The translations under genes and the position numbers were made by a program. Below, piece after piece: positions 1-64,000 of a DNA stretch of 64,000 nt. Positions within the stretch are counted from its first letter, which is position 1; each line of letters begins with the position of its first letter. Below the pieces are notes generated by a model. It made no database searches. It was not told the DNA's origin and worked only from the letters and a program-made list of their open reading frames with translations. This stretch comes from an uncultured Dokdonia sp. (GTDB lineage: Bacteria; Bacteroidota; Bacteroidia; Flavobacteriales; Flavobacteriaceae). Where the stretch lies: assembly GCA_947503305.1 (NCBI GenBank), contig CANNDF010000001.1, positions 496,001 through 560,000 on the forward strand, given 5' to 3'.

Positions 1-1
1 A

Positions 2-46
2 GATAATACAAAACTTAACCCTGCAGATTGGGTCTTAAATATGTAA
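2..46 (+). CDS. Possible C-terminal end of an upstream gene (partial)
   Basis: One open plus-strand frame runs from the window edge and reads NTKLNPADWVLNM before a TAA at 44-46. The composition is protein-like, and the stop lies 54 bases before the next lipoprotein gene. The stretch is far too short to name a family and could be chance. It is listed only because a gene may be cut by the window edge here. Confidence 0.3.
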   Translation, partial: DNTKLNPADWVLNM

Positions 47-99
47 TTTAATAATGTATTTTAGATGTTGACGCAACCTTATTAAAAAGTACCCATCTA

Positions 100-816
100 A
101 TGGGTATGAATAAAATTACCAACACTTTTATTATTATTTGCTTTACTTTTTTAAGCTGTGGAGATCCTATAGAAGATAATAGGCGTATCGCTTTTGAAGT
201 AAAAGTGGCAGATGAAAATAACCAACCTCTTTCTGATATAGATGTCAATGTAGCTATTTTTAGAAGAGGAGCATCTGCTATTATTTTCAGCGTTTCTAGC
301 TTTGAAGGAATTATTGGACTAGGAAAAACAAATACTATAGGAGAAGCACGCATTACCTCTCTAAGACCTAGTTTAAATAACGATAAAATCAATGTGATCA
401 TAAATGGAGATAATGATTTTGAATCTACTTCAATAAACAATGATTATGGGATTGTATTATACGAATTAGAAAGAGCAAATGATTTTGAAATATTTTTACC
501 AGATGTTACATTGAGAAAGAATGCTACATTAAATTTTAGTATTGATCACACATCATCTTTAGATACCTTATCATATTCATTAGAATATAGTACTAGAATT
601 CAAAAATTTCAATTTCCCGAAGGAGAGGAAATGACAACAACGGTTATAGAGGATATAGTATTTCCCGATAGTGAAAACGCCTCTATACTTCTTAATACTT
701 TAGAAAGTACTTCAGCTATATTTTCATATCAATTACGCAATAATGGAGTTATAGCATCAGATACAATAGAAATTCCTGTTAATCAAAATACGGTAAACTA
801 TGTTTTTGAATTTTAG
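100..816 (+). CDS. Hypothetical lipoprotein with Ig-like fold
   Basis: A 238-residue protein whose N-terminus is a lipoprotein signal peptide: hydrophobic stretch then FLSC, with Cys20 as the probable lipidated residue. The mature part begins GDPIED and has a region (about 30-110) resembling the carboxypeptidase-regulatory or Ig-like folds of Bacteroidota surface lipoproteins (adenqplsdidVnV pattern). No catalytic motif is visible. An alternative ATG lies two codons in (106). The 3' end overlaps the start of the following barrel gene by 17 bases, so the two are co-transcribed and probably act together at the outer membrane. The function is unknown. Confidence 0.7.
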   Translation: MGMNKITNTFIIICFTFLSCGDPIEDNRRIAFEVKVADENNQPLSDIDVNVAIFRRGASAIIFSVSSFEGIIGLGKTNTIGEARITSLRPSLNNDKINVIINGDNDFESTSINNDYGIVLYELERANDFEIFLPDVTLRKNATLNFSIDHTSSLDTLSYSLEYSTRIQKFQFPEGEEMTTTVIEDIVFPDSENASILLNTLESTSAIFSYQLRNNGVIASDTIEIPVNQNTVNYVFEF

Positions 817-1477
817 GATTTTTCTTTTATTAATTTGTACTCAGATTGTCTGGTCTCAAGAAGAAAATATAGTAAAAGATACGATAGATATTAGGACCTA
901 TGAGACCTTTTTTGAACTTAATTATACTCAGCCTACTTTCTATGGGAATAACTTTATTAATGAAGGATATGATCTCCAAAGTGGTTTTAGTATAGGTATT
1001 ACAACTAGTTTTATATATAAAACAACATTACATATAGATTTAAGCATTCATTCGGGGGATGTTACAAGACCCGAATTAGTAGGAAATATAAGTTCTTCCA
1101 ACTTTACAAGACTATCTTTTGGGTTTGGATACCCACTAAAGGTTAGTGAGAAATTCACATTTCTTCCCTCACTACACTATGGATATATAAAGCTAGGTCA
1201 TGATGTGCCTAATTCTTCTGAAGAGGATAGATTGCGAGATGACGGTGCATTTGTAGGCATTAAGGCACAGCTTAATTATCGTATTATAGAATGGTTAGAT
1301 ATTAATGTGGGTATTATACAACAGTTTGATTTTTTAAGCATACAAACAGCACCTCAGGAGCAATCCTTCTTTGATAATGCACAATCTATATACCCTTCGA
1401 TAGGATTACGATTTAGAATAGATAGTCATAGTAAAGATTGGGCAACAAGTTTGTGGAAACGGAAAGACGATCTTTAA
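800..1477 (+). CDS. Hypothetical outer-membrane beta-barrel protein
   Basis: A 225-residue protein with a cleavable signal peptide (about residues 1-19, ending VWSQ). It is followed by alternating aromatic/polar strands and ends in repeated strand-turn units (SIGLRFRI near 205), typical of a small outer-membrane barrel. It overlaps the upstream lipoprotein gene by 17 bases, suggesting a lipoprotein-barrel pair. There is no enzymatic motif. It converges with the thioesterase gene, only 3 bases away. The family is not recognised. Confidence 0.65.
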   Translation: MFLNFRIFLLLICTQIVWSQEENIVKDTIDIRTYETFFELNYTQPTFYGNNFINEGYDLQSGFSIGITTSFIYKTTLHIDLSIHSGDVTRPELVGNISSSNFTRLSFGFGYPLKVSEKFTFLPSLHYGYIKLGHDVPNSSEEDRLRDDGAFVGIKAQLNYRIIEWLDINVGIIQQFDFLSIQTAPQEQSFFDNAQSIYPSIGLRFRIDSHSKDWATSLWKRKDDL

Positions 1478-1480
1478 AAC

Positions 1481-1990
1481 CTATATAAAAAGAGCTTTAA
1501 GTTCTGTGGCATCTTTTGGATCCATTTTTCCAGCAAGGACTAAGCTTAATTGCTTACGTCTTAGAGCTGCATCATAACGCTCTTTTTCTTCGCTAGATTC
1601 TGGAACCAGTTGAGGGATTGGCACAGGTTGTCCTTGTTCATTTACAGCAACAAAAGTATAAATAGCCTCATTTGCTTTGCTACAAATACCACTCTCACGA
1701 TCTTCTATCCATACATCAATATAAATCTCCATAGATGTTTTAAAGGCTCGGGATATTTTAGCCTCGACAGTAACAACACTTCCTAAAGGAATCATTTTAT
1801 TAAATGCAACATGGTTTACAGAAGCAGTAACAACAATACGGCGTGAGTGACGTCTTGCAGCGATACTAGCAGCACGATCCATTCTGGCAAGTAATTCTCC
1901 TCCAAAAAGGTTATTTAAAGGGTTTGTTTCGCTAGGTAAAACAAGATCCGTAAGTATTGTTTTTGATTCACTAGGGGTACGAGATTCCAT
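1481..1990 (-). CDS. Acyl-CoA thioesterase, hotdog fold
   Basis: A cytosolic thioesterase of the YciA/BACH type that hydrolyses acyl-CoA to free acid and CoA. The hotdog signature is clear: NPLNNLFGGELLARMDRAAS near the N-terminus, the central VTASVNHVAFNKMIPLGSVV strand-helix, and a C-terminal tail rich in charged residues (SEEKERYDAALRR). I start it at the ATG at 1990, giving 169 residues. The frame stays open upstream to a TTG at 2011, but those seven residues are not typical of the family. The physiological substrate cannot be read from the sequence. It is a lone gene, convergent with the barrel gene. Confidence 0.88.
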   Translation of the reverse strand: MESRTPSESKTILTDLVLPSETNPLNNLFGGELLARMDRAASIAARRHSRRIVVTASVNHVAFNKMIPLGSVVTVEAKISRAFKTSMEIYIDVWIEDRESGICSKANEAIYTFVAVNEQGQPVPIPQLVPESSEEKERYDAALRRKQLSLVLAGKMDPKDATELKALFI

Positions 1991-2102
1991 ATATGCACAT
2001 TTTATGCGCAAAGGTAGTGGGTAAAGTATAAATTATGAAGTCTATAATAAGAAAATAGCGGGATCTAGTTTGCTTATGAAAAGAAACCTGCTATTCGTAG
2101 GG

Positions 2103-3035
2103 TTAATCTAATTTTTGTACTAGTAACCATGCAGATGTATTATCTGCTTTTCGAACAGCTCTTAATGCATTAAGAGCATCTTTACTATCTATATAACTTC
2201 CATAAACCACTTGATGAAGGCCAAATTTGTTTTTACCTATCTGACGTGCTTTGTATCCTTTTTCTCGAAGTTGAGTAACCCGTTTTTCAGCATTTTCTTC
2301 CATACGGAAGGCTCCAGCAATCACATGGTAGTTGCCTTTTGGTTTTGTAAGCTCTATTGTTATCGCAGGTAATGGATTAGGAATTACAAAAGTAGCCTGT
2401 TGTATTTTTTGTTCTATTTGATTGTCAGCCTCTTGTTTGGCAGCATAATTATGCTCTTCTATATTTTTGAGATAATTAAACCCTCCTACTCCAGCAAGCC
2501 CTAGACCTATGACAGCAATGGCGGCATATTTCATCCAACCACTGGCACGGCGTTCAGGAGTAAAAGCAATAGGTGTTTTTTCTTCTATAACTTCTACCTC
2601 TTTTTTATATACTTCACGAGCAATTTGAGGAGAAGTAAATGAAGATAAACCAAAAGAAGTAGTCAAATAGTTAATACTATATAAAGGCTCAAATAAGACA
2701 GTATTCTCGGCTCCTAGAGAGAGAGATCCAATATTTGCAAGCTCTATAGTAGATCCCTTATGAAGCCCATCAAATAAAAATCGAACATATGAAGCAATTT
2801 TAGTATTGGCTTCTTCATGAGGAATCATCTCTTTTTTTGAAATGTAATTTGCAAGTAGACCATCAGTATTTGTAAGTTGCGCATTAAATGATAGTTTTTT
2901 CTTAGGTGGGTAGAAAGCATGTGTTGTATCATGAACTCTAGCGCTTTGATATTGTGTTAAAAAAGCACCAAAACCTGGTAAAATCACACATTCATACCTG
3001 TATAGTAAATCACTTATGTAAGAGTCTAATTGCAT
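2103..3035 (-). CDS. HU-CCDC81-like / SPOR domain protein
   Basis: A 310-residue membrane-anchored protein. Residues 1-135 form the bacterial HU-CCDC81-like tandem DNA-binding-type region (LPGFGAFLTQYQSA, KKKLSFNAQLTNTDGLL). A single membrane helix follows at about 167-186 (MKYAAIAVIGLGLAGVGGF), then a charged linker, and residues about 232-308 are a SPOR domain (YHVIAGAFRMEENAEKRVTQ) that in known proteins binds denuded septal peptidoglycan. The architecture suggests a link between nucleoid or cytoplasmic factors and the division septum; this is inference. It is transcribed divergently from dprA, as is common in Flavobacteria. Confidence 0.88.
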   Translation of the reverse strand: MQLDSYISDLLYRYECVILPGFGAFLTQYQSARVHDTTHAFYPPKKKLSFNAQLTNTDGLLANYISKKEMIPHEEANTKIASYVRFLFDGLHKGSTIELANIGSLSLGAENTVLFEPLYSINYLTTSFGLSSFTSPQIAREVYKKEVEVIEEKTPIAFTPERRASGWMKYAAIAVIGLGLAGVGGFNYLKNIEEHNYAAKQEADNQIEQKIQQATFVIPNPLPAITIELTKPKGNYHVIAGAFRMEENAEKRVTQLREKGYKARQIGKNKFGLHQVVYGSYIDSKDALNALRAVRKADNTSAWLLVQKLD

Positions 3036-3136
3036 GCAATAAAGGTAAAAATTTTTTAAAGTGATGAAAAGTCATAGGTAACATTTTATTAACATTGGTA
3101 AATGTTGTTTATTTTTATTGAAAACCAGTAGCTTAT

Positions 3137-4243
3137 ATGACCGATGATGAACTTCATGCACTTTTAACCTTGCAACATATTCCCTATTTAGGAGATGGGA
3201 GTATAAAAAAACTTATTGGATACTTCGGGAGTGCGCAAGAAGTTTTAAAGCAAACCAAGGGAACCCTTCTTAAAATTGAAGGCATAGGGGAACATAAATT
3301 ACAATCTTTTTGGGGTAAAAAACATAATGCTTTCGCGAAAGCAGAACTAGCATATATAAAAAACCATAATATCACATATAGTTGCTATACAGATATAGAT
3401 TATCCACAACGATTAAAACATTGTATTGATAGTCCTGTGATTCTTTTTCAAAGAGGTAATATAGATATAAACAATTCCAAAATTATAAGCATTGTTGGAA
3501 CTCGAAAGATTACTTCTTATGGAGCTACATTTGTCGAAAATCTCATTGAAAATTTGGCTCCGTTGAATCCAGTTATTGTTTCTGGATTTGCATATGGAGT
3601 AGATATTGCAGCACATAAAGCAGCAATAAAGCATAATATACAAACAATAGGAGTGCTCGCTCATGGCCTTAATCAAGTATATCCAAAAACACATAGCAAG
3701 TATATAAAAGAGATAGAAATCAATGGTGGTTTTGTGACTGATTTTTGGAGTAGTGATGCTTTTGTCCATACTAATTTTTTAAAACGCAATCGGATTATAG
3801 CCGGATTAAGCGAAGCTACATTAGTTATAGAAAGTGCAGAAAAAGGAGGATCTCTTGTAACAGCAGATTTTGCAAATGGATATAATAGAGAAGTCTTTGC
3901 TGTTCCAGGCAGAGTAGATGATTCATTAAGTTTAGGGTGCAATAATCTTATTAAACAACAAAAGGCACATATGCTTACCAGTGTTGCAGATTTGATATAT
4001 ATACTCAACTGGAAGTTAGAAGAAGAAGTACCAAAAGTTATTCAAAAAAAGCTATTTGTACAACTTGATAATGATGAGAAAAAGATATGGAAATTTTTAA
4101 AAGAGCAAGGTAAAGAACATATAGACCTTATAACTGTCCATTGTAATTTTCCTACTCATAAAGTAGCGAGTATACTACTTACAATGGAGTTAAAGGGAGT
4201 TGTAAAACCTTTGCCAGGGAAATTATTTGAATTAATTCAATAA
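3137..4243 (+). CDS. dprA: DNA-processing protein DprA
   Basis: DprA/Smf protects incoming single-stranded DNA and loads RecA during natural transformation. The 368-residue protein has an N-terminal helix-hairpin-helix region (1-60), the Rossmann core (about 105-295, with GTRKITSYG, VSGFAYGVDIAAH, GLNQVYPKTH, FLKRNRIIAGLS and EKGGSLVTADFA) and a C-terminal winged helix (about 305-365). Both key nucleic-acid motifs are intact. A copy of the dispersed 14-bp palindrome lies in frame at 3329-3342 and encodes AFAKA. A bidirectional hairpin terminator follows. Presence of dprA alone does not prove competence. Confidence 0.96.
   Translation: MTDDELHALLTLQHIPYLGDGSIKKLIGYFGSAQEVLKQTKGTLLKIEGIGEHKLQSFWGKKHNAFAKAELAYIKNHNITYSCYTDIDYPQRLKHCIDSPVILFQRGNIDINNSKIISIVGTRKITSYGATFVENLIENLAPLNPVIVSGFAYGVDIAAHKAAIKHNIQTIGVLAHGLNQVYPKTHSKYIKEIEINGGFVTDFWSSDAFVHTNFLKRNRIIAGLSEATLVIESAEKGGSLVTADFANGYNREVFAVPGRVDDSLSLGCNNLIKQQKAHMLTSVADLIYILNWKLEEEVPKVIQKKLFVQLDNDEKKIWKFLKEQGKEHIDLITVHCNFPTHKVASILLTMELKGVVKPLPGKLFELIQ
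3329..3342. repeat. Dispersed palindrome, exact copy (in dprA)
   Basis: Perfect 14-bp palindrome GCTTTCGCGAAAGC. Within dprA it is read as Ala-Phe-Ala-Lys-Ala in a linker before the Rossmann core. It is one of ten exact copies in this window. Confidence 0.95.
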
Positions 4244-4252
4244 TAAAAAAAA

Positions 4253-4283
4253 GCTCAATCCATATATGGATTGAGCCTTTTTT
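4253..4283. terminator. Bidirectional terminator, dprA / prolyl oligopeptidase
   Basis: A perfect 24-base inverted repeat (arms GCTCAATC and GATTGAGC around CATATATG, 4253-4276) is flanked by an A-run on the left and a T-run on the right. It can stop both dprA and the convergent peptidase gene. Confidence 0.9.
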
Positions 4284-4299
4284 ATATTCTGAGATATCC

Positions 4300-6456
4300 T
4301 TACCCTTTAATTTTTCCTGGCAATACTTCATATCCCATATTGTATAAAGTAAACCCATAGATATCTGCATATTGTTCAATAGTCTTGCTTACGGGAGTTC
4401 CGGCACCATGACCTGCATCTGTCTCAATGCGAATAAGCGTAGGTGCACTTCCAGACTGTTTTGCTTGGAGTTCTGCAGCAAACTTGAAACTATGCGCGGG
4501 AACTACACGATCATCATGATCACCTGTAGTTACTAGTGTTGCAGGATATGAGACACCTTCTTTTACATTATGGACAGGAGAATAGCCTAATAAGTAATCA
4601 AACATTTCCTTGCTATCTTCTGAGGTACCGTAATCATATGCCCACCCTGCTCCTGCAGTAAAGGTATGGTAACGTAACATATCTAGAACACCTACAGCAG
4701 GAAGCGCAACTTTCATGAGATCTGGACGTTGCGTCATCGTTGCTCCCACAAGTAAGCCTCCATTAGACCCTCCTCGGATAGCAAGATAATCACTAGATGT
4801 ATAGTTTTGATCAATAAGAAATTCTGCTGCTGCTATAAAATCATCAAATACATTTTGTTTTTTAAGTTGTGTTCCCGCATCATGCCATGCTTTTCCATAC
4901 TCTCCGCCACCCCTAAGATTAGGAACAGCGTAGACACCTCCTTGTTCCATCCATACTGCGTTTGCAATACTAAAACTAGGAGTGAGACTTATATTAAACC
5001 CACCATAGCCATATAGAATTGTAGGATTTTTACCATCCATTGTCAATCCTTTTTTATGTGTAATAATCATAGGTACTTTGGTACCATCTTTAGATGTATA
5101 AAAAACCTGATTACTCTCATAATTATCAGGATTAAAATCTATCTGAGGCTTACGGAATAATTCTGAAGTCCCTTCTTCTATTTGATATTTATATATACTT
5201 CCAGGAGTTTTATAGTTTGTAAAACTAAAGTAGAGTTCTTTTTCCTCTTTTTTGGTTCCAAATCCTCCGGCAGTCCCTATTCCAGGCAAATCCACATTAC
5301 GGACTAGTTTTCCTTCATAATTATATTGCTTAATCTGGGTGATGGCGTCAACCATATAATTTGCAAAAATATAGCCTCCTCCAGTAGAAGGTCTTAATAC
5401 TTGTTCTGTTTCAGGAATAAGGTCTACCCAATTTTCTGGAGATGGATTGCTAGCATCAACAGTGACAATGCGTTGATTAGGGGCATCAAGATTGGTAACA
5501 ATATAAAGAGTGCTTCCTATATTGTCCATTACATAAGTATCGCTATCTGTATGATCTAAAATAGTAACTAACTTACTATTGGGATTTGTAAGATCTTTTA
5601 TATATAATTTATTGCCAGATGTAGATACACGAGGAGATATTAAAAGATATCTGTTATCTTCTGTTACACTCCCATAGATATATCTGTGTTTTTCTTCTGG
5701 AATACCTCCATAAATAAGCGTGTCCTCAGATTGAGGAGTGCCTAACTTATGATAATAGACTTTGTGTTGATCGGTTTTTGCAGAAAGTTCGCTCCCTTTA
5801 GGTTTATCATAACTTGAGTAATAAAATCCTTCATTTTTGTACCAAGACATTGGGCTGAATTTAATATCAACCAAAGTGTCTTCTACAATTTTTTTAGATT
5901 CTACATCCATAATGAGGATTTTACGCCAGTCACTCCCTCCTTCTGAGATTGAATAGGCGAGTGTCTTTCCATCTTCAGAAAAACGAGTTGCTCCAAGAGA
6001 TATGGTTCCGTCTTCAGCAAAAGTATTTGGATCTAAAAAAACACTTGCTGACGAAGGATCTTCTCCCGTTTTATAGCGATAGATTACATATTGATTTTGT
6101 AATCCATTATTTTTACTAAAATATGTATAGTCCCCTTCTTTATAGGGAGCTCCTATTTTTTCATAATTCCATAGGTTTTCAAGCCTATCTTTGAGTTGAT
6201 CTCTAAAAGGGATTGTATCTAAGTAATTAAAGGTTACTTCATTTTGACGTTTTACCCAATCTTCAGTTTCTGAGCTACGATCATCTTCTAACCAGCGATA
6301 TGGATCTGGAACTTCAGTACCAAAATAAGTGTTTACTGTATCTGCTTTCTTGGTTTGAGCATATGTTACGGCTATTGTTTTTTCCACAGGTTGTACTTCT
6401 TTTTTACAGGAAAATAGTACTGTGCTTAAGAGTACTATGAGTGTTAGTTTTTTCAT
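4300..6456 (-). CDS. Prolyl oligopeptidase family serine peptidase (S9A), lipoprotein
   Basis: A 718-residue prolyl endopeptidase cleaving after proline in small peptides. The N-terminus has a lipobox (VLFSC, Cys17), so the enzyme is probably membrane-anchored in the periplasm. An S9 N-terminal domain follows ([10 protein letters not shown] near 48), then the seven-bladed propeller, then the alpha/beta hydrolase domain with GGSNGG (Ser564), the GDHDDRV loop carrying the catalytic Asp, and DAGHGAG (His683). All triad positions are present and the length is normal. It is a single gene, with the hairpin at 4253 downstream and a palindrome variant upstream. Confidence 0.95.
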
Positions 6457-6502
6457 TCTTGTAGGATATTCTTGTTAAGACAGTGAAGATAGAGTATTTA
6501 AC

Positions 6503-6516
6503 GCTTTTGCGAAAGC
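6503..6516. repeat. Dispersed palindrome, variant copy (intergenic)
   Basis: GCTTTTGCGAAAGC differs from the perfect element at one base. It lies in the 140-base gap between the prolyl oligopeptidase and DoxX genes. Confidence 0.8.
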
Positions 6517-6538
6517 AAATAATGATTTCAAAGCATAT

Positions 6539-6563
6539 AAAAAAACCCACCATTACAGTGGGT
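6539..6563 (-). terminator. Terminator of the DoxX gene
   Basis: On the minus strand a GACCCAC...GTGGGTT stem is followed by a run of T (the A-run at about 6537-6545 on the plus strand). It lies 35 bases downstream of the DoxX stop codon. Confidence 0.75.
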
Positions 6564-6598
6564 CTTCTCTAGGTATGAAGTGCTTAAAGCTAACTTGT

Positions 6599-6976
6599 CT
6601 ATTTTACTAAATGTCTATAACTATCCCAGTTTTTATAAATGAAATATACGTTAAGTACAGCTACCAGAAGGGCAGGTCCAATGTTTGCAATATTTAATAC
6701 TGCATGGAATAATACAACGTTAATTGAGATAGGAATTAGGGCAAGAAGTGCAGCTGGGAATGCTTTTTTTGTTATAAATAGAATTCCTACAACAACTTCT
6801 AGACCTCCTACTAATGGCCACATATAGCTACTGTCGGTAAATGCTTGAAAGAGGTTTGCAGCTCCAATATCTTCTCCAAATTGGAAGTCTGGCATAAACC
6901 AGAAAAATTTATTAAGTCCAAATACTAAGAGCATTAAGCCCAGTCCTATTCTAAGAATTGTGTTTACGATTTTCAT
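6599..6976 (-). CDS. DoxX family membrane protein
   Basis: A 125-residue four-helix inner-membrane protein of the DoxX/SURF4-like type. The N-terminal LRIGLGLMLLVFGLNKF is the family signature (glycines before a helix and a lone Lys/Phe). It has helices at about 7-25, 52-68, 72-92 and 95-115. DoxX relatives are linked to quinone or thiol redox systems, but the role of this small version is unknown. It is transcribed alone, with a hairpin terminator just downstream. Confidence 0.82.
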   Translation of the reverse strand: MKIVNTILRIGLGLMLLVFGLNKFFWFMPDFQFGEDIGAANLFQAFTDSSYMWPLVGGLEVVVGILFITKKAFPAALLALIPISINVVLFHAVLNIANIGPALLVAVLNVYFIYKNWDSYRHLVK

Positions 6977-7098
6977 GACGTTTTGATTTTAGTTGATTGT
7001 TATTTGTTATGGCGATTTAGACGTATAAGCTCCTGCCTAATTACAAAACAAGCACTATAAAATTGTCAATTTAACTTAATTAATTGATATGCAACTAA

Positions 7099-7722
7099 TT
7101 ACATGTTTAATAAATCTTGGAATTCTTGCACAAACCTACTTACATGAAGTCCGTCTACGAGTGCATGATGGACAAAAATGGATACCGGCATTGTTTTTTT
7201 ACCCTCAATATCGGTGATTTTTCCAAAAGATATTTTTGGGATACTATCTTTTGCTTTATAAATACGAGCATGGGTAAGCCCTGTAAATGCTAGCCATGGG
7301 ATTGCTGAGTAGTGAATCACGTTTTCTGGGTTTACAGAAGGGAAAAGATCATTTGATTGTTTTATCCTATCTTTTTCTTTTTGAGTAGTATCTGTAAATT
7401 CATCAAAATCTTTTATATATGGAATATAACTAAACCCAAAAGTTTCATTCTCTCGCATCATAGTGGCAGAAGCTCCTATCGTATCATAAACCACTACTTG
7501 ATTATCTTGAGTGATACGATACCTAAAGTTTTCGATAGCATTTGTAGCAAGTATGCATTTATGTAAATAATATGTAAAGAAAGAGTATGAATGCTCTTTT
7601 GATACGCGTAGTGCTTTTGTTACATCTACATGGACAATGGAGCCAAAGTAAGGCTCTTCAAATTGATTAAAAAAGTCAAAGTGTTGTTTACGTTTCCAGG
7701 TAGAAAGATCTATGGTTTTCAA
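7099..7722 (-). CDS. CatA-like chloramphenicol acetyltransferase family protein
   Basis: A 207-residue relative of type A chloramphenicol acetyltransferase, which forms a trimer and transfers acetyl from acetyl-CoA. The N-terminus (IDLSTWKRKQHFDFF) matches the family opening. The middle carries IPWLAFTGL, and the C-terminus has the active-site HHALVDG with catalytic His186. The start is a TTG at 7722: no ATG lies between it and the in-frame stop upstream. The gene sits among housekeeping genes with no mobile sequence nearby, so it is a resident gene. Its substrate may not be chloramphenicol. Resistance cannot be concluded from sequence. Confidence 0.85.
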   Translation of the reverse strand: MKTIDLSTWKRKQHFDFFNQFEEPYFGSIVHVDVTKALRVSKEHSYSFFTYYLHKCILATNAIENFRYRITQDNQVVVYDTIGASATMMRENETFGFSYIPYIKDFDEFTDTTQKEKDRIKQSNDLFPSVNPENVIHYSAIPWLAFTGLTHARIYKAKDSIPKISFGKITDIEGKKTMPVSIFVHHALVDGLHVSRFVQEFQDLLNM

Positions 7723-7744
7723 AAGGAATATTTTATAATATATA

Positions 7745-7774
7745 ATGCCTTCCTAAGAAACCTTAGAAAGGCAT
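7745..7774 (-). terminator. Imperfect hairpin downstream of asd
   Basis: A 13-base stem (ATGCCTTCCTAAG with CTTAGAAAGGCAT, one mismatch that can form G-U) around AAAC lies just beyond the asd stop. There is only a short AT-rich tail instead of a clean T-run, so termination is likely but not certain. Confidence 0.55.
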
Positions 7775-7781
7775 TTAATTT

Positions 7782-8771
7782 TTACACGAGTTCTTTTTCT
7801 AGCAAATACTCAGCAATTTGAACAGCATTAGTCGCAGCTCCTTTACGAAGATTGTCAGAAACAATCCACATATTAAGTGAATTCTCTTGAGAGTGATCCC
7901 GACGTATACGACCCACAAAGACATCATCTTTTCCTTCTGCATAGATTGGCATAGGATACGTATTTGTGTCTGGATTATCTTGTATTGTTACGCCAGCAGT
8001 ATTATTTAATAGGGTGCGTATATCATTTAATTCATATTCATTACGGAACTCCAAATTTACAGACTCACTATGCCCACCAACAACAGGTATGCGAACCGCT
8101 GTAGCTGTAACAGCAATACTACGGTCATCTAGAATTTTTTGAGTCTCTCTTACGAGTTTAAGTTCTTCTTTTGTATACCCATTTTCTTCAAATACGTCAC
8201 AAGCAGGAATTGCATTGCGGTGTATAGGATATGGGTATGCCATCTCTCCTTTAGCATTTTCATATTCATTTTTAAGTTGGCGAACGGCTTTAACACCAGT
8301 ACCTGTTATGGATTGATACGTGGAAACAACAAGACGTTTAATATGGTATTTTTTATGTAAGGGAGCCAGTGCAACAACCATTTGAATTGTTGAGCAATTT
8401 GGGTTTGCTATAATTTTATCTGAAGAGGTTAATGTATGTGCATTAATTTCAGGAACAATTAATTTTTTTGTGCGATCCATTCGCCATGCAGAAGAGTTAT
8501 CAATAACGGTTGTCCCTACTTCTGCAAATAGCGGGGCATATTCTAAAGAGGTTCCTCCTCCTGCAGAGAAAATAGCTATGTCTGGTTGTATGGCAATTGC
8601 ATCGGCCATAGAAACTATTGTATAGTCCTTCTGTTTATAAGAAACCGTTTTTCCTACTGATCTTTCTGAAGCTACAGGGATCAATTCTGTTATTGGAAAA
8701 TTACGTTCTGCAAGTACTTGCAACATGACTTGGCCTACCATTCCGGTAGCACCTACTACGGCTACTCTCAT
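7782..8771 (-). CDS. asd: Aspartate-semialdehyde dehydrogenase
   Basis: It converts L-aspartyl-4-phosphate to L-aspartate 4-semialdehyde with NADPH, the branch point toward lysine/diaminopimelate, threonine and methionine. The 329-residue protein has the N-terminal NADP loop VGATGMVGQVML (6-17), active-site Cys126 in NPNCST, and the later GGHSESVNLEF motif carrying the catalytic His. Length and motifs are standard. It starts at the ATG at 8771. It is a single cytosolic gene between the CAT-like gene and mscL; no regulatory leader is evident. Confidence 0.96.
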   Translation of the reverse strand: MRVAVVGATGMVGQVMLQVLAERNFPITELIPVASERSVGKTVSYKQKDYTIVSMADAIAIQPDIAIFSAGGGTSLEYAPLFAEVGTTVIDNSSAWRMDRTKKLIVPEINAHTLTSSDKIIANPNCSTIQMVVALAPLHKKYHIKRLVVSTYQSITGTGVKAVRQLKNEYENAKGEMAYPYPIHRNAIPACDVFEENGYTKEELKLVRETQKILDDRSIAVTATAVRIPVVGGHSESVNLEFRNEYELNDIRTLLNNTAGVTIQDNPDTNTYPMPIYAEGKDDVFVGRIRRDHSQENSLNMWIVSDNLRKGAATNAVQIAEYLLEKELV

Positions 8772-8888
8772 TATAAGGTATATATTAAATTAAAAATAGC
8801 CCCAAATTTAGGAAGATCAAGACTATTAATAAGATGATAAGATGATAAAAATTGCTTAAGATTTTGAGAATACTGTAAATATTGGAAT

Positions 8889-8922
8889 AAAAAAACCGCC
8901 ACAGCTAGAAACTGGGCGGTTT
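8889..8922 (-). terminator. Terminator of mscL
   Basis: The stem AAACCGCC (8893-8900) pairs with GGCGGTTT (8915-8922). On the minus strand the stem is followed by a T-run. It is 35 bases past the mscL stop. Confidence 0.85.
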
Positions 8923-8956
8923 AGAGAATAAAATATATAGTGTAGCGGTACTACAA

Positions 8957-9364
8957 TTATTTTTTAAGAGCGTCTCGGATTTCTGTGAGAAGATCTATTT
9001 CAGAAGGTCCAGGATCTGCTGCTGGTGCTTCTTCTACTGGCGCTTTTGTTTTATTATATGCTTTTACAATCATGAATAAAACAAATCCTACAATGATTAA
9101 ATTAATAATTGCATTGATCCAGTTTCCATACATAATAGCATTCTCTGCTACAGTAACAGTACCATCGGCAGCAACTACAGCTTCATCTAGTACGACTTTC
9201 ATATCTGCAAAATCAATACCTCCTGCAAAGTGCCCTACTACAGGCATCATAATATCACTTACAAAACCTTTTACAACAAGTCCCATGGCACCTGCTAATA
9301 AAACGGCTACTGCTAGATCTATGACATTACCAGTCATAATAAATTCCTTAAATTCTTTTAACAT
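8957..9364 (-). CDS. mscL: Large-conductance mechanosensitive channel
   Basis: A homopentameric inner-membrane channel that opens on membrane stretch to release solutes in hypo-osmotic shock. The 135-residue protein begins MLKEFKEFIMTGNVIDLAVA, the conserved N-terminal helix and TM1. It has a periplasmic loop at about 50-80, TM2 at about 85-103 (NAIINLIIVGFVLFMIVKA), and a C-terminal acidic/proline linker leading to the helical bundle (SEIDLLTEIRDALK). All parts are intact. It is a single gene with its own terminator. A short tandem repeat lies just upstream. Confidence 0.96.
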   Translation of the reverse strand: MLKEFKEFIMTGNVIDLAVAVLLAGAMGLVVKGFVSDIMMPVVGHFAGGIDFADMKVVLDEAVVAADGTVTVAENAIMYGNWINAIINLIIVGFVLFMIVKAYNKTKAPVEEAPAADPGPSEIDLLTEIRDALKK

Positions 9365-9370
9365 TTTGAT

Positions 9371-9391
9371 ATAGGTTTATATAGGTTTATA
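9371..9391. repeat. Short tandem repeat upstream of mscL
   Basis: Two adjacent copies of the 10-mer ATAGGTTTAT followed by ATAGG begin 7 bases upstream of the mscL start codon. This is inside the probable 5' untranslated region. It could be slippage or a regulatory duplication. Confidence 0.6.
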
Positions 9392-9450
9392 GGCTTCTAA
9401 GTTACTAAAAAAGAAATTTAGTTAACATAATTTTAAGATGGAGAACCACC

Positions 9451-10548
9451 CTATCGAAGAATAACACGTTTGATGCGTTGAGATACAGCCGTGAGTATCT
9501 CATAGGATATAGAATTGATTTTTGAGGACACATCTACCGCTGAGGCCCCTTTTCCAAAAAGAATTACATCGTCCCCTTCTTTACATTCAATACCAGAAAT
9601 ACATACCATAAGCATGTCCATACATACATTACCTATTATAGGTGCTTTTTTCCCATGAATAGTCACATAACCTACCTCATTACCATAAGCTCTTGAGATA
9701 CCATCGGAGTGTCCTATAGGTATTGTTGCTATTTTTTCATAATGAGGGGCTCTATAGGCTCTATTATACCCAACACTTTCTCCTGGTTCGATCATATGAA
9801 TCTGAGAGATTACAGATTTTAAAGTAGCGACGGGCTTAAGCATAGCATCTTCTTCGGATGTATTACCATATCCGTAAAGTCCAATCCCTGTTCTTACAAG
9901 ATCAAATTGGGCTTCGGGATAATTAATAATTGCTGAGGTATTACTTTGATGTAAAAAGGGTGTATCCTCAAGGGCATCACAAAGTACTGTGGCAGTTTTT
10001 GTAAAACTTTCTATTTGAGATATGGTAAACTCTTTTTCAGAAAGATCTTCACTTGCGGCAAGGTGAGAAAATAAAGAACGTACTTTTATTGCTTGGGTAT
10101 TTTTAAGTTGATCTAGAATCCAATCCGTATCATTTTCCCAAAACCCTAATCTATTAAGGCCTGTATTAAATTTAAGATGTACAGGATATTTTTTTTGAGA
10201 GGCCGCTTTCGCGAAAGCATTAAATGCTTTAAAAACACGGGGACTATATAAACTAGGCTCAAGACATCGTTCAATAATTGTATGAAAATTATCAGGTTGA
10301 GGATGAAGTACTAAAATAGGAGTTTTTATGCCAGCATCTCGTAAGGCGACTCCTTCACTAGAATAGGCAACTGCAAAATAATCAACACCTAAACCCTCTA
10401 AATAATGCGCAACCTCACTTGCATCACTGCCATACCCAAAGGCCTTTACAACTGCCATCATCTTCACTCCTTTTTTAAGCTTTGATTTCAGATAGGTGTA
10501 ATTATGTTTTAGTGCTTTAAGGTCTATTTCAAGGCGTGTAACACCCAT
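9451..10548 (-). CDS. alr: Alanine racemase
   Basis: A PLP enzyme interconverting L- and D-alanine for peptidoglycan. The 365-residue protein is a stand-alone racemase, with no MurF fusion as seen in some Bacteroidota. The PLP lysine is Lys35 in AVVKAFGYG, the catalytic Tyr261 is in VGYNRAYR, and GNVCMDMLMV is the substrate-side loop. Residues 111-115 read AFAKA, encoded by an exact copy of the dispersed palindrome, in a surface-like region. It is followed 15 bases later by the C-terminus-coding side of tdk's gap (tdk lies immediately upstream in transcription), suggesting a tdk-alr operon. Confidence 0.95.
   Translation of the reverse strand: MGVTRLEIDLKALKHNYTYLKSKLKKGVKMMAVVKAFGYGSDASEVAHYLEGLGVDYFAVAYSSEGVALRDAGIKTPILVLHPQPDNFHTIIERCLEPSLYSPRVFKAFNAFAKAASQKKYPVHLKFNTGLNRLGFWENDTDWILDQLKNTQAIKVRSLFSHLAASEDLSEKEFTISQIESFTKTATVLCDALEDTPFLHQSNTSAIINYPEAQFDLVRTGIGLYGYGNTSEEDAMLKPVATLKSVISQIHMIEPGESVGYNRAYRAPHYEKIATIPIGHSDGISRAYGNEVGYVTIHGKKAPIIGNVCMDMLMVCISGIECKEGDDVILFGKGASAVDVSSKINSISYEILTAVSQRIKRVILR
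10205..10218. repeat. Dispersed palindrome, exact copy (in alr)
   Basis: Perfect GCTTTCGCGAAAGC within alr, read in the AFAKA frame (residues 111-115). Confidence 0.95.
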
Positions 10549-10563
10549 AATGAGGTGGTTTTT

Positions 10564-11208
10564 TTATTTTTTTGAAGAATGCTTGTTTGAAAGCTCTTCA
10601 GGGTCATGTACATCCATTTTTTTAAGCCTGTCCCTAAGCATAGCTTTATAATAAGCGGCTCGGCTTAAGGGTTCATATTCTTCGGTTTCACCTAAGAGTA
10701 CAAGACTATCATTTTGAGCTTTACGGTAACTATATTGTGCGAGATTTCCTGTTCGTGTGCAAACTGCATGGACTTTAGTTACATATTCTGCGGTAGCCAT
10801 CAGTGCTGGCATAGGTCCAAACGGATTACCTTTAAAATCCATATCCAGTCCAGCGATAATAACACGGATTCCACGATTTGCTAGGTCATTGCATACTTTT
10901 ATAATCTCATCATCAAAGAATTGTGCCTCATCGATTCCTATTACATCACAGTCATCTGCAAGAATAGGAATATTTGCAGCAGCAGGAACAGGAGTAGAGC
11001 GTATTTCATTTGCATCATGAGACACGACCATTTCTTCATCATAACGAGTATCTACAACAGGTTTGAAAATTTCTACTTTCTGCTTTGCAAATTGAGCGCG
11101 TTTAAGCCTGCGTATGAGTTCTTCGGTTTTTCCAGAGAACATGGAACCGCAAATAACTTCAATCCAACCGAATTGCTCTTTATGATTTACTGTATTTTCA
11201 AGAAACAT
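10564..11208 (-). CDS. tdk: Thymidine kinase
   Basis: A type II (TK1-like) kinase phosphorylating thymidine with ATP for salvage. The 214-residue protein has the P-loop GSMFSGKT (21-28), the DEAQFFDD catalytic/Walker B motif, and the lasso-domain sequence ending YSYRK. The zinc-ribbon cysteines typical of E. coli or human TK1 are mostly missing: only AVCTRTGN remains where two Cys are expected, and the second pair near the C-terminus is absent. This probably reflects a zinc-less subtype. alr begins 15 bases after its stop. Confidence 0.94.
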
Positions 11209-11310
11209 TTTGTATTTTTCAAGACCAAAACACTAGAAATAGCGTTTGATTTTAAGGCAAGGTAAATTTATCAAAAAACGCACGCAATCAAAGCTAAGTA
11301 ATCGAAAGTT

Positions 11311-12192
11311 ATGAAAAAATCCATTAAGGCAGAATTAGTAAGCCTAGCACATAGAATTTTAAAGCTTAAAGAAGATGCTTCTTATGAAAAAATGACAGAA
11401 GAAGCTCGCGCTGTGTATGAAAAACTGACGATTCTTGCTTATGCAGAACAACTCGAAAAATCTGGACAACCTACTATAGGAATCGCTACTATTGAAAATT
11501 CTATAGAGTCATTATTGTCAACAAATAAAGACAATCTTGAAATACCGAAGGATACGCATGACAATCTAGAAGCAGATATAACAGAAGAAGCTCAAAAAAA
11601 TGAAATACCCTTAGAAGTTACCAATACTCCTATATCTAAAACACCTTCTGTTATCGCTGCCGAAAACGAAGCCCGATATAAAGAAGCTAGAAGCAATGAT
11701 AGACATAGGCCAGATGGTACTGTATTTAACTCTGAAGAGCCTGTTCATGAACCTGTGATTGAAAAAATAAAAGATATGGTAGCAGAAATGCCTCCCGAAG
11801 CTGCAGTAATTGATGAGATTATAGATTCTATAGAACCTCAGGATAGATATCAAAAAAATGATATGCTAGAAATAGGAGGGGAGTATGCACAGATTCCTAT
11901 TTTTGAACCTGTCGTTACTGCAGAAGAAGATGAAAAGCCACAAAGTCTTAATGATAAATTGAAAACAGGATTAAAAATAGGACTCAATGATAAGATTGCT
12001 TTTATAAAGCATTTATTCAATGGTAGTGATACAGATTATAATAGAGTATTATCTCAATTGAGTACTTTTAGTTCTGTAGATGAAGCAAAAGGGTTTATTA
12101 ATCAAATAGTAAAGCCAGATTATAATCAGTGGGAAGGAAAAGAGGTATATGAAGAACGTTTTTTACAGGTAATTGATAACAAATTTAATTAG
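11311..12192 (+). CDS. Conserved hypothetical protein with acidic middle
   Basis: A 293-residue soluble protein with no signal peptide or membrane helix. The N-terminal 60 residues are helical (KKSIKAELVSLAHRILKLKE). The middle, about 70-200, is low-complexity and acidic with many Glu/Pro residues. The C-terminal 80 residues (LKIGLNDKIAFIKHLFNGSD to the end) look like a compact helical domain. The pattern of two helical ends joined by a disordered linker suggests a scaffold or adaptor. I recognise no family function. It is followed at 14 bases by a DoxX-like gene and then rsmI, and is probably in one operon. Confidence 0.75.
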   Translation: MKKSIKAELVSLAHRILKLKEDASYEKMTEEARAVYEKLTILAYAEQLEKSGQPTIGIATIENSIESLLSTNKDNLEIPKDTHDNLEADITEEAQKNEIPLEVTNTPISKTPSVIAAENEARYKEARSNDRHRPDGTVFNSEEPVHEPVIEKIKDMVAEMPPEAAVIDEIIDSIEPQDRYQKNDMLEIGGEYAQIPIFEPVVTAEEDEKPQSLNDKLKTGLKIGLNDKIAFIKHLFNGSDTDYNRVLSQLSTFSSVDEAKGFINQIVKPDYNQWEGKEVYEERFLQVIDNKFN

Positions 12193-12206
12193 TAAAATAG
12201 ACTATT

Positions 12207-12569
12207 ATGAATGTTCAAAAGATTGTTTATTGGATAGCAACAATTGGAATTTGTGGGATTATGATCTTTTCAGCTCAAATGTATTTTAGAAATACAGAAA
12301 TGGTAAAAGGATTTTTTGAACACTTTCATTACCCTACCTATATCGTTATTCCTCTTGCTATTGCTAAGGTACTAGGAGTTGCTATGCTTTTATGGAGAGG
12401 AATTCCATGGTTGACAGAATGGGCTTATGCTGGTATTTTCTTTGACGTTGTTCTTGCAGCAATGGCACATCATGATGCTGGAGATGATATTACATTTACA
12501 TTAGTAGCACTTGTTTTATTAATACTTTCTTATTTCTTTGGTAAAGAAGTGCGACCAATGTATGGCTAG
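12207..12569 (+). CDS. DoxX-like family membrane protein
   Basis: A 120-residue inner-membrane protein with four predicted helices (about 6-25, 45-65, 70-90 and 93-112). It resembles the DoxX-like group (IATIGICGIMIFSAQMYF, YIVIPLAIAKVLGVAMLLWRG). A conserved Lys/Gly pair in the second helix and a His-rich loop (AAMAHHDAGDD) are visible. The function of the family is unsettled. Its stop codon abuts the rsmI start codon with no spacer, so the two genes are probably translationally linked. Confidence 0.8.
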   Translation: MNVQKIVYWIATIGICGIMIFSAQMYFRNTEMVKGFFEHFHYPTYIVIPLAIAKVLGVAMLLWRGIPWLTEWAYAGIFFDVVLAAMAHHDAGDDITFTLVALVLLILSYFFGKEVRPMYG

Positions 12570-13241
12570 ATGAGTAAACTATATCTTGTTCCGACACCTA
12601 TAGGTAACCTAGAAGACATTACTTTTAGAGCAATACGGGTATTAAAAGAAGTAGATCTTATTCTGGCAGAAGATACCCGTACTAGTGGAAAATTACTTAA
12701 ACATTATGCAATTACAACTCAAATGATGAGTCATCATATGCATAATGAACATAAGACAGTACATAGTATTATAAAACGTATTCAATCTGGAGAAACAATA
12801 GCAATTATAAGTGATGCAGGTACGCCTGCAATTTCAGATCCTGGATTTTTATTAACAAGGACCTGTGTAGAAGCGGGAATAGAAGTAGACTGTTTGCCAG
12901 GAGCTACAGCATTTGTACCAGCATTAGTAAATAGTGGTTTGCCTAATGATAAATTTATTTTTGAAGGTTTTTTACCAGTTAAAAAAGGGCGTCAGACACG
13001 ACTTAATATACTCTCTGATGAGATACGTACAATGGTTTTTTATGAATCACCACATAAACTGGTAAAAACCTTAGGCCATTTTATAACAGTTTTTGGAGAA
13101 AACCGTCAAATTTCTGTTTCTAGAGAGATTACAAAATTACATGAAGAGACAATACGAGGCAGTCTCACAGAAGTTTTATCACATTACACAAAAAACGCTC
13201 CTAAGGGAGAGATTGTTATTGTTGTAGCAGGAAAAAAATAA
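12570..13241 (+). CDS. rsmI: 16S rRNA (cytidine(1402)-2'-O)-methyltransferase
   Basis: RsmI methylates the 2'-OH of C1402 in the 16S rRNA decoding centre with SAM. The 223-residue protein is a tetrapyrrole-methylase fold enzyme: it starts with LYLVPTPIGNLEDIT, then DLILAEDTRTSGKLL, the SAM loop SDAGTPAISDPGFLL, the PGATAFVPALVNSGLP motif and FYESPHKL. It lacks the C-terminal extension of longer homologues, as is common in Bacteroidota. The start codon directly follows the upstream stop, and the next gene begins with no gap, so translation is tightly coupled. Confidence 0.95.
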   Translation: MSKLYLVPTPIGNLEDITFRAIRVLKEVDLILAEDTRTSGKLLKHYAITTQMMSHHMHNEHKTVHSIIKRIQSGETIAIISDAGTPAISDPGFLLTRTCVEAGIEVDCLPGATAFVPALVNSGLPNDKFIFEGFLPVKKGRQTRLNILSDEIRTMVFYESPHKLVKTLGHFITVFGENRQISVSREITKLHEETIRGSLTEVLSHYTKNAPKGEIVIVVAGKK

Positions 13242-13814
13242 ATGGAAGAATTATTAACATCGATACGGTCTTGTGAAATATGTAAAGAACATTTGGAATT
13301 AGGTCCTAATCCTATTGTTGCAGCGCATCCAGAAGCTCGTGTAGTAATCATTGGACAAGCTCCGGGAACAAAAGTTCATAAGACTTCAGTACCTTGGGAT
13401 GATCCTAGTGGTAGACAACTTAGGGATTGGCTTCAATGTAGTGACGAAGTGTTTTATAATCCAAAACAAGTAGCTTTAGTTCCTATGGGTTTTTGTTACC
13501 CTGGCAAAGGAAAGACAGGAGATTTACCTCCAAGACCAGAATGTGCTCCAGAATGGCATAAAAAATTACTGTCAAAAATGCCTAACCTTCAGCTTGTAAT
13601 TTTAATAGGGATGTATGCTCAAAAATACTACCTCAAGGATAAGGCAAAAAAAACGCTTACGGAGACAGTAAGGAATTATCAAGACTATACACCTACTTAT
13701 ATACCATTACCGCACCCATCTCCTCGTAATCGATTCTGGCTTACAAAAAACCCATGGTTTACTGAAGAAATAGTACCTGTTTTGAGAGATGCTTTCGCAA
13801 AAGCGGTATCTTAA
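13242..13814 (+). CDS. Uracil-DNA glycosylase family protein
   Basis: A 190-residue glycosylase-fold protein that probably removes uracil from DNA. Motif A is GQAPGTKVHKTSVPWDD and motif B is LPHPSPRNRFWL, both typical of the family 4/5-like uracil-DNA glycosylases. An N-terminal CEIC pair and other Cys residues are present, but I cannot assign a complete iron-sulphur set. The last residues (DAFAKAVS) come from a variant copy of the dispersed palindrome at the 3' end. It begins directly at the rsmI stop and overlaps the convergent TonB receptor stop by 4 bases. Confidence 0.88.
   Translation: MEELLTSIRSCEICKEHLELGPNPIVAAHPEARVVIIGQAPGTKVHKTSVPWDDPSGRQLRDWLQCSDEVFYNPKQVALVPMGFCYPGKGKTGDLPPRPECAPEWHKKLLSKMPNLQLVILIGMYAQKYYLKDKAKKTLTETVRNYQDYTPTYIPLPHPSPRNRFWLTKNPWFTEEIVPVLRDAFAKAVS
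13791..13804. repeat. Dispersed palindrome, variant copy (end of glycosylase gene)
   Basis: GCTTTCGCAAAAGC has one change from the perfect element and is read as AFAKA at the very C-terminus of the glycosylase. Confidence 0.8.
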
Positions 13815-16225
13815 AAAGAATATTTTGCAGCAAGGATAAGATTGCGACCAGCTGCAGATATTCCAGAAGAATAGGTTCTATAGCGTTGATCTGTTATATT
13901 TTCGAGATTTGCCGTAAAATTCCAGTGATCGTTTACTTTAAACTGACCCGAAAGATTGAGTGTATACCAACTTGGAGAAAAAGGATTTCCATTTGCATCT
14001 ATAGCAAATAGTTCTGGACTATCATTTACCTCTGGTGATAGATCTTCAAAATCAAATTGTCCATTATATATAACACTAGCATCCAGATTCCATTTTCCTT
14101 TTTGCCAGATAATATGTGTATTTCCAAAATTAGGAGCAACATGTCGTACAGGGAGTAAAGATCCATCTTCTTCTTCTTGCTCACCTCGCGTAAGGTTGTA
14201 CTGAGAAGTTACTTTAAAATCATAAGGTAGGTTAACGACTATCCCCGCTTCAAAACCCCAGATTTTTGCAGTACCTGCATTTTGAATAGCCTCAATATTA
14301 GTTTCTTCTCCTTGAAAGAGAATCGTTGATTCACCATTAAGTGTAAAATCTCTGCGTACAAGCGCATTTTCTAACTGTGAATAGTAGATATTCCCATCAA
14401 AAACGACCACATTATTAAAGTTGAGTATTGTTCCAATCTCCGCATTATATGCATATTCAGCCTTTAAATTAGGATTAGGAATGATTAGATCTCCATCACC
14501 ACTATCAAAAACTTTTCCGATATCATCTATATTAGGAGCTCTAAATGCTGTAGAAAGATTGGTTTTAAGCTGTACTTTTTTGGATAGCTCATAATTAAAC
14601 CCTGCACTTCCTGTTATATTTCCAAAATCAAGTCGAGACTCTTCAAATGGGAAATCAAAAAATTGATTATTATCTCTAAAATCTGCAAATGTAAAAATAT
14701 GATTATAGCGCAATCCTGTATTTAAACGCAATTTAGGATCAAGAATAAATTGTCCGCTTACATAAGCCGCTAGAGATTGCCAATTAGATCCATCTGGATA
14801 TCGAGTATCTGTAAGTTCAAAAGACCCTGTCTCAATATCAGTTACTGATCCATTAGAATTGATATAGTTATATACATATTCAATACCATAATTGATTTTA
14901 CTCTTTCTATTTTTAAGGGCTTTAATAAAGTCCAAAGAACCCGATAACGCATTTACTCTCTCTGTTCGAGTACGTAGTCCCGTAGTACCAAAACGTCTGT
15001 CATTTCTACTTTCTTCAGAATTTTGAAACGCAAAAGTTCCTTGCACACGATCATATAATTTACCATGTCCTTCTTTATTTATTTGAAGATTTGCAAGTAA
15101 CCAATTTTGAGGTCCGTAAAACCATTGTGCAGATCTTAATTGACCATCATTATCTCGTTGGGTAAGACGATCATATCTGTCATAATCTGAAGTACTAGCA
15201 TAGGCCAAGTTAAAATTAAAATCCCACATTACATTAGGCATATAACGTATTTTCTGCATAAAATTATAACTCTCATACCCTGTACTTACTTGTTCTAAAG
15301 GATCTTCATTTTGGACAACGACATCTTCTCCATTAATACGTTGTATGAACTCATTACGCAAAAAAGCATCAGGACCATGTCTCCCTTGACGTTGGTTTTC
15401 ATAATCAGAAAAACTAGCACTAGTTAAAAAAGACCATTTCTTTGTAGCTATATTAATGTCAAAATGAGCTGTTTTTTCATTGTTTGAAGTACTATAACGC
15501 GTTAATGCATTTCCAGAAACAGTGGTCGTATCATCACTAGAAAAAACAGGTGTTTTTGTGTAGAAATTTAATACTCCACCTACAGCATCACTTCCATAAA
15601 TAACAGAACCTGGTCCGAGAATTACTTCTGTACGTTCTATAGTAAAAGGATCTATTGAAATGATGTTTTGTACATTACCTCCTCTAAATATAGCAGTGTT
15701 AAAACGCACACCGTCAAGTGTGATTAATAACCTATTTGTAGAATACCCTCTAATTAAAGGACTTCCACCACCAAGCTGGCTTTTTTGAACAAAAACTTGT
15801 CCACTTCTTTCGAGTAAATCTGCTGAAGTTTGTGGATTAAAAAGCGCTATATCTGACGAAGAAAGTGCAATGATTTTTTGAGAAATTTCATTTTTACGTT
15901 GTCCAAACTTTGAAACCGAAAGAATAATCTCCCCAAGTCGGTTTTCTAGTTGTTTGAGATAAATTTTATTTCCGAAAGCATTTATTTGAGCTTTGGTATA
16001 TCTAGCTTCTTGATGTGCAACTTCTGAAAATATGATGTTTTCTGTTTTAGCGAAAGCGGATATATCTGCCATTCCATCAAAGTCGGTAATAGCACTTTTA
16101 CTCTTGTCTTCGTTATAGATAGCAACACCAATAATAGGCTCACGCGTATCTACATCAAGAACTGTAATTTGTTGTGCCCGAGAAATGAGTGTGGAAAATA
16201 AAAAAAAAGCAAAAATATAGCGCAT
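13811..16225 (-). CDS. TonB-dependent outer-membrane receptor
   Basis: An 804-residue receptor with a signal peptide (1-17), a carboxypeptidase-regulatory-like domain (about 20-85, TVLDVDTREPIIGVAIYNED), a plug (about 110-225 with SGQVFVQKSQLGGGSPLIRG and the YGSDAVGGVLNFYTK signature) and a 22-strand barrel ending GRNLILAAKYSF. The plug resembles receptors for siderophores or cobalamin-type ligands, but the substrate is unresolved. Its start codon follows the recO stop immediately, making porZ-recO-receptor one operon. A degenerate palindrome copy in the N-terminal domain encodes SAFAKTE. Confidence 0.94.
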   Translation of the reverse strand: MRYIFAFFLFSTLISRAQQITVLDVDTREPIIGVAIYNEDKSKSAITDFDGMADISAFAKTENIIFSEVAHQEARYTKAQINAFGNKIYLKQLENRLGEIILSVSKFGQRKNEISQKIIALSSSDIALFNPQTSADLLERSGQVFVQKSQLGGGSPLIRGYSTNRLLITLDGVRFNTAIFRGGNVQNIISIDPFTIERTEVILGPGSVIYGSDAVGGVLNFYTKTPVFSSDDTTTVSGNALTRYSTSNNEKTAHFDINIATKKWSFLTSASFSDYENQRQGRHGPDAFLRNEFIQRINGEDVVVQNEDPLEQVSTGYESYNFMQKIRYMPNVMWDFNFNLAYASTSDYDRYDRLTQRDNDGQLRSAQWFYGPQNWLLANLQINKEGHGKLYDRVQGTFAFQNSEESRNDRRFGTTGLRTRTERVNALSGSLDFIKALKNRKSKINYGIEYVYNYINSNGSVTDIETGSFELTDTRYPDGSNWQSLAAYVSGQFILDPKLRLNTGLRYNHIFTFADFRDNNQFFDFPFEESRLDFGNITGSAGFNYELSKKVQLKTNLSTAFRAPNIDDIGKVFDSGDGDLIIPNPNLKAEYAYNAEIGTILNFNNVVVFDGNIYYSQLENALVRRDFTLNGESTILFQGEETNIEAIQNAGTAKIWGFEAGIVVNLPYDFKVTSQYNLTRGEQEEEDGSLLPVRHVAPNFGNTHIIWQKGKWNLDASVIYNGQFDFEDLSPEVNDSPELFAIDANGNPFSPSWYTLNLSGQFKVNDHWNFTANLENITDQRYRTYSSGISAAGRNLILAAKYSF
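16044..16057. repeat. Dispersed palindrome, degenerate copy (in TonB receptor)
   Basis: GTTTTAGCGAAAGC matches the perfect element at 12 of 14 positions. On the coding strand it gives AFAKT. Confidence 0.5.
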
Positions 16226-16945
16226 TTAGCTAAAAATTGTATTGAGCACCTCGAGCGAGCGAGGTTTTTTAAAACCGTGCAAATGTAACTCATAATACTG
16301 TAATAGCATATTGAGAAAATCTCCACGAAGTTTTTTGTTTAGTTTGATTTCTGGTAGTGTATCAAAATTTATGCCTAAGAGCTCTTTTAAAAGGGTTATT
16401 TGCTTCCCGCTTTGACAATATATGTGTATTTCATTAGCCACAAAGGAGCCTTCCTGTAAATTGAAATACTCATAATGTATTTGACTTTCATCGGGATAAA
16501 AGCCTAAGTATTTTGTAAGTTTTACTAAGAATAATAAGTGAAAATTTGAAATAACATCATGCGTGTCTAACCAAACAGCTGTTGCTGCGAGGTAGTCAAA
16601 AAGCATACGATTTTCTTCTTCTTCTAGGATAGAACTTCGTAAAATGTCTGCTATAAAAAAAACAAGGGCAGTTTTTGTAATATCAGTATGTAGGCTTCTA
16701 TATTGATAAATTACTTTTGCTTCGCGTATACTTTCTAAAGTACCCTTATCTCTATGATTTGCTTCTATTTCTAGAAGCATTAATGGCTGAAACATTGCAG
16801 AACGCACCTTTCCTTTTTTTGACTTGAGGATATTACGTAGTAAATACGATTTAAGGCCACTACTTTCTGTAAAGCATTTTACAATAAGATCTGCTTCACT
16901 ATACTTAAGGGCAGAGATTACAATTGCTTTTGTAGTAACTAGCAT
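16226..16945 (-). CDS. recO: DNA repair protein RecO
   Basis: RecO anneals SSB-coated DNA and with RecR loads RecA in gap repair. The 239-residue protein has an N-terminal OB fold (1-80, TKAIVISALKYSEADLIVKC, GLKSYLLRNILKSKKGKV) and a helical C-terminal domain. The zinc-type cysteines of some homologues are absent, as is usual here. Its ATG overlaps the stop of the upstream porZ-like gene by one base (TAATG), and the receptor gene begins right after its stop. The neighbourhood of porZ and recO is typical for Flavobacteria. Confidence 0.93.
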   Translation of the reverse strand: MLVTTKAIVISALKYSEADLIVKCFTESSGLKSYLLRNILKSKKGKVRSAMFQPLMLLEIEANHRDKGTLESIREAKVIYQYRSLHTDITKTALVFFIADILRSSILEEEENRMLFDYLAATAVWLDTHDVISNFHLLFLVKLTKYLGFYPDESQIHYEYFNLQEGSFVANEIHIYCQSGKQITLLKELLGINFDTLPEIKLNKKLRGDFLNMLLQYYELHLHGFKKPRSLEVLNTIFS

Positions 16946-19224
16946 TATCTAATGATCATCAATTTTGCAATTTGAGTTTCTAATGCTTCCGGACCTGTAA
17001 TAAGAATAAGATATACCCCAGAGGCGACTTTATGTCTTCCAAAAGCACGTGTGTCCCATGTGATATTGCCACCTATGGTGTTTTCTTCATGGACTAGGTT
17101 TCCTAAGAGGTCTGTAATTTTTACATTGGTTCTGGCGGTTAACCCTTCAATAGTAACTTCACCATTAAAGGTGGGACGGACAGGGTTTGGATATACAACA
17201 ACGTTTTCTAAATCTTCTGCAGGGCCTGTGGTGGTTCCATCAAAAGAGACCAGCCCTTCTGTAGTGGCAAAATAAATAGTACCACTTTGAGGGTCTATTG
17301 CTAAATCTTGAACGTTGTTTGAAGGTAAAGGTGAATTATCTTCTGTAAAGTGAAAAATAGTTTCTTGACCACTTGGAGAAAATTGAAAGACCCCTGAGTC
17401 TGCAGTAGCTACCCATTTATTATTGGCACCATCTACTACAATAGCTGTAACAACTTGATCATTAAGTAATTCTTGTGGAATATCATCTTCCAAAATGATA
17501 ATAGCATTTGCACTCGCTTGCGGATCCGTAAAAATAGAAGAAGGAGAAAACAATACTCGCAACCCTCTTCTAGTTCCAATCCATAATGTACCATTGCGAT
17601 CTAAGGCTAATGCCCTAACATCATTATTGGGAAGATTACCAGCTTCTTCTTCTCCAACGAGTTGTCCAAATTCTCCTGTATTAGGATCAAACCCTGCAAC
17701 TCCTTCACTACTAGTACCTATATAAATTCTTCCGTCAGATGCAATAACAATATCATCTATTCCTAGTGCCTCTATAGCATTGGGTAATCCTTGCTCAAAT
17801 GAGAAAGGTGTAAATTGTCCTCCTGGAGAAAGACGGTTTATGATATTGGGTACACGTGAATTTGTTACCCATAGGTTTCCTTCACGATCAAAAGTACTTC
17901 CATTAAGTCTAACACCACTGCCATTTGCACCAATACCTGTAAATGAACTATTATTTTCATCATACAAAATAGTAGGTACATCCTCATTTATTTCTAATAG
18001 CCCAGATTGGAATGAACTGACAAAGACTTGAGATGGGTTTTGTGGATTGACTGAAATATATGAAAGATCTGTGGCTTCTAAGACATCATCAAAGGGGATG
18101 TTATTCCAGCCTTGTTGTATTGTTAAATGACTTATGCCTTCCCTTGTAAGAGGGAACGGATTGTAGGATATTGTGTATTCTCCATAGACAACCCACAATT
18201 CATTTGCAACGGCTTCTATATTAAAGGGAGTATTAAGTAAAGGGCCATTAGGTAATAATTGAGTAATTTCTCCTTGATTATTAATCGGTATTCTAGCGAC
18301 ACCATTTCCACGAGTTCCTAAAAAAATAGAACCAGCAAAAACAACGGATGCACTATATGGGGAATCAAATTCTATAAGATCTGTATGCGATTCTATAGAT
18401 ACCCCTGATGAATCAAATAACTGAACACTATTTGGAGTTGTTACACTTAAAATATCATCATTTACTTCAAGATCTGTAATACCTTGTTGAAATTGTTGAA
18501 ACCCTAAAAAGGTTAGACCATTAGTTGATCGTAGCAATTGATTTCCATTGGCAAGATATAAAGTTTGATTAAGTGATGTGATTCCTTGAAAAGATCCTAG
18601 GGTAACTGTGGTCCAGTTATTGAAATCTATAATATTATCATTATTTACAATAGCTCTTCGCACTCCTCCATCAGTAGATGAAGCATAGATGAACTCGTCT
18701 TGTATTGTGGTTTGAGTAATATTTAATTGAGATCCATTATCACCTATAAAATAAGAGTCATCAAATTCTAAAGACCCAAGATCATATAATGAAATTCCGA
18801 ATCCAGTTGAAATATAAACAAATCCATTGAATTCTGTAAAGTGGTTTATTGATTTTCGAGAAGGAGGGATAGACAGTCTATTAAATATATCTACAACTGT
18901 AATTACATTTTCACTATTACTTACAATAATATCGATAATACCATTTTCATATCCTATAAGTAGTGTATCAAAAGCTTCACTATAATATATAGAAGAAATC
19001 CTATTTCCAGATAGACCATTAATGGTAGATCTTGTTATGATAGACCCATCTATAGTAGAAAAAATAAAAACAGCGTTTTCTGAAGCTGCATATAGCCTTC
19101 CATTACCCTCAGAAACATCTCCTACATTGGCAAATGAAAAATAGCCTGTCCATTCATCAGAAAAGTCTTGAGCTTGTAATGAAATGGAGAATAAACCTAT
19201 TAATAGTATATAGAGTAGTTTCAC
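16945..19224 (-). CDS. porZ: PorZ-like propeller protein with T9SS sorting domain
   Basis: A 759-residue periplasmic/surface protein starting with GTG. A signal peptide (1-18, SISLQAQ) precedes a PorZ N-terminal propeller domain (about 20-330) and a two-component-regulator-type propeller (about 340-660, with NDVRALALDRNGTLWIGT and NNVQDLAIDPQSGTIYFA). A T9SS type A C-terminal domain follows (about 680-759, VVYPNPVRP ... ASGVYLILI). PorZ acts in the attachment complex that anchors T9SS cargo to anionic lipopolysaccharide in Porphyromonas. Conservation of this job here is inference from homology and the recO neighbourhood. Confidence 0.88.
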   Translation of the reverse strand: MKLLYILLIGLFSISLQAQDFSDEWTGYFSFANVGDVSEGNGRLYAASENAVFIFSTIDGSIITRSTINGLSGNRISSIYYSEAFDTLLIGYENGIIDIIVSNSENVITVVDIFNRLSIPPSRKSINHFTEFNGFVYISTGFGISLYDLGSLEFDDSYFIGDNGSQLNITQTTIQDEFIYASSTDGGVRRAIVNNDNIIDFNNWTTVTLGSFQGITSLNQTLYLANGNQLLRSTNGLTFLGFQQFQQGITDLEVNDDILSVTTPNSVQLFDSSGVSIESHTDLIEFDSPYSASVVFAGSIFLGTRGNGVARIPINNQGEITQLLPNGPLLNTPFNIEAVANELWVVYGEYTISYNPFPLTREGISHLTIQQGWNNIPFDDVLEATDLSYISVNPQNPSQVFVSSFQSGLLEINEDVPTILYDENNSSFTGIGANGSGVRLNGSTFDREGNLWVTNSRVPNIINRLSPGGQFTPFSFEQGLPNAIEALGIDDIVIASDGRIYIGTSSEGVAGFDPNTGEFGQLVGEEEAGNLPNNDVRALALDRNGTLWIGTRRGLRVLFSPSSIFTDPQASANAIIILEDDIPQELLNDQVVTAIVVDGANNKWVATADSGVFQFSPSGQETIFHFTEDNSPLPSNNVQDLAIDPQSGTIYFATTEGLVSFDGTTTGPAEDLENVVVYPNPVRPTFNGEVTIEGLTARTNVKITDLLGNLVHEENTIGGNITWDTRAFGRHKVASGVYLILITGPEALETQIAKLMIIR

Positions 19225-19339
19225 TTTTTTTTAATTCTTCTTTTTAAACCCTTCAAAAGTACAATTATTGCATGAGGGATACATTAAGATTAGATAGCAA
19301 GTGGTTTGTTTTTCTTTTAGATAAAGAAATGCTAATAAA

Positions 19340-19365
19340 AAAGGCGACTATAATGTCGCCCTTTA
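19340..19365 (-). terminator. Terminator of gdhA
   Basis: GGCGAC (19343-19348) pairs with GTCGCC (19355-19360) around a TATAAT loop, with an A-run on the plus-strand left flank, that is, a T-run downstream of gdhA on the minus strand. Confidence 0.8.
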
Positions 19366-19386
19366 CTATCGATAAAGTATGATGAG

Positions 19387-20757
<1,371 letters not shown>

Positions 20758-20782
20758 TTAAAACGACGTTTTAAAGTATGTG

Positions 20783-20790
20783 CAAATATA
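20783..20790 (-). promoter_or_regulatory. Candidate gdhA -7 box
   Basis: TATATTTG on the minus strand fits the Bacteroidota TAnnTTTG consensus, 52 bases upstream of the gdhA ATG. No convincing -33 TTG is seen at the right spacing. Confidence 0.35.
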
Positions 20791-20913
20791 ATGTATCCTA
20801 AAAATTGAGTCCATTTTTTTTTGAAATTCGTAAAAAAAAAGGCGTTTTTCAAAGAATTATACTGTTTATAAAAAGGGAAGGGCTTTAAAATTTCGCTGTT
20901 TCCTTAGTTTTCA

Positions 20914-20921
20914 TATATTTG
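20914..20921 (+). promoter_or_regulatory. Candidate -7 box for the barrel gene at 20947
   Basis: TATATTTG fits TAnnTTTG and lies 25 bases upstream of the ATG. The -33 region is poor. Confidence 0.4.
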
Positions 20922-20946
20922 TTGACGTCTCAAATTACCTATTTTT

Positions 20947-21771
20947 ATGAAAGCCAGATACCTACTCATGGCAGTTCTATCAATTTGTATTGCCCAACAG
21001 GAACTCAAGTCCCAGTTAGGATTCTCCCATGAAATAGGGATTATCACTGGTCCTGTTGCTTTTCAATCTGATTTTGGATTGCGTAATGATTTTGACACAA
21101 ACCGAGGAAATATAGGTTTTGGTGTTGGAATTGTACACTACTTAAACTTTGCTTATCGAGCAGATTGTAACTGCTATTCTCGTGATACATACTTTAATGA
21201 TCATTTTAAAGTTAGAAACGAGATCGATTATCATGTCACAAATCTTAATCATTTTGGAGAAGAGTCTGAAGACAATGATTTAGGAGGTTTACAGCTTAGA
21301 AATCACGAAGGGAGAGCTCAGGTTTTTGAAATTGGATCCCAGTTAGAATATTTTCCGATGAGTATACGTGATTTTTCAGCAGGTGCCTATAAAATAGCTC
21401 CTTACATAAGTTTTGGTGTTCATTTTGTTTCCTTTGATCCTGTGGCTTCTTCTGATCTTGGTGATTTACAAGGGGATTTTGTAAGTCCTTTTACTAATGA
21501 TTTACAGCCGGTACTTTTTCAAGGTTTTGCACAAGGAGAAGGAATCAATAATAGCGGAATAGATGATAGACCTGGTTCTACATGGGCTATTACTTGGAGT
21601 GCAGGTGCTCGTTATAAATTAGGAACCCTCAGTGATTTAGTAATAGATGCGAGATGGCATTATTATACCTCGAATTGGGTAGATGGATTAAATCCAGATC
21701 CAAGACCCGTTAATCGTGCAAATGATTGGATATTTTGGCTTAATGTGGGGTATATATATTATTTAGAATAA
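20947..21771 (+). CDS. Conserved flavobacterial outer-membrane-type protein
   Basis: A 274-residue protein with a signal peptide (about 1-22) and strand-rich sequence (GFSHEIGIITGPVAFQSDFG, DNDLGGLQLRNHEGRAQVFE, ending FWLNVGYIYYLE) suggesting a small outer-membrane barrel. From memory it resembles the uncharacterised family labelled THC0290_0291 in flavobacterial genomes; I cannot check this. A Cys pair (ADCNCYSRD) near 80 may form a disulphide. It is divergent from gdhA. An exact copy of the dispersed palindrome follows its stop, then a hairpin terminator. Confidence 0.72.
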   Translation: MKARYLLMAVLSICIAQQELKSQLGFSHEIGIITGPVAFQSDFGLRNDFDTNRGNIGFGVGIVHYLNFAYRADCNCYSRDTYFNDHFKVRNEIDYHVTNLNHFGEESEDNDLGGLQLRNHEGRAQVFEIGSQLEYFPMSIRDFSAGAYKIAPYISFGVHFVSFDPVASSDLGDLQGDFVSPFTNDLQPVLFQGFAQGEGINNSGIDDRPGSTWAITWSAGARYKLGTLSDLVIDARWHYYTSNWVDGLNPDPRPVNRANDWIFWLNVGYIYYLE

Positions 21772-21777
21772 GAGTAC

Positions 21778-21791
21778 GCTTTCGCGAAAGC
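21778..21791. repeat. Dispersed palindrome, exact copy (intergenic)
   Basis: Perfect GCTTTCGCGAAAGC, seven bases after the barrel gene stop and just before the shared terminator hairpin. Confidence 0.95.
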
Positions 21792-21808
21792 ATACTAAGA
21801 AATATAAT

Positions 21809-21838
21809 AAGGATAGGTGATCATCATCTATCCTTTTT
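21809..21838. terminator. Bidirectional terminator, barrel gene / metB
   Basis: AAGGATAG (21809-21816) pairs with CTATCCTT (21828-21835) and is followed by T-residues to 21838. The T-run touches the metB stop codon. Confidence 0.8.
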
Positions 21839-22977
21839 TAATCCAGTGCTTGTTTTAAGTCTGCGATTAAATCTTCTATATCTTCTATTCCTACACTCAA
21901 ACGAATTAAAGAATCTTTAACCCCAATTTTTTGACGCTCTTCTATAGGGATAGATGCATGAGTCATAGATGCAGGATGGCCAGCTAGAGATTCTACACCA
22001 CCCAGACTTTCTGCAAGGGTAAAGAGTCTTAGTTTTTCTACAACATGTACAGCTCCTTGATAGGAGTCATCTTTTGTTGTAAATGAAATCATACCTCCAA
22101 AGTCGTCCATTTGATCTTTTGCAATCGTATGATTAGGATGATCTTCAAACCCTGGCCAGTACACCTGATCTACCTTATCATGAGTTTTTAAAAAATGAGC
22201 GATTGCTTTTCCGTTTTCGCAATGGCGTTGCATTCGCACATGCAGGGTTTTAATTCCTCTTAATGCTAAGAAACTATCTTGTGGTCCACATATAGCACCA
22301 CTTGCGTTTTGAATAAAGTAAAGTTTTTTAGAAAGCTCTTCATCTTTTACAATTAAAGCGCCCATGACAAGATCACTATGTCCCCCTATATATTTTGTAG
22401 CACTGTGCATTACGATATCAGCTCCAAGATCAAGAGGTCTTTGTAAATAAGGAGTAGCAAATGTATTATCTACAGCAAGTAGGATATTATATTTTTTAGT
22501 AACAGAAGCAATCGATTTGATATCTATGATATTCATCATAGGATTTGTGGGGGTTTCTACCCATATCAGTTTTGTTTTATCTGTGATATAAGCCTCAATA
22601 TCTGAGGCATTTTCCATTCCTATAAATTGGAATTTAATACCAAACCTTTCAAATATCTTGGTAAATAATCTATAAGTGCCTCCATAAAGATCATTTGTAG
22701 AAATAACTTCATCCCCAGGCTGTAAAAGCTTAATAACACCATCTATTGCAGCAAGACCAGAACTAAAGGCTAGTCCGTATTCCCCATTCTCTATACTTGC
22801 AAATGCATTTTCCAATGCATGTCGTGTAGGATTATGTGTTCTACTATACTCGTATCCCTTATGTCCTCCTGGAGTAGATTGAGCATAGGTAGAAGTTTGA
22901 TATATAGGAGGCATTACAGCTCCATATGCTTTATCATACTCTTGGCCTCCATGTATTGTTTTTGTGTTGAATTTCAT
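21838..22977 (-). CDS. metB: Cystathionine gamma-synthase / trans-sulfuration PLP enzyme
   Basis: A PLP enzyme of the Cys/Met metabolism family, probably joining activated homoserine and cysteine to cystathionine. The 379-residue protein starts MKFNTKTIHGGQEYDKAYGA, has EYSRTHNPTR for PLP phosphate binding, the VDNTFATPYLQRPLDLGADI block, and the PLP lysine in HSATKYIGGHSD. A cystathionine gamma-lyase role is the main alternative and the sequence alone does not separate them. It is a single gene. I see no SAM riboswitch in the 325-base upstream gap. Confidence 0.9.
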   Translation of the reverse strand: MKFNTKTIHGGQEYDKAYGAVMPPIYQTSTYAQSTPGGHKGYEYSRTHNPTRHALENAFASIENGEYGLAFSSGLAAIDGVIKLLQPGDEVISTNDLYGGTYRLFTKIFERFGIKFQFIGMENASDIEAYITDKTKLIWVETPTNPMMNIIDIKSIASVTKKYNILLAVDNTFATPYLQRPLDLGADIVMHSATKYIGGHSDLVMGALIVKDEELSKKLYFIQNASGAICGPQDSFLALRGIKTLHVRMQRHCENGKAIAHFLKTHDKVDQVYWPGFEDHPNHTIAKDQMDDFGGMISFTTKDDSYQGAVHVVEKLRLFTLAESLGGVESLAGHPASMTHASIPIEERQKIGVKDSLIRLSVGIEDIEDLIADLKQALD

Positions 22978-23302
22978 GATTTTATATTTAAATCCTAGAG
23001 AGTAATATAATAACAGGATCTATTAATCTTCTTACATCCCAAAAATAGGATTAAACACCACTTAAAACAAAGAGTCAAATAACAAAGGATATGTGTGGTT
23101 TATTAATGATAAATATTATTAGAAATACGACGATTTATATTTTTTATAACTTATTTGACTTTTTTAATTTTAAAATGCGTTTTATAACGATGAATTTGTG
23201 ATAATCATCGAAAAATCACAAGAATGTGAAGAAAAAAGATTTTAAGACATTATCTTTTAAGTCTGATTTTTCACGGATTAACTTAAATTAAAATAACCAA
23301 TT
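22978..23302. other. 325-base intergenic region, divergent promoters, nothing definite
   Basis: AT-rich DNA between metB (minus) and the large secreted-protein gene (plus). TGAATTTG at 23191-23198 is a 7-of-8 match to the TAnnTTTG box for the plus-strand gene, but its -33 partner is poor. No tRNA, riboswitch, palindrome copy or long hairpin is evident. It presumably holds both promoters and a 5' leader of about 90 bases for the secreted protein. Confidence 0.5.
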
Positions 23303-26300
23303 ATGAAAAAAATTACATTTCTAGTGTTTTTGTTTTTGTGTTCAAGCATGTCTTTTGCTCAAATTACAATTACACATTCTGCGGATCAAGCTGTTGATCC
23401 CGTACTAACGGTTGCGTGTCCTACAGAGCCGACTAACTATCAAAGAACTTTTGATTTGACAAATCAGTTTGGTATTACTGACGATTTTGAAATCACAGAG
23501 GTTCAGTTTGGAGTTGAGGTTTCTGAAGTGTCAGGGACTGTACCTGTTCGACTAGCGACTATAGACAATATAGATCCTACAGAAGATCTTGATGGTGATG
23601 GTGTTCCAGATTTTGCTGTCGTTTCTGAATTATTCCTTGGAGACGTTCCAGTAACTGTTGCAGATGAGTTAACAGTAGTGTCATTTGTGCTACCTACTCC
23701 TGTAATTGTTCCAGCTGGACAGATACTATTATTTGAAATTCCTGAAGCAGAAGATGGAATTGTATTTAGAATAGGATCTAATACTGCTGGTGAAACAGCG
23801 CCTTCGTACTTGTTTTCTCCAGTATGTGGTTTTGGATCTGTAGATTCTTTTGGATTTGATAATGATTATGTAATAAACCTTATTGGTGATAATGCATCAT
23901 TAAATGATGATCCAGAAACTGCAAGTAGTTTAACTGTAGGAGAAGTTTTTGAAGACAACCCAGTTATTGCAGATAATACTGAAGCTACAGCTACAGCAAT
24001 AGATGATCCTTCTTGTGGAAACTTTACTGAGGCAGATTTATGGTACAGTTTTGTAGTTCCAGAAAGTGGATCTGTTTCTGTAGAATCGCAAGAAGATGAT
24101 GGTTCTATTACAGATACAGCAATTAGTATTTATGAAGGTGAAATAGGTGCGCTAGTAGAAGTAGTTTGTAATGATGATGGCGGTATTGGTTTATTTTCTT
24201 TAGCAGAAGTAGAAGATCGTACACCAGGAGAAGTACTTTATGCTCGTGTATGGGAGTGGAATGGAGGTTCTTTAGGAACATTCCAGATGTCTGCATATGA
24301 CACACCACCACCAGCAAATGATGATCCAGAAGGAGCTATAGAATTAATGGTGGGAGCTGTATTTACAGATTTCCCTGTAACAGCTTCTAATGTGAGTGCT
24401 ACAGATACAGCAATAGATGATCCTTCTTGTGGAAACTATGGTGGAGCAGATGTTTGGTTTTCTGTAATTCCTCCAAGTACAGGACAACTTGTTATCGAGA
24501 CAGATACCGCAGGTGGTATTACAGATACTGGTATGGCTATTTATAGTGGTGAGATAGGAGCTCTAGTAGAGATTGATTGTGATGATGATGATGGAAATGG
24601 ATTATTTTCATTAGTAGATTTAACAGATCAGGATCCAGGAGCCCCTCTATACATTCGTGTATGGGAATGGGGAGGCGGAGGCTTCGGACCTTTCCAAGTA
24701 GCTGCCTATAGTGATTGTGCTGTAAATGCAGCAGCAATAGAAGTTACTGCAACGGGTCAAACAGAAGTAAGCATATGTACAGGAGATGAATTACCAGACC
24801 CAATAGATGTAACTATTGTAGGAGAAGGTATAGGAGCAAATAGTGGATGGGTTATTACTGATAATGTTACAGGAGAAATCTTAGGTTTACCTGCAGCACC
24901 ACCATTTGACCTTGAAGGAGTATTTCCTGGTGTTTGTGCAATCTGGTATATCCGTTATGACGATGGATTAATAGGTCTTGATATGGGAGCAAATGTTGCT
25001 GACCTTGATGGATGTTTTGATCTTTCTAATCCAATTCTAGTAGATAGAGTATCTGAAGGAGGCGTTTGTGAAATGTGTGAATATACATTAGAGATGAATG
25101 ATTCCTTTGGTGATGGATGGAATGGTGCAATTATGGATGTACTTGTAGATGGTGTTGTTGTATTAGATGACGTTTCTTTAGACGATGATCCAACAAATAC
25201 AGGAGCTCAAGGCTTTTTAACATTCCCTGTAAACTCTACAGCAGATGTAACAACTGTATTTGTAGATGGAGGAGGTTTCCCAGGAGAAGTTTCATATAGA
25301 ATTATAGATGTAAATGGTATTGAAGTAGGTGCTGGTACTGCAGACCCTGCAACTGATATTCCATCTGGAACTCTTATTGCAGATTGTCCATCATGTGTGG
25401 CTCCTCAAAACTTAATGGCAGGAAACTTTATGCCTGGAACAGTAGATATTTCTTGGGATCCATTTGAAGATGCACTTGGATATATCTGGGAGATTCAAGA
25501 TCAAGGTGTGCCACAAGGTACTCCAGATCCAATCGCTTCTGGATCTACATTAGATATGACAACAGATTCTGCCGTTGGTGATTTTATCAGTGGTAACTTC
25601 TATACATTATACGTACAATCATTCTGTAACGAGGATGACTCTAGTGTATATGTATCTATAGACTTTCAATTCTTATTACCACCACCTAATGATGACTGTG
25701 AAGAAGCTATTGCATTAGAATGTGGTACTACAGTTACAGGGACAACAATAGGAGGTATGGATTCTGGACAGAACCCTTCTTCTGATGTATTCTATACATA
25801 TACAGGAAGTGGTGTTCAAGAAGAAGTGACTTTATCTCTTTGTGATGGAGCAACAACTTATGATTCATTCCTACGTGTATTTGACGATGGATGTGCTCTT
25901 GTAAATGAGATAGCTCAAAATGATGATTTCTGTGGATTACAGTCGCAATTAACTTTTATTTCTGATGGAACAACTACCTATACTATTATGGTAGAAGGAT
26001 TCGGAACAAGTTCTGGAGATTTTTCACTAGCAGTTACATGTGAAGAGATCGTACCACCACCACCAGGTGAGTGTACGTATACATTAGAGATGTTTGATTC
26101 TTTTGGTGACGGATGGAATGGAGCAACGATAGATGTACTAAGAGATGGTCTTGTTGTTCTTAACGGAGTGTCACTTGATGATGATCCTGCAAATGATGGA
26201 GCATTTGGTTCCTTAACTTTTGACATTAATCCAGGAGAAGATATTACTACTGAGTTTGATGAATTAGGAGGATTCCCAGAAGAAATTACATATAGAATTT

Positions 26301-26635
26301 TAGATGTAAATGGGGTAGAAGTAGGTGCAGGTGATGCATTTACAAATATCACCTCAGGAACAATTACAGGAGATTGTACAGTTCTAGGACTAGAAGACAA
26401 TTCTTTTGAAGGATTTACATTCTTCCCTAACCCTGCGTCTGACGTACTTAATATAGATTCTAGAGTAGCTATTGAAAATATAGCTGTATTCAATCTACTA
26501 GGTCAGAAAGTACTAGAGCAAGAAATAGGAGTGACTAGCTACCAGCTTAATATAAGCAACCTAGCTAAAGGTTCTTATATCATGCAAGTAACTATAGAAG
26601 GAGAAACGAGTCCTTATAAGGTGATTAAAAGGTAA
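23303..26635 (+). CDS. Large T9SS-secreted multidomain protein
   Basis: A 1110-residue protein with a signal peptide (1-19) and a T9SS type A sorting domain (about 1035-1110, FFPNPASDVLNID ... NLAKGSYIMQV). Between these are duplicated modules: a pre-peptidase-like domain at about 201-336 and again at 338-470 (shared AIDDPSCGN, ITDTxxxIYxGEIGALVE and RVWEW blocks), a related copy at about 796-915, a DSFGDGWNG domain at about 592-695 and again at 923-1024, and a fibronectin-III-like domain at about 697-780. It is very acidic, suiting Ca2+ binding. No protease or glycosidase motif is seen, so an adhesin or matrix role is likely. Confidence 0.88.
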   Translation: MKKITFLVFLFLCSSMSFAQITITHSADQAVDPVLTVACPTEPTNYQRTFDLTNQFGITDDFEITEVQFGVEVSEVSGTVPVRLATIDNIDPTEDLDGDGVPDFAVVSELFLGDVPVTVADELTVVSFVLPTPVIVPAGQILLFEIPEAEDGIVFRIGSNTAGETAPSYLFSPVCGFGSVDSFGFDNDYVINLIGDNASLNDDPETASSLTVGEVFEDNPVIADNTEATATAIDDPSCGNFTEADLWYSFVVPESGSVSVESQEDDGSITDTAISIYEGEIGALVEVVCNDDGGIGLFSLAEVEDRTPGEVLYARVWEWNGGSLGTFQMSAYDTPPPANDDPEGAIELMVGAVFTDFPVTASNVSATDTAIDDPSCGNYGGADVWFSVIPPSTGQLVIETDTAGGITDTGMAIYSGEIGALVEIDCDDDDGNGLFSLVDLTDQDPGAPLYIRVWEWGGGGFGPFQVAAYSDCAVNAAAIEVTATGQTEVSICTGDELPDPIDVTIVGEGIGANSGWVITDNVTGEILGLPAAPPFDLEGVFPGVCAIWYIRYDDGLIGLDMGANVADLDGCFDLSNPILVDRVSEGGVCEMCEYTLEMNDSFGDGWNGAIMDVLVDGVVVLDDVSLDDDPTNTGAQGFLTFPVNSTADVTTVFVDGGGFPGEVSYRIIDVNGIEVGAGTADPATDIPSGTLIADCPSCVAPQNLMAGNFMPGTVDISWDPFEDALGYIWEIQDQGVPQGTPDPIASGSTLDMTTDSAVGDFISGNFYTLYVQSFCNEDDSSVYVSIDFQFLLPPPNDDCEEAIALECGTTVTGTTIGGMDSGQNPSSDVFYTYTGSGVQEEVTLSLCDGATTYDSFLRVFDDGCALVNEIAQNDDFCGLQSQLTFISDGTTTYTIMVEGFGTSSGDFSLAVTCEEIVPPPPGECTYTLEMFDSFGDGWNGATIDVLRDGLVVLNGVSLDDDPANDGAFGSLTFDINPGEDITTEFDELGGFPEEITYRILDVNGVEVGAGDAFTNITSGTITGDCTVLGLEDNSFEGFTFFPNPASDVLNIDSRVAIENIAVFNLLGQKVLEQEIGVTSYQLNISNLAKGSYIMQVTIEGETSPYKVIKR

Positions 26636-26670
26636 CTACTTTATAGTAGTATACAGTAATCAATAATATA

Positions 26671-26700
26671 AAACCCCTCACTGAAAAGTGAGGGGTTTTT
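26671..26700. terminator. Strong bidirectional terminator with GAAA tetraloop
   Basis: A perfect 12-base stem (AAACCCCTCACT with AGTGAGGGGTTT) around GAAA, ending in a T-run to 26701. It serves the large secreted-protein gene and the convergent dinB-like gene. Confidence 0.93.
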
Positions 26701-26720
26701 TATGGTATGGAGGTATCTTT

Positions 26721-27185
26721 TTATTTTTTAATAGCTCGTAATAAAGCGAGTGAATACCCTAAATGTAGCCCTTCATGATAATTGTTAAAAGCTAAGGCTT
26801 CCTCTACATTGGTAAGAATACCTCCTGTTGTACTTAGCGTATAGGTTTTAAAGTTTTTAAATAAACCATTATTGTAATCTAGCTCGAGATCCTCTAAAGA
26901 ATCAAAAAGAGCACTTTTGATAGCATTAATTTCTGTTTCCTCTACAAATTTTGTGGGTTTGGTACCTTTTCTATAATTACGTATCCATTCTTTAGGAACT
27001 CTAAATTCTTGCTCAGACAAGCCGTATACCAGTAGTTGCTGTGTAACAATACTATGCCCAATATTCCATATAATATTATTAGTAAACCCATCAGGAATAT
27101 GATTTAATTGTTCTGTGGTATTGGAGTCTATAAGTTTAAGTAGTAATTGCCTGTTTTTAAGAGTAATATCAAACGTATAATCCAT
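26721..27185 (-). CDS. DinB family protein
   Basis: A 154-residue four-helix-bundle protein of the DinB/YfiT type. The His positions that bind a divalent metal in this family are visible: IGHSIVTQQLLV near 43 and NYHEGLHLGYSLAL near 136. Members act as thiol transferases with bacillithiol or similar, or are of unknown function. It is a single gene convergent with the secreted protein and divergent from the ArsC-like gene. The damage-inducible name is historical and does not show SOS control here. Confidence 0.85.
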   Translation of the reverse strand: MDYTFDITLKNRQLLLKLIDSNTTEQLNHIPDGFTNNIIWNIGHSIVTQQLLVYGLSEQEFRVPKEWIRNYRKGTKPTKFVEETEINAIKSALFDSLEDLELDYNNGLFKNFKTYTLSTTGGILTNVEEALAFNNYHEGLHLGYSLALLRAIKK

Positions 27186-27267
27186 ATCTTAATTTTTTCT
27201 AAAAATAATCCTTTTTAGTAAAGAATGGCGCTACTTTTAACACATCAATAATTAACCATTTACTTTC

Positions 27268-27621
27268 GTGAAAAAGATATATCATCTATCGAGTTGTTCT
27301 ACATGTCAACGTATCATTAAAGAGATCAACCCTAATGATGATGTCATACTACAAGACATCAAAACAGAGGCAATCTCCGAAAATCAGCTTGAACACATGA
27401 AAACCTTAGCAGGGAATTATGAAGCCTTATTCAGTAAGCGAGCTCAACTTTATAGAAAATTAGGATTGCATGAGCAAACACTTTCTGAAAATCAATATAA
27501 AGACTTGATCTTAGAACAGTATACATTTCTTAAAAGACCTGTTATGATTATTAATGATCAAATATTTATCGGTAATAGTAAAAAAACGGTAGGAGAGGCT
27601 ATAATGGCTTTTAACTCATAG
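27268..27621 (+). CDS. ArsC/Spx-family thioredoxin-fold protein
   Basis: A 117-residue protein of the ArsC/Spx thioredoxin-like family. It begins MKKIYHLSSCSTCQRIIKEI, giving a CxxC at about 10-13, and ends with RPVMIINDQIFIGN, the conserved substrate-side strand. It may reduce arsenate or act as a redox regulator; no arsenic-resistance gene is nearby, so arsenate is uncertain. The start is a GTG at 27268 because no in-frame ATG precedes the conserved strand. A DMT transporter gene follows after 7 bases, so they are likely co-transcribed. Confidence 0.85.
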   Translation: MKKIYHLSSCSTCQRIIKEINPNDDVILQDIKTEAISENQLEHMKTLAGNYEALFSKRAQLYRKLGLHEQTLSENQYKDLILEQYTFLKRPVMIINDQIFIGNSKKTVGEAIMAFNS

Positions 27622-27628
27622 AAGAAGC

Positions 27629-28525
27629 ATGAGCAAACGTCACTTGGCTTTATTGGCAGCTTTTGGAGCTAGTTTTATATATGGAGTTAATCATACACTT
27701 GCCAAGGGATTAATGCCTACCTATATCAAGCCATTTGGGTTTATTATGTTGCGGGTCTTAGGAGCAGCATTACTTTTCTGGATCACGAGTTTTTTTTTCA
27801 AAAAAGAAAAGATAGATCGCAAAGATTGGAAACGAATTATTTTATGTGCTTTGTTTGGAATGACCATAAACATGTTAGCCTTTTTTAAAGGCTTAGCATT
27901 GTCGACACCCATAAATAGCAGTGTAGTAATTACTATCACTCCAGTTATTTTACTCCTCCTCTCAATTTTCTTTTTAAAAGAAAAAGTGGGATGGATGAAA
28001 AGCTTGGGAATAGGCATTGGATTAATAGGGGCATTAGTTTTGATATTATTTGGAGTAAAAACTCAAGAAAATGCGCCTAATATCCCTCTAGGAAATACAT
28101 TTTTTCTTGTAAATGCAACAGCCTATGCAGTGTATTTGATTTTAGTAAAACCTCTTACCTCAAAATATAGTTCCATTACTTTAATGAAATGGTTTTTTCT
28201 AATTGCTGTTTTTACAAACCTTCCTGTTGCTTTGCCTGAGTTTTTAGAAGTAGAATGGGCAGAACTACCCATGAGAGTAATTTGGATCATGATATTTGTA
28301 GTTGTAGGAACAACCTACCTTACTTATTTATTTAATGTTTTTGCATTACGAGAATTGCAACCTTCAACGATAGGGGCTTTTATCTATCTTCAACCTCTCT
28401 TAGCAGCTGGATTTGCTATGTTAGTAGGTGCAGATAAACTCACTACAATTCGTATTATTGCAGCGATACTTATATTTACAGGTGTATATTTAAGCACAAA
28501 AAAGAGAAAAGCAACGGTTGAATAA
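27629..28525 (+). CDS. EamA family (DMT) transporter
   Basis: A 298-residue inner-membrane transporter with ten predicted helices and two EamA repeats (about 6-140 and 155-290). The motif HTLAKGLMPTYIKPFGFIML after helix 1 and ELQPSTIGAFIYLQPLLAAG in the second repeat are typical of the RhaT/EamA group that exports amino acids or other metabolites. The substrate is unknown. It lies 7 bases after the ArsC-like gene and overlaps the next gene by 8 bases, indicating one operon of three genes ending at the hairpin at 29667. Confidence 0.9.
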   Translation: MSKRHLALLAAFGASFIYGVNHTLAKGLMPTYIKPFGFIMLRVLGAALLFWITSFFFKKEKIDRKDWKRIILCALFGMTINMLAFFKGLALSTPINSSVVITITPVILLLLSIFFLKEKVGWMKSLGIGIGLIGALVLILFGVKTQENAPNIPLGNTFFLVNATAYAVYLILVKPLTSKYSSITLMKWFFLIAVFTNLPVALPEFLEVEWAELPMRVIWIMIFVVVGTTYLTYLFNVFALRELQPSTIGAFIYLQPLLAAGFAMLVGADKLTTIRIIAAILIFTGVYLSTKKRKATVE

Positions 28526-29654
28526 TTTAAAAAATAGATATTATACCTCTGTAAACGATATCGATGATACCTTGTTTAAAAAGTTAGGTTGTTATGATAC
28601 TTTTTATTTTTCAAAAGACTTTCTAAACGCTTTTGAAAAGGCACATCCAGATATTATATGTCATTATGTACTCATAAAAAAGGGACAACAACCTTGTGCA
28701 CTAGCAATCATTCAAGAAATGGATGTACCTTTAGATACAGCTACAGAACAATTGACCTTACCCTCTAGAATTGCACGTTCTGCACAGTGTTATCTCAATA
28801 ATAGGAAAGCGCATATTTTAACTTGCGGGAATGTTTTTTTAAGTGGTAACTATGGGGTATACATTACTGTAGGCACTGATAAAAAAGAAATATATGAGGC
28901 GATTGCAAAAACCTTAAAACAACTTAAAACAGAACGCAAAGCATCTGTATTTTTCTTTAAAGACTTTTGTGGTGAAGAATCAGAGTATATTGAGAGTGTA
29001 ACAAAACATCAGTTTTCTTCTTTTTCTGTAGAGCCTAATATGCGTTTGCAATTATATTGGAATTCTTTTGATGACTATAAGAAAGATCTCAAGTCAAAGT
29101 ATCGAGTAAAAATCAATAAGGCTGATAAAAAAAGTAGTCCTATGACTGTCAGGTCTATGTCTGTTCAAGATATAAAGAATCACCTTCCTGAGATGCAACA
29201 ATTGTATCAGAATATTACGGATAGAGCAGGGTTTAATGCGGTAGATATTTCTGTAGAAATATATATGTTTTTAAAAGAACGCTTTCGCGAAAGCGTATAC
29301 ATCCATGGCTATTACACTCATGATGAACTAATAGGTTTTACTACCGCTTTTTTTTCTGGAAATACCTTAGATGCTCATTTTATAGGTCTTGATTATCATC
29401 AAAATAAATCCTTAGCCATTTATCCCAGAATGTTAAATGATTACGTGCGTTTGGGGATTGATTTAGGAGCAAACGAAATTAATTTTGGACGTACTGCTTC
29501 CGAAATAAAAAGCACTTTAGGTGCTGTACCAGAAAACCTTATCTGTTATGTAAGACATAGAAGAACTCTTGCGAGTATGATTTTTAAACCTTTGGTAAGA
29601 CAAATTAAAATGACAGCATATAAACAGCATCACCCTTTTAAGAGTAAAAGATAA
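28518..29654 (+). CDS. GNAT-fold acetyltransferase-like protein (FemAB-like)
   Basis: A 378-residue cytosolic protein. The second half (about 180-350) fits a GNAT/FemAB-type acyltransferase: KYRVKINKADKKSS, then DELIGFTTAFFSGNTLDAHFIGLDY, then NEINFGRTASEIKSTLGA. Its acceptor is unknown. The start is a TTG at 28518, overlapping the EamA gene by 8 bases; no better ATG exists before the conserved region. An exact dispersed palindrome sits at 29281-29294 in the alternative frame, read as RFRES at about residues 255-259. A strong hairpin terminator follows. Confidence 0.78.
   Translation: MNNLKNRYYTSVNDIDDTLFKKLGCYDTFYFSKDFLNAFEKAHPDIICHYVLIKKGQQPCALAIIQEMDVPLDTATEQLTLPSRIARSAQCYLNNRKAHILTCGNVFLSGNYGVYITVGTDKKEIYEAIAKTLKQLKTERKASVFFFKDFCGEESEYIESVTKHQFSSFSVEPNMRLQLYWNSFDDYKKDLKSKYRVKINKADKKSSPMTVRSMSVQDIKNHLPEMQQLYQNITDRAGFNAVDISVEIYMFLKERFRESVYIHGYYTHDELIGFTTAFFSGNTLDAHFIGLDYHQNKSLAIYPRMLNDYVRLGIDLGANEINFGRTASEIKSTLGAVPENLICYVRHRRTLASMIFKPLVRQIKMTAYKQHHPFKSKR
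29281..29294. repeat. Dispersed palindrome, exact copy (in GNAT gene)
   Basis: Perfect GCTTTCGCGAAAGC within an 18-base palindrome (29279-29296, ACGCTTTCGCGAAAGCGT). Here the reading frame gives Arg-Phe-Arg-Glu-Ser, not AFAKA. Confidence 0.95.
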
Positions 29655-29666
29655 TTACGACAATAA

Positions 29667-29703
29667 AAAACCCTTCTCATATCTGAAAAGGGTTTTATTT
29701 TTT
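29667..29703. terminator. Bidirectional terminator, GNAT gene / DUF1761 gene
   Basis: AAAACCCTT (29667-29675) pairs with AAGGGTTTT (29688-29696), followed by a T-rich tail. Confidence 0.85.
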
Positions 29704-29716
29704 ATAACTGATTGTA

Positions 29717-30154
29717 TTATACCCAAGCGTTTAATATACCGCCCATAATGGCTAAGGTTACTGTCCAGTACCCCACAGCAATCAATACATATTTTATAGA
29801 CTTATGCTCATAAAGAGCTATGGTGCCAAGAATAGGTAAAATGACAAAAAGGCCCATAAGAATACCGTGAAAAGCTCCATGTTTAAATGTAAGATAAGGT
29901 GCTTGCCCATGGATTTCTCCACCACCACCACCTACCAAGACTTGTGCCCACATAGAAAAGGCAAGAAATAGGCCAAATACAAAACTCAATCCAAAGATCA
30001 GAGCCATATTACCTCCTTTGATCTTTTCCTCGGTCATGCCAGACTCTTTCATCCAAGCTTTACCAAACAAAGGGCCATACCATATAAATCCTACAACCAA
30101 TGATGATGCGGCTGCCGCTATCAGAGCTAGCCAATTAATGTCAAAACCTTCCAT
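29717..30154 (-). CDS. DUF1761 family membrane protein
   Basis: A 145-residue inner-membrane protein with four predicted helices. The opening INWLALIAAAASSLVVGFIW followed by YGPLFGKAWMKESGMTEEKI is the typical DUF1761 start. The function of the family is not known. It is a single gene on the minus strand, sharing its downstream terminator with the GNAT gene. The 141-base upstream gap has no clear promoter motif. Confidence 0.85.
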   Translation of the reverse strand: MEGFDINWLALIAAAASSLVVGFIWYGPLFGKAWMKESGMTEEKIKGGNMALIFGLSFVFGLFLAFSMWAQVLVGGGGGEIHGQAPYLTFKHGAFHGILMGLFVILPILGTIALYEHKSIKYVLIAVGYWTVTLAIMGGILNAWV

Positions 30155-30295
30155 AATTCTCTTTATTTTTGATGATTAGTATTTATCAAAATAAACAAAA
30201 ATTAACAAATAGTGTTAAAAAGCTACAATTTTGTTTAATAAAATTACTTAAATGACAACTTTCTTAAACATTAACTTAAACATAATAATGTTTTT

Positions 30296-30781
30296 CTAAT
30301 TTGGAATATCTATAGGTATTCTTCCAGAGGCACGCATATCTTCTTTTGTGAGTATTTTAAAATTAGGAGTTTTTGGGGCATTTTGTAAGACATGCTGTAA
30401 GTCATCAGGGAAAGGCTGTAACTTGCGGGTTTTAAGATTCATCCAAGCACCCTGCATTTCACAGTGAGCAAGATTAGTCCCTTTATGGTCATAAAAATTG
30501 TGCTCAAAACGAAAAAACATCCCATCTTCACTTAATCCACCCAATTCAAAACTTACTCGAATAGGTTTACCCTGAAAGGCTTCTTTAAAATACCATATAT
30601 GTTCATGAAAAATAACAGGGCCAAAGTCATAAGTAGCCATAACTTTTTGAGTGAGACCATTTTCTATGAGAAAGGCCATACGTGTATGACTCATAAAATT
30701 AATATAAGCACTATTGGCAAGATGGCGATTTGCATCTAAGTCGCTCCATCTGATTTCGAATTCTTTAAAGTACATGGGCAT
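30296..30781 (-). CDS. Acyl-CoA thioesterase (4HBT hotdog)
   Basis: A 161-residue thioesterase-like protein of the 4-hydroxybenzoyl-CoA thioesterase group. The family opening FEIRWSDLDANRHLANSAYI contains the catalytic Asp, and FRFEHNFYDHKGTNLAHCEM is the second strand block. The substrate is probably an acyl-CoA. ATGs exist at 30781 and 30775; the first overlaps the upstream alpha/beta hydrolase by 17 bases. It is the last gene of the TetR-hydrolase-thioesterase unit and so is probably controlled by the GATACC operators at 31630 and 32262. Confidence 0.87.
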   Translation of the reverse strand: MPMYFKEFEIRWSDLDANRHLANSAYINFMSHTRMAFLIENGLTQKVMATYDFGPVIFHEHIWYFKEAFQGKPIRVSFELGGLSEDGMFFRFEHNFYDHKGTNLAHCEMQGAWMNLKTRKLQPFPDDLQHVLQNAPKTPNFKILTKEDMRASGRIPIDIPN

Positions 30782-31619
30782 GTTGATTTTGATATGATAA
30801 AAATTGAATTACGATGTCTATAGTTTCTTGCTCTTTAAGCATATGATCCTGACCTTCGGTAAAATAATGCTTTACTTCCGGATTAGCTCCTATAGCCTTT
30901 TTTATAGGCGCTATAGGTGTAATACTATCAGACTTTTCATGGATAACGAGCGTAGGTTTATTTATTTTTAAAAAGAAATGACTCATCGTTATTTCTTCAA
31001 GTGGAATTTTTGCAATGGTTCGGATCTTTGCATGTAGATTTTTGATTGCTTTTTCTGAAAGGGATAACATATTCTCAAAATAAGTAAAAATAGCATCCAT
31101 TCCTGATGGTGATCCCATAATAACATAGGAATTTATTTTTATTAAGTTATTGTGTAGGTACGCATAGCTTGTAGATAAACATCCTAAAGAATGACATATC
31201 GCACAATCTACTTCCCCGATATGTGAAACACTATTACTTATGGCTTCTCTATATAATTCTACATTGAGGTGTTTCCCTTTGGAAGCACCATGCCCTGGAG
31301 CATCCAGAGCATATAGAGTGTATTCCTCTAAGTTTAATTGTTCGACATAGGGTTGCCATTGTTTTGAATTACTTTGCCATCCATGCATAAAAAGAATTTT
31401 TTTAGGACCAGTTCCCCAAAAATGCAAAACAACATTGTGATGGGACGTAGGTATCAAAACCTGTTCTCCTGTATCAAAAAATGCACGTGTTGTTTCTTTG
31501 AGTGGAGGAGGTGACACACGACAAAGAAGCTTAAAAGAGTGTTCTCCATTTGTTTTTGGAAATAAATACGCAGTACTATTTAAAAAAAGACCTGTCAATT
31601 TGATAATTAATTTCTTCAT
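30765..31619 (-). CDS. Alpha/beta hydrolase
   Basis: A 284-residue alpha/beta hydrolase. The oxyanion region is LFMHGWQSNSKQW, the nucleophile elbow is CHSLGCLS, the acid is probably in KINKPTLVIHEKSDSITP and the His in FTEGQDHMLKE. I start it at the ATG at 31619: an upstream in-frame TTG at 31637 would place the start inside the operator palindrome at 31630-31645. Its product and substrate are unknown. A TetR gene lies 43 bases upstream on the same strand and the thioesterase follows with overlap. Confidence 0.87.
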   Translation of the reverse strand: MKKLIIKLTGLFLNSTAYLFPKTNGEHSFKLLCRVSPPPLKETTRAFFDTGEQVLIPTSHHNVVLHFWGTGPKKILFMHGWQSNSKQWQPYVEQLNLEEYTLYALDAPGHGASKGKHLNVELYREAISNSVSHIGEVDCAICHSLGCLSTSYAYLHNNLIKINSYVIMGSPSGMDAIFTYFENMLSLSEKAIKNLHAKIRTIAKIPLEEITMSHFFLKINKPTLVIHEKSDSITPIAPIKKAIGANPEVKHYFTEGQDHMLKEQETIDIVIQFLSYQNQHAHVL

Positions 31620-31629
31620 AACAATAGAA

Positions 31630-31645
31630 GATACCAATCGGTATC
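31630..31645. promoter_or_regulatory. TetR operator, copy upstream of hydrolase
   Basis: GATACCAATCGGTATC is a near-perfect palindrome 11 bases upstream of the hydrolase ATG. It matches the copy before the TetR gene in 15 of 16 bases. Confidence 0.8.
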
Positions 31646-31662
31646 ATTTAAATTAAATTTTT

Positions 31663-32253
31663 TTATATTGAAACCTCTTTTACGAGTTTTCTTAAATGTG
31701 ATATCGAATGTGATATAGCGTTTTTTGACCTTTCTAATTTACTCATCATAATACCTCCTTCTAAAATAGCAATGAAAACAGTACAATAATATTCTATATC
31801 AATAGCAGCATCAATTTGATGATTCTTAATGCCATTTCTAAATAAAGTATACATGGAAACTCGCAACCTAGACAACATATTATAAGTTTGTTCTCTAAGC
31901 ACTGGATTTGCATCATCAGATTCAATAGCGGCATTGAGCAGCGGACACCCACCCTGATATAAAGGAGTGTTCATATAATTTTCAAAGAATTGGAAGATAG
32001 CTTCCATTTTAGTCTGAAATGTCTTTGCTTCACGTATAGATGTGCTTATTTCTGTAAACATCAATTTAGAAAGACTCCTTAATGCCTGACGTTCTAGATC
32101 CTCTTTATTATCAAAATGGCGATAGATGGCACCTTTTGTAAGCCCAGTAGCTTTGGTAATATCACTTAGTGAAGTTGCTTTATACCCTTGTGTATTAAAA
32201 AGGTTAGCACTCTTCTTAAGGATTAGTTTTTTAGTTGCTTCTGAGTCTCGCAT
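31663..32253 (-). CDS. TetR/AcrR family transcriptional regulator
   Basis: A 196-residue repressor. The N-terminal helix-turn-helix is clear (NTQGYKATSLSDITKATGLT then KGAIYRHFDNKEDL). The C-terminal ligand domain, about 75-190, resembles the TetR_C group with PLYQGGCPLLNAAIESDD, common in regulators of thioesterase or reductase genes. Its own start codon lies 9 bases from the palindrome GATACCAATTGGTATC (32262-32277), and the same palindrome precedes the hydrolase gene. It probably represses itself and the hydrolase-thioesterase pair. Confidence 0.93.
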   Translation of the reverse strand: MRDSEATKKLILKKSANLFNTQGYKATSLSDITKATGLTKGAIYRHFDNKEDLERQALRSLSKLMFTEISTSIREAKTFQTKMEAIFQFFENYMNTPLYQGGCPLLNAAIESDDANPVLREQTYNMLSRLRVSMYTLFRNGIKNHQIDAAIDIEYYCTVFIAILEGGIMMSKLERSKNAISHSISHLRKLVKEVSI

Positions 32254-32261
32254 TTGATAAA

Positions 32262-32277
32262 GATACCAATTGGTATC
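32262..32277. promoter_or_regulatory. TetR operator, autoregulatory copy
   Basis: Perfect palindrome GATACCAATTGGTATC, 8 bases upstream of the TetR start codon. It pairs with the copy at 31630-31645. Confidence 0.82.
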
Positions 32278-32283
32278 ATAAAA

Positions 32284-32316
32284 ACAAAATGCAGATCATA
32301 TTAATCTGCATTTTGT
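32284..32316 (-). terminator. Terminator of the SDR gene
   Basis: A 13-base stem, ACAAAATGCAGAT (32284-32296) with ATCTGCATTTTGT (32304-32316), around a 7-base loop. It separates the SDR gene from the first TetR module. Confidence 0.75.
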
Positions 32317-32341
32317 GTATTAATTACTATGGAGAAAGTTA

Positions 32342-33094
32342 TTAGATTTGACTCATACCCCCATCTATTTCTAGTTCAATCCCGTTTACATAACTTGCAT
32401 CATCGCTAGCTAAGAAAGTTGCGGCTCCTGCAATTTCTTTTGGTTCTCCAAAACGTTGTAAAGGGACATTTTGAGCAAAACCAGCTCCCATTTCTTGTAC
32501 TTGTTCTTCGGTCATTCCATCTAATTTTCCATATAATGGAGTTCCAATAGGACCTGGAGCAATACTGTTTACTCGAATACCTCTTGAAGAAAGCTCAGTA
32601 GTTAGTACTCTAGCATATGCTCGTAATGCTCCTTTAGTAGCACTATAAACACCAGCACCTTCAAAACCTTTTTGATGTACAATAGAGGTATTGAAAATAA
32701 TACTAGCTCCATCATTTAAGTTTGGAATAGCTTCTTTAATTAAAAATGCAGGGCCTTTGATATTTGTATTGAATTGACTGTCGAAGAAATCTTCTGTAAT
32801 CTGATCCGAAGGAGAAAATTGTGCTACTCCTGCATTTGCAAATACAATATCAATTTTTCCATAGGTATCTACTGCTTCTTTAATAAGACGTTTATTATCT
32901 TCTAGTTTTGATTGATCTGCAAGTACAGCTTTAAAATCTCCTTCGAGTTGTGCAGAGACTTGATCAAGAGCTTCTTGACGTCTTCCTGAGAAAATAACTT
33001 TTGCGCCTTCGTTTAAAAAGCGTTCTACAGTAGCAAGTCCAATTCCTGAATTACCTCCCGTAATAACGGCAACTTTGTTTTCTAATTTTTTCAT
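32342..33094 (-). CDS. Short-chain dehydrogenase/reductase (classical SDR)
   Basis: A 250-residue Rossmann oxidoreductase. It has the cofactor loop TGGNSGIG (about 13-20), the NAG motif (FANAGVAQF), active-site Ser in NTSIVHQKG, and the YSATK tetrad Tyr-Lys. Its C-terminus is the usual YVNGIELEIDGGMSQI. NAD(P) preference is likely NADPH from SGRR after the second strand. The substrate is unknown. It lies downstream of a TetR gene and of its own operator (33125-33142). Confidence 0.93.
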   Translation of the reverse strand: MKKLENKVAVITGGNSGIGLATVERFLNEGAKVIFSGRRQEALDQVSAQLEGDFKAVLADQSKLEDNKRLIKEAVDTYGKIDIVFANAGVAQFSPSDQITEDFFDSQFNTNIKGPAFLIKEAIPNLNDGASIIFNTSIVHQKGFEGAGVYSATKGALRAYARVLTTELSSRGIRVNSIAPGPIGTPLYGKLDGMTEEQVQEMGAGFAQNVPLQRFGEPKEIAGAATFLASDDASYVNGIELEIDGGMSQI

Positions 33095-33124
33095 GATTTT
33101 TGTTTTATTGAGTTTGAATTAATA

Positions 33125-33142
33125 TTGAAACAATCGTTTCAA
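33125..33142. promoter_or_regulatory. Second TetR operator, copy upstream of SDR
   Basis: TTGAAACAATCGTTTCAA is a near-palindrome 31 bases upstream of the SDR ATG. It shares AAACnATCGTTTCAA with the copy before the TetR gene. Confidence 0.8.
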
Positions 33143-33158
33143 ATAAGATTAAAAAAAA

Positions 33159-33740
33159 TTAAGTTAATGTGATTAAAATATTGTCTACTATACTTTGAAG
33201 TTTATGTGTGTCTTTAGAGAGCATTCCTGTCATTCGTAACCCTTGAAAAGCACTATACAGATAATGCGCATAATTATCTGGAGTATCTTTTTCATTAATC
33301 ACTCCATGTTGTTGCCCTTCTTCTACAAGATCTCTATAAAAGGCTATAGAGGCTTCTTGTCTGTGTGTTAAAAAATGTTTTAGTTCTTTATCTGATCTCG
33401 ACATTTCGGTAGTACAGTTCATATTAAAACATCCTTTTCCTTGATCATCGTTAATGATTTGATCAATACAATTTTCAAAAATATACCGAATGACTTCAAA
33501 TGGATTTTTTGCTTGTATCAATGCTTCTTTAAAAAAACCTTTATTCTCTTCTTGGTATTGATTTAAAACCAATTCATATAGAGCTTTCTTATTTCCAAAT
33601 GAATTATAAATACTACTTCTATTGAGCCCTGTAGTATCAACAAGATCTTGCATAGACGTCCCATTGAAACCTTTGTTCCAAAATAAATCCTTTACTTTTT
33701 CAAGGACATGTACTCTATCAAAAACTTCAACTCTTGGCAT
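33159..33740 (-). CDS. TetR/AcrR family transcriptional regulator
   Basis: A 193-residue regulator with the helix-turn-helix FNGTSMQDLVDTTGLNRSSI then YNSFGNKKALYELV near 24-58, and a TetR_C-type domain that includes the Cys-rich KGCFNMNCTTEM. Such Cys-containing versions respond to reactive electrophiles in some families (NemR/DhaR-like); that is inference. Its operator (33770-33787) lies directly upstream of a TATATTTG -7 box, and a similar element precedes the SDR gene, so it likely represses itself and the SDR gene. Confidence 0.93.
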   Translation of the reverse strand: MPRVEVFDRVHVLEKVKDLFWNKGFNGTSMQDLVDTTGLNRSSIYNSFGNKKALYELVLNQYQEENKGFFKEALIQAKNPFEVIRYIFENCIDQIINDDQGKGCFNMNCTTEMSRSDKELKHFLTHRQEASIAFYRDLVEEGQQHGVINEKDTPDNYAHYLYSAFQGLRMTGMLSKDTHKLQSIVDNILITLT

Positions 33741-33760
33741 ACATTTTGAAATGATTGGTA

Positions 33761-33768
33761 CAAATATA
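33761..33768 (-). promoter_or_regulatory. Candidate -7 box of second TetR gene
   Basis: TATATTTG on the minus strand, 20 bases upstream of the ATG. The operator starts one base further upstream, in the spacer between -7 and -33, where repressor binding would block polymerase. Confidence 0.5.
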
Positions 33769-33769
33769 A

Positions 33770-33787
33770 ATAAAACGATCGTTTCAA
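33770..33787. promoter_or_regulatory. Second TetR operator, autoregulatory copy
   Basis: It holds the perfect 12-base palindrome AAACGATCGTTT (33773-33784) followed by CAA. It aligns with the SDR-side copy in 14 of 18 positions. Confidence 0.8.
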
Positions 33788-33815
33788 AACAAATGTATTA
33801 AGAAAAATTTAGTAA

Positions 33816-35468
33816 TTATGCTTTCGCGAAAGCAATCTTGTCCAGATCTCCTAGATATTGATGGACTTGACTTATAACAACACTACCTTCCCCAACAGCC
33901 CCTGCTACTCGCTTTACAGAACCTTTACGTACATCGCCTACAGCAAAGAATCCTGGAACATTGGTTTCCAAAGGTTGTGGATCGCGCATTTCAAATATGC
34001 TACATCTATTTAAATCCATTTTAGAAATTCCATCTCCTGTACATATAAATCCACGGGCATCCATAGCGACAAGATCACCTAACCATTCTGTACATGGTTT
34101 TGCTCCTATGAATGTAAATAGATTTGTAATATTTATTTCTTGAGAAGATCCATTATTAGTGCTTAATGTGATATGTTCTAAATAAGTATTGCCAGATAAG
34201 GCAGATACTTGTGTATTTAAATGGACTTGAATGTTTTCGGCAGCAATAATACGTTGTACTAAATAATCACTCATTTTTGCTCCTAGATCATTTCCACGTA
34301 AAATAACATGTACTCTTTTTGCATGACTAGCAAGAAATAATGCAGCTTGCCCAGCAGAATTACCACCCCCAACTACACCTACTTCTTCTCCTGTACAACC
34401 AGATACATTCATTCCAGTTGCCGAGTAAAACACACCACTACCTTCAAAATCTTTGATATTGTCTAAAGGTAAATGACGGTAATTTGCACCTGTAGCTACT
34501 ACGATTGCTTTTGCCTCTATTGTTTTTCCATGAGTGACATCTATTCTAAAATGATTTCCTTTTCTTGTAATTCTCTTTGCTTCTTGAGGAATAGATATAG
34601 TACATCCAAATTTTTGAGCTTGTACATAGGCTCTATTTGCTAGATCATTTCCAGAAATTCCTGTAGGGAACCCCAAATAATTTTCAATTTTAGAACTTTT
34701 TCCTGCCTGCCCTCCAGGAGCGCTTCCATCTATTGTGACAACACTTAATCCCTCTGATGCTGCATATACACTTGCCGCTAGTCCTGCAGGACCAGCACCT
34801 ACAACCAGTACATCAAATACCTTATCTTCAAAATCTGTTAGCACACCCGTATTCCGAGCAACTTCTTCTATGGATGGATTTTTACATACTTTTTCTCCAA
34901 TGATAAGAATGGGAAGGTCTACTTTACATACATCAAAATGCTCTAATAGCTCAATAGCATCTTGATTTTGATTTACATCAATAAAGTGATACCAAATATG
35001 ATTCTTCTCCATAAAATCTCGAATTCCATAAGCTTTTTTAGAATTTTCTGTACCTACAAGTTTAATTCCTCCTATGATTTCTCCTAGTACGGTCTCTTGT
35101 CTTAATAGAAAAGCATTGAGTAATACATCATTTATATCACTGTGTTTTGAAATAGCTTCTTTTAGACGATCCGGTTTTATACATAATACTTTTGAATTTG
35201 CTTCTGCAAACCCATTAAGAATAGCAGCTCTGGAAGATAGCATACTATTATCACCCGAAAATTCATTTTTTTGATGACGTACAATTACAGCATCATTATT
35301 TGAAGGATCTTCTACAGATATTTCTCCTTGAAGTACGACATAGAAGTCATAGTCAGTTTGACCAGGCTCAAAGATTAATGTTCGTGTTACGATGGTCTGT
35401 ATAACTCCGTATGGGGTTAAAATTTTTATCTGTTTTTGAGTGAGTTCTGGAAACCTTGGATCAATCAT
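33816..35468 (-). CDS. Cyclic-nucleotide-domain thioredoxin-reductase-like flavoprotein
   Basis: A 550-residue fusion: an N-terminal cyclic-nucleotide-binding-type domain (about 15-135), a short thioredoxin-like segment (about 140-210, HIWYHFIDVNQNQDAIELL), then a thioredoxin-reductase-like FAD/NAD module (about 218-540, with VVGAGPAGLAASVYAASEG and VGVVGGGNSAGQAAL). The usual redox CxxC is not seen; only NVSGCTGEE has a Cys there. It may signal or transfer electrons to its neighbour, a ZnF-UBP protein 9 bases upstream. Its last residues IAFAKA come from an exact palindrome copy. Confidence 0.9.
   Translation of the reverse strand: MIDPRFPELTQKQIKILTPYGVIQTIVTRTLIFEPGQTDYDFYVVLQGEISVEDPSNNDAVIVRHQKNEFSGDNSMLSSRAAILNGFAEANSKVLCIKPDRLKEAISKHSDINDVLLNAFLLRQETVLGEIIGGIKLVGTENSKKAYGIRDFMEKNHIWYHFIDVNQNQDAIELLEHFDVCKVDLPILIIGEKVCKNPSIEEVARNTGVLTDFEDKVFDVLVVGAGPAGLAASVYAASEGLSVVTIDGSAPGGQAGKSSKIENYLGFPTGISGNDLANRAYVQAQKFGCTISIPQEAKRITRKGNHFRIDVTHGKTIEAKAIVVATGANYRHLPLDNIKDFEGSGVFYSATGMNVSGCTGEEVGVVGGGNSAGQAALFLASHAKRVHVILRGNDLGAKMSDYLVQRIIAAENIQVHLNTQVSALSGNTYLEHITLSTNNGSSQEINITNLFTFIGAKPCTEWLGDLVAMDARGFICTGDGISKMDLNRCSIFEMRDPQPLETNVPGFFAVGDVRKGSVKRVAGAVGEGSVVISQVHQYLGDLDKIAFAKA
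33820..33833. repeat. Dispersed palindrome, exact copy (C-terminus of flavoprotein gene)
   Basis: Perfect GCTTTCGCGAAAGC read as AFAKA just before the stop codon, forming the C-terminal tail. Confidence 0.95.
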
Positions 35469-35477
35469 ATTAATGTA

Positions 35478-35753
35478 TTAAAATTCCTTTATTGTTTTAT
35501 GTTCATAACACCATAACCATTTCTCGCCGGGTTCAGCAGAGCTTATAACCATGTGTTTATGAGACCTTGCATGTTTACTAGCGTGTTGATTAGGGGAACT
35601 ATCACAGCATAAAGTAATACCACAATCTTGACATGTACGTAAGTGCACCCATTTATCTCCAGTTTCTTTACACAGTTTACACTCATAGGATTGAGGGTGT
35701 TTTATGGTATCAATAGTATTTAAATGGGAACAGCTTTTTTTTCTAAAGGGCAT
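35478..35753 (-). CDS. UBP-type zinc finger protein
   Basis: A 91-residue protein made of almost one domain: a ZnF-UBP finger with the full Cys/His set (SCSHLN, CKLCKETG, LRTCQDCGITLCCDSS, HASKHARSHKH, WCYEHK). In eukaryotes the domain binds the ubiquitin C-terminus; the bacterial role is unknown. It lies 9 bases upstream of the cyclic-nucleotide-domain flavoprotein on the same strand, so the two are co-transcribed. From memory this pair recurs in other bacteria, which suggests a shared redox or stress function. Confidence 0.9.
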   Translation of the reverse strand: MPFRKKSCSHLNTIDTIKHPQSYECKLCKETGDKWVHLRTCQDCGITLCCDSSPNQHASKHARSHKHMVISSAEPGEKWLWCYEHKTIKEF

Positions 35754-35929
35754 GTCGATTTTTTATACAAGTTCTCAAATGAAATTAATGAAAACAAGAA
35801 ATTTATAAAGATTTAATATAATTATAACTATGCGGGGAGATGATAAATATTGAGTTTAATAAATGGACATTAAATATGCTTTGATTTGTGCAGATCAAAT
35901 GCGTATTTTTAACATTATAAAAAAAGGAT

Positions 35930-36946
35930 ATGTACGTAAAAAGGAATATCGGTTGGGGCTTAATTATGCGATACGCATGGAAAAGGCTTATTTTCTTCAC
36001 CTTATACTCTGGAGCTATTTTTTGTGCGTACCATTTTTTTAAATGGGATTTTATAGATATTCCCTTTCAACCTCTTAGTGTAATAGGTATTGCAGTTGCC
36101 TTTTATATTGGTTTTAAAAATAGTCAGAGTTATGACCGTTTTTGGGAAGGTAGAAAGATATGGGGTGGTATTGTAAATTATAGCCGCACATGGGCAATTC
36201 AAGTATTGAGTTTTGTGAACATGGAAGATAAAGCCGAAACAAAAAGAGTTCAAAAAGAAATGATATACCGTCATATAGCTTGGATCAATGCATTACGAGT
36301 ACAACTACGACAGCCTAAATCTTGGGCTATAAAAGAATCTAGAACTGTAGAACGGTTATTTGATAGCCATGGAGAGCGCAACCCATCATGTAATGAGGCA
36401 TTTAGATTTGTGAATCCTATAGAATATGAAGATTTAAAAAAACGGGTAAACCCAGCAACACACTTAATAAAAAATCAAGCCAATACCATTACAGAACTTA
36501 AAAAAAGAAAAGCTATTGATGGATTCCAAGAAGATCAGTTACAATCTGTCTTGGAAGAGTTTTACAATTTACAAGGTAAATGTGAACGTATTAAAAACAC
36601 ACCTTTTCCACGTCAATATGGATACTTTACATGGTTATTTACTCAAATATTCATTTTACTATTACCTTTTGGACTTTTAGATGTTTTTGAAAAGGATATT
36701 ATAGACGTAGCAATGGGAATGAGAGAGTGGTATTTGTTTTTAATGATTCCATTTTCAGTTTTGATTTCTTGGATTTTTAGCACCATGGATTCTATAGGTG
36801 ACAATAGTGAAGATCCTTTTGAAGGTCGTATTAATGATGTACCTATGACAGCTCTTTGTAGAACTATAGAAATAGATTTAAGAGATATGTTAGACGAAGA
36901 AAACCTTCCAGAATCCATTAAGCCTAAGGATTATATTCTATATTAA
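35930..36946 (+). CDS. Bestrophin family ion channel
   Basis: A 338-residue inner-membrane protein of the bestrophin/UPF0187 type, probably an anion or cation channel. The family signature GFKNSQSYDRFWEGRKIWGG is at about 61-80. It has helices at about 20-38, 40-60, 225-250 and 265-285, and the C-terminal NSEDPFEGRINDVPMTALCR motif. It starts at the ATG at 35930, preceded by AAAAGGA. The downstream hydrolase gene begins directly at its stop, so they are co-transcribed. Confidence 0.9.
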   Translation: MYVKRNIGWGLIMRYAWKRLIFFTLYSGAIFCAYHFFKWDFIDIPFQPLSVIGIAVAFYIGFKNSQSYDRFWEGRKIWGGIVNYSRTWAIQVLSFVNMEDKAETKRVQKEMIYRHIAWINALRVQLRQPKSWAIKESRTVERLFDSHGERNPSCNEAFRFVNPIEYEDLKKRVNPATHLIKNQANTITELKKRKAIDGFQEDQLQSVLEEFYNLQGKCERIKNTPFPRQYGYFTWLFTQIFILLLPFGLLDVFEKDIIDVAMGMREWYLFLMIPFSVLISWIFSTMDSIGDNSEDPFEGRINDVPMTALCRTIEIDLRDMLDEENLPESIKPKDYILY

Positions 36947-37915
36947 ATGCCTTTAATATCATCTCCATTTTTTGCTAGGGGGCTTTTTAAAGACCCTCAC
37001 TTTTCTACGATTTATTCTGCAAAAATTAGACGTGTAAGTGGTGTTACACAGAAAAGAGAACGTTTTGAATTACCGGATGGAGATTTTTTAGATATCGATT
37101 GGTCCTTTTCGGATTCTAAAAAAGCAGTAAAGGTGGCATTATTGTTTCACGGTCTTGAGGGAAATGCACAGCGCACCTATATGCTAGGGATGGCAAAATT
37201 ACTTACTCAAAATGGATATGACGTAGCTGCTGTAAACTTTAGGGGTTGTAGCGGAAGTCAAAATAGACTTTATAGATCATACCATAGTGGAGAAACAGAA
37301 GATATACGATATATCATTACACGTATTGTAGCAAAAAATGTATATAAGGATATGTTTCTATATGGTGTAAGTTTAGGAGGCAATGCGATATTAAAGTATA
37401 TGGGAGAACAAAAAGATATTCCTGGTTGTATAAGAGCTGTTGCTGCAATAGGAGTTCCAGCAGATCTTAAAGCTTCATTAGAACAGCTTGCCAAAAAAGA
37501 AAATATAATATATAGGACGTCCTTCTTGGTAGATTTACGTGGAAAATACCGTAAGAAAATGGCAAAATTTCCAAATCATATGTCTAAGGATTTATATCGT
37601 AAAATAGACTCTTTAAAAGCATTTGATGATATCTATACAGCTCCAGCACATGGTTTTAAAAATGCATTAGATTATTATGCAAAGGCAAGTAGTTTTGATT
37701 ATTTACCTAAGATAACAGTTCCCACATTACTTCTTAATGCTACAAATGACTCTTTTTTGCACGGAGATTGTTATCCCTATGCTTTTGCAAAAGCATCTTC
37801 ATCATTATTTTTAGAAACACCTAAGCATGGTGGGCATGTAGGCTTTTATAAACCAGGAGACTTTTACTATAGTGAGCTTAGGTCTCTTGATTTTTTTGAG
37901 GAAACTATTGAGTAA
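36947..37915 (+). CDS. YheT-like alpha/beta hydrolase
   Basis: A 322-residue hydrolase of the YheT/ABHD1 group. It has the oxyanion motif LLFHGLEGNAQRTYMLGMAK, FRGCSGSQNRLYRSYHSGE, nucleophile elbow YGVSLGGNAILKYMGE (Ser at about 144), acid in LLLNATNDSFL and His in HGGHVGFY. The physiological ester is not known. It begins at the base after the bestrophin stop codon. A variant copy of the dispersed palindrome encodes YAFAKASS near the acid residue (37781-37794). Confidence 0.9.
   Translation: MPLISSPFFARGLFKDPHFSTIYSAKIRRVSGVTQKRERFELPDGDFLDIDWSFSDSKKAVKVALLFHGLEGNAQRTYMLGMAKLLTQNGYDVAAVNFRGCSGSQNRLYRSYHSGETEDIRYIITRIVAKNVYKDMFLYGVSLGGNAILKYMGEQKDIPGCIRAVAAIGVPADLKASLEQLAKKENIIYRTSFLVDLRGKYRKKMAKFPNHMSKDLYRKIDSLKAFDDIYTAPAHGFKNALDYYAKASSFDYLPKITVPTLLLNATNDSFLHGDCYPYAFAKASSSLFLETPKHGGHVGFYKPGDFYYSELRSLDFFEETIE
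37781..37794. repeat. Dispersed palindrome, variant copy (in hydrolase)
   Basis: GCTTTTGCAAAAGC is still a perfect palindrome, with C/G changed to T/A symmetrically. It is read as AFAKA. Confidence 0.75.
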
Positions 37916-37963
37916 ACCCTCAGAGTTACTTATCTTAGGAGCTTACTTTAAAAACAGCATACA

Positions 37964-38473
37964 ATGAGAATTACAAGAGTATTAATGGTTTTTGCAATCG
38001 TTGGATTATTAGTGAGTTGTGGAGGAGGTGATAAGAAAGAAGAAAAGAAAGAAAAGGTAAAAATAGGATCTAAAAAAGAGACTAAAAAAGATAATAATAA
38101 AGTAAATCTTGCCATTGCGGGTAATGATTTAATGCAGTTTGATAAAAAAGAATTTAAAGTTAAAGCAGGACAAGAAGTAACACTTACACTTCGCCATACA
38201 GGGAAAATAGACATAAAAATTATGGGACATAATTTTGTGCTTTTAAAGCAAGGTGTTGCGATTCCAGCATTTTCAGCAAGCGCGGCTTCTGCAGGGCAGC
38301 CGGAAGACTGGATTCCTGATGGAGGAAAAGATGTTATTGCACATACCAAAATGATAGGTGGAGGTCAATCTACTACGGTTACATTTACGGCACCTGCTAC
38401 TGGAACATATGATTTTATCTGTAGCTTTCCGGGACATTCGGGTCTTATGAAAGGAAAGTTTATTGTAGAATAA
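37964..38473 (+). CDS. Azurin-like cupredoxin lipoprotein
   Basis: A 169-residue type 1 copper electron carrier. A lipobox (LLVSCGGG, Cys19) and a Lys/Glu-rich linker precede the cupredoxin domain (about 46-169). The copper ligands are visible: His89 in IMGHNFVL, Cys153 and His158 in CSFPGHSG, and Met162. It is therefore probably tethered to the periplasmic face of a membrane and passes electrons in respiration. It ends 5 bases from the convergent glycoside hydrolase gene. Confidence 0.92.
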   Translation: MRITRVLMVFAIVGLLVSCGGGDKKEEKKEKVKIGSKKETKKDNNKVNLAIAGNDLMQFDKKEFKVKAGQEVTLTLRHTGKIDIKIMGHNFVLLKQGVAIPAFSASAASAGQPEDWIPDGGKDVIAHTKMIGGGQSTTVTFTAPATGTYDFICSFPGHSGLMKGKFIVE

Positions 38474-38478
38474 TTCCT

Positions 38479-39864
38479 TTATAGGATATATTCTTTATAT
38501 ACAGCAATAGGAATTAAAGCAGTCCATCCACAAAAATCTTTTTTTGCAGGCATTCCATAGGATATTAAATCTGGTGCATAGTTTTCCCAGAAAGTCCCTG
38601 TTGCTTCATAAACAATAGATACATTCTTATAGATTTTTAGAGCCAATTTTCTTGCGAGCTGATCATGGTTGTTTTCAGAGAGCCCTTTTAAAACCATATA
38701 CACAGTAGGAGCCCATACGCCTCCTAACCAATAATCTCCCCATCCTACATAATCTGGATCTGATGCTGCTAAGGCTGGTAATGGCGTTTGCCTGTAAAAT
38801 GTATCAGGATTTGTAAGATGACTTAAGAAAGATTCCATACGACCTTCAGGCACGACTTTACCTAATAGGGTCCAGTACATCCCTATATGCATTCTCGGGA
38901 CTTGCTTATCAAAACCTAAATCATAATAATACCCGTCTTTTTCATTCCAGCATTTTGTATTTAATGCTGTTTTTATTTTTGTATGTATTTCTTGATATTG
39001 TTTAATATCATCTTTATTTCCTGTCAATTTAGCCATTTCTATAAGCTGTAAAGCAAACATGGCCATTTGAGAAGAAAAATCGACTAATCGGGCTTGCTTA
39101 TTCCAAACACCTTGTTTGGTTTTTACATACTCATTTATAAAAAGATTAAGTCGCTCTTCACCAGTAGCATCCATTTTACCTAGTTTATCTCCTAGCTCAT
39201 GATGAGTCATACCATTTCCTTCAGTAGGCTCCCAGTCCCTAGGAGCTCTTGGAATATTATCCATTCCCATTCCTAATGTGTCCCCGTAAAATAGATTATC
39301 ATCTTCCATATAGGTGTGGATATGAAAGAAAAAGTTTTTCTTTAAAATAGGGTAGGTGTGTTGAATGCGTTCCTTGTTTTTTGATACCTTATATATTTCC
39401 CATTCGGCAAAGGCTAAAAGAGGCGGGTTAATAGATACAGGATGCTCTTTACTCCATAAGGCGCGACCATCTTGTCTATATTCTCTACAGATATACCCAT
39501 CGGCATCCATACGATCATAAAAATTATCCAGTGCTTGGTATACAGGAAGCTCATCTAGATGGTATTTTGCAAAGCAACACATAAAACATGTATCCCATAA
39601 AAAAATATTAGGCGAAAATGCAGCATCAATAAATGGCTTTTTAAAGAAAGGTTCGTTATCACCTCCTCGTATTTTCTTTTTAGTAATCTCTAATGCTTTT
39701 GTATACATTTCCTTAGATAGATCTTCACTTATAGAGGATTGATCAGAAGTGTTTTCAGAAGTAGAAGATGTATTTTCCTCTTTGTTTTCACAAGATTGTA
39801 AAAGACCTAGACCAGCTACGCCAGAGGCGAGTGTAATATTTTTAGCAAAATCTCTTCGTTTCAT
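38479..39864 (-). CDS. Periplasmic glycoside hydrolase, MGH1/trehalase-like
   Basis: A 461-residue (alpha/alpha)6-barrel glycosidase of the MGH1/GH63-like type. The N-terminus combines a twin-arginine-like start (MKRRDFAKNI) and a lipobox (GLLQSC, Cys25), so it is probably an exported lipoprotein. Conserved blocks include FLWDTCFMCCFAKYH, WEPTEGNG, FSSQMAMFALQLIEMAK, and VGWGDYWLGGVWAPTVYMVL. It probably trims a disaccharide or glycosylated acid. It is the last gene of the minus-strand GMC operon, which suggests a role in the 3-keto-sugar pathway. Confidence 0.88.
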   Translation of the reverse strand: MKRRDFAKNITLASGVAGLGLLQSCENKEENTSSTSENTSDQSSISEDLSKEMYTKALEITKKKIRGGDNEPFFKKPFIDAAFSPNIFLWDTCFMCCFAKYHLDELPVYQALDNFYDRMDADGYICREYRQDGRALWSKEHPVSINPPLLAFAEWEIYKVSKNKERIQHTYPILKKNFFFHIHTYMEDDNLFYGDTLGMGMDNIPRAPRDWEPTEGNGMTHHELGDKLGKMDATGEERLNLFINEYVKTKQGVWNKQARLVDFSSQMAMFALQLIEMAKLTGNKDDIKQYQEIHTKIKTALNTKCWNEKDGYYYDLGFDKQVPRMHIGMYWTLLGKVVPEGRMESFLSHLTNPDTFYRQTPLPALAASDPDYVGWGDYWLGGVWAPTVYMVLKGLSENNHDQLARKLALKIYKNVSIVYEATGTFWENYAPDLISYGMPAKKDFCGWTALIPIAVYKEYIL

Positions 39865-39873
39865 AATACTGTT

Positions 39874-40809
39874 TTAAAAAAAATCGTCACTTTCGATATA
39901 AGCATCTATTACTCGCCGCTCCCCAATTTTTCCTTCGATAGAATTTCCATGCTCCATGCCCAATACACCATTAAAGCCTTTACTATGAATGTATTTAAAT
40001 ACATTTTTATAGTTAATTTCTCCAGAGGTAGGCTCATTGCGTCCGGGATTATCTCCTATTTGGAAATAAGCAATCTCATCCCAGCATTGCTTAATATTAG
40101 GGATTAAATTTCCTTCTTGAATTTGCTGATGATAGATATCAAATAATATTTTACATGAAGGGCTATCTACAGCTTTACATATTTGATAGGCTTGAGGAGA
40201 TTCTGATAAGAACAACCCAGGGTGATTTCTAAAGTTTAAAGGTTCCAGAACCATAGTAATTCCATGAGGCTCCAGTATAGCACTTGCCTGTTTTAAAGTT
40301 TCTACAACATTTGCTGTTTGATAAGCCATATCCTGACGAAGGTCTACATGACCAGGAACAACAGTCATCCACTTTGCTTGCACACGTTTGGCAACTTCTA
40401 CAGAGTTTTTAATATCAGATAAAAACTCTTCTCGCCAAGCCTTTTTACCACTTGCAAGATTAGGATCTGTCCAATAGATTTTATGAGCAACAAACACACC
40501 CATTGTCATGTTGTGTTTTTTCATGGTTTTTGCCATCGCTTTTTGTAAATCTATAGGGCGATTGCGCATCTCGTTGTCTTCAAAGGCTGTAAAGCCTTCA
40601 CGTGCCATAAATTCTAGTTGTGCAATAGGGTCTTCTCCCGCATGATGTTTAAACATCCCTATATGTGGCGCGTAATTGAGATTAAATGAATGACTGAATA
40701 TAGGGATAGATTTTTTTTCTGCTTTCGCGAAAGCAGAATACCCAACCCCATTAAATGCCAAAAAGGAACCCGCTAAGGCTCCTTTTTGTATAAACTTTCT
40801 TCGTTTCAT
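39874..40809 (-). CDS. Tat-exported TIM-barrel isomerase-like protein
   Basis: A 311-residue protein with a Tat-like signal (MKRRKFIQKGALAGSFLAFN) and a xylose-isomerase-like TIM barrel of the hydroxypyruvate isomerase type (EPLNFRNHPGLFLSE, KILFDIYHQQIQEGN, FQIGDNPGRNEPTSGEINY, GVLGMEHGNS). Metal-binding Glu/Asp/His residues are in place. It probably isomerises or hydrates a keto-sugar outside the cytosol. A palindrome copy encodes SAFAKAE right at the predicted signal cleavage site. It sits 8 bases downstream of the dehydrogenase subunit gene. Confidence 0.88.
   Translation of the reverse strand: MKRRKFIQKGALAGSFLAFNGVGYSAFAKAEKKSIPIFSHSFNLNYAPHIGMFKHHAGEDPIAQLEFMAREGFTAFEDNEMRNRPIDLQKAMAKTMKKHNMTMGVFVAHKIYWTDPNLASGKKAWREEFLSDIKNSVEVAKRVQAKWMTVVPGHVDLRQDMAYQTANVVETLKQASAILEPHGITMVLEPLNFRNHPGLFLSESPQAYQICKAVDSPSCKILFDIYHQQIQEGNLIPNIKQCWDEIAYFQIGDNPGRNEPTSGEINYKNVFKYIHSKGFNGVLGMEHGNSIEGKIGERRVIDAYIESDDFF
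40721..40734. repeat. Dispersed palindrome, exact copy (in TIM-barrel gene)
   Basis: Perfect GCTTTCGCGAAAGC, read as AFAKA at the signal peptide border of the Tat-exported isomerase. Confidence 0.95.
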
Positions 40810-40817
40810 AATCTATA

Positions 40818-41459
40818 TTATATAGCATAGGCTTTTCCTCCAGTGGCTTCAGTTACAGAAATACATCCTTTTTGTTGGCCAGGAATAGGATCATATGCAA
40901 GAACATTTTCTCCTATTTCCTCACTATTTTTCCAACCCCAGACAGTCATACCTCTTAATTGAGTAAAAAGTGCATTACAAGCTACATCTCCATCAATTTT
41001 TGTAGAAGGATCTTTTTGGAAAGCCTGTGAAAACTCTCCAAATTTCCTGTTATATGCTTCCTGTTCATCTTTTGAAACGGCGAGGTAGTTGCCCAGTAAT
41101 TGATCAAATTCTTCAGGTTTACCGGCTTCCAGTTCTTTATCAAACGTTGATTTGAATGTCTCTGAAAGAGATGCAAAAGCCATTCTGACTTGTGCTTGTG
41201 TCTCTTCTGGAATCACATCATTCCAAAAACTATCTATAAATTCATGAACGCCTACGTCTATAGCTCCAGGAACTTCTGGATCTGAAGGAATAATCAAATC
41301 AACAATACGTCGTAGCGCATGACCTTCTGCTTTTGATAAAAAGACAGGATTAAACTCGGGTTCACTTGTACAACTCTGTAATATACTTAGTACGGTGGGA
41401 GTAGCTACTAAAAATCCAGCACCTAACCCTATGTTTTTTAAAGCTTTTCTTCTGTCCAT
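40818..41459 (-). CDS. Gluconate 2-dehydrogenase subunit 3-like protein
   Basis: A 213-residue small subunit that partners GMC dehydrogenases. It has a twin-arginine-like N-terminus (MDRRKALKNIGLGAGFL) and a Cys at the lipobox position (ILQSC), then a helical domain with ALRRIVDLIIPSDPEVPGAI and VWGWKNSEEIGENVL. In glucoside 3-dehydrogenases and gluconate dehydrogenases the Tat signal of this subunit exports the folded catalytic subunit with it. I start at the ATG at 41459, one base after the GMC stop; a longer frame (41492) would overlap that gene. Confidence 0.9.
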   Translation of the reverse strand: MDRRKALKNIGLGAGFLVATPTVLSILQSCTSEPEFNPVFLSKAEGHALRRIVDLIIPSDPEVPGAIDVGVHEFIDSFWNDVIPEETQAQVRMAFASLSETFKSTFDKELEAGKPEEFDQLLGNYLAVSKDEQEAYNRKFGEFSQAFQKDPSTKIDGDVACNALFTQLRGMTVWGWKNSEEIGENVLAYDPIPGQQKGCISVTEATGGKAYAI

Positions 41460-41460
41460 T

Positions 41461-43161
41461 TTATGCTTCTTTTTTAAGTTGAGCTGCGGCATGATTTGCA
41501 GCTCTAGCCGTAAAGGCCATATAGGTTAATGAAGGGTTTACACAACTAGCAGAAGTCATAAATGCTCCGTCTGTCACGTATACGTTTGGCACAGCATGCA
41601 GCTGGTTGTTCCCATTACATACTGATGTTTTTGGATCACGACCCATTCGGGCAGTACCCATCTCATGGATTCCATTTCCAGGAGCACTAGGATCATCCAT
41701 AGGTTGAATGTCTTCAAAGCCTGCCTTTTCTAACATTTCTTTTGCAGAGGCAATCATATCCTTACGCATTTCCCACTCATTTTCTTTCCATCCAGCATCA
41801 AAAGTTACAGTAGGAAGCCCCCATTTATCAAGCTTATTATAATCTAATGTCATTTTATTCTCATGATAAGGTAAGCATTCTCCAAAGCCCATCAACCCTA
41901 TAGTCCATCCTCCTGGTTCTTGAATGGTTTTTTTAAGGTTTGCACCATATCCAGCTTCTGCTATCATGTCTTGCCAGTCATTACGGCCTGCACCACCTTG
42001 ATATCCATATCCTCTCTTAAAGGTTTTTTGATCTGTATCACCTCCTATGTTTCTAAATCTAGGGATATAGATTCCATTAGGACGTCGTCCTTTATAATAT
42101 TTGTCTTTATCTCCATTCCATTTTGCAAAGGCTCCTGCTTTAAAATGGTGATCCATTAAGTTATGCCCTAATTCTCCACTATCATTACCCATTCCATCAG
42201 GAAAACGCTCACTCTTGGATTGCATTAAAATACTTGCCGATGCGATGGCAGATGCGCATAAGAAAACAACTTTTCCATTAAAAGTGATTTCCTCCATGGT
42301 CTGCTCATCTATGATTTTTACACCCGATGCTTTTTTGGTTGTAGGGTCATACACCACTTCTTTTACTATAGAATGCGGGCGCATTGTCATATTTCCCGTA
42401 CGTTCGGCAGCAGGAAGAGTAGAAGAATTACTACTAAAATACCCTCCAAATGGGCATCCTCGCATACATCTGTTTCTAAATTGACATGCAGATCGACCAT
42501 CATAGGTTTTGGCTCCTGTGATATGAGCAACCCTACCTATAGTAAGTACTCTATCTTTATAATTCTGAGCCATATTTTTCTTTAAAACTTCTTCTACACA
42601 GTTGAGCTCCATAGGCGGGCTGAATTTCCCATCTGGTAGCACCTCTAAGCCTAATTTTTCACCACTTACTGAGATATACTCTTCTACTTTATCATACCAG
42701 GGTGAAATATCTGCGTAACGTACAGGCCAATCTACAGCAATACCTTCATTTTTGTTTGCTTCAAAATCAATATCACTTAATCGGTAACTCTGACGTCCCC
42801 ACATTAATGAACGACCCCCCACATGATATCCTCGTATCCAATCAAAACGTTGTTTCTCATTATAAGGATGGTCAATATCATCTACAAAGAAATGTCTGCG
42901 TTCTGCTTTATGCACATATCCGGTACGAGATTGTTTAAGATATCGGGCTTCAATTTCTCTTGGGTTTTCACCTTTATATTTTGAGTCCCAAGGGTCATTG
43001 TGCATGGTTGGATAATCCTCAATATGTTTGACCATTCGACCACGTTCTAGAACTAATGTTTTAAGTCCGTTTTCGCAGAGTTCTTTGGCAGCCCATCCAC
43101 CACTGATACCTGACCCGACGACGATAGCGTCGTACATTTCGTTTTCGTTAGCTATATTCAC
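41461..43161 (-). CDS. GMC family FAD oxidoreductase (probable glycoside 3-dehydrogenase subunit)
   Basis: A 566-residue FAD enzyme. The N-terminal Rossmann motif is AIVVGSGISGGWAAKELCE, GGRSLMWGRQS and CMRGCPFGGYFSS follow, and the C-terminal GMC block is NVYVTDGAFMTSASCVNPSL. It lacks its own signal peptide, consistent with export on the subunit-3 partner. It probably oxidises a sugar C3 hydroxyl, passing electrons to a quinone or cytochrome. The start is GTG at 43161; an ATG at 43137 is also possible. A TATATTTG box lies at 43203-43210. Confidence 0.92.
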   Translation of the reverse strand: MNIANENEMYDAIVVGSGISGGWAAKELCENGLKTLVLERGRMVKHIEDYPTMHNDPWDSKYKGENPREIEARYLKQSRTGYVHKAERRHFFVDDIDHPYNEKQRFDWIRGYHVGGRSLMWGRQSYRLSDIDFEANKNEGIAVDWPVRYADISPWYDKVEEYISVSGEKLGLEVLPDGKFSPPMELNCVEEVLKKNMAQNYKDRVLTIGRVAHITGAKTYDGRSACQFRNRCMRGCPFGGYFSSNSSTLPAAERTGNMTMRPHSIVKEVVYDPTTKKASGVKIIDEQTMEEITFNGKVVFLCASAIASASILMQSKSERFPDGMGNDSGELGHNLMDHHFKAGAFAKWNGDKDKYYKGRRPNGIYIPRFRNIGGDTDQKTFKRGYGYQGGAGRNDWQDMIAEAGYGANLKKTIQEPGGWTIGLMGFGECLPYHENKMTLDYNKLDKWGLPTVTFDAGWKENEWEMRKDMIASAKEMLEKAGFEDIQPMDDPSAPGNGIHEMGTARMGRDPKTSVCNGNNQLHAVPNVYVTDGAFMTSASCVNPSLTYMAFTARAANHAAAQLKKEA

Positions 43162-43202
43162 AAGATGTTGTATTTTATAGAAAAAAGTGTAATCGTTATT
43201 AC

Positions 43203-43210
43203 CAAATATA
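43203..43210 (-). promoter_or_regulatory. Candidate -7 box of the GMC operon
   Basis: TATATTTG on the minus strand, 41 bases upstream of the GTG start. There is no clear -33 partner. Confidence 0.4.
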
Positions 43211-43328
43211 TAAATTTTATGTTGTTTTTTGTCTAATTATAAAAAAGACTAACTTAGTCAAACCGTAGATTTAACAGTTTCTCACAAGCGAAAACGTTGT
43301 AGTTCTACATTAACCAATATCCACTAAA

Positions 43329-44315
43329 ATGAAAAATTATTTTACAAGCATTCTTATTTGCTCTTTACTTCTTTTTTCTTGTAAAAAAGAGGTGAAAGAA
43401 GTTGAGAAAACTCCTACAATTGAAGTAACTGAAGAAAAGAAAATGGAAATCAAAGACAATTATAAATTTTCACTTGCACAATGGTCATTACATACACCCT
43501 TTTTAGATGGATCTATGGATCCTATGGATTTTGCTAAAATTGCAAAAGGATTAGGATATACAGGGCTAGAATATGTTACACAATTGTATCCTCAGGTTCA
43601 GGATAAATCAGATTATAGAACCACAGTTATGAACCTTGCTAAAGAACTTAAGAAACGAAGTGATGAAGCAGGAATGGAAAATGTACTACTTATGGTAGAC
43701 CGCGATGGAGAATTGGCAGATCCAGATCCAGTAAAAAGAGCCGAAGCTATCGAAGTACATAAGATATGGATGGATGCTGCTGCTTTGATGGGAGCGCATT
43801 CAATACGGGCAAATTTATTTGGTGTAGAAGACCCAGCCGAATGGCATAAGGTATCTGTAGCATCTCTTAAAGAATTAGCTACATACGGTGCTTCTAAAGG
43901 GGTTAGTATTATTATAGAAAATCATGGAGGTCTTTCTAGTGATGGAGAAAAACTGGCAGCAGTAATGAGAGAAGTCAATATGCCGACCTGTGGTACCCTT
44001 CCTGATTTTGGAAATTTTTGCTTAAAAAGAGAAGGAGGAGAACGATGGGGAGCCCCTTGTGTTGAAGAATATGACATATATAAAGGGATTGCAGAACTTA
44101 TGCCATTTGCAAAAGGAGTCTCTGCAAAATCCTATAATTTTGATGAAGCAGGGAATGAAACAAAACTGGATTATAAACGTATCATGCAAATTGTTCAGGA
44201 TTCAGGATTTACAGGCTATGTGGGGGTAGAATATGAAGGACCGCTAGAAGATCCTAAAGAAGGGATAGCATTGACCAAAACCCTTGTTGAAAAATCGATT
44301 AGCCAACTTAAATAA
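43329..44315 (+). CDS. TIM-barrel sugar isomerase/epimerase, lipoprotein
   Basis: A 328-residue TIM-barrel protein with a lipobox (LLLFSCKKE, Cys17) and a charged linker. The isomerase core (about 47-325) starts FSLAQWSLHTPFLDGSMDPM and contains SIIIENHGGLSSDGEKL, CGTLPDFGNFCL, AKGVSAKSYNFDEAGNE and GYVGVEYEG. The metal ligands of the AP-endonuclease-2 family are present. The substrate is likely a keto-sugar or its enol. It is the first gene of the plus-strand operon divergent from the GMC unit; the MFS gene follows at 6 bases. Confidence 0.88.
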   Translation: MKNYFTSILICSLLLFSCKKEVKEVEKTPTIEVTEEKKMEIKDNYKFSLAQWSLHTPFLDGSMDPMDFAKIAKGLGYTGLEYVTQLYPQVQDKSDYRTTVMNLAKELKKRSDEAGMENVLLMVDRDGELADPDPVKRAEAIEVHKIWMDAAALMGAHSIRANLFGVEDPAEWHKVSVASLKELATYGASKGVSIIIENHGGLSSDGEKLAAVMREVNMPTCGTLPDFGNFCLKREGGERWGAPCVEEYDIYKGIAELMPFAKGVSAKSYNFDEAGNETKLDYKRIMQIVQDSGFTGYVGVEYEGPLEDPKEGIALTKTLVEKSISQLK

Positions 44316-44321
44316 TATCTT

Positions 44322-45545
44322 ATGAAAGCAGCAACTAGAGTACAATTATCGATTATGATGTTCCTTGAGTTTTTTATTTGGGGAGGATGGTTTGTTACCA
44401 TGGGAACTTTTTTAGGAAATAATTTATCGGCGTCTGGAGCAGAAACAGCAATGGCATATTCAACACAATCTTGGGGGGCAATTATTGCACCTTTTATTAT
44501 AGGATTGATTGCCGATCGATTTTTTAATGCAGAAAAGATTTTGGCAGTTTTACATCTTATAGGAGCAGTTTTGATGTATCAAATGTCACAAACGACAGAT
44601 TTTAATGTGTTTTATCCATATGTCTTAGGATATATGATTGCTTATATGCCTACGCTGGCGTTAGTGAATTCTGTGTCATTTAACCAAATGACAGATCCGT
44701 CAAAGGATTTTCCTTTTATTCGTGTATGGGGTACTATAGGATGGATTGTAGCTGGACTATTGATTAGTTTTGCTTTTAAATGGGATTCTACAGAGGGTAT
44801 CGGTAATGGATTACTTGCAAATACGTTTTTAATGACAGCTATTGCATCTGGAATATTAGGAATCTTTAGCTTTACCTTACCTAAAACACCTCCTAGTGGA
44901 AAAGGGGAGAAAGTAAGTATTTCAGATATATTAGGACTTGATGCTTTAAAATTACTAAAGGATAGAAATTTCTTAGTATTTTTTCTTTCGTCTGTTTTAA
45001 TATGTATTCCATTAGCCTTTTATTATCAAAACTTAAGTCCTTTTTTAACCGAATCAGGTGTTGAAAACTCTACAGCCTTAGCATCTATTGGCCAGGTTTC
45101 TGAGGTTGTGTTTATGTTATTATTACCATTTTTCTTCAAAAAATATGGCTTTAAAAAAACCATTCTTGTTGGAATGCTAGCCTGGACACTTCGTTATCTT
45201 CTATTTGCTTACGGAAATACAGGAGATCTTTTCTTTATGGTGATTACAGGTATTGTTTTACATGGAATTTGCTATGACTTTTTCTTTGTGTCTGGACAAA
45301 TCTATACAGATAGTAAAGCTGGAGAAAAAATTAAAAGTTGTGCTCAAGGATTGATCACATTAGCAACGTATGGAGTGGGAATGCTTGTAGGATTTTATGT
45401 GGCTGGAAAAGTAACAGATGCAAATATTATAGGAGAAGGACATGACTGGAATGCAATTTGGATTTTCCCAGCAATTTTTGCTGCTGTAGTATTTATAATC
45501 TTTGCCATAGCATTTAAAAACGAAAAAATAGAATACGCAGAATAA
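44322..45545 (+). CDS. MFS permease (NHS/NupG-like)
   Basis: A 407-residue inner-membrane transporter with twelve predicted helices. It resembles the nucleoside:H+ symporter group (LSIMMFLEFFIWGGWFVTMG, QSWGAIIAPFIIGLIADRFF, FPFIRVWGTIGWIVAGL). The neighbours argue for a sugar or keto-sugar substrate in place of nucleosides. It begins 6 bases after the lipoprotein isomerase gene and is followed 1 base later by the Gfo/Idh gene. The probable role is import of the periplasmic product to the cytosolic enzymes. Confidence 0.9.
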   Translation: MKAATRVQLSIMMFLEFFIWGGWFVTMGTFLGNNLSASGAETAMAYSTQSWGAIIAPFIIGLIADRFFNAEKILAVLHLIGAVLMYQMSQTTDFNVFYPYVLGYMIAYMPTLALVNSVSFNQMTDPSKDFPFIRVWGTIGWIVAGLLISFAFKWDSTEGIGNGLLANTFLMTAIASGILGIFSFTLPKTPPSGKGEKVSISDILGLDALKLLKDRNFLVFFLSSVLICIPLAFYYQNLSPFLTESGVENSTALASIGQVSEVVFMLLLPFFFKKYGFKKTILVGMLAWTLRYLLFAYGNTGDLFFMVITGIVLHGICYDFFFVSGQIYTDSKAGEKIKSCAQGLITLATYGVGMLVGFYVAGKVTDANIIGEGHDWNAIWIFPAIFAAVVFIIFAIAFKNEKIEYAE

Positions 45546-45546
45546 T

Positions 45547-46683
45547 ATGAGTAATAAAATAAAATGGGGCGTCCTAGGCGGTGGTGGCGATAGTTTAATA
45601 GGAGTATTGCATAGAGTAGCAGCAAGTATGTTTGATGCATATCAACTTACAGGAGCTGTTTTTAATCCAGATGTAAACGTTAGTCTGGCTTTTGCTGAAG
45701 AAATAGGAATATCTACAGATCGTATTCATGCAAATCTGGATGAAATGATTGCAGCCGAACTTGCGCGTCCGAAAGAAGAACGAATACAAGTATTTTCAAT
45801 ACTGACTCCTAATTTTCTACATTTTCCGATGGCAAAACAGCTATTGGAAGCAGGATTTCATGTGATTTGTGAAAAACCGATGACCATGACCTATGAAGAG
45901 GCTCTAGAACTTCAATCCATTCAGCAAAAAAATGGGAATATCTTTGGATTAACACATACCTATACGGGGTATCCTATGGTACGCCAGATGAAACAAATGA
46001 TAGCCGATGGTGAAATAGGTGCGATTCAGAAAGTAGATGTTCAATATTATCAAGGATGGATCAATCCATTAATCCATGACGAAGCTCAACGTGCTTCAAC
46101 ATGGCGTTTGAATCCTGAGAAATCAGGAATAAGCTGTTGTATGGGTGATATTGGTGTGCATGCTTTTCAAATGCTTGAATTTGTAACAGGACAAAAGGTG
46201 CAATCTATTTTGGCAGATCTGAATCATTTATATGCAGATAATCAAATGGATATTGATGGTACAGTACTGCTTCGTTTAGGAGAATATACCAAAGGAGTTC
46301 TTAGATCCAGCCAGATAGCTACTGCCGAAGAAAATAATTTTACTGTAGCCATTTATGGTAAAAAAGCAGCTTTAAAATGGGAACAAGAAAACCCAAACTA
46401 TCTGCACTTACTAGAAGAAGGACAACCTTTAAGAACATTAAAACCTGGACATGGATATAATAGCGAGTTTTCATTAGATGGCACAAAACTACCTCCAGGT
46501 CACCCAGAAGGGATTTTTGATGCAATGGGAAATATCTATAAGGGAGTAGCAAAAGCCATTCGTGGCCAGGATTACCATCAAGGTGAATTCCCTGAAATGA
46601 CTGATGGGGTTAGAGGGATGCATTTTATAGAAAAAGCAGTACAATCTCATCGTGATGGGAATGTGTGGGTGACATTAGAATAA
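45547..46683 (+). CDS. Gfo/Idh/MocA family oxidoreductase (probable glycoside 3-dehydrogenase)
   Basis: A 378-residue NAD(P) enzyme. It has the nucleotide loop GVLGGGGDSLIG, the VICEKPMTMTYEEALELQ motif with the catalytic Lys, and the His block SGISCCMGDIGVHAFQMLEF. In gut Bacteroidota a member of this family oxidises the C3 hydroxyl of glycosides before a DUF1080 lyase. This gene sits 1 base after the permease and upstream of two DUF1080 genes, so the same job is inferred. An exact dispersed palindrome follows 5 bases after the stop. Confidence 0.92.
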   Translation: MSNKIKWGVLGGGGDSLIGVLHRVAASMFDAYQLTGAVFNPDVNVSLAFAEEIGISTDRIHANLDEMIAAELARPKEERIQVFSILTPNFLHFPMAKQLLEAGFHVICEKPMTMTYEEALELQSIQQKNGNIFGLTHTYTGYPMVRQMKQMIADGEIGAIQKVDVQYYQGWINPLIHDEAQRASTWRLNPEKSGISCCMGDIGVHAFQMLEFVTGQKVQSILADLNHLYADNQMDIDGTVLLRLGEYTKGVLRSSQIATAEENNFTVAIYGKKAALKWEQENPNYLHLLEEGQPLRTLKPGHGYNSEFSLDGTKLPPGHPEGIFDAMGNIYKGVAKAIRGQDYHQGEFPEMTDGVRGMHFIEKAVQSHRDGNVWVTLE

Positions 46684-46687
46684 GTAC

Positions 46688-46701
46688 GCTTTCGCGAAAG
46701 C
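46688..46701. repeat. Dispersed palindrome, exact copy (intergenic, Gfo/Idh-isomerase gap)
   Basis: Perfect GCTTTCGCGAAAGC just after the Gfo/Idh stop. A further hairpin (AGAGATT ... AATCTCT, 46730-46762) lies between it and the next start codon. Confidence 0.95.
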
Positions 46702-46777
46702 AAAAAAGAATTTAAACAACTTAAAAATAAGAGATTCGCTTTGCGGATATTAAAAAATCTCTCATCGGGATTTAAAG

Positions 46778-47836
46778 ATGATTATGAAAACAATAAAAGG
46801 ACCCGCAGTATTTTTAGCTCAATTTATGGATGATAAAGCACCATTTAATTCGCTAGATGGACTATGTAAATGGGCAGCAGATTTAGGATATAAAGGCATT
46901 CAAATACCAACATGGGAAAGTAGACTTATTGATCTTACCAAAGCAGGAGAGAGTAAAACGTATTGTGATGAACTCAAAGGGAAGGTCAATGATTATGGTC
47001 TTGAGATTACAGAACTTTCTACCCACTTACAAGGCCAGTTAGTAGCAGTACATCCAGCATATGATTTGATGTTTGATAATTTTGCGCCTGATGACTGCAA
47101 AAACAACCCTAAAAAACGTACAGAATGGGCACGTCAACAAATGATCAGTGCCGCTAGAGCCAGTAAACATTTAGGATTAAATGTAAGTGCCACGTTTAGT
47201 GGATCCTTATTATGGCATACATGGCACCCCTGGCCACAACGTCCTTCAGGACTTGTAGAAATGGGTTTTGAAGAGCTTGCCAAAAGATGGTTACCCTTAC
47301 TGAATGAATATGATGCAAATGGTGTAGATGTGGCTTACGAAATCCATCCGGGTGAAGACTTACACGACGGTGTTACTTTTGAGCGTTTTCTAGAAGCTAC
47401 GGGCAATCATAAACGTTGTAATATCTTATATGACCCGAGTCATTTTGTATTACAGCAATTGGACTATATTGAGTATATAGATCATTACCATGAGTTTATA
47501 AAAGCATTTCATGTCAAGGATTCTGAGTTTAAACCTGATGGTAAACGAGGCGCTTTTGGAGGGTATTCAGACTGGCAAGATCGTGCTGGGCGATATAGAT
47601 CACCAGGTGATGGACAGATAGATTTTAAGACGGTATTTACAAAACTTACGGAATACGGTTGTGATGTTTGGGCTGTTATGGAATGGGAATGTTGTGTAAA
47701 AAGTCCAGAACAAGGAGCTAGAGAAGGAGCACCTTTTATACAAAGTCATATCATAGAAGCGACACAAAAACGATTTGATGATTTTGCTGGTGCCGATATT
47801 GATAAAGAGTTATTAAAGAAAATTTTAGGGCTATAA
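46778..47836 (+). CDS. Cytosolic TIM-barrel sugar isomerase/epimerase-like protein
   Basis: A 352-residue AP-endonuclease-2-type TIM barrel without a signal. Blocks include GYKGIQIPTWESRLIDLTK, DVAYEIHPGEDLHDGVTF, CNILYDPSHFVLQQLDYI, and FHVKDSEFKPDGKR. His and Glu/Asp ligands for a divalent metal are in place. It is near relatives of the proteins that hydrate 2-hydroxy-3-keto-glucal in the Bacteroides 3-keto-glycoside pathway, consistent with its place beside Gfo/Idh and DUF1080 genes. Two nearby ATGs (46778, 46784) are equally possible starts. Confidence 0.9.
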   Translation: MIMKTIKGPAVFLAQFMDDKAPFNSLDGLCKWAADLGYKGIQIPTWESRLIDLTKAGESKTYCDELKGKVNDYGLEITELSTHLQGQLVAVHPAYDLMFDNFAPDDCKNNPKKRTEWARQQMISAARASKHLGLNVSATFSGSLLWHTWHPWPQRPSGLVEMGFEELAKRWLPLLNEYDANGVDVAYEIHPGEDLHDGVTFERFLEATGNHKRCNILYDPSHFVLQQLDYIEYIDHYHEFIKAFHVKDSEFKPDGKRGAFGGYSDWQDRAGRYRSPGDGQIDFKTVFTKLTEYGCDVWAVMEWECCVKSPEQGAREGAPFIQSHIIEATQKRFDDFAGADIDKELLKKILGL

Positions 47837-47838
47837 TT

Positions 47839-48591
47839 ATGAAAAAACTAACCATACTTGCTCTTACAGGAATTCTATTGCTTTCATGTAAGAAGACGGA
47901 AGAATCTCAAGGAATACAGAAACAAGCTGAGGAAAAGACCGTTCAAGAAAAAAAATCTAGCAAGGTTACACCTACCGTTTTTCTTTTTGATGGAAGCTCT
48001 ATGGATCAGTGGAGAGGATATCTTTCTGACGAAATGCCATCAGAATGGACTATCGAAGGAGGGGCTTTGACATTTACTCCTGGAACTACGGGAGGGAAGA
48101 ATATTATATCAAAAGAGACCTATACTAGTTTTGCACTATCCTTAGATTGGAAAGTTTCTGAGGGTGGGAATAGTGGTATTTTTTGGGGAGTTCACGAAGA
48201 TGAGGCTTTCCCAGAAGCTTATCAAACAGGTCCAGAAATTCAAGTTCTAGATGACGAGCGCCATCCAGATGCAAAAGTTGCTAGAGGAACCCATAGAGCA
48301 GGTTCATTATATGATATGATTAAAGCTCCAGATGGCCTTATCAAACCCGCTGGAGAATGGAATACAGTGATTCTTAAAGTAAATCATACAACCAATGAAG
48401 GAATCGTTATTCTAAATAGCAAAGAAGCATTTAGATTCCCTGTTCATGGAGAAAAATGGGAAGCGATGATCTCCGAATCTAAGTTCAAAGATTGGGAAGG
48501 TTTTGGGACTTATCAAACGGGTCATATAGGATTGCAGGATCATGGAGATAAAGTATCCTATCGCAATATTAAGATTAAACGTTTAGATTAA
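47839..48591 (+). CDS. DUF1080 protein (3-keto-glycoside lyase/hydrolase-like), lipoprotein
   Basis: A 250-residue protein with a lipobox (ILLLSCKKT) and a DUF1080/laminin-G-like jellyroll (about 50-250). Typical blocks are FLFDGSSMDQWRGY, GGNSGIFWGVHEDE, GPEIQVLDDERHPD, AGEWNTVILKV and GHIGLQDHGDKVSYRNIKI. The family splits glycosidic bonds of 3-keto-sugars. A lipid anchor puts it in the periplasm. It starts 2 bases after the isomerase stop. A second, diverged copy follows 5 bases after its stop. Confidence 0.9.
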   Translation: MKKLTILALTGILLLSCKKTEESQGIQKQAEEKTVQEKKSSKVTPTVFLFDGSSMDQWRGYLSDEMPSEWTIEGGALTFTPGTTGGKNIISKETYTSFALSLDWKVSEGGNSGIFWGVHEDEAFPEAYQTGPEIQVLDDERHPDAKVARGTHRAGSLYDMIKAPDGLIKPAGEWNTVILKVNHTTNEGIVILNSKEAFRFPVHGEKWEAMISESKFKDWEGFGTYQTGHIGLQDHGDKVSYRNIKIKRLD

Positions 48592-48596
48592 TACAA

Positions 48597-49340
48597 ATGA
48601 AGAAATTAACCCTTTTAGGTGTGCTTTGCATTTTTGCTATGCACACTATGTTAATAGCTCAAGAAGTGACAGATCCAAAAGCTACAGAAGTATGGGATCC
48701 AGAACCTGTTGCTGTATCTTTTAATACAAATAATGTCCCTAGCGATGCCATTGTGCTTTTTGATGGGTCTGATTTGAACAACTGGGAATCTGCACGAGAA
48801 AAAAACGCTCCCGCGTCATGGACTTTAGATAGGGACGGAAGTATGACTGTAAAGCCAGGAGCTGGAGATATAAAAACAAAAGAAACCTTCGGGAGTGTAC
48901 AATTACATTTGGAATGGCGTGCACCTCAAACTATAAAAAGTGAAGGTCAAGGCAGAGGGAATAGCGGCGTCTTTTTTCAGAATAGATATGAAGTACAGAT
49001 TTTAGATAGTTACAAAAATAGGACCTATGCTAACGGGCAAGCTACTGCGGTATATAAGCAATATCCACCACTAGTGAATGCTACAAAACCTTCTACTGAG
49101 TGGCAAACCTATGATATTATTTTTCATGCTCCCGTATTTAATGCTCAAGGGAATAAGGTAAAGTCTGGTACATTTACCGTTATTCATAATGGTGTTGTTG
49201 TACAAGATCATATTGAAATTCTTGGAACTACAGAGTATATAGGTCCTGCAAAAAACCCTCCTCATGGTGAGGATGTGATCAAATTACAAGATCACGGCAA
49301 TCTTGTAAGCTATCGTAATATATGGGTGCGAAGATTATAA
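48597..49340 (+). CDS. DUF1080 protein, second copy, secreted
   Basis: A 247-residue DUF1080 protein with a cleavable signal peptide (1-21, MLIAQE) in place of a lipobox. The jellyroll has IVLFDGSDLNNWESARE, GRGNSGVFFQNRYEVQILDS, STEWQTYDIIFHAP and KLQDHGNLVSYRNIWVRRL. It shares the fold and key residues with its neighbour but little sequence, so the two probably act on different linkages or steps. It is the last gene of the divergent carbohydrate operon; the SdpI-like pair starts 4 bases later. Confidence 0.9.
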   Translation: MKKLTLLGVLCIFAMHTMLIAQEVTDPKATEVWDPEPVAVSFNTNNVPSDAIVLFDGSDLNNWESAREKNAPASWTLDRDGSMTVKPGAGDIKTKETFGSVQLHLEWRAPQTIKSEGQGRGNSGVFFQNRYEVQILDSYKNRTYANGQATAVYKQYPPLVNATKPSTEWQTYDIIFHAPVFNAQGNKVKSGTFTVIHNGVVVQDHIEILGTTEYIGPAKNPPHGEDVIKLQDHGNLVSYRNIWVRRL

Positions 49341-49344
49341 AATA

Positions 49345-49716
49345 ATGGATGATCTTGCTTTAGTTACAAATGAAGTAAAAATTGCAATTGCTAGTAATGC
49401 CTTATTATTTTTGGTTCTGGCGATATATTATAAAGTGAGACCTCCTAAAAAAATTAATCATTTTTATGGGTATCGAACTAGGCGTTCTATGGCCAATGAA
49501 GATGTTTGGAATGTAGCAAATACGTACAGTAGTGCCATTTTTTTTAAACTTTCTATACTTCTTGTTATTACAGGAATTATTTTCATTTTTTTTGAGGTCC
49601 CATATGGTCTTATTATCCATATAGGAATACTTCTTATAGGTATAGGAGTTACTGTATATGCAACAGAAACGTACTTAAATACAGTTTTTAATAAAAACGG
49701 AAAGAGAAGAGGATGA
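49345..49716 (+). CDS. SdpI family membrane protein
   Basis: A 123-residue protein with three predicted helices and the SdpI-type motif KINHFYGYRTRRSMANEDVW between the first two. In Bacillus SdpI is the immunity/signal protein against the SdpC toxin; no SdpC-like toxin is seen here, so function is unknown. It overlaps the next SdpI-like gene by four bases (ATGA). It lies 4 bases after the DUF1080 gene, so it may be read through from the sugar operon. Confidence 0.82.
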   Translation: MDDLALVTNEVKIAIASNALLFLVLAIYYKVRPPKKINHFYGYRTRRSMANEDVWNVANTYSSAIFFKLSILLVITGIIFIFFEVPYGLIIHIGILLIGIGVTVYATETYLNTVFNKNGKRRG

Positions 49717-50045
49717 ATACAAATCATATTATAACGATAATTACACCAGCACTTATAGCTTTTGTTGCTTTTATCATAGTTCGATATTTTCCTCCATCTA
49801 TAGATAAATCTTTTATGTCGCAAGCACCACAATGGTGGGCTAGAGATCAAGATACCTGGGATAAAGCGTATGCTTTTTTAGCAAAAAAATACATGTATTA
49901 TTCCATATTACTAGCAATTATCTGTATATCCTTGTTATTTATAGATTGGGAGTATGGAATATCTCTTAGTTATATTCTTTTGATAGTTTTGATACTATAT
50001 GCACAATATCAAGTTAGAACTTATATGCAAAACAAGATAAAATAA
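49713..50045 (+). CDS. SdpI-like membrane protein, second copy
   Basis: A 110-residue protein with three predicted helices and a shortened SdpI-type loop (SQAPQWWARDQDTWDKAYAF). It appears to be a diverged partner of the gene just upstream, which it overlaps by four bases. Its precise function is unknown. An exact dispersed palindrome follows its stop by 8 bases. Confidence 0.7.
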   Translation: MNTNHIITIITPALIAFVAFIIVRYFPPSIDKSFMSQAPQWWARDQDTWDKAYAFLAKKYMYYSILLAIICISLLFIDWEYGISLSYILLIVLILYAQYQVRTYMQNKIK

Positions 50046-50053
50046 AGAATTAC

Positions 50054-50067
50054 GCTTTCGCGAAAGC
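50054..50067. repeat. Dispersed palindrome, exact copy (intergenic, after SdpI-like gene)
   Basis: Perfect GCTTTCGCGAAAGC between the SdpI-like pair and the yicC gene. Confidence 0.95.
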
Positions 50068-50148
50068 TTACCTATTACATTATAATAAGGGGATCTACAT
50101 TTGAGGGGATCTTACATTTGTATCTCTATATCGTCATCTCAAAACTCG

Positions 50149-50156
50149 TATCTTTG
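50149..50156 (+). promoter_or_regulatory. Candidate -7 box near yicC
   Basis: TATCTTTG fits TAnnTTTG but ends only 5 bases before the ATG, which would imply a nearly leaderless transcript. TACATTTG boxes at 50096-50103 and 50113-50120 are alternatives. Confidence 0.35.
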
Positions 50157-50161
50157 CGACT

Positions 50162-51019
50162 ATGATAAAATCAATGACAGGGTTCGGGAAGAGTGTGTTA
50201 CAACTTCCTGGGAAAAAGATCACTATAGAAGTCAAGTCACTGAATAGCAAGAGTCTTGATTTAAATGCCCGTATTCCTTCTACATATCGGGAGAAAGAAC
50301 TTGCTATGCGTAATTTAGTAGCAAAATCTCTAGTACGTGGTAAAGTAGACTTTGCTCTATATGTAGAGAGTACAGGAGAAGTTACAAATACCAAGGTAAA
50401 TGAAGGAGTTGTAAAAGAGTATATGAATCAGTTAGGCAATGTTACAGATGGTGACCCTGTTGAATTGTTAAAGATGGCTGTCAGACTTCCAGACGCTCTT
50501 AAAACAGAACGTGAAGAAATGGATGAAAATGAATACAAAAGTATTCTAGATAACCTTAAAATAGCTTTACGAGAAATAAATACTTATCGTGCAGATGAAG
50601 GCTCATCTCTAAAGATAGAATTTGAAAATAGAATCAAAAACCTTCTACGATTACTCGAAGAGGTCATTACTATGGATGTAGATCGTCTTGAGAATGTAAA
50701 AGTACGATTAGAAAAAGCGGTGGCTGACCTTAAAGTAGAGTTGGATGCAAATCGTTTTGAACAAGAACTGATTTACTATTTAGAAAAGTATGATATTACA
50801 GAAGAAAAAGTGCGTCTTAAAAACCATTTGGAATACTTTACTGAAGCATTAAATTCTGAAGATTCTAATGGTAAGAAACTAGGATTTATAGGCCAGGAAA
50901 TAGGTCGAGAAATTAATACAATAGGATCAAAGTCTAATTATGCACCCATGCAGCAGTTAGTAGTTCAAATGAAGGATGAACTAGAGAAGATCAAAGAGCA
51001 AGTGTTGAATGTATTATAA
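50162..51019 (+). CDS. YicC family endoribonuclease-like protein
   Basis: A 285-residue protein of the YicC/YloC family, now linked to RNA cleavage and turnover. It begins MIKSMTGFGKSVLQLPGKKI, has the long coiled-coil centre (about 150-215) and ends in the DUF1732-type domain (KNHLEYFTEALNSEDSNGKKLGF, then EIGREINTIGSKSNYAPMQQ). The gene precedes gmk and nadD, the usual order in Bacteroidota. Its start ATG at 50161/50162 is immediately after a TATCTTTG box. Confidence 0.92.
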   Translation: MIKSMTGFGKSVLQLPGKKITIEVKSLNSKSLDLNARIPSTYREKELAMRNLVAKSLVRGKVDFALYVESTGEVTNTKVNEGVVKEYMNQLGNVTDGDPVELLKMAVRLPDALKTEREEMDENEYKSILDNLKIALREINTYRADEGSSLKIEFENRIKNLLRLLEEVITMDVDRLENVKVRLEKAVADLKVELDANRFEQELIYYLEKYDITEEKVRLKNHLEYFTEALNSEDSNGKKLGFIGQEIGREINTIGSKSNYAPMQQLVVQMKDELEKIKEQVLNVL

Positions 51020-51027
51020 CATATATA

Positions 51028-51645
51028 GTGACAAAAATAAACCAACACTCAGGTAAGCTTATTGTTTTTTCGGCACCATCTGGAAGTGGAAAAACAACGA
51101 TTGTAAGGCACTTATTAGAACAAGAACAATTCAATCTAGAGTTTAGTATATCTGCAACAAGTAGAGAAGCTAGAGGTGAGGAAAAAGATGGGAAAGACTA
51201 TTATTTCATATCTCTAAAAGAATTTAAACAGCATATTAAAAATGAAGACTTTTTAGAGTGGGAAGAGGTATATCGTGATAATTTTTACGGAACGCTAAAA
51301 GAAGAGGTACATCGTATCTGGGCGATGGGCAAGCATGTTATTTTTGATATAGATGTTGTAGGGGGCTTACGAATCAAAAAGAAGTTCCCAGAGCGCACTC
51401 TTGCAGTTTTTGTAAAACCTCCTAGTGTTGATGAACTTAAAATCAGGCTTAAAAAAAGAAAAACAGAGAGCGAAGACAAAATTAATATGCGTATTGCAAA
51501 GGCTTCTGTAGAACTTGCAACAGCTCCTCAGTTTGATCATATTATCCTTAATGATCATTTGGAGAATGCATTAGAAGAAGCCGAAGGGCTAGTTGCAAAA
51601 TTTATTAAAATCCCTTTACGCAGGGATGAGGAAGAAGAAGAATGA
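51028..51645 (+). CDS. gmk: Guanylate kinase
   Basis: It phosphorylates GMP to GDP with ATP. The 205-residue protein has the P-loop FSAPSGSGKTTIVRHLL, the GMP-binding SATSREARGEEKDGKDYYFI region and EVYRDNFYGTLKEEV. The lid Arg block KKRKTESEDKINMRI is intact. The start is GTG at 51028, 8 bases after the yicC stop. The acidic tail (RRDEEEEE) is short and unusual but common in such genes. It sits between yicC and nadD in a probable operon. Confidence 0.96.
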   Translation: MTKINQHSGKLIVFSAPSGSGKTTIVRHLLEQEQFNLEFSISATSREARGEEKDGKDYYFISLKEFKQHIKNEDFLEWEEVYRDNFYGTLKEEVHRIWAMGKHVIFDIDVVGGLRIKKKFPERTLAVFVKPPSVDELKIRLKKRKTESEDKINMRIAKASVELATAPQFDHIILNDHLENALEEAEGLVAKFIKIPLRRDEEEEE

Positions 51646-51699
51646 TATTCAATTCTTCCTATTTCTTATTATAAATAAAACGATTCTATCTTTTTGACT

Positions 51700-52278
51700 A
51701 TGAAAATAGGTTTATACTTTGGTACATTTAACCCCATTCATGTAGGACATCTAGCTATTGCAAATCACATGGTTGAGTATAGTGATTTAGATAAAATATG
51801 GATGGTCATTACTCCCCATAACCCATTTAAGAAAAAGAGTAGTTTATTAGATAATCATCATCGATATCAGATGGTACAACGGGCATTAGATGATTATCCC
51901 AAAATAGAGGCAAGTACCATAGAGTTTGATTTACCTCAACCTAATTATACAGTCCATACTCTGGTAGTTCTTCAGGAAAAATATCCAACATATGAATTTT
52001 GTTTGATTATGGGGGAGGACAATCTTAAAAGCCTCCACAAATGGAAGAACTATGAGGTGATTTTAAAAAATCATAATATCTATGTATACCCTCGTATTTC
52101 AAATGGTGACATTGTATCAGAATTTTTAAATCACCCAAAAATTCATCGTATTGCCGCTCCTATAATGGAGATATCATCTACTGCAATTCGTAATGGGGTT
52201 GCTGCTAAAAAAAATATACGCCCCCTATTACCTGAAGCTGTATTTTTATATATGGATGAAATGAACTTCTATAAGTAA
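51700..52278 (+). CDS. nadD: Nicotinate-nucleotide adenylyltransferase
   Basis: It makes deamido-NAD from nicotinate mononucleotide and ATP. The 192-residue protein has the nucleotidylyltransferase motif GLYFGTFNPIHVGHLAIAN with the HxGH pair, then MVITPHNPFKKKSSL, CLIMGEDNLKSLHKW, and the C-terminal ISSTAIRNGVAAKKNIRPLL motif. I use the ATG at 51700; a TTG two codons earlier (51694) is in frame but less likely. It is separated from gmk by 54 bases. Confidence 0.95.
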   Translation: MKIGLYFGTFNPIHVGHLAIANHMVEYSDLDKIWMVITPHNPFKKKSSLLDNHHRYQMVQRALDDYPKIEASTIEFDLPQPNYTVHTLVVLQEKYPTYEFCLIMGEDNLKSLHKWKNYEVILKNHNIYVYPRISNGDIVSEFLNHPKIHRIAAPIMEISSTAIRNGVAAKKNIRPLLPEAVFLYMDEMNFYK

Positions 52279-52310
52279 TTCATTTATTTAAGAAAGTACT
52301 TCCTTAGCGA

Positions 52311-52811
52311 TTATTCTTCTATATGTGGAATCCTTAAAACTTGCCCTGGATAGATTTTATCTGGATCCGTAAGCATAGGCTTATTTGCCTCAAAAATAAT
52401 AGGGTATTTCATAGCATCACCGTACATATTTTTTGCAATTTTACTGAGGTAATCTCCTTTTTCAACAGTATAGAAACGAGCTTCTGGAGTTATATTCTCT
52501 ACTTCCATTTGATCATCTACTGTTGCAATACCTTCTGTATTTCCAATCACAAGAATTATCTTTTCCTTGGTAGCTTGGTCCAATGCTAGACCACTCACAG
52601 TAGCATTTTCGCTATCAATAATGATAGATAAGTTTTGTATTTCCAGACCTAAGTCATTAATGGTTTCAGACATATTATTTGCAGCTACCTTATTTGCAGT
52701 AGCAATTTTTGCAAGTACTTCGGCTGTCTTCTCAGCTTCTTCCTCTGCATCTGTTTTTCCTATACCAAAAACTTTGGCTCCCGCATTTTTAATAAATGAA
52801 AATAATCCCAT
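52311..52811 (-). CDS. BON/LysM domain protein (Kbp/YgaU-like)
   Basis: A 166-residue cytosolic or envelope-associated protein: a lead helix (1-30), a BON-type region (about 35-100, ATVSGLALDQATKEKIILVI) and a C-terminal LysM domain (about 112-162, YTVEKGDYLSKIAKNMYGDA). This architecture is that of YgaU/Kbp, a potassium-binding protein in E. coli. No signal peptide is visible, so K+ binding in the cytosol is the inferred role. It is convergent with nadD. Confidence 0.88.
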   Translation of the reverse strand: MGLFSFIKNAGAKVFGIGKTDAEEEAEKTAEVLAKIATANKVAANNMSETINDLGLEIQNLSIIIDSENATVSGLALDQATKEKIILVIGNTEGIATVDDQMEVENITPEARFYTVEKGDYLSKIAKNMYGDAMKYPIIFEANKPMLTDPDKIYPGQVLRIPHIEE

Positions 52812-52909
52812 AATTTCTTCTTTAGATTAGTGTTGTTTCTTACAATAGAAAGTTACAAAATTTAAAGGGGAATTAGGTTTTATTTTATAGGTTTACTTGA
52901 TAACAAAAA

Positions 52910-52949
52910 GAAACCGCCCACACTAATTAACACTTAGGTGAGCGGTTTC
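52910..52949 (-). terminator. Terminator of the lipoprotein gene at 52976
   Basis: GAAACCGC (52910-52917) pairs with GCGGTTTC (52942-52949), with a further CAC/GTG pairing inside. It lies 26 bases past the stop. Confidence 0.75.
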
Positions 52950-52975
52950 AAACTAAATAACCAACCAAAAAGTCT

Positions 52976-53929
52976 TTATATTTTTTGAAGCTTTTCTAGC
53001 TTTTTTGCTTTTAGAGCTTCAATATCTTTTTTAATATCTTCAGTTCTCTTTCTAAGTTTTGGAGTTTTTGCTCCATTCTCAGAAGTCTTATACTGTATAT
53101 ATCCTTTTCCTCTGAACTGATAAGTCGTTCCCGAACTTATTTGAAACAATTCTATGGTTTCATCATCTATAACGGTGAGCTCAAAGAATTCATTGTCTGG
53201 GAAATTGTAATCTAATGTTAAAGTTTTACGGTAAAAATCACCAGCAATATCATTCACATCATAGATCCCATCATAATCCCAAAATATAGTATCAATAGCC
53301 GTGCCATTTGTATCTTCAGAGCTTCTAAAGTTGCCAGTTAGACCAGCAGGAAGGAATTGAAGGAAGTTTTCATTATCAAAAGGATTGATTGCTCCTTCTT
53401 CACTGGTATATATTTTTTCCCATGCAATAAACTCTTGCAAGAAGTAATGAATATTCTCATAAAATACAAGATCATAATCAAAAGTACTTCTTTGATATCC
53501 TATCAAAACGTATCTAGCACCTGTAAGAGGATGATACAATTCAATCTCATTACCAGAAAGTTCTCTTACATCAAAAGAGTACGATCCATCTAAGTCATGA
53601 CTTACATCTAGTTCAAAGTCAAAAGTATTGTAATACCCTACATCAATACCAAAACCACCACCATTGGCTCCAATACCAGATAGGTTATTGTTTGCATATA
53701 TATTTCCGTTTCTAAAAGATACAGTAAATGCCTTTTGTAAAAATGGAACAACAGTATTACCGGAGGAACGATCAATATCTACATACCAGATTTCATAATC
53801 GTCTAGAACATCATCTAGAGTTACAAGAGGAATCTCTACAATATCATCTTCTATAATCACTTCTGCATAGCAGGAAGTAAATAGTGTTGCTAGTAAAGCA
53901 AATGCCGAAAGGAGTTTGATCGTCTTCAT
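52976..53929 (-). CDS. Hypothetical lipoprotein
   Basis: A 317-residue protein with a lipobox (LFTSCYAE, Cys20) and a strand-rich body (about 30-270) with no recognised catalytic motif. A repeated pattern of charged/hydrophobic strands (TLDDVLDDYEIWYVDID, DYDLVFYENIHYFLQEFIAW) suggests a lipocalin-like or propeller-like fold, but this is a guess. The C-terminus is Lys/Glu-rich and helical (DIKKDIEALKAKKLEKLQK). The closeness to nadD does not imply an NAD function. It has its own terminator. Confidence 0.72.
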   Translation of the reverse strand: MKTIKLLSAFALLATLFTSCYAEVIIEDDIVEIPLVTLDDVLDDYEIWYVDIDRSSGNTVVPFLQKAFTVSFRNGNIYANNNLSGIGANGGGFGIDVGYYNTFDFELDVSHDLDGSYSFDVRELSGNEIELYHPLTGARYVLIGYQRSTFDYDLVFYENIHYFLQEFIAWEKIYTSEEGAINPFDNENFLQFLPAGLTGNFRSSEDTNGTAIDTIFWDYDGIYDVNDIAGDFYRKTLTLDYNFPDNEFFELTVIDDETIELFQISSGTTYQFRGKGYIQYKTSENGAKTPKLRKRTEDIKKDIEALKAKKLEKLQKI

Positions 53930-54022
53930 AATCGTTCTGTTTTTTGATTTGCTATTTAATAACCAAAGGGCGTGCCAAAAATATAAATAGTTGATAAACA
54001 GTATTTTATGTGTATATTTTAA

Positions 54023-54036
54023 GCTTTCGCGAAAGC
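54023..54036. repeat. Dispersed palindrome, exact copy (intergenic, upstream of gpsA)
   Basis: Perfect GCTTTCGCGAAAGC in the 181-base gap between the lipoprotein gene and gpsA, about 75 bases upstream of the gpsA start. Confidence 0.95.
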
Positions 54037-54110
54037 GTACTTCTATATAAAAGAGATTGTTTTGTTGATTTAAAATGTGTTATTTTTACATACCTAACCT
54101 AAAAAAGCAA

Positions 54111-55112
54111 ATGGAGCAAAAACTTAAATTTGGGGTCATCGGAGGCGGAAGCTGGGCAACAGCTATAGTAAAAATGCTTTGTGAAAATCTGGACCAAGTA
54201 GGATGGTATATGCGTAGCATATATGCTATTGAGCATTTAAAGAGAGAACAACATAACCCTAGTTATTTAAGCGCTGTAGAATTTGATGCAAAACAACTTA
54301 AATTAAGTAATGATATTAATGATGTTGTTGCTTACGCAGATATTATCATTTTTGCAGTTCCATCAGCCTTTGTAGGAGGAGAACTTAAAAACCTAACAGA
54401 ATCCTTAGAGGGGAAAATTATTTTTTCTGCAATAAAAGGGATTATGCCAGAAAGCGGGAAGCTTGTAGGCGCACATTTTCATGATATATATAATATACCT
54501 TTTGAACATATTGGTGTTATCTCTGGGCCTTGTCATGCAGAGGAAGTAGCACTTGAGCGATTGTCATACTTGACTATTGCGTGTGCAGACAATACGATCG
54601 CACAAACAGTAGCAGATCACCTTTCATGTTCTTACATAAAATGTACTACAAGTGATGATCTTATTGGGATTGAATACGCCGCAACGCTCAAAAACATTTA
54701 TGCTATTGCAGCGGGTATTGCTCATGGCTTGGGGTATGGAGATAATTTTCAAAGTGTATTAATGAGTAACGCTATACGAGAAATCAAAAGATATGTGAAG
54801 CGAGCTCATAAAATGAAACGTGATATTAATGGATCTGCTTATTTAGGAGATTTACTTGTAACGGGATACTCTGTATTTAGCCGTAATAGAATGTTTGGTA
54901 ATATGATAGGCAAAGGATATACTGTAAAGAGTGCGCAACTAGAAATGTCTATGGTTGCCGAAGGATATTATGCTGCAAAAAGTGCATTAGATCTTAATAA
55001 TACTAGAGATAAAAAGGCTCGTATTCCTATCATAGAAGCTATTCATAGTATTTTATACAAAGGGAAAGATGCTAGTAAAGTATTCAAGAAGCTTACGGAG
55101 CGATTGGATTAA
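54111..55112 (+). CDS. gpsA: NAD(P)H-dependent glycerol-3-phosphate dehydrogenase
   Basis: It reduces dihydroxyacetone phosphate to sn-glycerol-3-phosphate for phospholipid synthesis. I start it at the ATG at 54111 (333 residues, MEQKLKFGVIGGGSWATAIV); the frame extends 12 codons upstream to 54075 but that part is not conserved. Other motifs are VVAYADIIIFAVPSAFVGGE, ISGPCHAEEVALERLSYL and the catalytic Lys in EYAATLKNIYAIAAGIAHGL. It is convergent with the next barrel gene. Confidence 0.95.
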   Translation: MEQKLKFGVIGGGSWATAIVKMLCENLDQVGWYMRSIYAIEHLKREQHNPSYLSAVEFDAKQLKLSNDINDVVAYADIIIFAVPSAFVGGELKNLTESLEGKIIFSAIKGIMPESGKLVGAHFHDIYNIPFEHIGVISGPCHAEEVALERLSYLTIACADNTIAQTVADHLSCSYIKCTTSDDLIGIEYAATLKNIYAIAAGIAHGLGYGDNFQSVLMSNAIREIKRYVKRAHKMKRDINGSAYLGDLLVTGYSVFSRNRMFGNMIGKGYTVKSAQLEMSMVAEGYYAAKSALDLNNTRDKKARIPIIEAIHSILYKGKDASKVFKKLTERLD

Positions 55113-55121
55113 CTTATATTC

Positions 55122-56324
55122 TTATAAAAAAGAATACCCTATGGTTGCCGAAAATGCTGAATAATTACTATTTAACGTTTTAAGCAAACTTCTTTTCGAA
55201 ATATACCTTAGTTCTATACTAAAATCTTTAAATTCAAATCCACCTCCAAAAACGGCACTTGCTACATTCGAGAACTCGTCTAAATCAGTAGAAAGACTTC
55301 GGGTTAAAGATTCATCAAAATGAAGAGGGGTTACATAACTAACGTTTAAAAACAATCGGGAATCATCATTTAAAAAGAATGAATGTCTTATTCCTATCCC
55401 TAGCTCAATACCACTATAATCGATCGCAACATCTTGATCAAAAGCTCCTAGATCTAGTCTGTTTTCATCACTATAGTCAAAGTAAGTCGCATCTAGTAAC
55501 GCACTCCACTTGTTTCTATTAAATTTAAAAATAAACTCTCCTTCTAGACCAAGCTGTATGCCTACCTTATCTGGAAAATCTATATTTAATCCACTACTTG
55601 TTTCATAGGAAAACATATTATTGCGTATTCCTGCTTTAACTCTAAGTCTGATCTTCTGCTCTCCTTCAGAAATTTTAGATACTTGTTTGTATTCAGTAGA
55701 TGTAGAATTACTACAGGTATTATAATTCTTAAAAAGTGTAGAGAGTTCTTCTTTCCTGTATTTTAATTTTTCAAAGGTTTTTACAGTAAAGTTTGTGCAA
55801 TTAAGATCTGTTTTAAGTTGTTGTTTATACCTTTCATTTGTACCTATATCACTATTAATCATCTGAAATCTCTTATAGATCAATTGTTGTATAGGACTAT
55901 TATCATGAGTATAAAAAAAGCGTACTACACCAAAACCCGAATAGAAATATAAAGAGGCCTTTCCTTCTATGATTTTTTTAAGTAAAAGTTCTTCTTCTTC
56001 AAATATAGGGGCTCTTGTCTCACTCAAATTATTAGTAGCATCACTCGACTTATCTATAGCTACCTTATATCTAGTATATACAGCTCCATTTGTAATTCCA
56101 AATTCTTTAATCTCAGATTTTGTTATAGTGACACTTTGAGAATTTTCGGTTGACTTAAATTTAATCTCTGAAGGATTATCCAACCATTCAACATTCTCAA
56201 TAAAACCTTCTACACGATTACTTGTATTATCTATATAATATCCTTGTTCAAAATTTATTTGAGCAGATAGTATAGTAGGTAAACAAAAAAATATAATAGG
56301 TAGAAGTATCTTTATGACACGCAT
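55122..56324 (-). CDS. Hypothetical outer-membrane protein
   Basis: A 400-residue protein with a signal peptide (ending FCLPTILSAQ) and an N-terminal soluble region (about 20-200) followed by a beta-barrel tail (about 215-400) ending SAFSATIGYSFL. No known enzyme motif is seen. I start it at the ATG at 56324; an in-frame TTG at 56351 gives a less natural signal peptide. The gene is downstream of a small hypothetical gene and convergent with gpsA. Confidence 0.7.
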   Translation of the reverse strand: MRVIKILLPIIFFCLPTILSAQINFEQGYYIDNTSNRVEGFIENVEWLDNPSEIKFKSTENSQSVTITKSEIKEFGITNGAVYTRYKVAIDKSSDATNNLSETRAPIFEEEELLLKKIIEGKASLYFYSGFGVVRFFYTHDNSPIQQLIYKRFQMINSDIGTNERYKQQLKTDLNCTNFTVKTFEKLKYRKEELSTLFKNYNTCSNSTSTEYKQVSKISEGEQKIRLRVKAGIRNNMFSYETSSGLNIDFPDKVGIQLGLEGEFIFKFNRNKWSALLDATYFDYSDENRLDLGAFDQDVAIDYSGIELGIGIRHSFFLNDDSRLFLNVSYVTPLHFDESLTRSLSTDLDEFSNVASAVFGGGFEFKDFSIELRYISKRSLLKTLNSNYSAFSATIGYSFL

Positions 56325-56374
56325 ATAAATAGATTTTATAAAAGGAGGCAAACATAGGTGTTTTTGATAGATAA

Positions 56375-56770
56375 TTATCTAGCTATTACTCCTTTTTTAC
56401 CGATCACTGGGACAGATACTGCATTATCATCTATAATACTATGCGCAGGAAATTCCCATCGCTTTTCATATAGTTTATTTTGAAGAAAATAAGTAACAGA
56501 AAAGTAATTATTTAATCTTAATATACTGTCTTCCATAAACTCAATCTTTGCATACCCTTTTGCAGGAAGGACTTTGATAGAATGACGCATATGAGAGGTC
56601 ATATCTTTATCATCATATCCTTGTACAACGATAAGCACCGTTTCCAAGGGGTCATTCCCATCATTTATGATGTAGGCATTCCAATCTTCGGTTTTAAATT
56701 CTTTATGAAGTTCTTTAACAGCAACAATATATACGTCTTTTACTTCTGGAATTTCAATGTCTTTGCGCAT
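56375..56770 (-). CDS. Conserved hypothetical protein
   Basis: A 131-residue cytosolic protein with no signal or membrane helix. It is strand-rich, with KDVYIVAVKELHKEFKTEDW, VQGYDDKDMTSHMRHSIKVL and YEKRWEFPAHSIIDDNAVSV. I do not recognise its family. It lies 45 bases downstream of pheS on the same strand, and may be in the same operon. Confidence 0.7.
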   Translation of the reverse strand: MRKDIEIPEVKDVYIVAVKELHKEFKTEDWNAYIINDGNDPLETVLIVVQGYDDKDMTSHMRHSIKVLPAKGYAKIEFMEDSILRLNNYFSVTYFLQNKLYEKRWEFPAHSIIDDNAVSVPVIGKKGVIAR

Positions 56771-56815
56771 ATACTACAAGTGGGATACTACTATTTTATG
56801 ACGAGTAGTGCATTT

Positions 56816-57832
56816 TTAAAAAGCACTTTTAAATTGTTCTAAGAATCGAATATCGTTTTCACTAAGCATACGGATATCAGAAATCTGATGTAGTAGTAAT
56901 GCAATGCGATCTATTCCCATTCCAAAGGCAAAACCACTATATTCTTTACTATCAATGCCACAATTTTCTAAAACATTGGGATCTACCATCCCACATCCCA
57001 TAATTTCGAGCCAGCCTGTCCCTTTTGTCATTTTATGATCAGTTTCGGTCTCTAAACCCCAATATACATCTACTTCGGCACTAGGTTCTGTAAATGGGAA
57101 ATAGGAAGGACGCAAGCGTATTTTACTCTTACCAAACATTTCTGTAGTAAAATATTGAAGTGTTTGTTTTAGATCTGCAAAAGAGACATCTTTATCTATA
57201 TACAGTCCCTCAACTTGGTGAAAGAAACAGTGAGAACGTCCACTTATGGCTTCATTACGATATACGCGTCCAGGAGAGATTGTTCTGATAGGAGGCGTAT
57301 TATTCTCCATATAACGTACTTGGACAGATGATGTGTGTGTACGTAATAATACATCTGGATCTGTTTGTATAAAGAAGGTGTCCTGCATATCGCGAGCAGG
57401 ATGATATTCTGGTAAGTTGAGTGCAGTAAAGTTATGCCAGTCATCTTCAATTTCTGGGCCTTCTGATACATTAAATCCGATACGAGAAAAAATATCTACA
57501 ATTTGATTGCGTACAATAGATATAGGGTGTCGAGATCCTATTTCAACAGGCTCTCCAGGTCTTGTTAGGTCTCCAGTTACACCTATTTCTTCTTGATCTT
57601 CTAGGGCTTCTTTAAGAGTATTGACCTTTTCTAAAGCAACGGTTTTAAGTTTATTTACTACCTGCCCGTATTCTTTTTTTAGTTCGTTAGGAACATTGCG
57701 AAATTCGGCCATAAAATCATTTACGACCCCTTTCTTTCCAGAATATTGAATTCGGAAATCTTCAACTTCATCTAGAGTAGCCGCTGTAAAAGCTTCTACT
57801 TTTGCTATATGCTCTTTGATTTTATCTAACAT
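56816..57832 (-). CDS. pheS: Phenylalanyl-tRNA synthetase alpha subunit
   Basis: It charges tRNA-Phe with phenylalanine, as an alpha2-beta2 complex with PheT, which is not in this window. The 338-residue protein has the N-terminal coiled-coil (about 1-90), motif 2 (VYRNEAISGRSHCFFHQVEG), the FPFTEPSAEVDVYW motif and motif 3 (GFAFGMGIDRIALLLHQISD). All are intact. A TAAATTTG box at 57866-57873 on the coding strand could drive it. Confidence 0.97.
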   Translation of the reverse strand: MLDKIKEHIAKVEAFTAATLDEVEDFRIQYSGKKGVVNDFMAEFRNVPNELKKEYGQVVNKLKTVALEKVNTLKEALEDQEEIGVTGDLTRPGEPVEIGSRHPISIVRNQIVDIFSRIGFNVSEGPEIEDDWHNFTALNLPEYHPARDMQDTFFIQTDPDVLLRTHTSSVQVRYMENNTPPIRTISPGRVYRNEAISGRSHCFFHQVEGLYIDKDVSFADLKQTLQYFTTEMFGKSKIRLRPSYFPFTEPSAEVDVYWGLETETDHKMTKGTGWLEIMGCGMVDPNVLENCGIDSKEYSGFAFGMGIDRIALLLHQISDIRMLSENDIRFLEQFKSAF

Positions 57833-57865
57833 AATCTTTTTCTAACACCGAAAATTCGGAGGGAG

Positions 57866-57873
57866 CAAATTTA
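57866..57873 (-). promoter_or_regulatory. Candidate pheS -7 box
   Basis: TAAATTTG on the minus strand fits TAnnTTTG and lies 33 bases upstream of the pheS ATG. Confidence 0.4.
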
Positions 57874-57945
57874 ATAAAAAACAGGTATTTAAGAGATATA
57901 TGAATGTAATAATACGCTTTTAGAATATGATGTTTAAAATCATAG

Positions 57946-58302
57946 TTAAGCGATGACTTCTTTTTCTATAAAATACTGAACGATAGCCTGCTTCATTAAG
58001 ATCTGTTGTTCTCCTGCTTTTAAAGGTGGTAAGGGTTCTAGTATTTTATAATGAGGCCAACCATCTGGATCTTCATAATCAAATTGATAATACCCAAAAG
58101 GCTCGAGTAATCTACAGATTGCAATATGCATTAAGTTTACTTTTTCATCTTTTTTAAACGTTCTTCCTAATTGACCTAATTCTTGAATGCCAATAAGATA
58201 TATGATGCTGTCAAGGTCAAGTGTATCACCCTCTGCAAAACGATTTGAAAGTAGTTCTACTACTGCTTCCCATCGTTCTTTTAATTGTTCGTCTCTAGTC
58301 AT
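57946..58302 (-). CDS. Conserved hypothetical protein
   Basis: A 118-residue cytosolic protein, highly charged and helical at the start (DEQLKERWEAVVELLSNRFA), then DLDSIIYLIGIQELGQLGRT and FGYYQFDYEDPDGWPHYKIL. It seems to be a Bacteroidota-restricted small protein. No domain is recognised. It is a single gene between pheS and the barrel gene. Confidence 0.75.
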   Translation of the reverse strand: MTRDEQLKERWEAVVELLSNRFAEGDTLDLDSIIYLIGIQELGQLGRTFKKDEKVNLMHIAICRLLEPFGYYQFDYEDPDGWPHYKILEPLPPLKAGEQQILMKQAIVQYFIEKEVIA

Positions 58303-58359
58303 AATATAAAAAGCACTACAAAAGTAGGGCTTTTACGATTTGGGAAGGGGTAAAAGTTT

Positions 58360-59499
58360 TTAAAATTTCCAACGTACACCTACTCCCATATATTGATTAC
58401 GATATGCTCTAAATGAGCGTGCATCTATATCTGTAAAATTTGTGTTTCGAACTCTACTGTATAGTGATGCGGTGGCATATAAGTTTTTTAGAATACGATG
58501 CTCTGCGGAGATACTTATATCTGCATATGTATACTGAATATTTTCACCTATCAAACCATTATTATCCCTAGCTTGAAGTGTTTTATAATCTCTAGTTAAG
58601 TAAGAGATTTTTCCTCTGACTTTTGTTTTTGCGCTCGCATATTTAATTGCTAGAGAAGGACCGTATTGTGTAAATCCTGAACGATCTAGTAAATTATCAA
58701 TACGTTGGTAGTAAATAAGAGAAGGTTTTATTTCAATTTCTTTTGAGAAAGGAAGTTCATAAAATATAGATGCTTTTACATAGTCCCAATCCCGTTCTCC
58801 TTCTGAGTCAATATTTGAGGCATTGAATGTAGTATATAATCGCTTATTAGCAGTGATGGTTCCTCCATAACTATGTTTGCGTTTTCCAACATAAAAAGAT
58901 TGTACACTTTTAATCCTGATTCCAAATTCATTATACTGTAAATCCTGTACTCCAAAAGCATCAAAGTTTTTAAAATTGTAAAACCCTTCAACAGTACTTT
59001 TATTTCTTTTTAAAAGTGCAAATTCAATTCCTGTTGATGCTCCATACTTCGTATATCCTAATGGATTTATCAATACGTCTTGTGCCCCGTCTAGGCCCTC
59101 TCTATTCATTCTTTTTAGAGAAAGCTCAGCGAGGATCTTTGTAGTACGCGATAACTTCGTGTCATACTTTACACTTCCTAAAAAACTCCAATAACTATCA
59201 TCAGAAGCTTCATTGAAATATCGTACAAAAGGTGTTGCAGAAAATCGTAATCGATTTGCGCCCCATTTAATTCTATAGTCATAATCGGCTTTAATATCTT
59301 GATAACTACTGCTGGCAATAAGAGAATCAGCATTGAATAGGATTCCATTTTGCCTTACCTCAGTAGGGCTTTTAAAATAATTATATTCATATCCGCTTTG
59401 AAGTTCGATATCAAAACGATGTTTTTGTTCGCTTTGTGCGTAAACAGTTATTTGGGTAAAAAAAAGGATACTGCTTATGATTAGATACGTTTTTTTCAT
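58360..59499 (-). CDS. Outer-membrane beta-barrel protein of the TG-7TM/ATP-grasp cluster
   Basis: A 379-residue protein with a signal peptide (about 1-22, ITVYAQS) and about 14-16 amphipathic strands ending in YMGVGVRWKF, so an outer-membrane barrel. No ligand motif is seen. It lies 76 bases downstream of the ATP-grasp gene and has its own copy of the GGGTAGGGT-N14-CTGTT element upstream (59529-59561). It probably transports or senses the product of the ligase and transglutaminase-type proteins; this is inference. Confidence 0.78.
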   Translation of the reverse strand: MKKTYLIISSILFFTQITVYAQSEQKHRFDIELQSGYEYNYFKSPTEVRQNGILFNADSLIASSSYQDIKADYDYRIKWGANRLRFSATPFVRYFNEASDDSYWSFLGSVKYDTKLSRTTKILAELSLKRMNREGLDGAQDVLINPLGYTKYGASTGIEFALLKRNKSTVEGFYNFKNFDAFGVQDLQYNEFGIRIKSVQSFYVGKRKHSYGGTITANKRLYTTFNASNIDSEGERDWDYVKASIFYELPFSKEIEIKPSLIYYQRIDNLLDRSGFTQYGPSLAIKYASAKTKVRGKISYLTRDYKTLQARDNNGLIGENIQYTYADISISAEHRILKNLYATASLYSRVRNTNFTDIDARSFRAYRNQYMGVGVRWKF

Positions 59500-59528
59500 A
59501 ATTTCTTGAGTATTGTATGTGTGCTATG

Positions 59529-59561
59529 TAGGGAACAGTTGATTATAAATACACCCTACCC
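59529..59561 (-). promoter_or_regulatory. Bipartite ECF-type promoter candidate, barrel gene
   Basis: On the minus strand GGGTAGGGT (59561-59553) is followed after exactly 14 bases by CTGTTCCCTA (59538-59529), 30 bases upstream of the ATG. The same pair and spacing precede the TG-7TM gene and fecR. Confidence 0.8.
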
Positions 59562-59575
59562 CCTCCTGATTATTT

Positions 59576-60487
59576 TTATAAAGAAATAGTATGTTTTATT
59601 TGTTGGAAGTATGCTGGATAGTGTTTGTTGACAACACTTTCTAAACCGCATCGATTTACAAGTTGTATGCCTAGTCCAGGTCGTACATTTACTTCCATAA
59701 TTTGAGGACCTTTGTGCATATCAAGCACAATATCAATACCCATAAAATCTAATGGAAATACGTTTGCAGTATCTATAGCTAATTGGTACATTTTTTCCCA
59801 AAAAGGAATTTTCTTACCTACAATAATGTTTGGGTTATCAGGATGATGGTGCAAATATTTTTTTCCATCATATACTTGAGTGAGTGTTCCTTGTTCCATA
59901 TTAATTCCAATCCCAACTCCTTTTTGATGTAAATTGGCTTTTCCATCAGATTTTGAAGTAGGCATACGTAGCATTCCCATCAGTGGTTTTCCCTTGAGTG
60001 TAATAATTCTAAAATCAGGAACTCCATCTCCATATATTTCTGAAAAAAAAGGATGAGGAATAATACATTCTTCTATAAGGCAACTATCTGTAGAACCCAT
60101 AGAGAACATTCCGCTTATAATAGCAGTGATATGTTGAAATATCATAGCTTCAGAAAACAAAGTATTTCCATTTTTCCACTGTCCACTTTTATCTTTTTTA
60201 ATAATTTTTATTCCGTCACCTCCACAACCGTTTGCAGGTTTTATTGCAAGTGCTTGATAATGTTTACAATCGTTCCATTTATGCTTGATCTCCCGTATTT
60301 GTGTAATGACGGAATATGTTTTTGCGCAAGCAATACCATGTAAATGAAGGGTTTCTTTAGTTTTTATTTTATCATCAGCTAGATGATAAAATTGCCTTTC
60401 ATTATTAGGGTAAATTAAGGTCAAATTACGCTTGTTAAGACCGATTGCTCCAGTTGGATTCTTGAAATTAAATAGGTTATGAAACAT
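59576..60487 (-). CDS. RimK-like ATP-grasp ligase (alpha-L-glutamate ligase-like)
   Basis: A 303-residue ATP-grasp enzyme that probably forms an amide between a carboxylate and an amine using ATP. It has the glycine-rich loop KPANGCGGDGIKIIKKD (83-99), the ATP-binding segment LIEECIIPHPFFSEIYGDGV and the Mg2+ motif MEVNVRPGLGIQ with Glu265/Asn267. It overlaps the upstream TG-7TM gene by 11 bases. I place the start at the ATG at 60487; a longer frame (60550) would overlap by 74 bases. The amino donor and acceptor are unknown. Confidence 0.9.
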   Translation of the reverse strand: MFHNLFNFKNPTGAIGLNKRNLTLIYPNNERQFYHLADDKIKTKETLHLHGIACAKTYSVITQIREIKHKWNDCKHYQALAIKPANGCGGDGIKIIKKDKSGQWKNGNTLFSEAMIFQHITAIISGMFSMGSTDSCLIEECIIPHPFFSEIYGDGVPDFRIITLKGKPLMGMLRMPTSKSDGKANLHQKGVGIGINMEQGTLTQVYDGKKYLHHHPDNPNIIVGKKIPFWEKMYQLAIDTANVFPLDFMGIDIVLDMHKGPQIMEVNVRPGLGIQLVNRCGLESVVNKHYPAYFQQIKHTISL

Positions 60488-62063
60488 GAGCAGAATTTTT
60501 TGAAAATAATAAAGGTTTGAAACGTAGTAATTCTGTCCAACGAAGACCAATGTACCTCCCCAGTAATAGGGCTATAACGATGATAACAAATAGAATTTCT
60601 GGAAACAGGATAATAACAAAACTCATGTATTGACTTGACAGCATAGTATAGCATACAGTTACTGCGATTAATGTTTGAAAAAGTGTCCCTGTTGCTTTTT
60701 CAAAACCATCCTCTACAATTAATGTAGAAAAACGTTCTGCAGATACAGTTAAGATAATTGTTGGAAATAACGTAAGGGATGTTAACCATAGCATATTGTA
60801 TCTAAGCCCTATATAAGAACCAAAAATCATAATGAGAACCATTAAGGTTAAGGAAACAACAAGCTTAGGGGTATGTAACAAACCTAAGCGTTGAAATGGT
60901 CTAGAAATTAACCCTACTAATAAAATTAGAAATATGAAAAGGAGTATTCCTGTAAAATAACCAGTTTCAACAAGAGAAAAGGCAATAAGTACAGGAAGAA
61001 ATACACCAAAAGTTTGTAGCCCTACTACATTACGTAAAAAAGCAACGAGTAACCCACCTAGGGGAAGCATCAACAATAATGTTAAGGCATGCGTACTGAT
61101 GGTTTTATTATCTACAAGTTCCCAGAGTGAGATGGGAGATATATCGCTAAACTGTGAGGCACTTAATCGTAAAAAAGGGATATTTACTTTCTCATTAATT
61201 GTATAGTTATAATTAAGAGTCATTCCTTTTGTATGAGTTATTAATGCCTGATCCCCTTCATATAATTCCATATAATTTGCAGGGATATATCCAAAATGAT
61301 CGTTTAAAGCATCAAAAGGGATCCAGTTCCCATTGATAAAAACTTCTGCCCACGAATGGGAAGTACGTTTACTAGTTTCTTCAAGTATTAGTCCCCCTTT
61401 CATTCGAGCTGGAATACCTGCATTTCTAGAAAGAGCAATGAGTAATCTGGTTTTACCGTTACAAGAAGCATACTTTTGATCTAAAACTGTAAGTGCATCA
61501 GAGAGTGTAATAATAGGCGCTTCAGGGATTGCTAAAGCAATGTCATATATACCCCGCATTAATTGTCTATCTGTAGTGGCGTACTTTTTTAAAGAATCTA
61601 TGATTACAGTAATACGTGGATGATCAGATTGAATATTTTTAGTCTCTAGAAGATAGTTTTCAGCAGTCACAGAGTCATATGTTATAAATGTTTCTGGGAT
61701 AGAGTAGATTTTTTCTTTTCCTTCGAATGTAAATTGATATTCAAGGGATTCATGAATATTAGGAGTATTTGTAGTCCATATAGCCTTTATATTATTTGCA
61801 AAGGCTTTCTGTTGCATATCAATAGTTCCCCTATATTTATATGCAGAAATACGTTGCCTATCATTATTTTTAGGAATAAAGGTTTTGATAGAAGTATTAT
61901 CTTCTGTTGTTTTAAAGAAAAACTGGTAGGATATATCAAACATCGTATCTGTATAGAACGAGTCATAATACTTGCCTACTTGAACCCCTTTATTTACAAG
62001 ACTTACTAAAGAAATTAAGGTAAATAGTATAACTGTATTTTTAAAATTAATACGTTTTTTCAT
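60477..62063 (-). CDS. Transglutaminase-like 7TM membrane protein
   Basis: A 528-residue protein: an N-terminal signal-anchor helix (about 9-26), a periplasmic region with a transglutaminase-like fold (about 150-270) and seven predicted helices (about 320-515). The triad is visible: Cys201 (ASCNGKTRLLIAL), His236 (SHSWAEVF) and Asp251 (PFDALND). Related proteins are often described as inactive transglutaminases fused to 7TM. It overlaps the ATP-grasp gene, so both form one operon. The element at 62085-62117 precedes it. Function is not known. Confidence 0.9.
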   Translation of the reverse strand: MKKRINFKNTVILFTLISLVSLVNKGVQVGKYYDSFYTDTMFDISYQFFFKTTEDNTSIKTFIPKNNDRQRISAYKYRGTIDMQQKAFANNIKAIWTTNTPNIHESLEYQFTFEGKEKIYSIPETFITYDSVTAENYLLETKNIQSDHPRITVIIDSLKKYATTDRQLMRGIYDIALAIPEAPIITLSDALTVLDQKYASCNGKTRLLIALSRNAGIPARMKGGLILEETSKRTSHSWAEVFINGNWIPFDALNDHFGYIPANYMELYEGDQALITHTKGMTLNYNYTINEKVNIPFLRLSASQFSDISPISLWELVDNKTISTHALTLLLMLPLGGLLVAFLRNVVGLQTFGVFLPVLIAFSLVETGYFTGILLFIFLILLVGLISRPFQRLGLLHTPKLVVSLTLMVLIMIFGSYIGLRYNMLWLTSLTLFPTIILTVSAERFSTLIVEDGFEKATGTLFQTLIAVTVCYTMLSSQYMSFVIILFPEILFVIIVIALLLGRYIGLRWTELLRFKPLLFSKNSAHVS

Positions 62064-62084
62064 AATAGTTTTCGTTAATTTGAT

Positions 62085-62117
62085 GATAGAACAGGTATCT
62101 TGATGTATACCCTACCC
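62085..62117 (-). promoter_or_regulatory. Bipartite ECF-type promoter candidate, TG-7TM operon
   Basis: On the minus strand GGGTAGGGT (62117-62109) is followed after 14 bases by CTGTTCTATC (62094-62085), 22 bases upstream of the ATG of the TG-7TM gene. It lies within the 70-base divergent gap with the sigma gene. Confidence 0.82.
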
Positions 62118-62133
62118 TTAGTAGTTAAAATTT

Positions 62134-62646
62134 ATGGCAGATACTACATCATCAGTTTGTGATCAAAATGTTTTTAATACCATCTTCGAAGAACAAGCTG
62201 AATCTTTACGGAATTATTTATACTATCAATGTAAAGACCTACAACAAGCAGAAGATCTAACACAAGAAGCTTTTATAAAACTTTGGAACAACTGCAAGAA
62301 AGTCCTTTATAACAAAGCGCGTGGATTCTTATATGCAGTAAGTAAAAACGCTTTTTATAATCAAGTTGCTCATAATAAGGTAAAGTTTGCATATGCAAAA
62401 AAGCCACAGCGTATTGCCGATATTGAAACACCAGAGTTTATCATGGAGGAATCAGAGTTTATGGATAAACTTCAACGTGCTTTAAATGCATTACCAGATG
62501 GGCAAAGAGAAGTCTTTTTATTAAATAGAATTGATAAAAAAACATATAAAGAAATTGCCGAATTACTAGGAGTATCTCAAAAAGCCATCGAAAAAAGAAT
62601 GCATAAGGCCCTTAGTAAACTGCGGGTTACGATAGGAAATATTTAA
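62134..62646 (+). CDS. ECF RNA polymerase sigma factor
   Basis: A 170-residue sigma-70-family ECF factor. Region 2 is LYYQCKDLQQAEDLTQEAFI then KLWNNC (about 28-55); region 4 is LPDGQREVFLLNRIDKKTYK then EIAELLGVSQKAIEKRMH (about 128-168). In Bacteroidota such factors control TonB/SusCD loci with FecR. It is divergent from the TG-7TM operon with 70 bases between the starts, and followed by fecR 66 bases later. No GGGTAGGGT element is seen in its own orientation. Confidence 0.94.
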   Translation: MADTTSSVCDQNVFNTIFEEQAESLRNYLYYQCKDLQQAEDLTQEAFIKLWNNCKKVLYNKARGFLYAVSKNAFYNQVAHNKVKFAYAKKPQRIADIETPEFIMEESEFMDKLQRALNALPDGQREVFLLNRIDKKTYKEIAELLGVSQKAIEKRMHKALSKLRVTIGNI

Positions 62647-62661
62647 AAAAATAAAAGTAGG

Positions 62662-62694
62662 GGGTAGGGTAAAGTTAAAGATCCCTGTTTCCTA
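62662..62694 (+). promoter_or_regulatory. Bipartite ECF-type promoter candidate, fecR-receptor operon
   Basis: GGGTAGGGT (62662-62670), exactly 14 bases, then CTGTTTCCTA (62685-62694), 18 bases upstream of the fecR ATG. Confidence 0.82.
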
Positions 62695-62712
62695 TGTAGA
62701 TGAGATAGAATT

Positions 62713-63624
62713 ATGTTTGAAGAAAAAGACGATACGATACTAGCTCGCTGGCTAGCGGGCGATCTTACTCCAGAAGAATTAAAGGAATTTAAAGAATCTG
62801 AAGAGTATGGGCAGTATGTATCTATCGTCAAAGGCTTAGATCGATTAGAAAAACCTTTATTTGATAAAGTATCATTAAAAGAACGTATTAATCATGCATT
62901 ACCTGAGAAATCTCCAGAGACTAACGTTTTTTCTATCAAGCGTTTGGTAAGTATATCGGCAATTGCTGCAACTATTTTGTTACTATTTGGACTGTTCTTT
63001 ACAAAGGTTTCCTATACTACAGAAATAGGAGAAACATTGATAATTACGCTTCCTGATGGTACCTATGTGTCTATGAATTCAGCATCTACACTATCTCATA
63101 AACGTTTCTTTTGGAATAGTAACCGCAAGGTTTCCTTAGATGGAGAAGCCTTCTTTGACGTGACTTCTGGAGATGACTTTGTGGTGACTACGGCTTACGG
63201 TGAGGTGGCTGTTTTAGGAACAGAGTTTAACATTCACACCCGAAAAAAACATTTTGAATTGGCTTGCTATGAGGGGAAGGTCAAGTATACCAATAATAAT
63301 ACGCAAGAATCTGCGCAATTGACTCCAGGAAAAGCCATAGAAGTACAAAGTGATACTATTACTCCCAAAGCCGCTGGCGAATCACCTTCATGGATGCTCG
63401 GCAAATCACAATTTAATAGCACGCCATTACGAGAAGTGCTAGAAGATTTACAACTACATTATCCTCTTACTGTAAAGACAGATACCATAGACTTGGATCA
63501 ATTATTTACAGGTAGCTTTAGATATGATAACTTAGACCTGGCCTTACGAACCATTTGTCTTACAATGGGATTAGAATATACATTTTCAAATAACAAACAA
63601 TCAGTGACCCTCACTAAGCGTTAA
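62713..63624 (+). CDS. FecR family anti-sigma factor
   Basis: A 303-residue single-pass membrane protein. The cytosolic N-terminus (1-76) has the sigma-binding-type ILARWLAGDLTPEELKEFKE; one helix is at 78-97; the periplasmic FecR domain is at about 105-215 (TLPDGTYVSMNSASTLSHKR, VSLDGEAFFDV). The C-terminal part (about 235-303, NSTPLREVLEDLQLHYPLTV) is the STN-like region. It relays receptor occupancy to the ECF factor. The receptor gene follows 9 bases later. Confidence 0.94.
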   Translation: MFEEKDDTILARWLAGDLTPEELKEFKESEEYGQYVSIVKGLDRLEKPLFDKVSLKERINHALPEKSPETNVFSIKRLVSISAIAATILLLFGLFFTKVSYTTEIGETLIITLPDGTYVSMNSASTLSHKRFFWNSNRKVSLDGEAFFDVTSGDDFVVTTAYGEVAVLGTEFNIHTRKKHFELACYEGKVKYTNNNTQESAQLTPGKAIEVQSDTITPKAAGESPSWMLGKSQFNSTPLREVLEDLQLHYPLTVKTDTIDLDQLFTGSFRYDNLDLALRTICLTMGLEYTFSNNKQSVTLTKR

Positions 63625-63633
63625 GTATATTCT

Positions 63634-64000
63634 ATGAAGAAATTGCTTTTTATAGTTATTTTATTGTTGAGCGGGATATTGTATGGTCAAAATATACTTC
63701 AAGTATCCTATAATAATACACCGCTTCGAGAGGTAATTACAGATATTGAATCAAAAACAACGGTTCAGTTCTCATATAATGATAGTACGCTTTCGCGAAA
63801 GCGTATAACATATAAAAACCCCTCAATTACTTTACTAGAACTACTCGCTGTTTTGACACAACAAACTGGACTTACTTTTGATAAAGCATCTGATTCACAA
63901 GTGCTTATTTATATTCCGGACACTACACTAACCGTATGTGGGTATATTTTTGATATAGAGACCAACACACCTTTATCTTTTACAAATATTATAGTTGTAA
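63634..64000 (+). CDS. SusC/FecA-type TonB-dependent receptor with STN domain (partial)
   Basis: The frame is open to the end of the window (122 codons). A signal peptide (1-18, ILYGQN) is followed by an STN domain (about 22-95, NNTPLREVITDIESKTTVQF) and the start of a carboxypeptidase-regulatory domain (CGYIFDIETNTPLSFTNIIV). This layout is that of signalling TonB receptors paired with FecR/ECF factors. The plug and barrel lie beyond the window. An exact dispersed palindrome in the STN region is read as TLSRKR. Confidence 0.92.
   Translation, partial: MKKLLFIVILLLSGILYGQNILQVSYNNTPLREVITDIESKTTVQFSYNDSTLSRKRITYKNPSITLLELLAVLTQQTGLTFDKASDSQVLIYIPDTTLTVCGYIFDIETNTPLSFTNIIVV
63789..63802. repeat. 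Dispersed palindrome, exact copy (in STN receptor gene)
   Basis: Perfect GCTTTCGCGAAAGC within ACGCTTTCGCGAAAGCGT, inside the STN domain. The frame gives LSRK, not AFAKA. Confidence 0.95.

Follow-up and report, generated by a model that had tools for sequence, protein, structure and literature searches.

A fixed-spacing, promoter-like element shared by three units of an ECF sigma factor cluster in an uncultured Dokdonia sp.

Many ECF sigma/anti-sigma pairs are found in Bacteroidota. A 2013 study describes ECF promoter prediction in Bacteroidota as challenging and as requiring start-site data (PMC3878776), and according to a 2020 study a motif is known for no alternative ECF of B. thetaiotaomicron (PMC7366714). 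In the 64,000-nt stretch of DNA analysed here (the window; uncultured Dokdonia sp., GCA_947503305.1, CANNDF010000001.1, positions 496,001-560,000, forward strand), a two-part sequence, GGGTAGGGT-N14-CTGTT, is repeated within one cluster that also encodes an ECF sigma factor. Is this sequence a promoter, and is the neighbouring ECF the factor that reads it? We consider it very probable that the ECF at 62134-62646 uses the element as its promoter, and that three units would thereby be co-activated for a trans-envelope machine. Among the matches listed for open-licence papers, leaving aside supplements, figure logos and ECF classification databases, we recognised no description of the element (as GGGTAGGG, GGGTA or GTAGGGT).

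The element and the genes of the cluster

The initial annotation had reported the element three times, always facing a gene, and all three copies were recovered there as exact 28-mers, 5 bases shorter than the 33-base coordinates first given. One precedes the TG-7TM/ATP-grasp operon (62090..62117, minus strand; predicted start 62081, 18-nt leader), one the barrel gene (59534..59561, minus strand; predicted start 59525, 26-nt leader) and one fecR and the TonB receptor gene (62662..62689, plus strand; predicted start 62698, 15-nt leader). From the end of the 33-base version to the start codon we measured 21 (7TM operon), 29 (barrel) and 18 bases (fecR), in agreement with the 18-30 bases originally reported. 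These are the only exact matches in the 64-kb window and in the whole 4.26 Mb genome, all in one cluster; no fourth exact copy exists in either, as the annotation had noted for the window. The reading as a scattered repeat, which it had named as evidence against a promoter, is thereby rejected. The pattern had 0 matches in 100 dinucleotide shuffles, and a reversed control pattern had 0 in the genome. When left out of the profile the three sites score 42.8, 42.2 and 38.6, the next window position scoring 4.3. In the own-genome profile search, with these sites in the model and 150 of 4223 first-look candidates scored (150 being scored per genome in all whole-genome profile searches), they reached E = 3.8e-9, 6.2e-9 and 4.0e-8, and the next match 0.09. 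A search allowing 3 mismatches gave only noise (191 matches, below 229 for the control). A known RNA element was also discarded: the sole match, manA, fell within the ATP-grasp gene and scored 16.3 bits against 55.2 (E 0.8).

On the plus strand the cluster encodes a FecI-like ECF sigma factor of 170 aa (62134..62646; Sigma70_r2, r4_2), which scores 111.6 bits against TIGR02985 Sig70_bacteroi1, under the 126.4-bit cut-off. It is followed by a FecR-type anti-sigma factor of 303 aa (62713..63624; FecR and FecR_C domains) and a TonB-dependent receptor of 903 aa (63634..64000, running past the window; L021:2634-5345; CarbopepD_reg_2, Plug). A FecR_C-like N-terminal stretch of the receptor (25-91) is weakly matched, at 23.7 bits in the whole protein (cut-off 24.4) and 26.7 on the fragment. 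The minus strand encodes a 528-aa protein in which a transglutaminase-like domain is joined to 7TM (60477..62063; PF01841, PF14402), with an intact Cys201-His236-Asp251 triad and a model pLDDT of 90.7. The Cys-His-Asp triad is present in 47/48 aligned rows, the exception being one Syntrophaceae row, and the Cys is missing in 1 of 15 family proteins. By fold the TG domain matches 3isr (TM 0.75 on target), which is a putative cysteine protease from Cytophaga hutchinsonii.

The ATP-grasp ligase (59576..60550, minus strand; PF14397; TIGR02291-like, under cut-off) probably, judging from the sequence, has its true start at the ATG at 60487. Beyond it is a predicted outer-membrane barrel of 379 aa (58360..59499, minus strand; model pLDDT 93.3), whose 16 strands were counted by eye on the predicted model. 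The barrel matched no Pfam family and no relative among PDB sequences at E <= 0.1. The 50 PDB fold matches listed are mostly porins, TonB receptors, FadL-like proteins and exopolysaccharide channels. Normalised to the query length their TM values span 0.24-0.50, with BcsC the highest (0.50), so no function is assigned by fold.

Proposed promoter architecture and conservation among relatives

In the best explanation, GGGTAGGGT would be the -35 box, at about -36 to -28, and CTGTTYH the -10 box, from -13, so that the RNA would start at the purine 36 bases past the first G of the element. The two boxes are fixed apart and oriented to the gene, with a spacing of 14 in 94/95 pairings. A purine occupies +36 in 33/33 sites (first count, L028 and L029 kept). 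Of 96 further sites outside the profile, found without using that column, 95 likewise have a purine at the predicted start, and a pyrimidine stands just before it in 78/96. This YR initiator signature at a constant place fits the predicted starts. A search for a housekeeping TAnnTTTG box before the ECF gene gave none in the window, and 3/53 loci have one.

Sixty-nine loci were chosen by the transglutaminase-7TM protein, and in 56 of these a homologue of the cluster's ECF lies within 5.5 kb. The element precedes the 7TM gene in 54 and fecR in 51 of these 56 ECF-linked loci; the initial annotation had held that absence from orthologous loci would speak against it, and the reverse was found. Its proposal of a single regulon is supported, with the amendment that few loci have a separate copy at the barrel (7 of the 52 ECF-linked loci with a barrel found; not counted here is a site on the barrel side in L210, a locus cut off by the contig end ahead of any ECF). 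The threshold misses in L200 and L209 (7TM side) and in L204, L208 and L212 (fecR side) are degenerate look-alikes by eye; no look-alike was seen by eye before fecR in L207, and the fecR site of L209 is 238 bases off, the allowed distance being 160. The profile alignment A1 had 48 rows, with L028 and L029 left out, and A2 was used without L107.

Thirteen loci lack a nearby ECF, a count that still includes L205 and L210, in which the 7TM upstream region is all or mostly missing. For three element-bearing loci without an adjoining ECF, one of 53-54% identity is located elsewhere in the genome. L188 and L211, with no nearby ECF, scored 16.3 and 16.1 against a shuffled maximum of -2.1 with the full profile, and did not stand out with the core alone. 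Of the 56 ECF-linked loci, 26 come from Aquimarina. Across the tree, which omitted L205 and L210 for the independent-pairs test and included one distant second match (L191_1) as its own group, the association of ECF and element stands on few independent evolutionary changes (3-4), and the test did not reach significance (median p 1).

Across 397 genomes of the family, 56 exact sites were found in 44 genomes, compared with 6 sites for the reversed control, and 15 of the 29 loci of 3 kb taken from exact-site matches contain an ECF homologue. Ten genomes have an ECF match at 65% identity or more, and all belong to the 16 with the 7TM family above cut-off (G146, with a 7TM match of E 4.6e-107, was outside the genomes examined). 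In these 10 the element stands ahead of fecR as well as of the 7TM gene; the -10 box varies to TTGTT at the 7TM gene of G288 and to CGGTT at fecR of G120. In 5 sampled genomes that have the operon and no ECF match in the locus, there was no profile site near the operon at E <= 1. G220, likewise with no ECF match in that locus, has a look-alike with different spacing before the 7TM gene. Related sigma factor, element and envelope gene set recur together in many related bacteria.

Alternative readings of the element

Another ECF of the genome might be the main or an additional reader of a promoter of this kind, the cluster then belonging to a regulon that is larger or shared. Of 30 ECF loci in the family, 10 of these 30 being those of the closest ECFs, 22 have the GTAGGGT core before fecR in a search that required a -10-like box, and GTAGGGT-N14-CTGTT stands before fecR of many ECFs of 52-59% identity. 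L058 keeps 6 of the 7 core letters before fecR; the search there returned nothing in L064, L067, L069, L070, L071, L072 and L081, of which L064, L067, L069 and L072 have a look-alike by eye and L070, L071 and L081 have none. Some ECF-bearing genomes also hold extra sites far from the cluster, for example before a di-haem peroxidase gene in G096. Because the core is common to a wider set of ECF-FecR pairs, paralogous ECFs possibly read the element in other genomes, and specificity for one ECF is putative. Against a second reader in this Dokdonia, however, its two other ECF-FecR pairs have the same geometry with, by eye, the -35 words AGGTAGGGG and GTTTGGGAC and TTGTT, and the exact and profile searches of the genome brought up no other GGGTAGGGT-type site, so that we regard reading by another ECF as unlikely.

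Transcription-factor sites can likewise be conserved spaced half-sites, and the element could on that account be the operator of a DNA-binding activator or repressor. The fixed 14-base spacing, the gene-ward orientation, the purine at a constant distance, the co-occurrence with ECF-FecR pairs and the same geometry at paralogous pairs argue instead for sigma -35 and -10 boxes and make an operator very improbable. A recent duplication or repeat without regulatory meaning would suit three copies within 3.2 kb, but their 14 spacer bases are unlike one another, and the idea, to which we give almost no credence, is already contradicted by the orthologous genes of several Bacteroidota families and of one Balneolota MAG, where the element recurs. 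The promoter interpretation, with the adjacent ECF as the reader of the element, is supported by these sequence comparisons.

Known systems, proposed mechanism and meaning

The FecI-FecR-FecA system of the E. coli type (PMC9249621) resembles the cluster in that the ECF, FecR-domain anti-sigma and TonB receptor genes adjoin and a promoter lies ahead of the receptor unit. The cluster differs in its further targets, an envelope machine encoded in a divergent operon; in its autoregulated unit, which by element positions would hold fecR and not the sigma gene; and in the weakly matched N-terminal signalling domain of its receptor. By analogy with FecA-FecR-FecI, the FecR anti-sigma factor would be relieved through the TonB receptor, and the freed sigma factor would turn on fecR and the receptor gene, that is, autoregulation, and switch on the TG-7TM/ATP-grasp operon and the barrel together with the fecR unit. 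The predicted regulon comprises the TG-7TM protein, the ATP-grasp ligase, the predicted 16-strand barrel, the anti-sigma factor and the TonB receptor.

P. aeruginosa rloABC (PMC12239564) likewise has an RloB-like transglutaminase-7TM protein beside an RloC-like ATP-grasp (PF14402, PF14397). The cluster adds a barrel gene and an adjoining ECF-FecR pair, and its Cys-His-Asp triad is intact, where an RloABC system would be expected to have an inactive transglutaminase domain. Judged by its predicted proteins the cluster resembles proteobacterial RloBC and is not RloABC, because a PF05618 (RimB/RloA-type) protease had 0 matches in its own genome and the triad is intact. In that paper Proteobacteria account for 96% of the RloB hits and Bacteroidota for 20% of the RloA hits, so that some relatives may have the protease. 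The paper on F. psychrophilum SM6 promoters (PMC9723704) also describes an ECF-type promoter class in Flavobacteriaceae; there, in contrast, the -10 box is CGT and targets include several type IX secretion genes, and the letters GGG are absent from that main text, figure logos aside.

In the machine, the ligase would be cytoplasmic, the inner-membrane protein would hold its cysteine transglutaminase/peptidase-like domain in the periplasm, and the barrel would form a channel in the outer membrane. Most likely the machine would make, process and export or anchor an envelope polymer that is peptide- or glutamate-like. More tentatively, and with appreciable doubt, the whole may be a self-contained, transferable Bacteroidota module with its own promoter class, in which one ECF-FecR-TonB receptor circuit would govern the ligase, the intact-triad inner-membrane transglutaminase and the outer-membrane channel, and the receptor would sense or retake the product. 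In 46/53 loci only 17-27 bases separate the 7TM promoter from the ECF start codon; on this tentative reading the active sigma factor would therefore block its own gene, and the response would be a pulse. A fixed-spacing core would make the regulons of such ECFs predictable from sequence, and with a little-understood envelope system tied to a sensing receptor, both its signal and its product would become testable.

The cluster and its promoter-like element

An ECF sigma factor gene with sigma regions 2 and 4 (62134-62646) is followed by a gene for a FecR-domain protein and then by that of a TonB receptor (903 aa), which extends beyond the window end. Divergent from these lie the genes for a transglutaminase-core/7TM protein (60477-62063) and, alongside it, an ATP-grasp protein, with a gene for a barrel protein without any Pfam family beyond the latter. 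AlphaFold2 models of the transglutaminase-7TM protein (pLDDT 90.7) and the barrel protein (pLDDT 93.3) are confident, the barrel being predicted to have 16 long strands, as counted on the model. Elsewhere in the window, the proteins at 52976-53929 and 55125-56351 have no Pfam match at E <= 0.001.

The sequence GGGTAGGGT-N14-CTGTT, read as promoter-like in the initial annotation, occurs three times in the window, compared with 0 in 100 shuffles, and each copy is oriented toward a gene. The genome of 4,264,867 bases holds three matches, and none to the reversed control pattern. With a 58-column profile made from 45 sites, all of other loci, the three copies scored 42.8, 42.2 and 38.6, and the next-best window position 4.3. 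When the whole genome was searched with a model that included these three sites, they alone stood out among the best 150 of 4223 candidates, which were those scored.

Fixed geometry favours the promoter reading: the spacing between GTNGGGT and C[TG]GTT was 14 in 94 of 95 pairings, although 8-20 was permitted in the search. Counting from the first G of the -35 box, all 33 sites of one set have a purine at +36, the predicted transcription start, and 29 have a pyrimidine at +35; because this pattern was spotted post hoc, it was tested on 96 separate sites, located by core columns alone and related rather than independent, of which 95 have the purine and 78 the pyrimidine.

Association of the element with the ECF gene

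In a family sample of 397 genomes the exact element was present in 44, our own included, with 56 sites versus 6 for the control. A search with the ECF protein, in which at most nine candidates were scored per genome, gave a match of at least 65% identity in 10 genomes; each of them also belongs to the 16 genomes whose 7TM family match is above cut-off. Nine ECF-bearing loci were fetched, together with five that have the 7TM gene without such an ECF; a sixth genome of the latter kind, G146, was left out. The gene order 7TM, ATP-grasp, barrel is conserved in 13 of these 14 loci, the exception (L103) being interrupted by a contig end. ECF-bearing loci have the element upstream of both the 7TM gene and fecR, with GGGTGGGGT or GGGTTGGGT as frequent 7TM-side variants of the -35 word; the 7TM-side -10 box is TTGTT in G288, and the fecR-side site of G120 is GGGTGGGGT with CGGTT. 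No profile site was found near the operon at E <= 1 in the five loci without such an ECF, one of which (G220) has a look-alike of different spacing. The 7TM gene of L107 is divided over two frames, through sequencing error or as a broken gene, and the 7TM match of G146 (C58:304-1041, E 4.6e-107) lies far above other family members, by transfer or contamination.

A single scan of genome contigs with the 7TM alignment gave 69 loci from named genomes, the closest from a Dokdonia MAG; the window therefore probably comes from a relative of Dokdonia. An ECF homologue lies within 5.5 kb in 56, divergently in 55, and the element passes threshold on the 7TM side in 54/56, the fecR side in 51/56 and the barrel side in 7/52 of the ECF-linked loci. 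Among the 13 loci without a nearby ECF, the 7TM-side site passes in three (L206, L213, L214), whose genomes carry an ECF of 53-54% identity elsewhere; in two (L205, L210) the upstream region is wholly or mostly missing, and the remaining eight have no site above threshold, two of these (L188, L211) having full-profile scores of 16.3 and 16.1 against a shuffled maximum of -2.1. Across 970,700 bases, 20 additional matches occur, 11 of them, with positions matched by eye, within about 30 bases past the 7TM gene in Aquimarina-type loci, where they presumably stand before the ATP-grasp gene.

Most ECF-linked loci (44/56) are from Flavobacteriaceae; the others are from Saprospiraceae, Crocinitomicaceae, Roseivirgaceae, Prolixibacteraceae and Marinifilaceae, apart from two whose family has no name and one from a Balneolota MAG. 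On a tree built quickly from 91 ECF rows, with low deep-fork support, the 57 rows linked to the 7TM operon require 4 changes versus 27.7 when shuffled. An independent-pairs test of ECF against element was not significant, since just 3-4 changes exist. Ancylomarina and one Prolixibacteraceae MAG fall inside a 20-row clade that is otherwise Flavobacteriaceae (SH-aLRT 99), a placement which suggests that the cluster was transferred, with MAG error as a second reading for the latter.

Related sites beyond the cluster

The other two ECF-FecR pairs of our genome have, by eye, AGGTAGGGG-N14-TTGTT and GTTTGGGAC-N14-TTGTT upstream of fecR. Among 30 ECF loci of 52-100% identity, GTAGGGT and a -10-like box precede fecR in 22 and six of the seven letters in one; of the other seven, four have a look-alike by eye and three none. 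Exact sites in family loci without an ECF match stand upstream of YHYH, DUF4382, di-haem peroxidase and GDSL-type lipoprotein genes, among others, and of a weakly matched haem-binding protein gene, so the wider ECF set probably has several regulons. In L022, L025 and L027, the genes that follow exact elements encode Tat-type lipoproteins carrying long GYYGDGYY-like repeats, and the terminal domain of those in L025 and L027 resembles repeats of the ECF-adjacent lipoprotein in L024 and L045 (all by eye). Two sites of our genome (C1:606776 and C1:1113531) have TAGGGGATTTAGA in common, and as the first stands before a paralogous fecR, a second small regulon is possible.

Proposed regulation and a candidate product

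By analogy with FecA-FecR-FecI, an occupied receptor would relieve FecR and release the ECF, and the freed factor would switch on its targets jointly. No element copy in the window is directed into the ECF gene, nor was a housekeeping box found there. In 46 of 53 loci, a distance of 17-27 bases separates the -35 box of the predicted 7TM promoter from the ECF start codon; this promoter and that of the ECF gene therefore probably overlap.

The proteobacterial RloB transglutaminase domain is called inactive, whereas 47 of the 48 rows in an alignment of its counterpart here have an intact Cys201-His236-Asp251 triad; in 15 family proteins the Cys is kept in 14 and the His and Asp in all. In P. aeruginosa (PMC12239564), deletion of rloB or rloC in cells lacking RloA proteases fully rescues the low-salt growth defect and partly rescues other defects, and RloA cleaves polyglutamate in vitro. 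Given that cleavage and rescue, a glutamate-like polymer as the product of the cluster may be taken as a lead, not a result.
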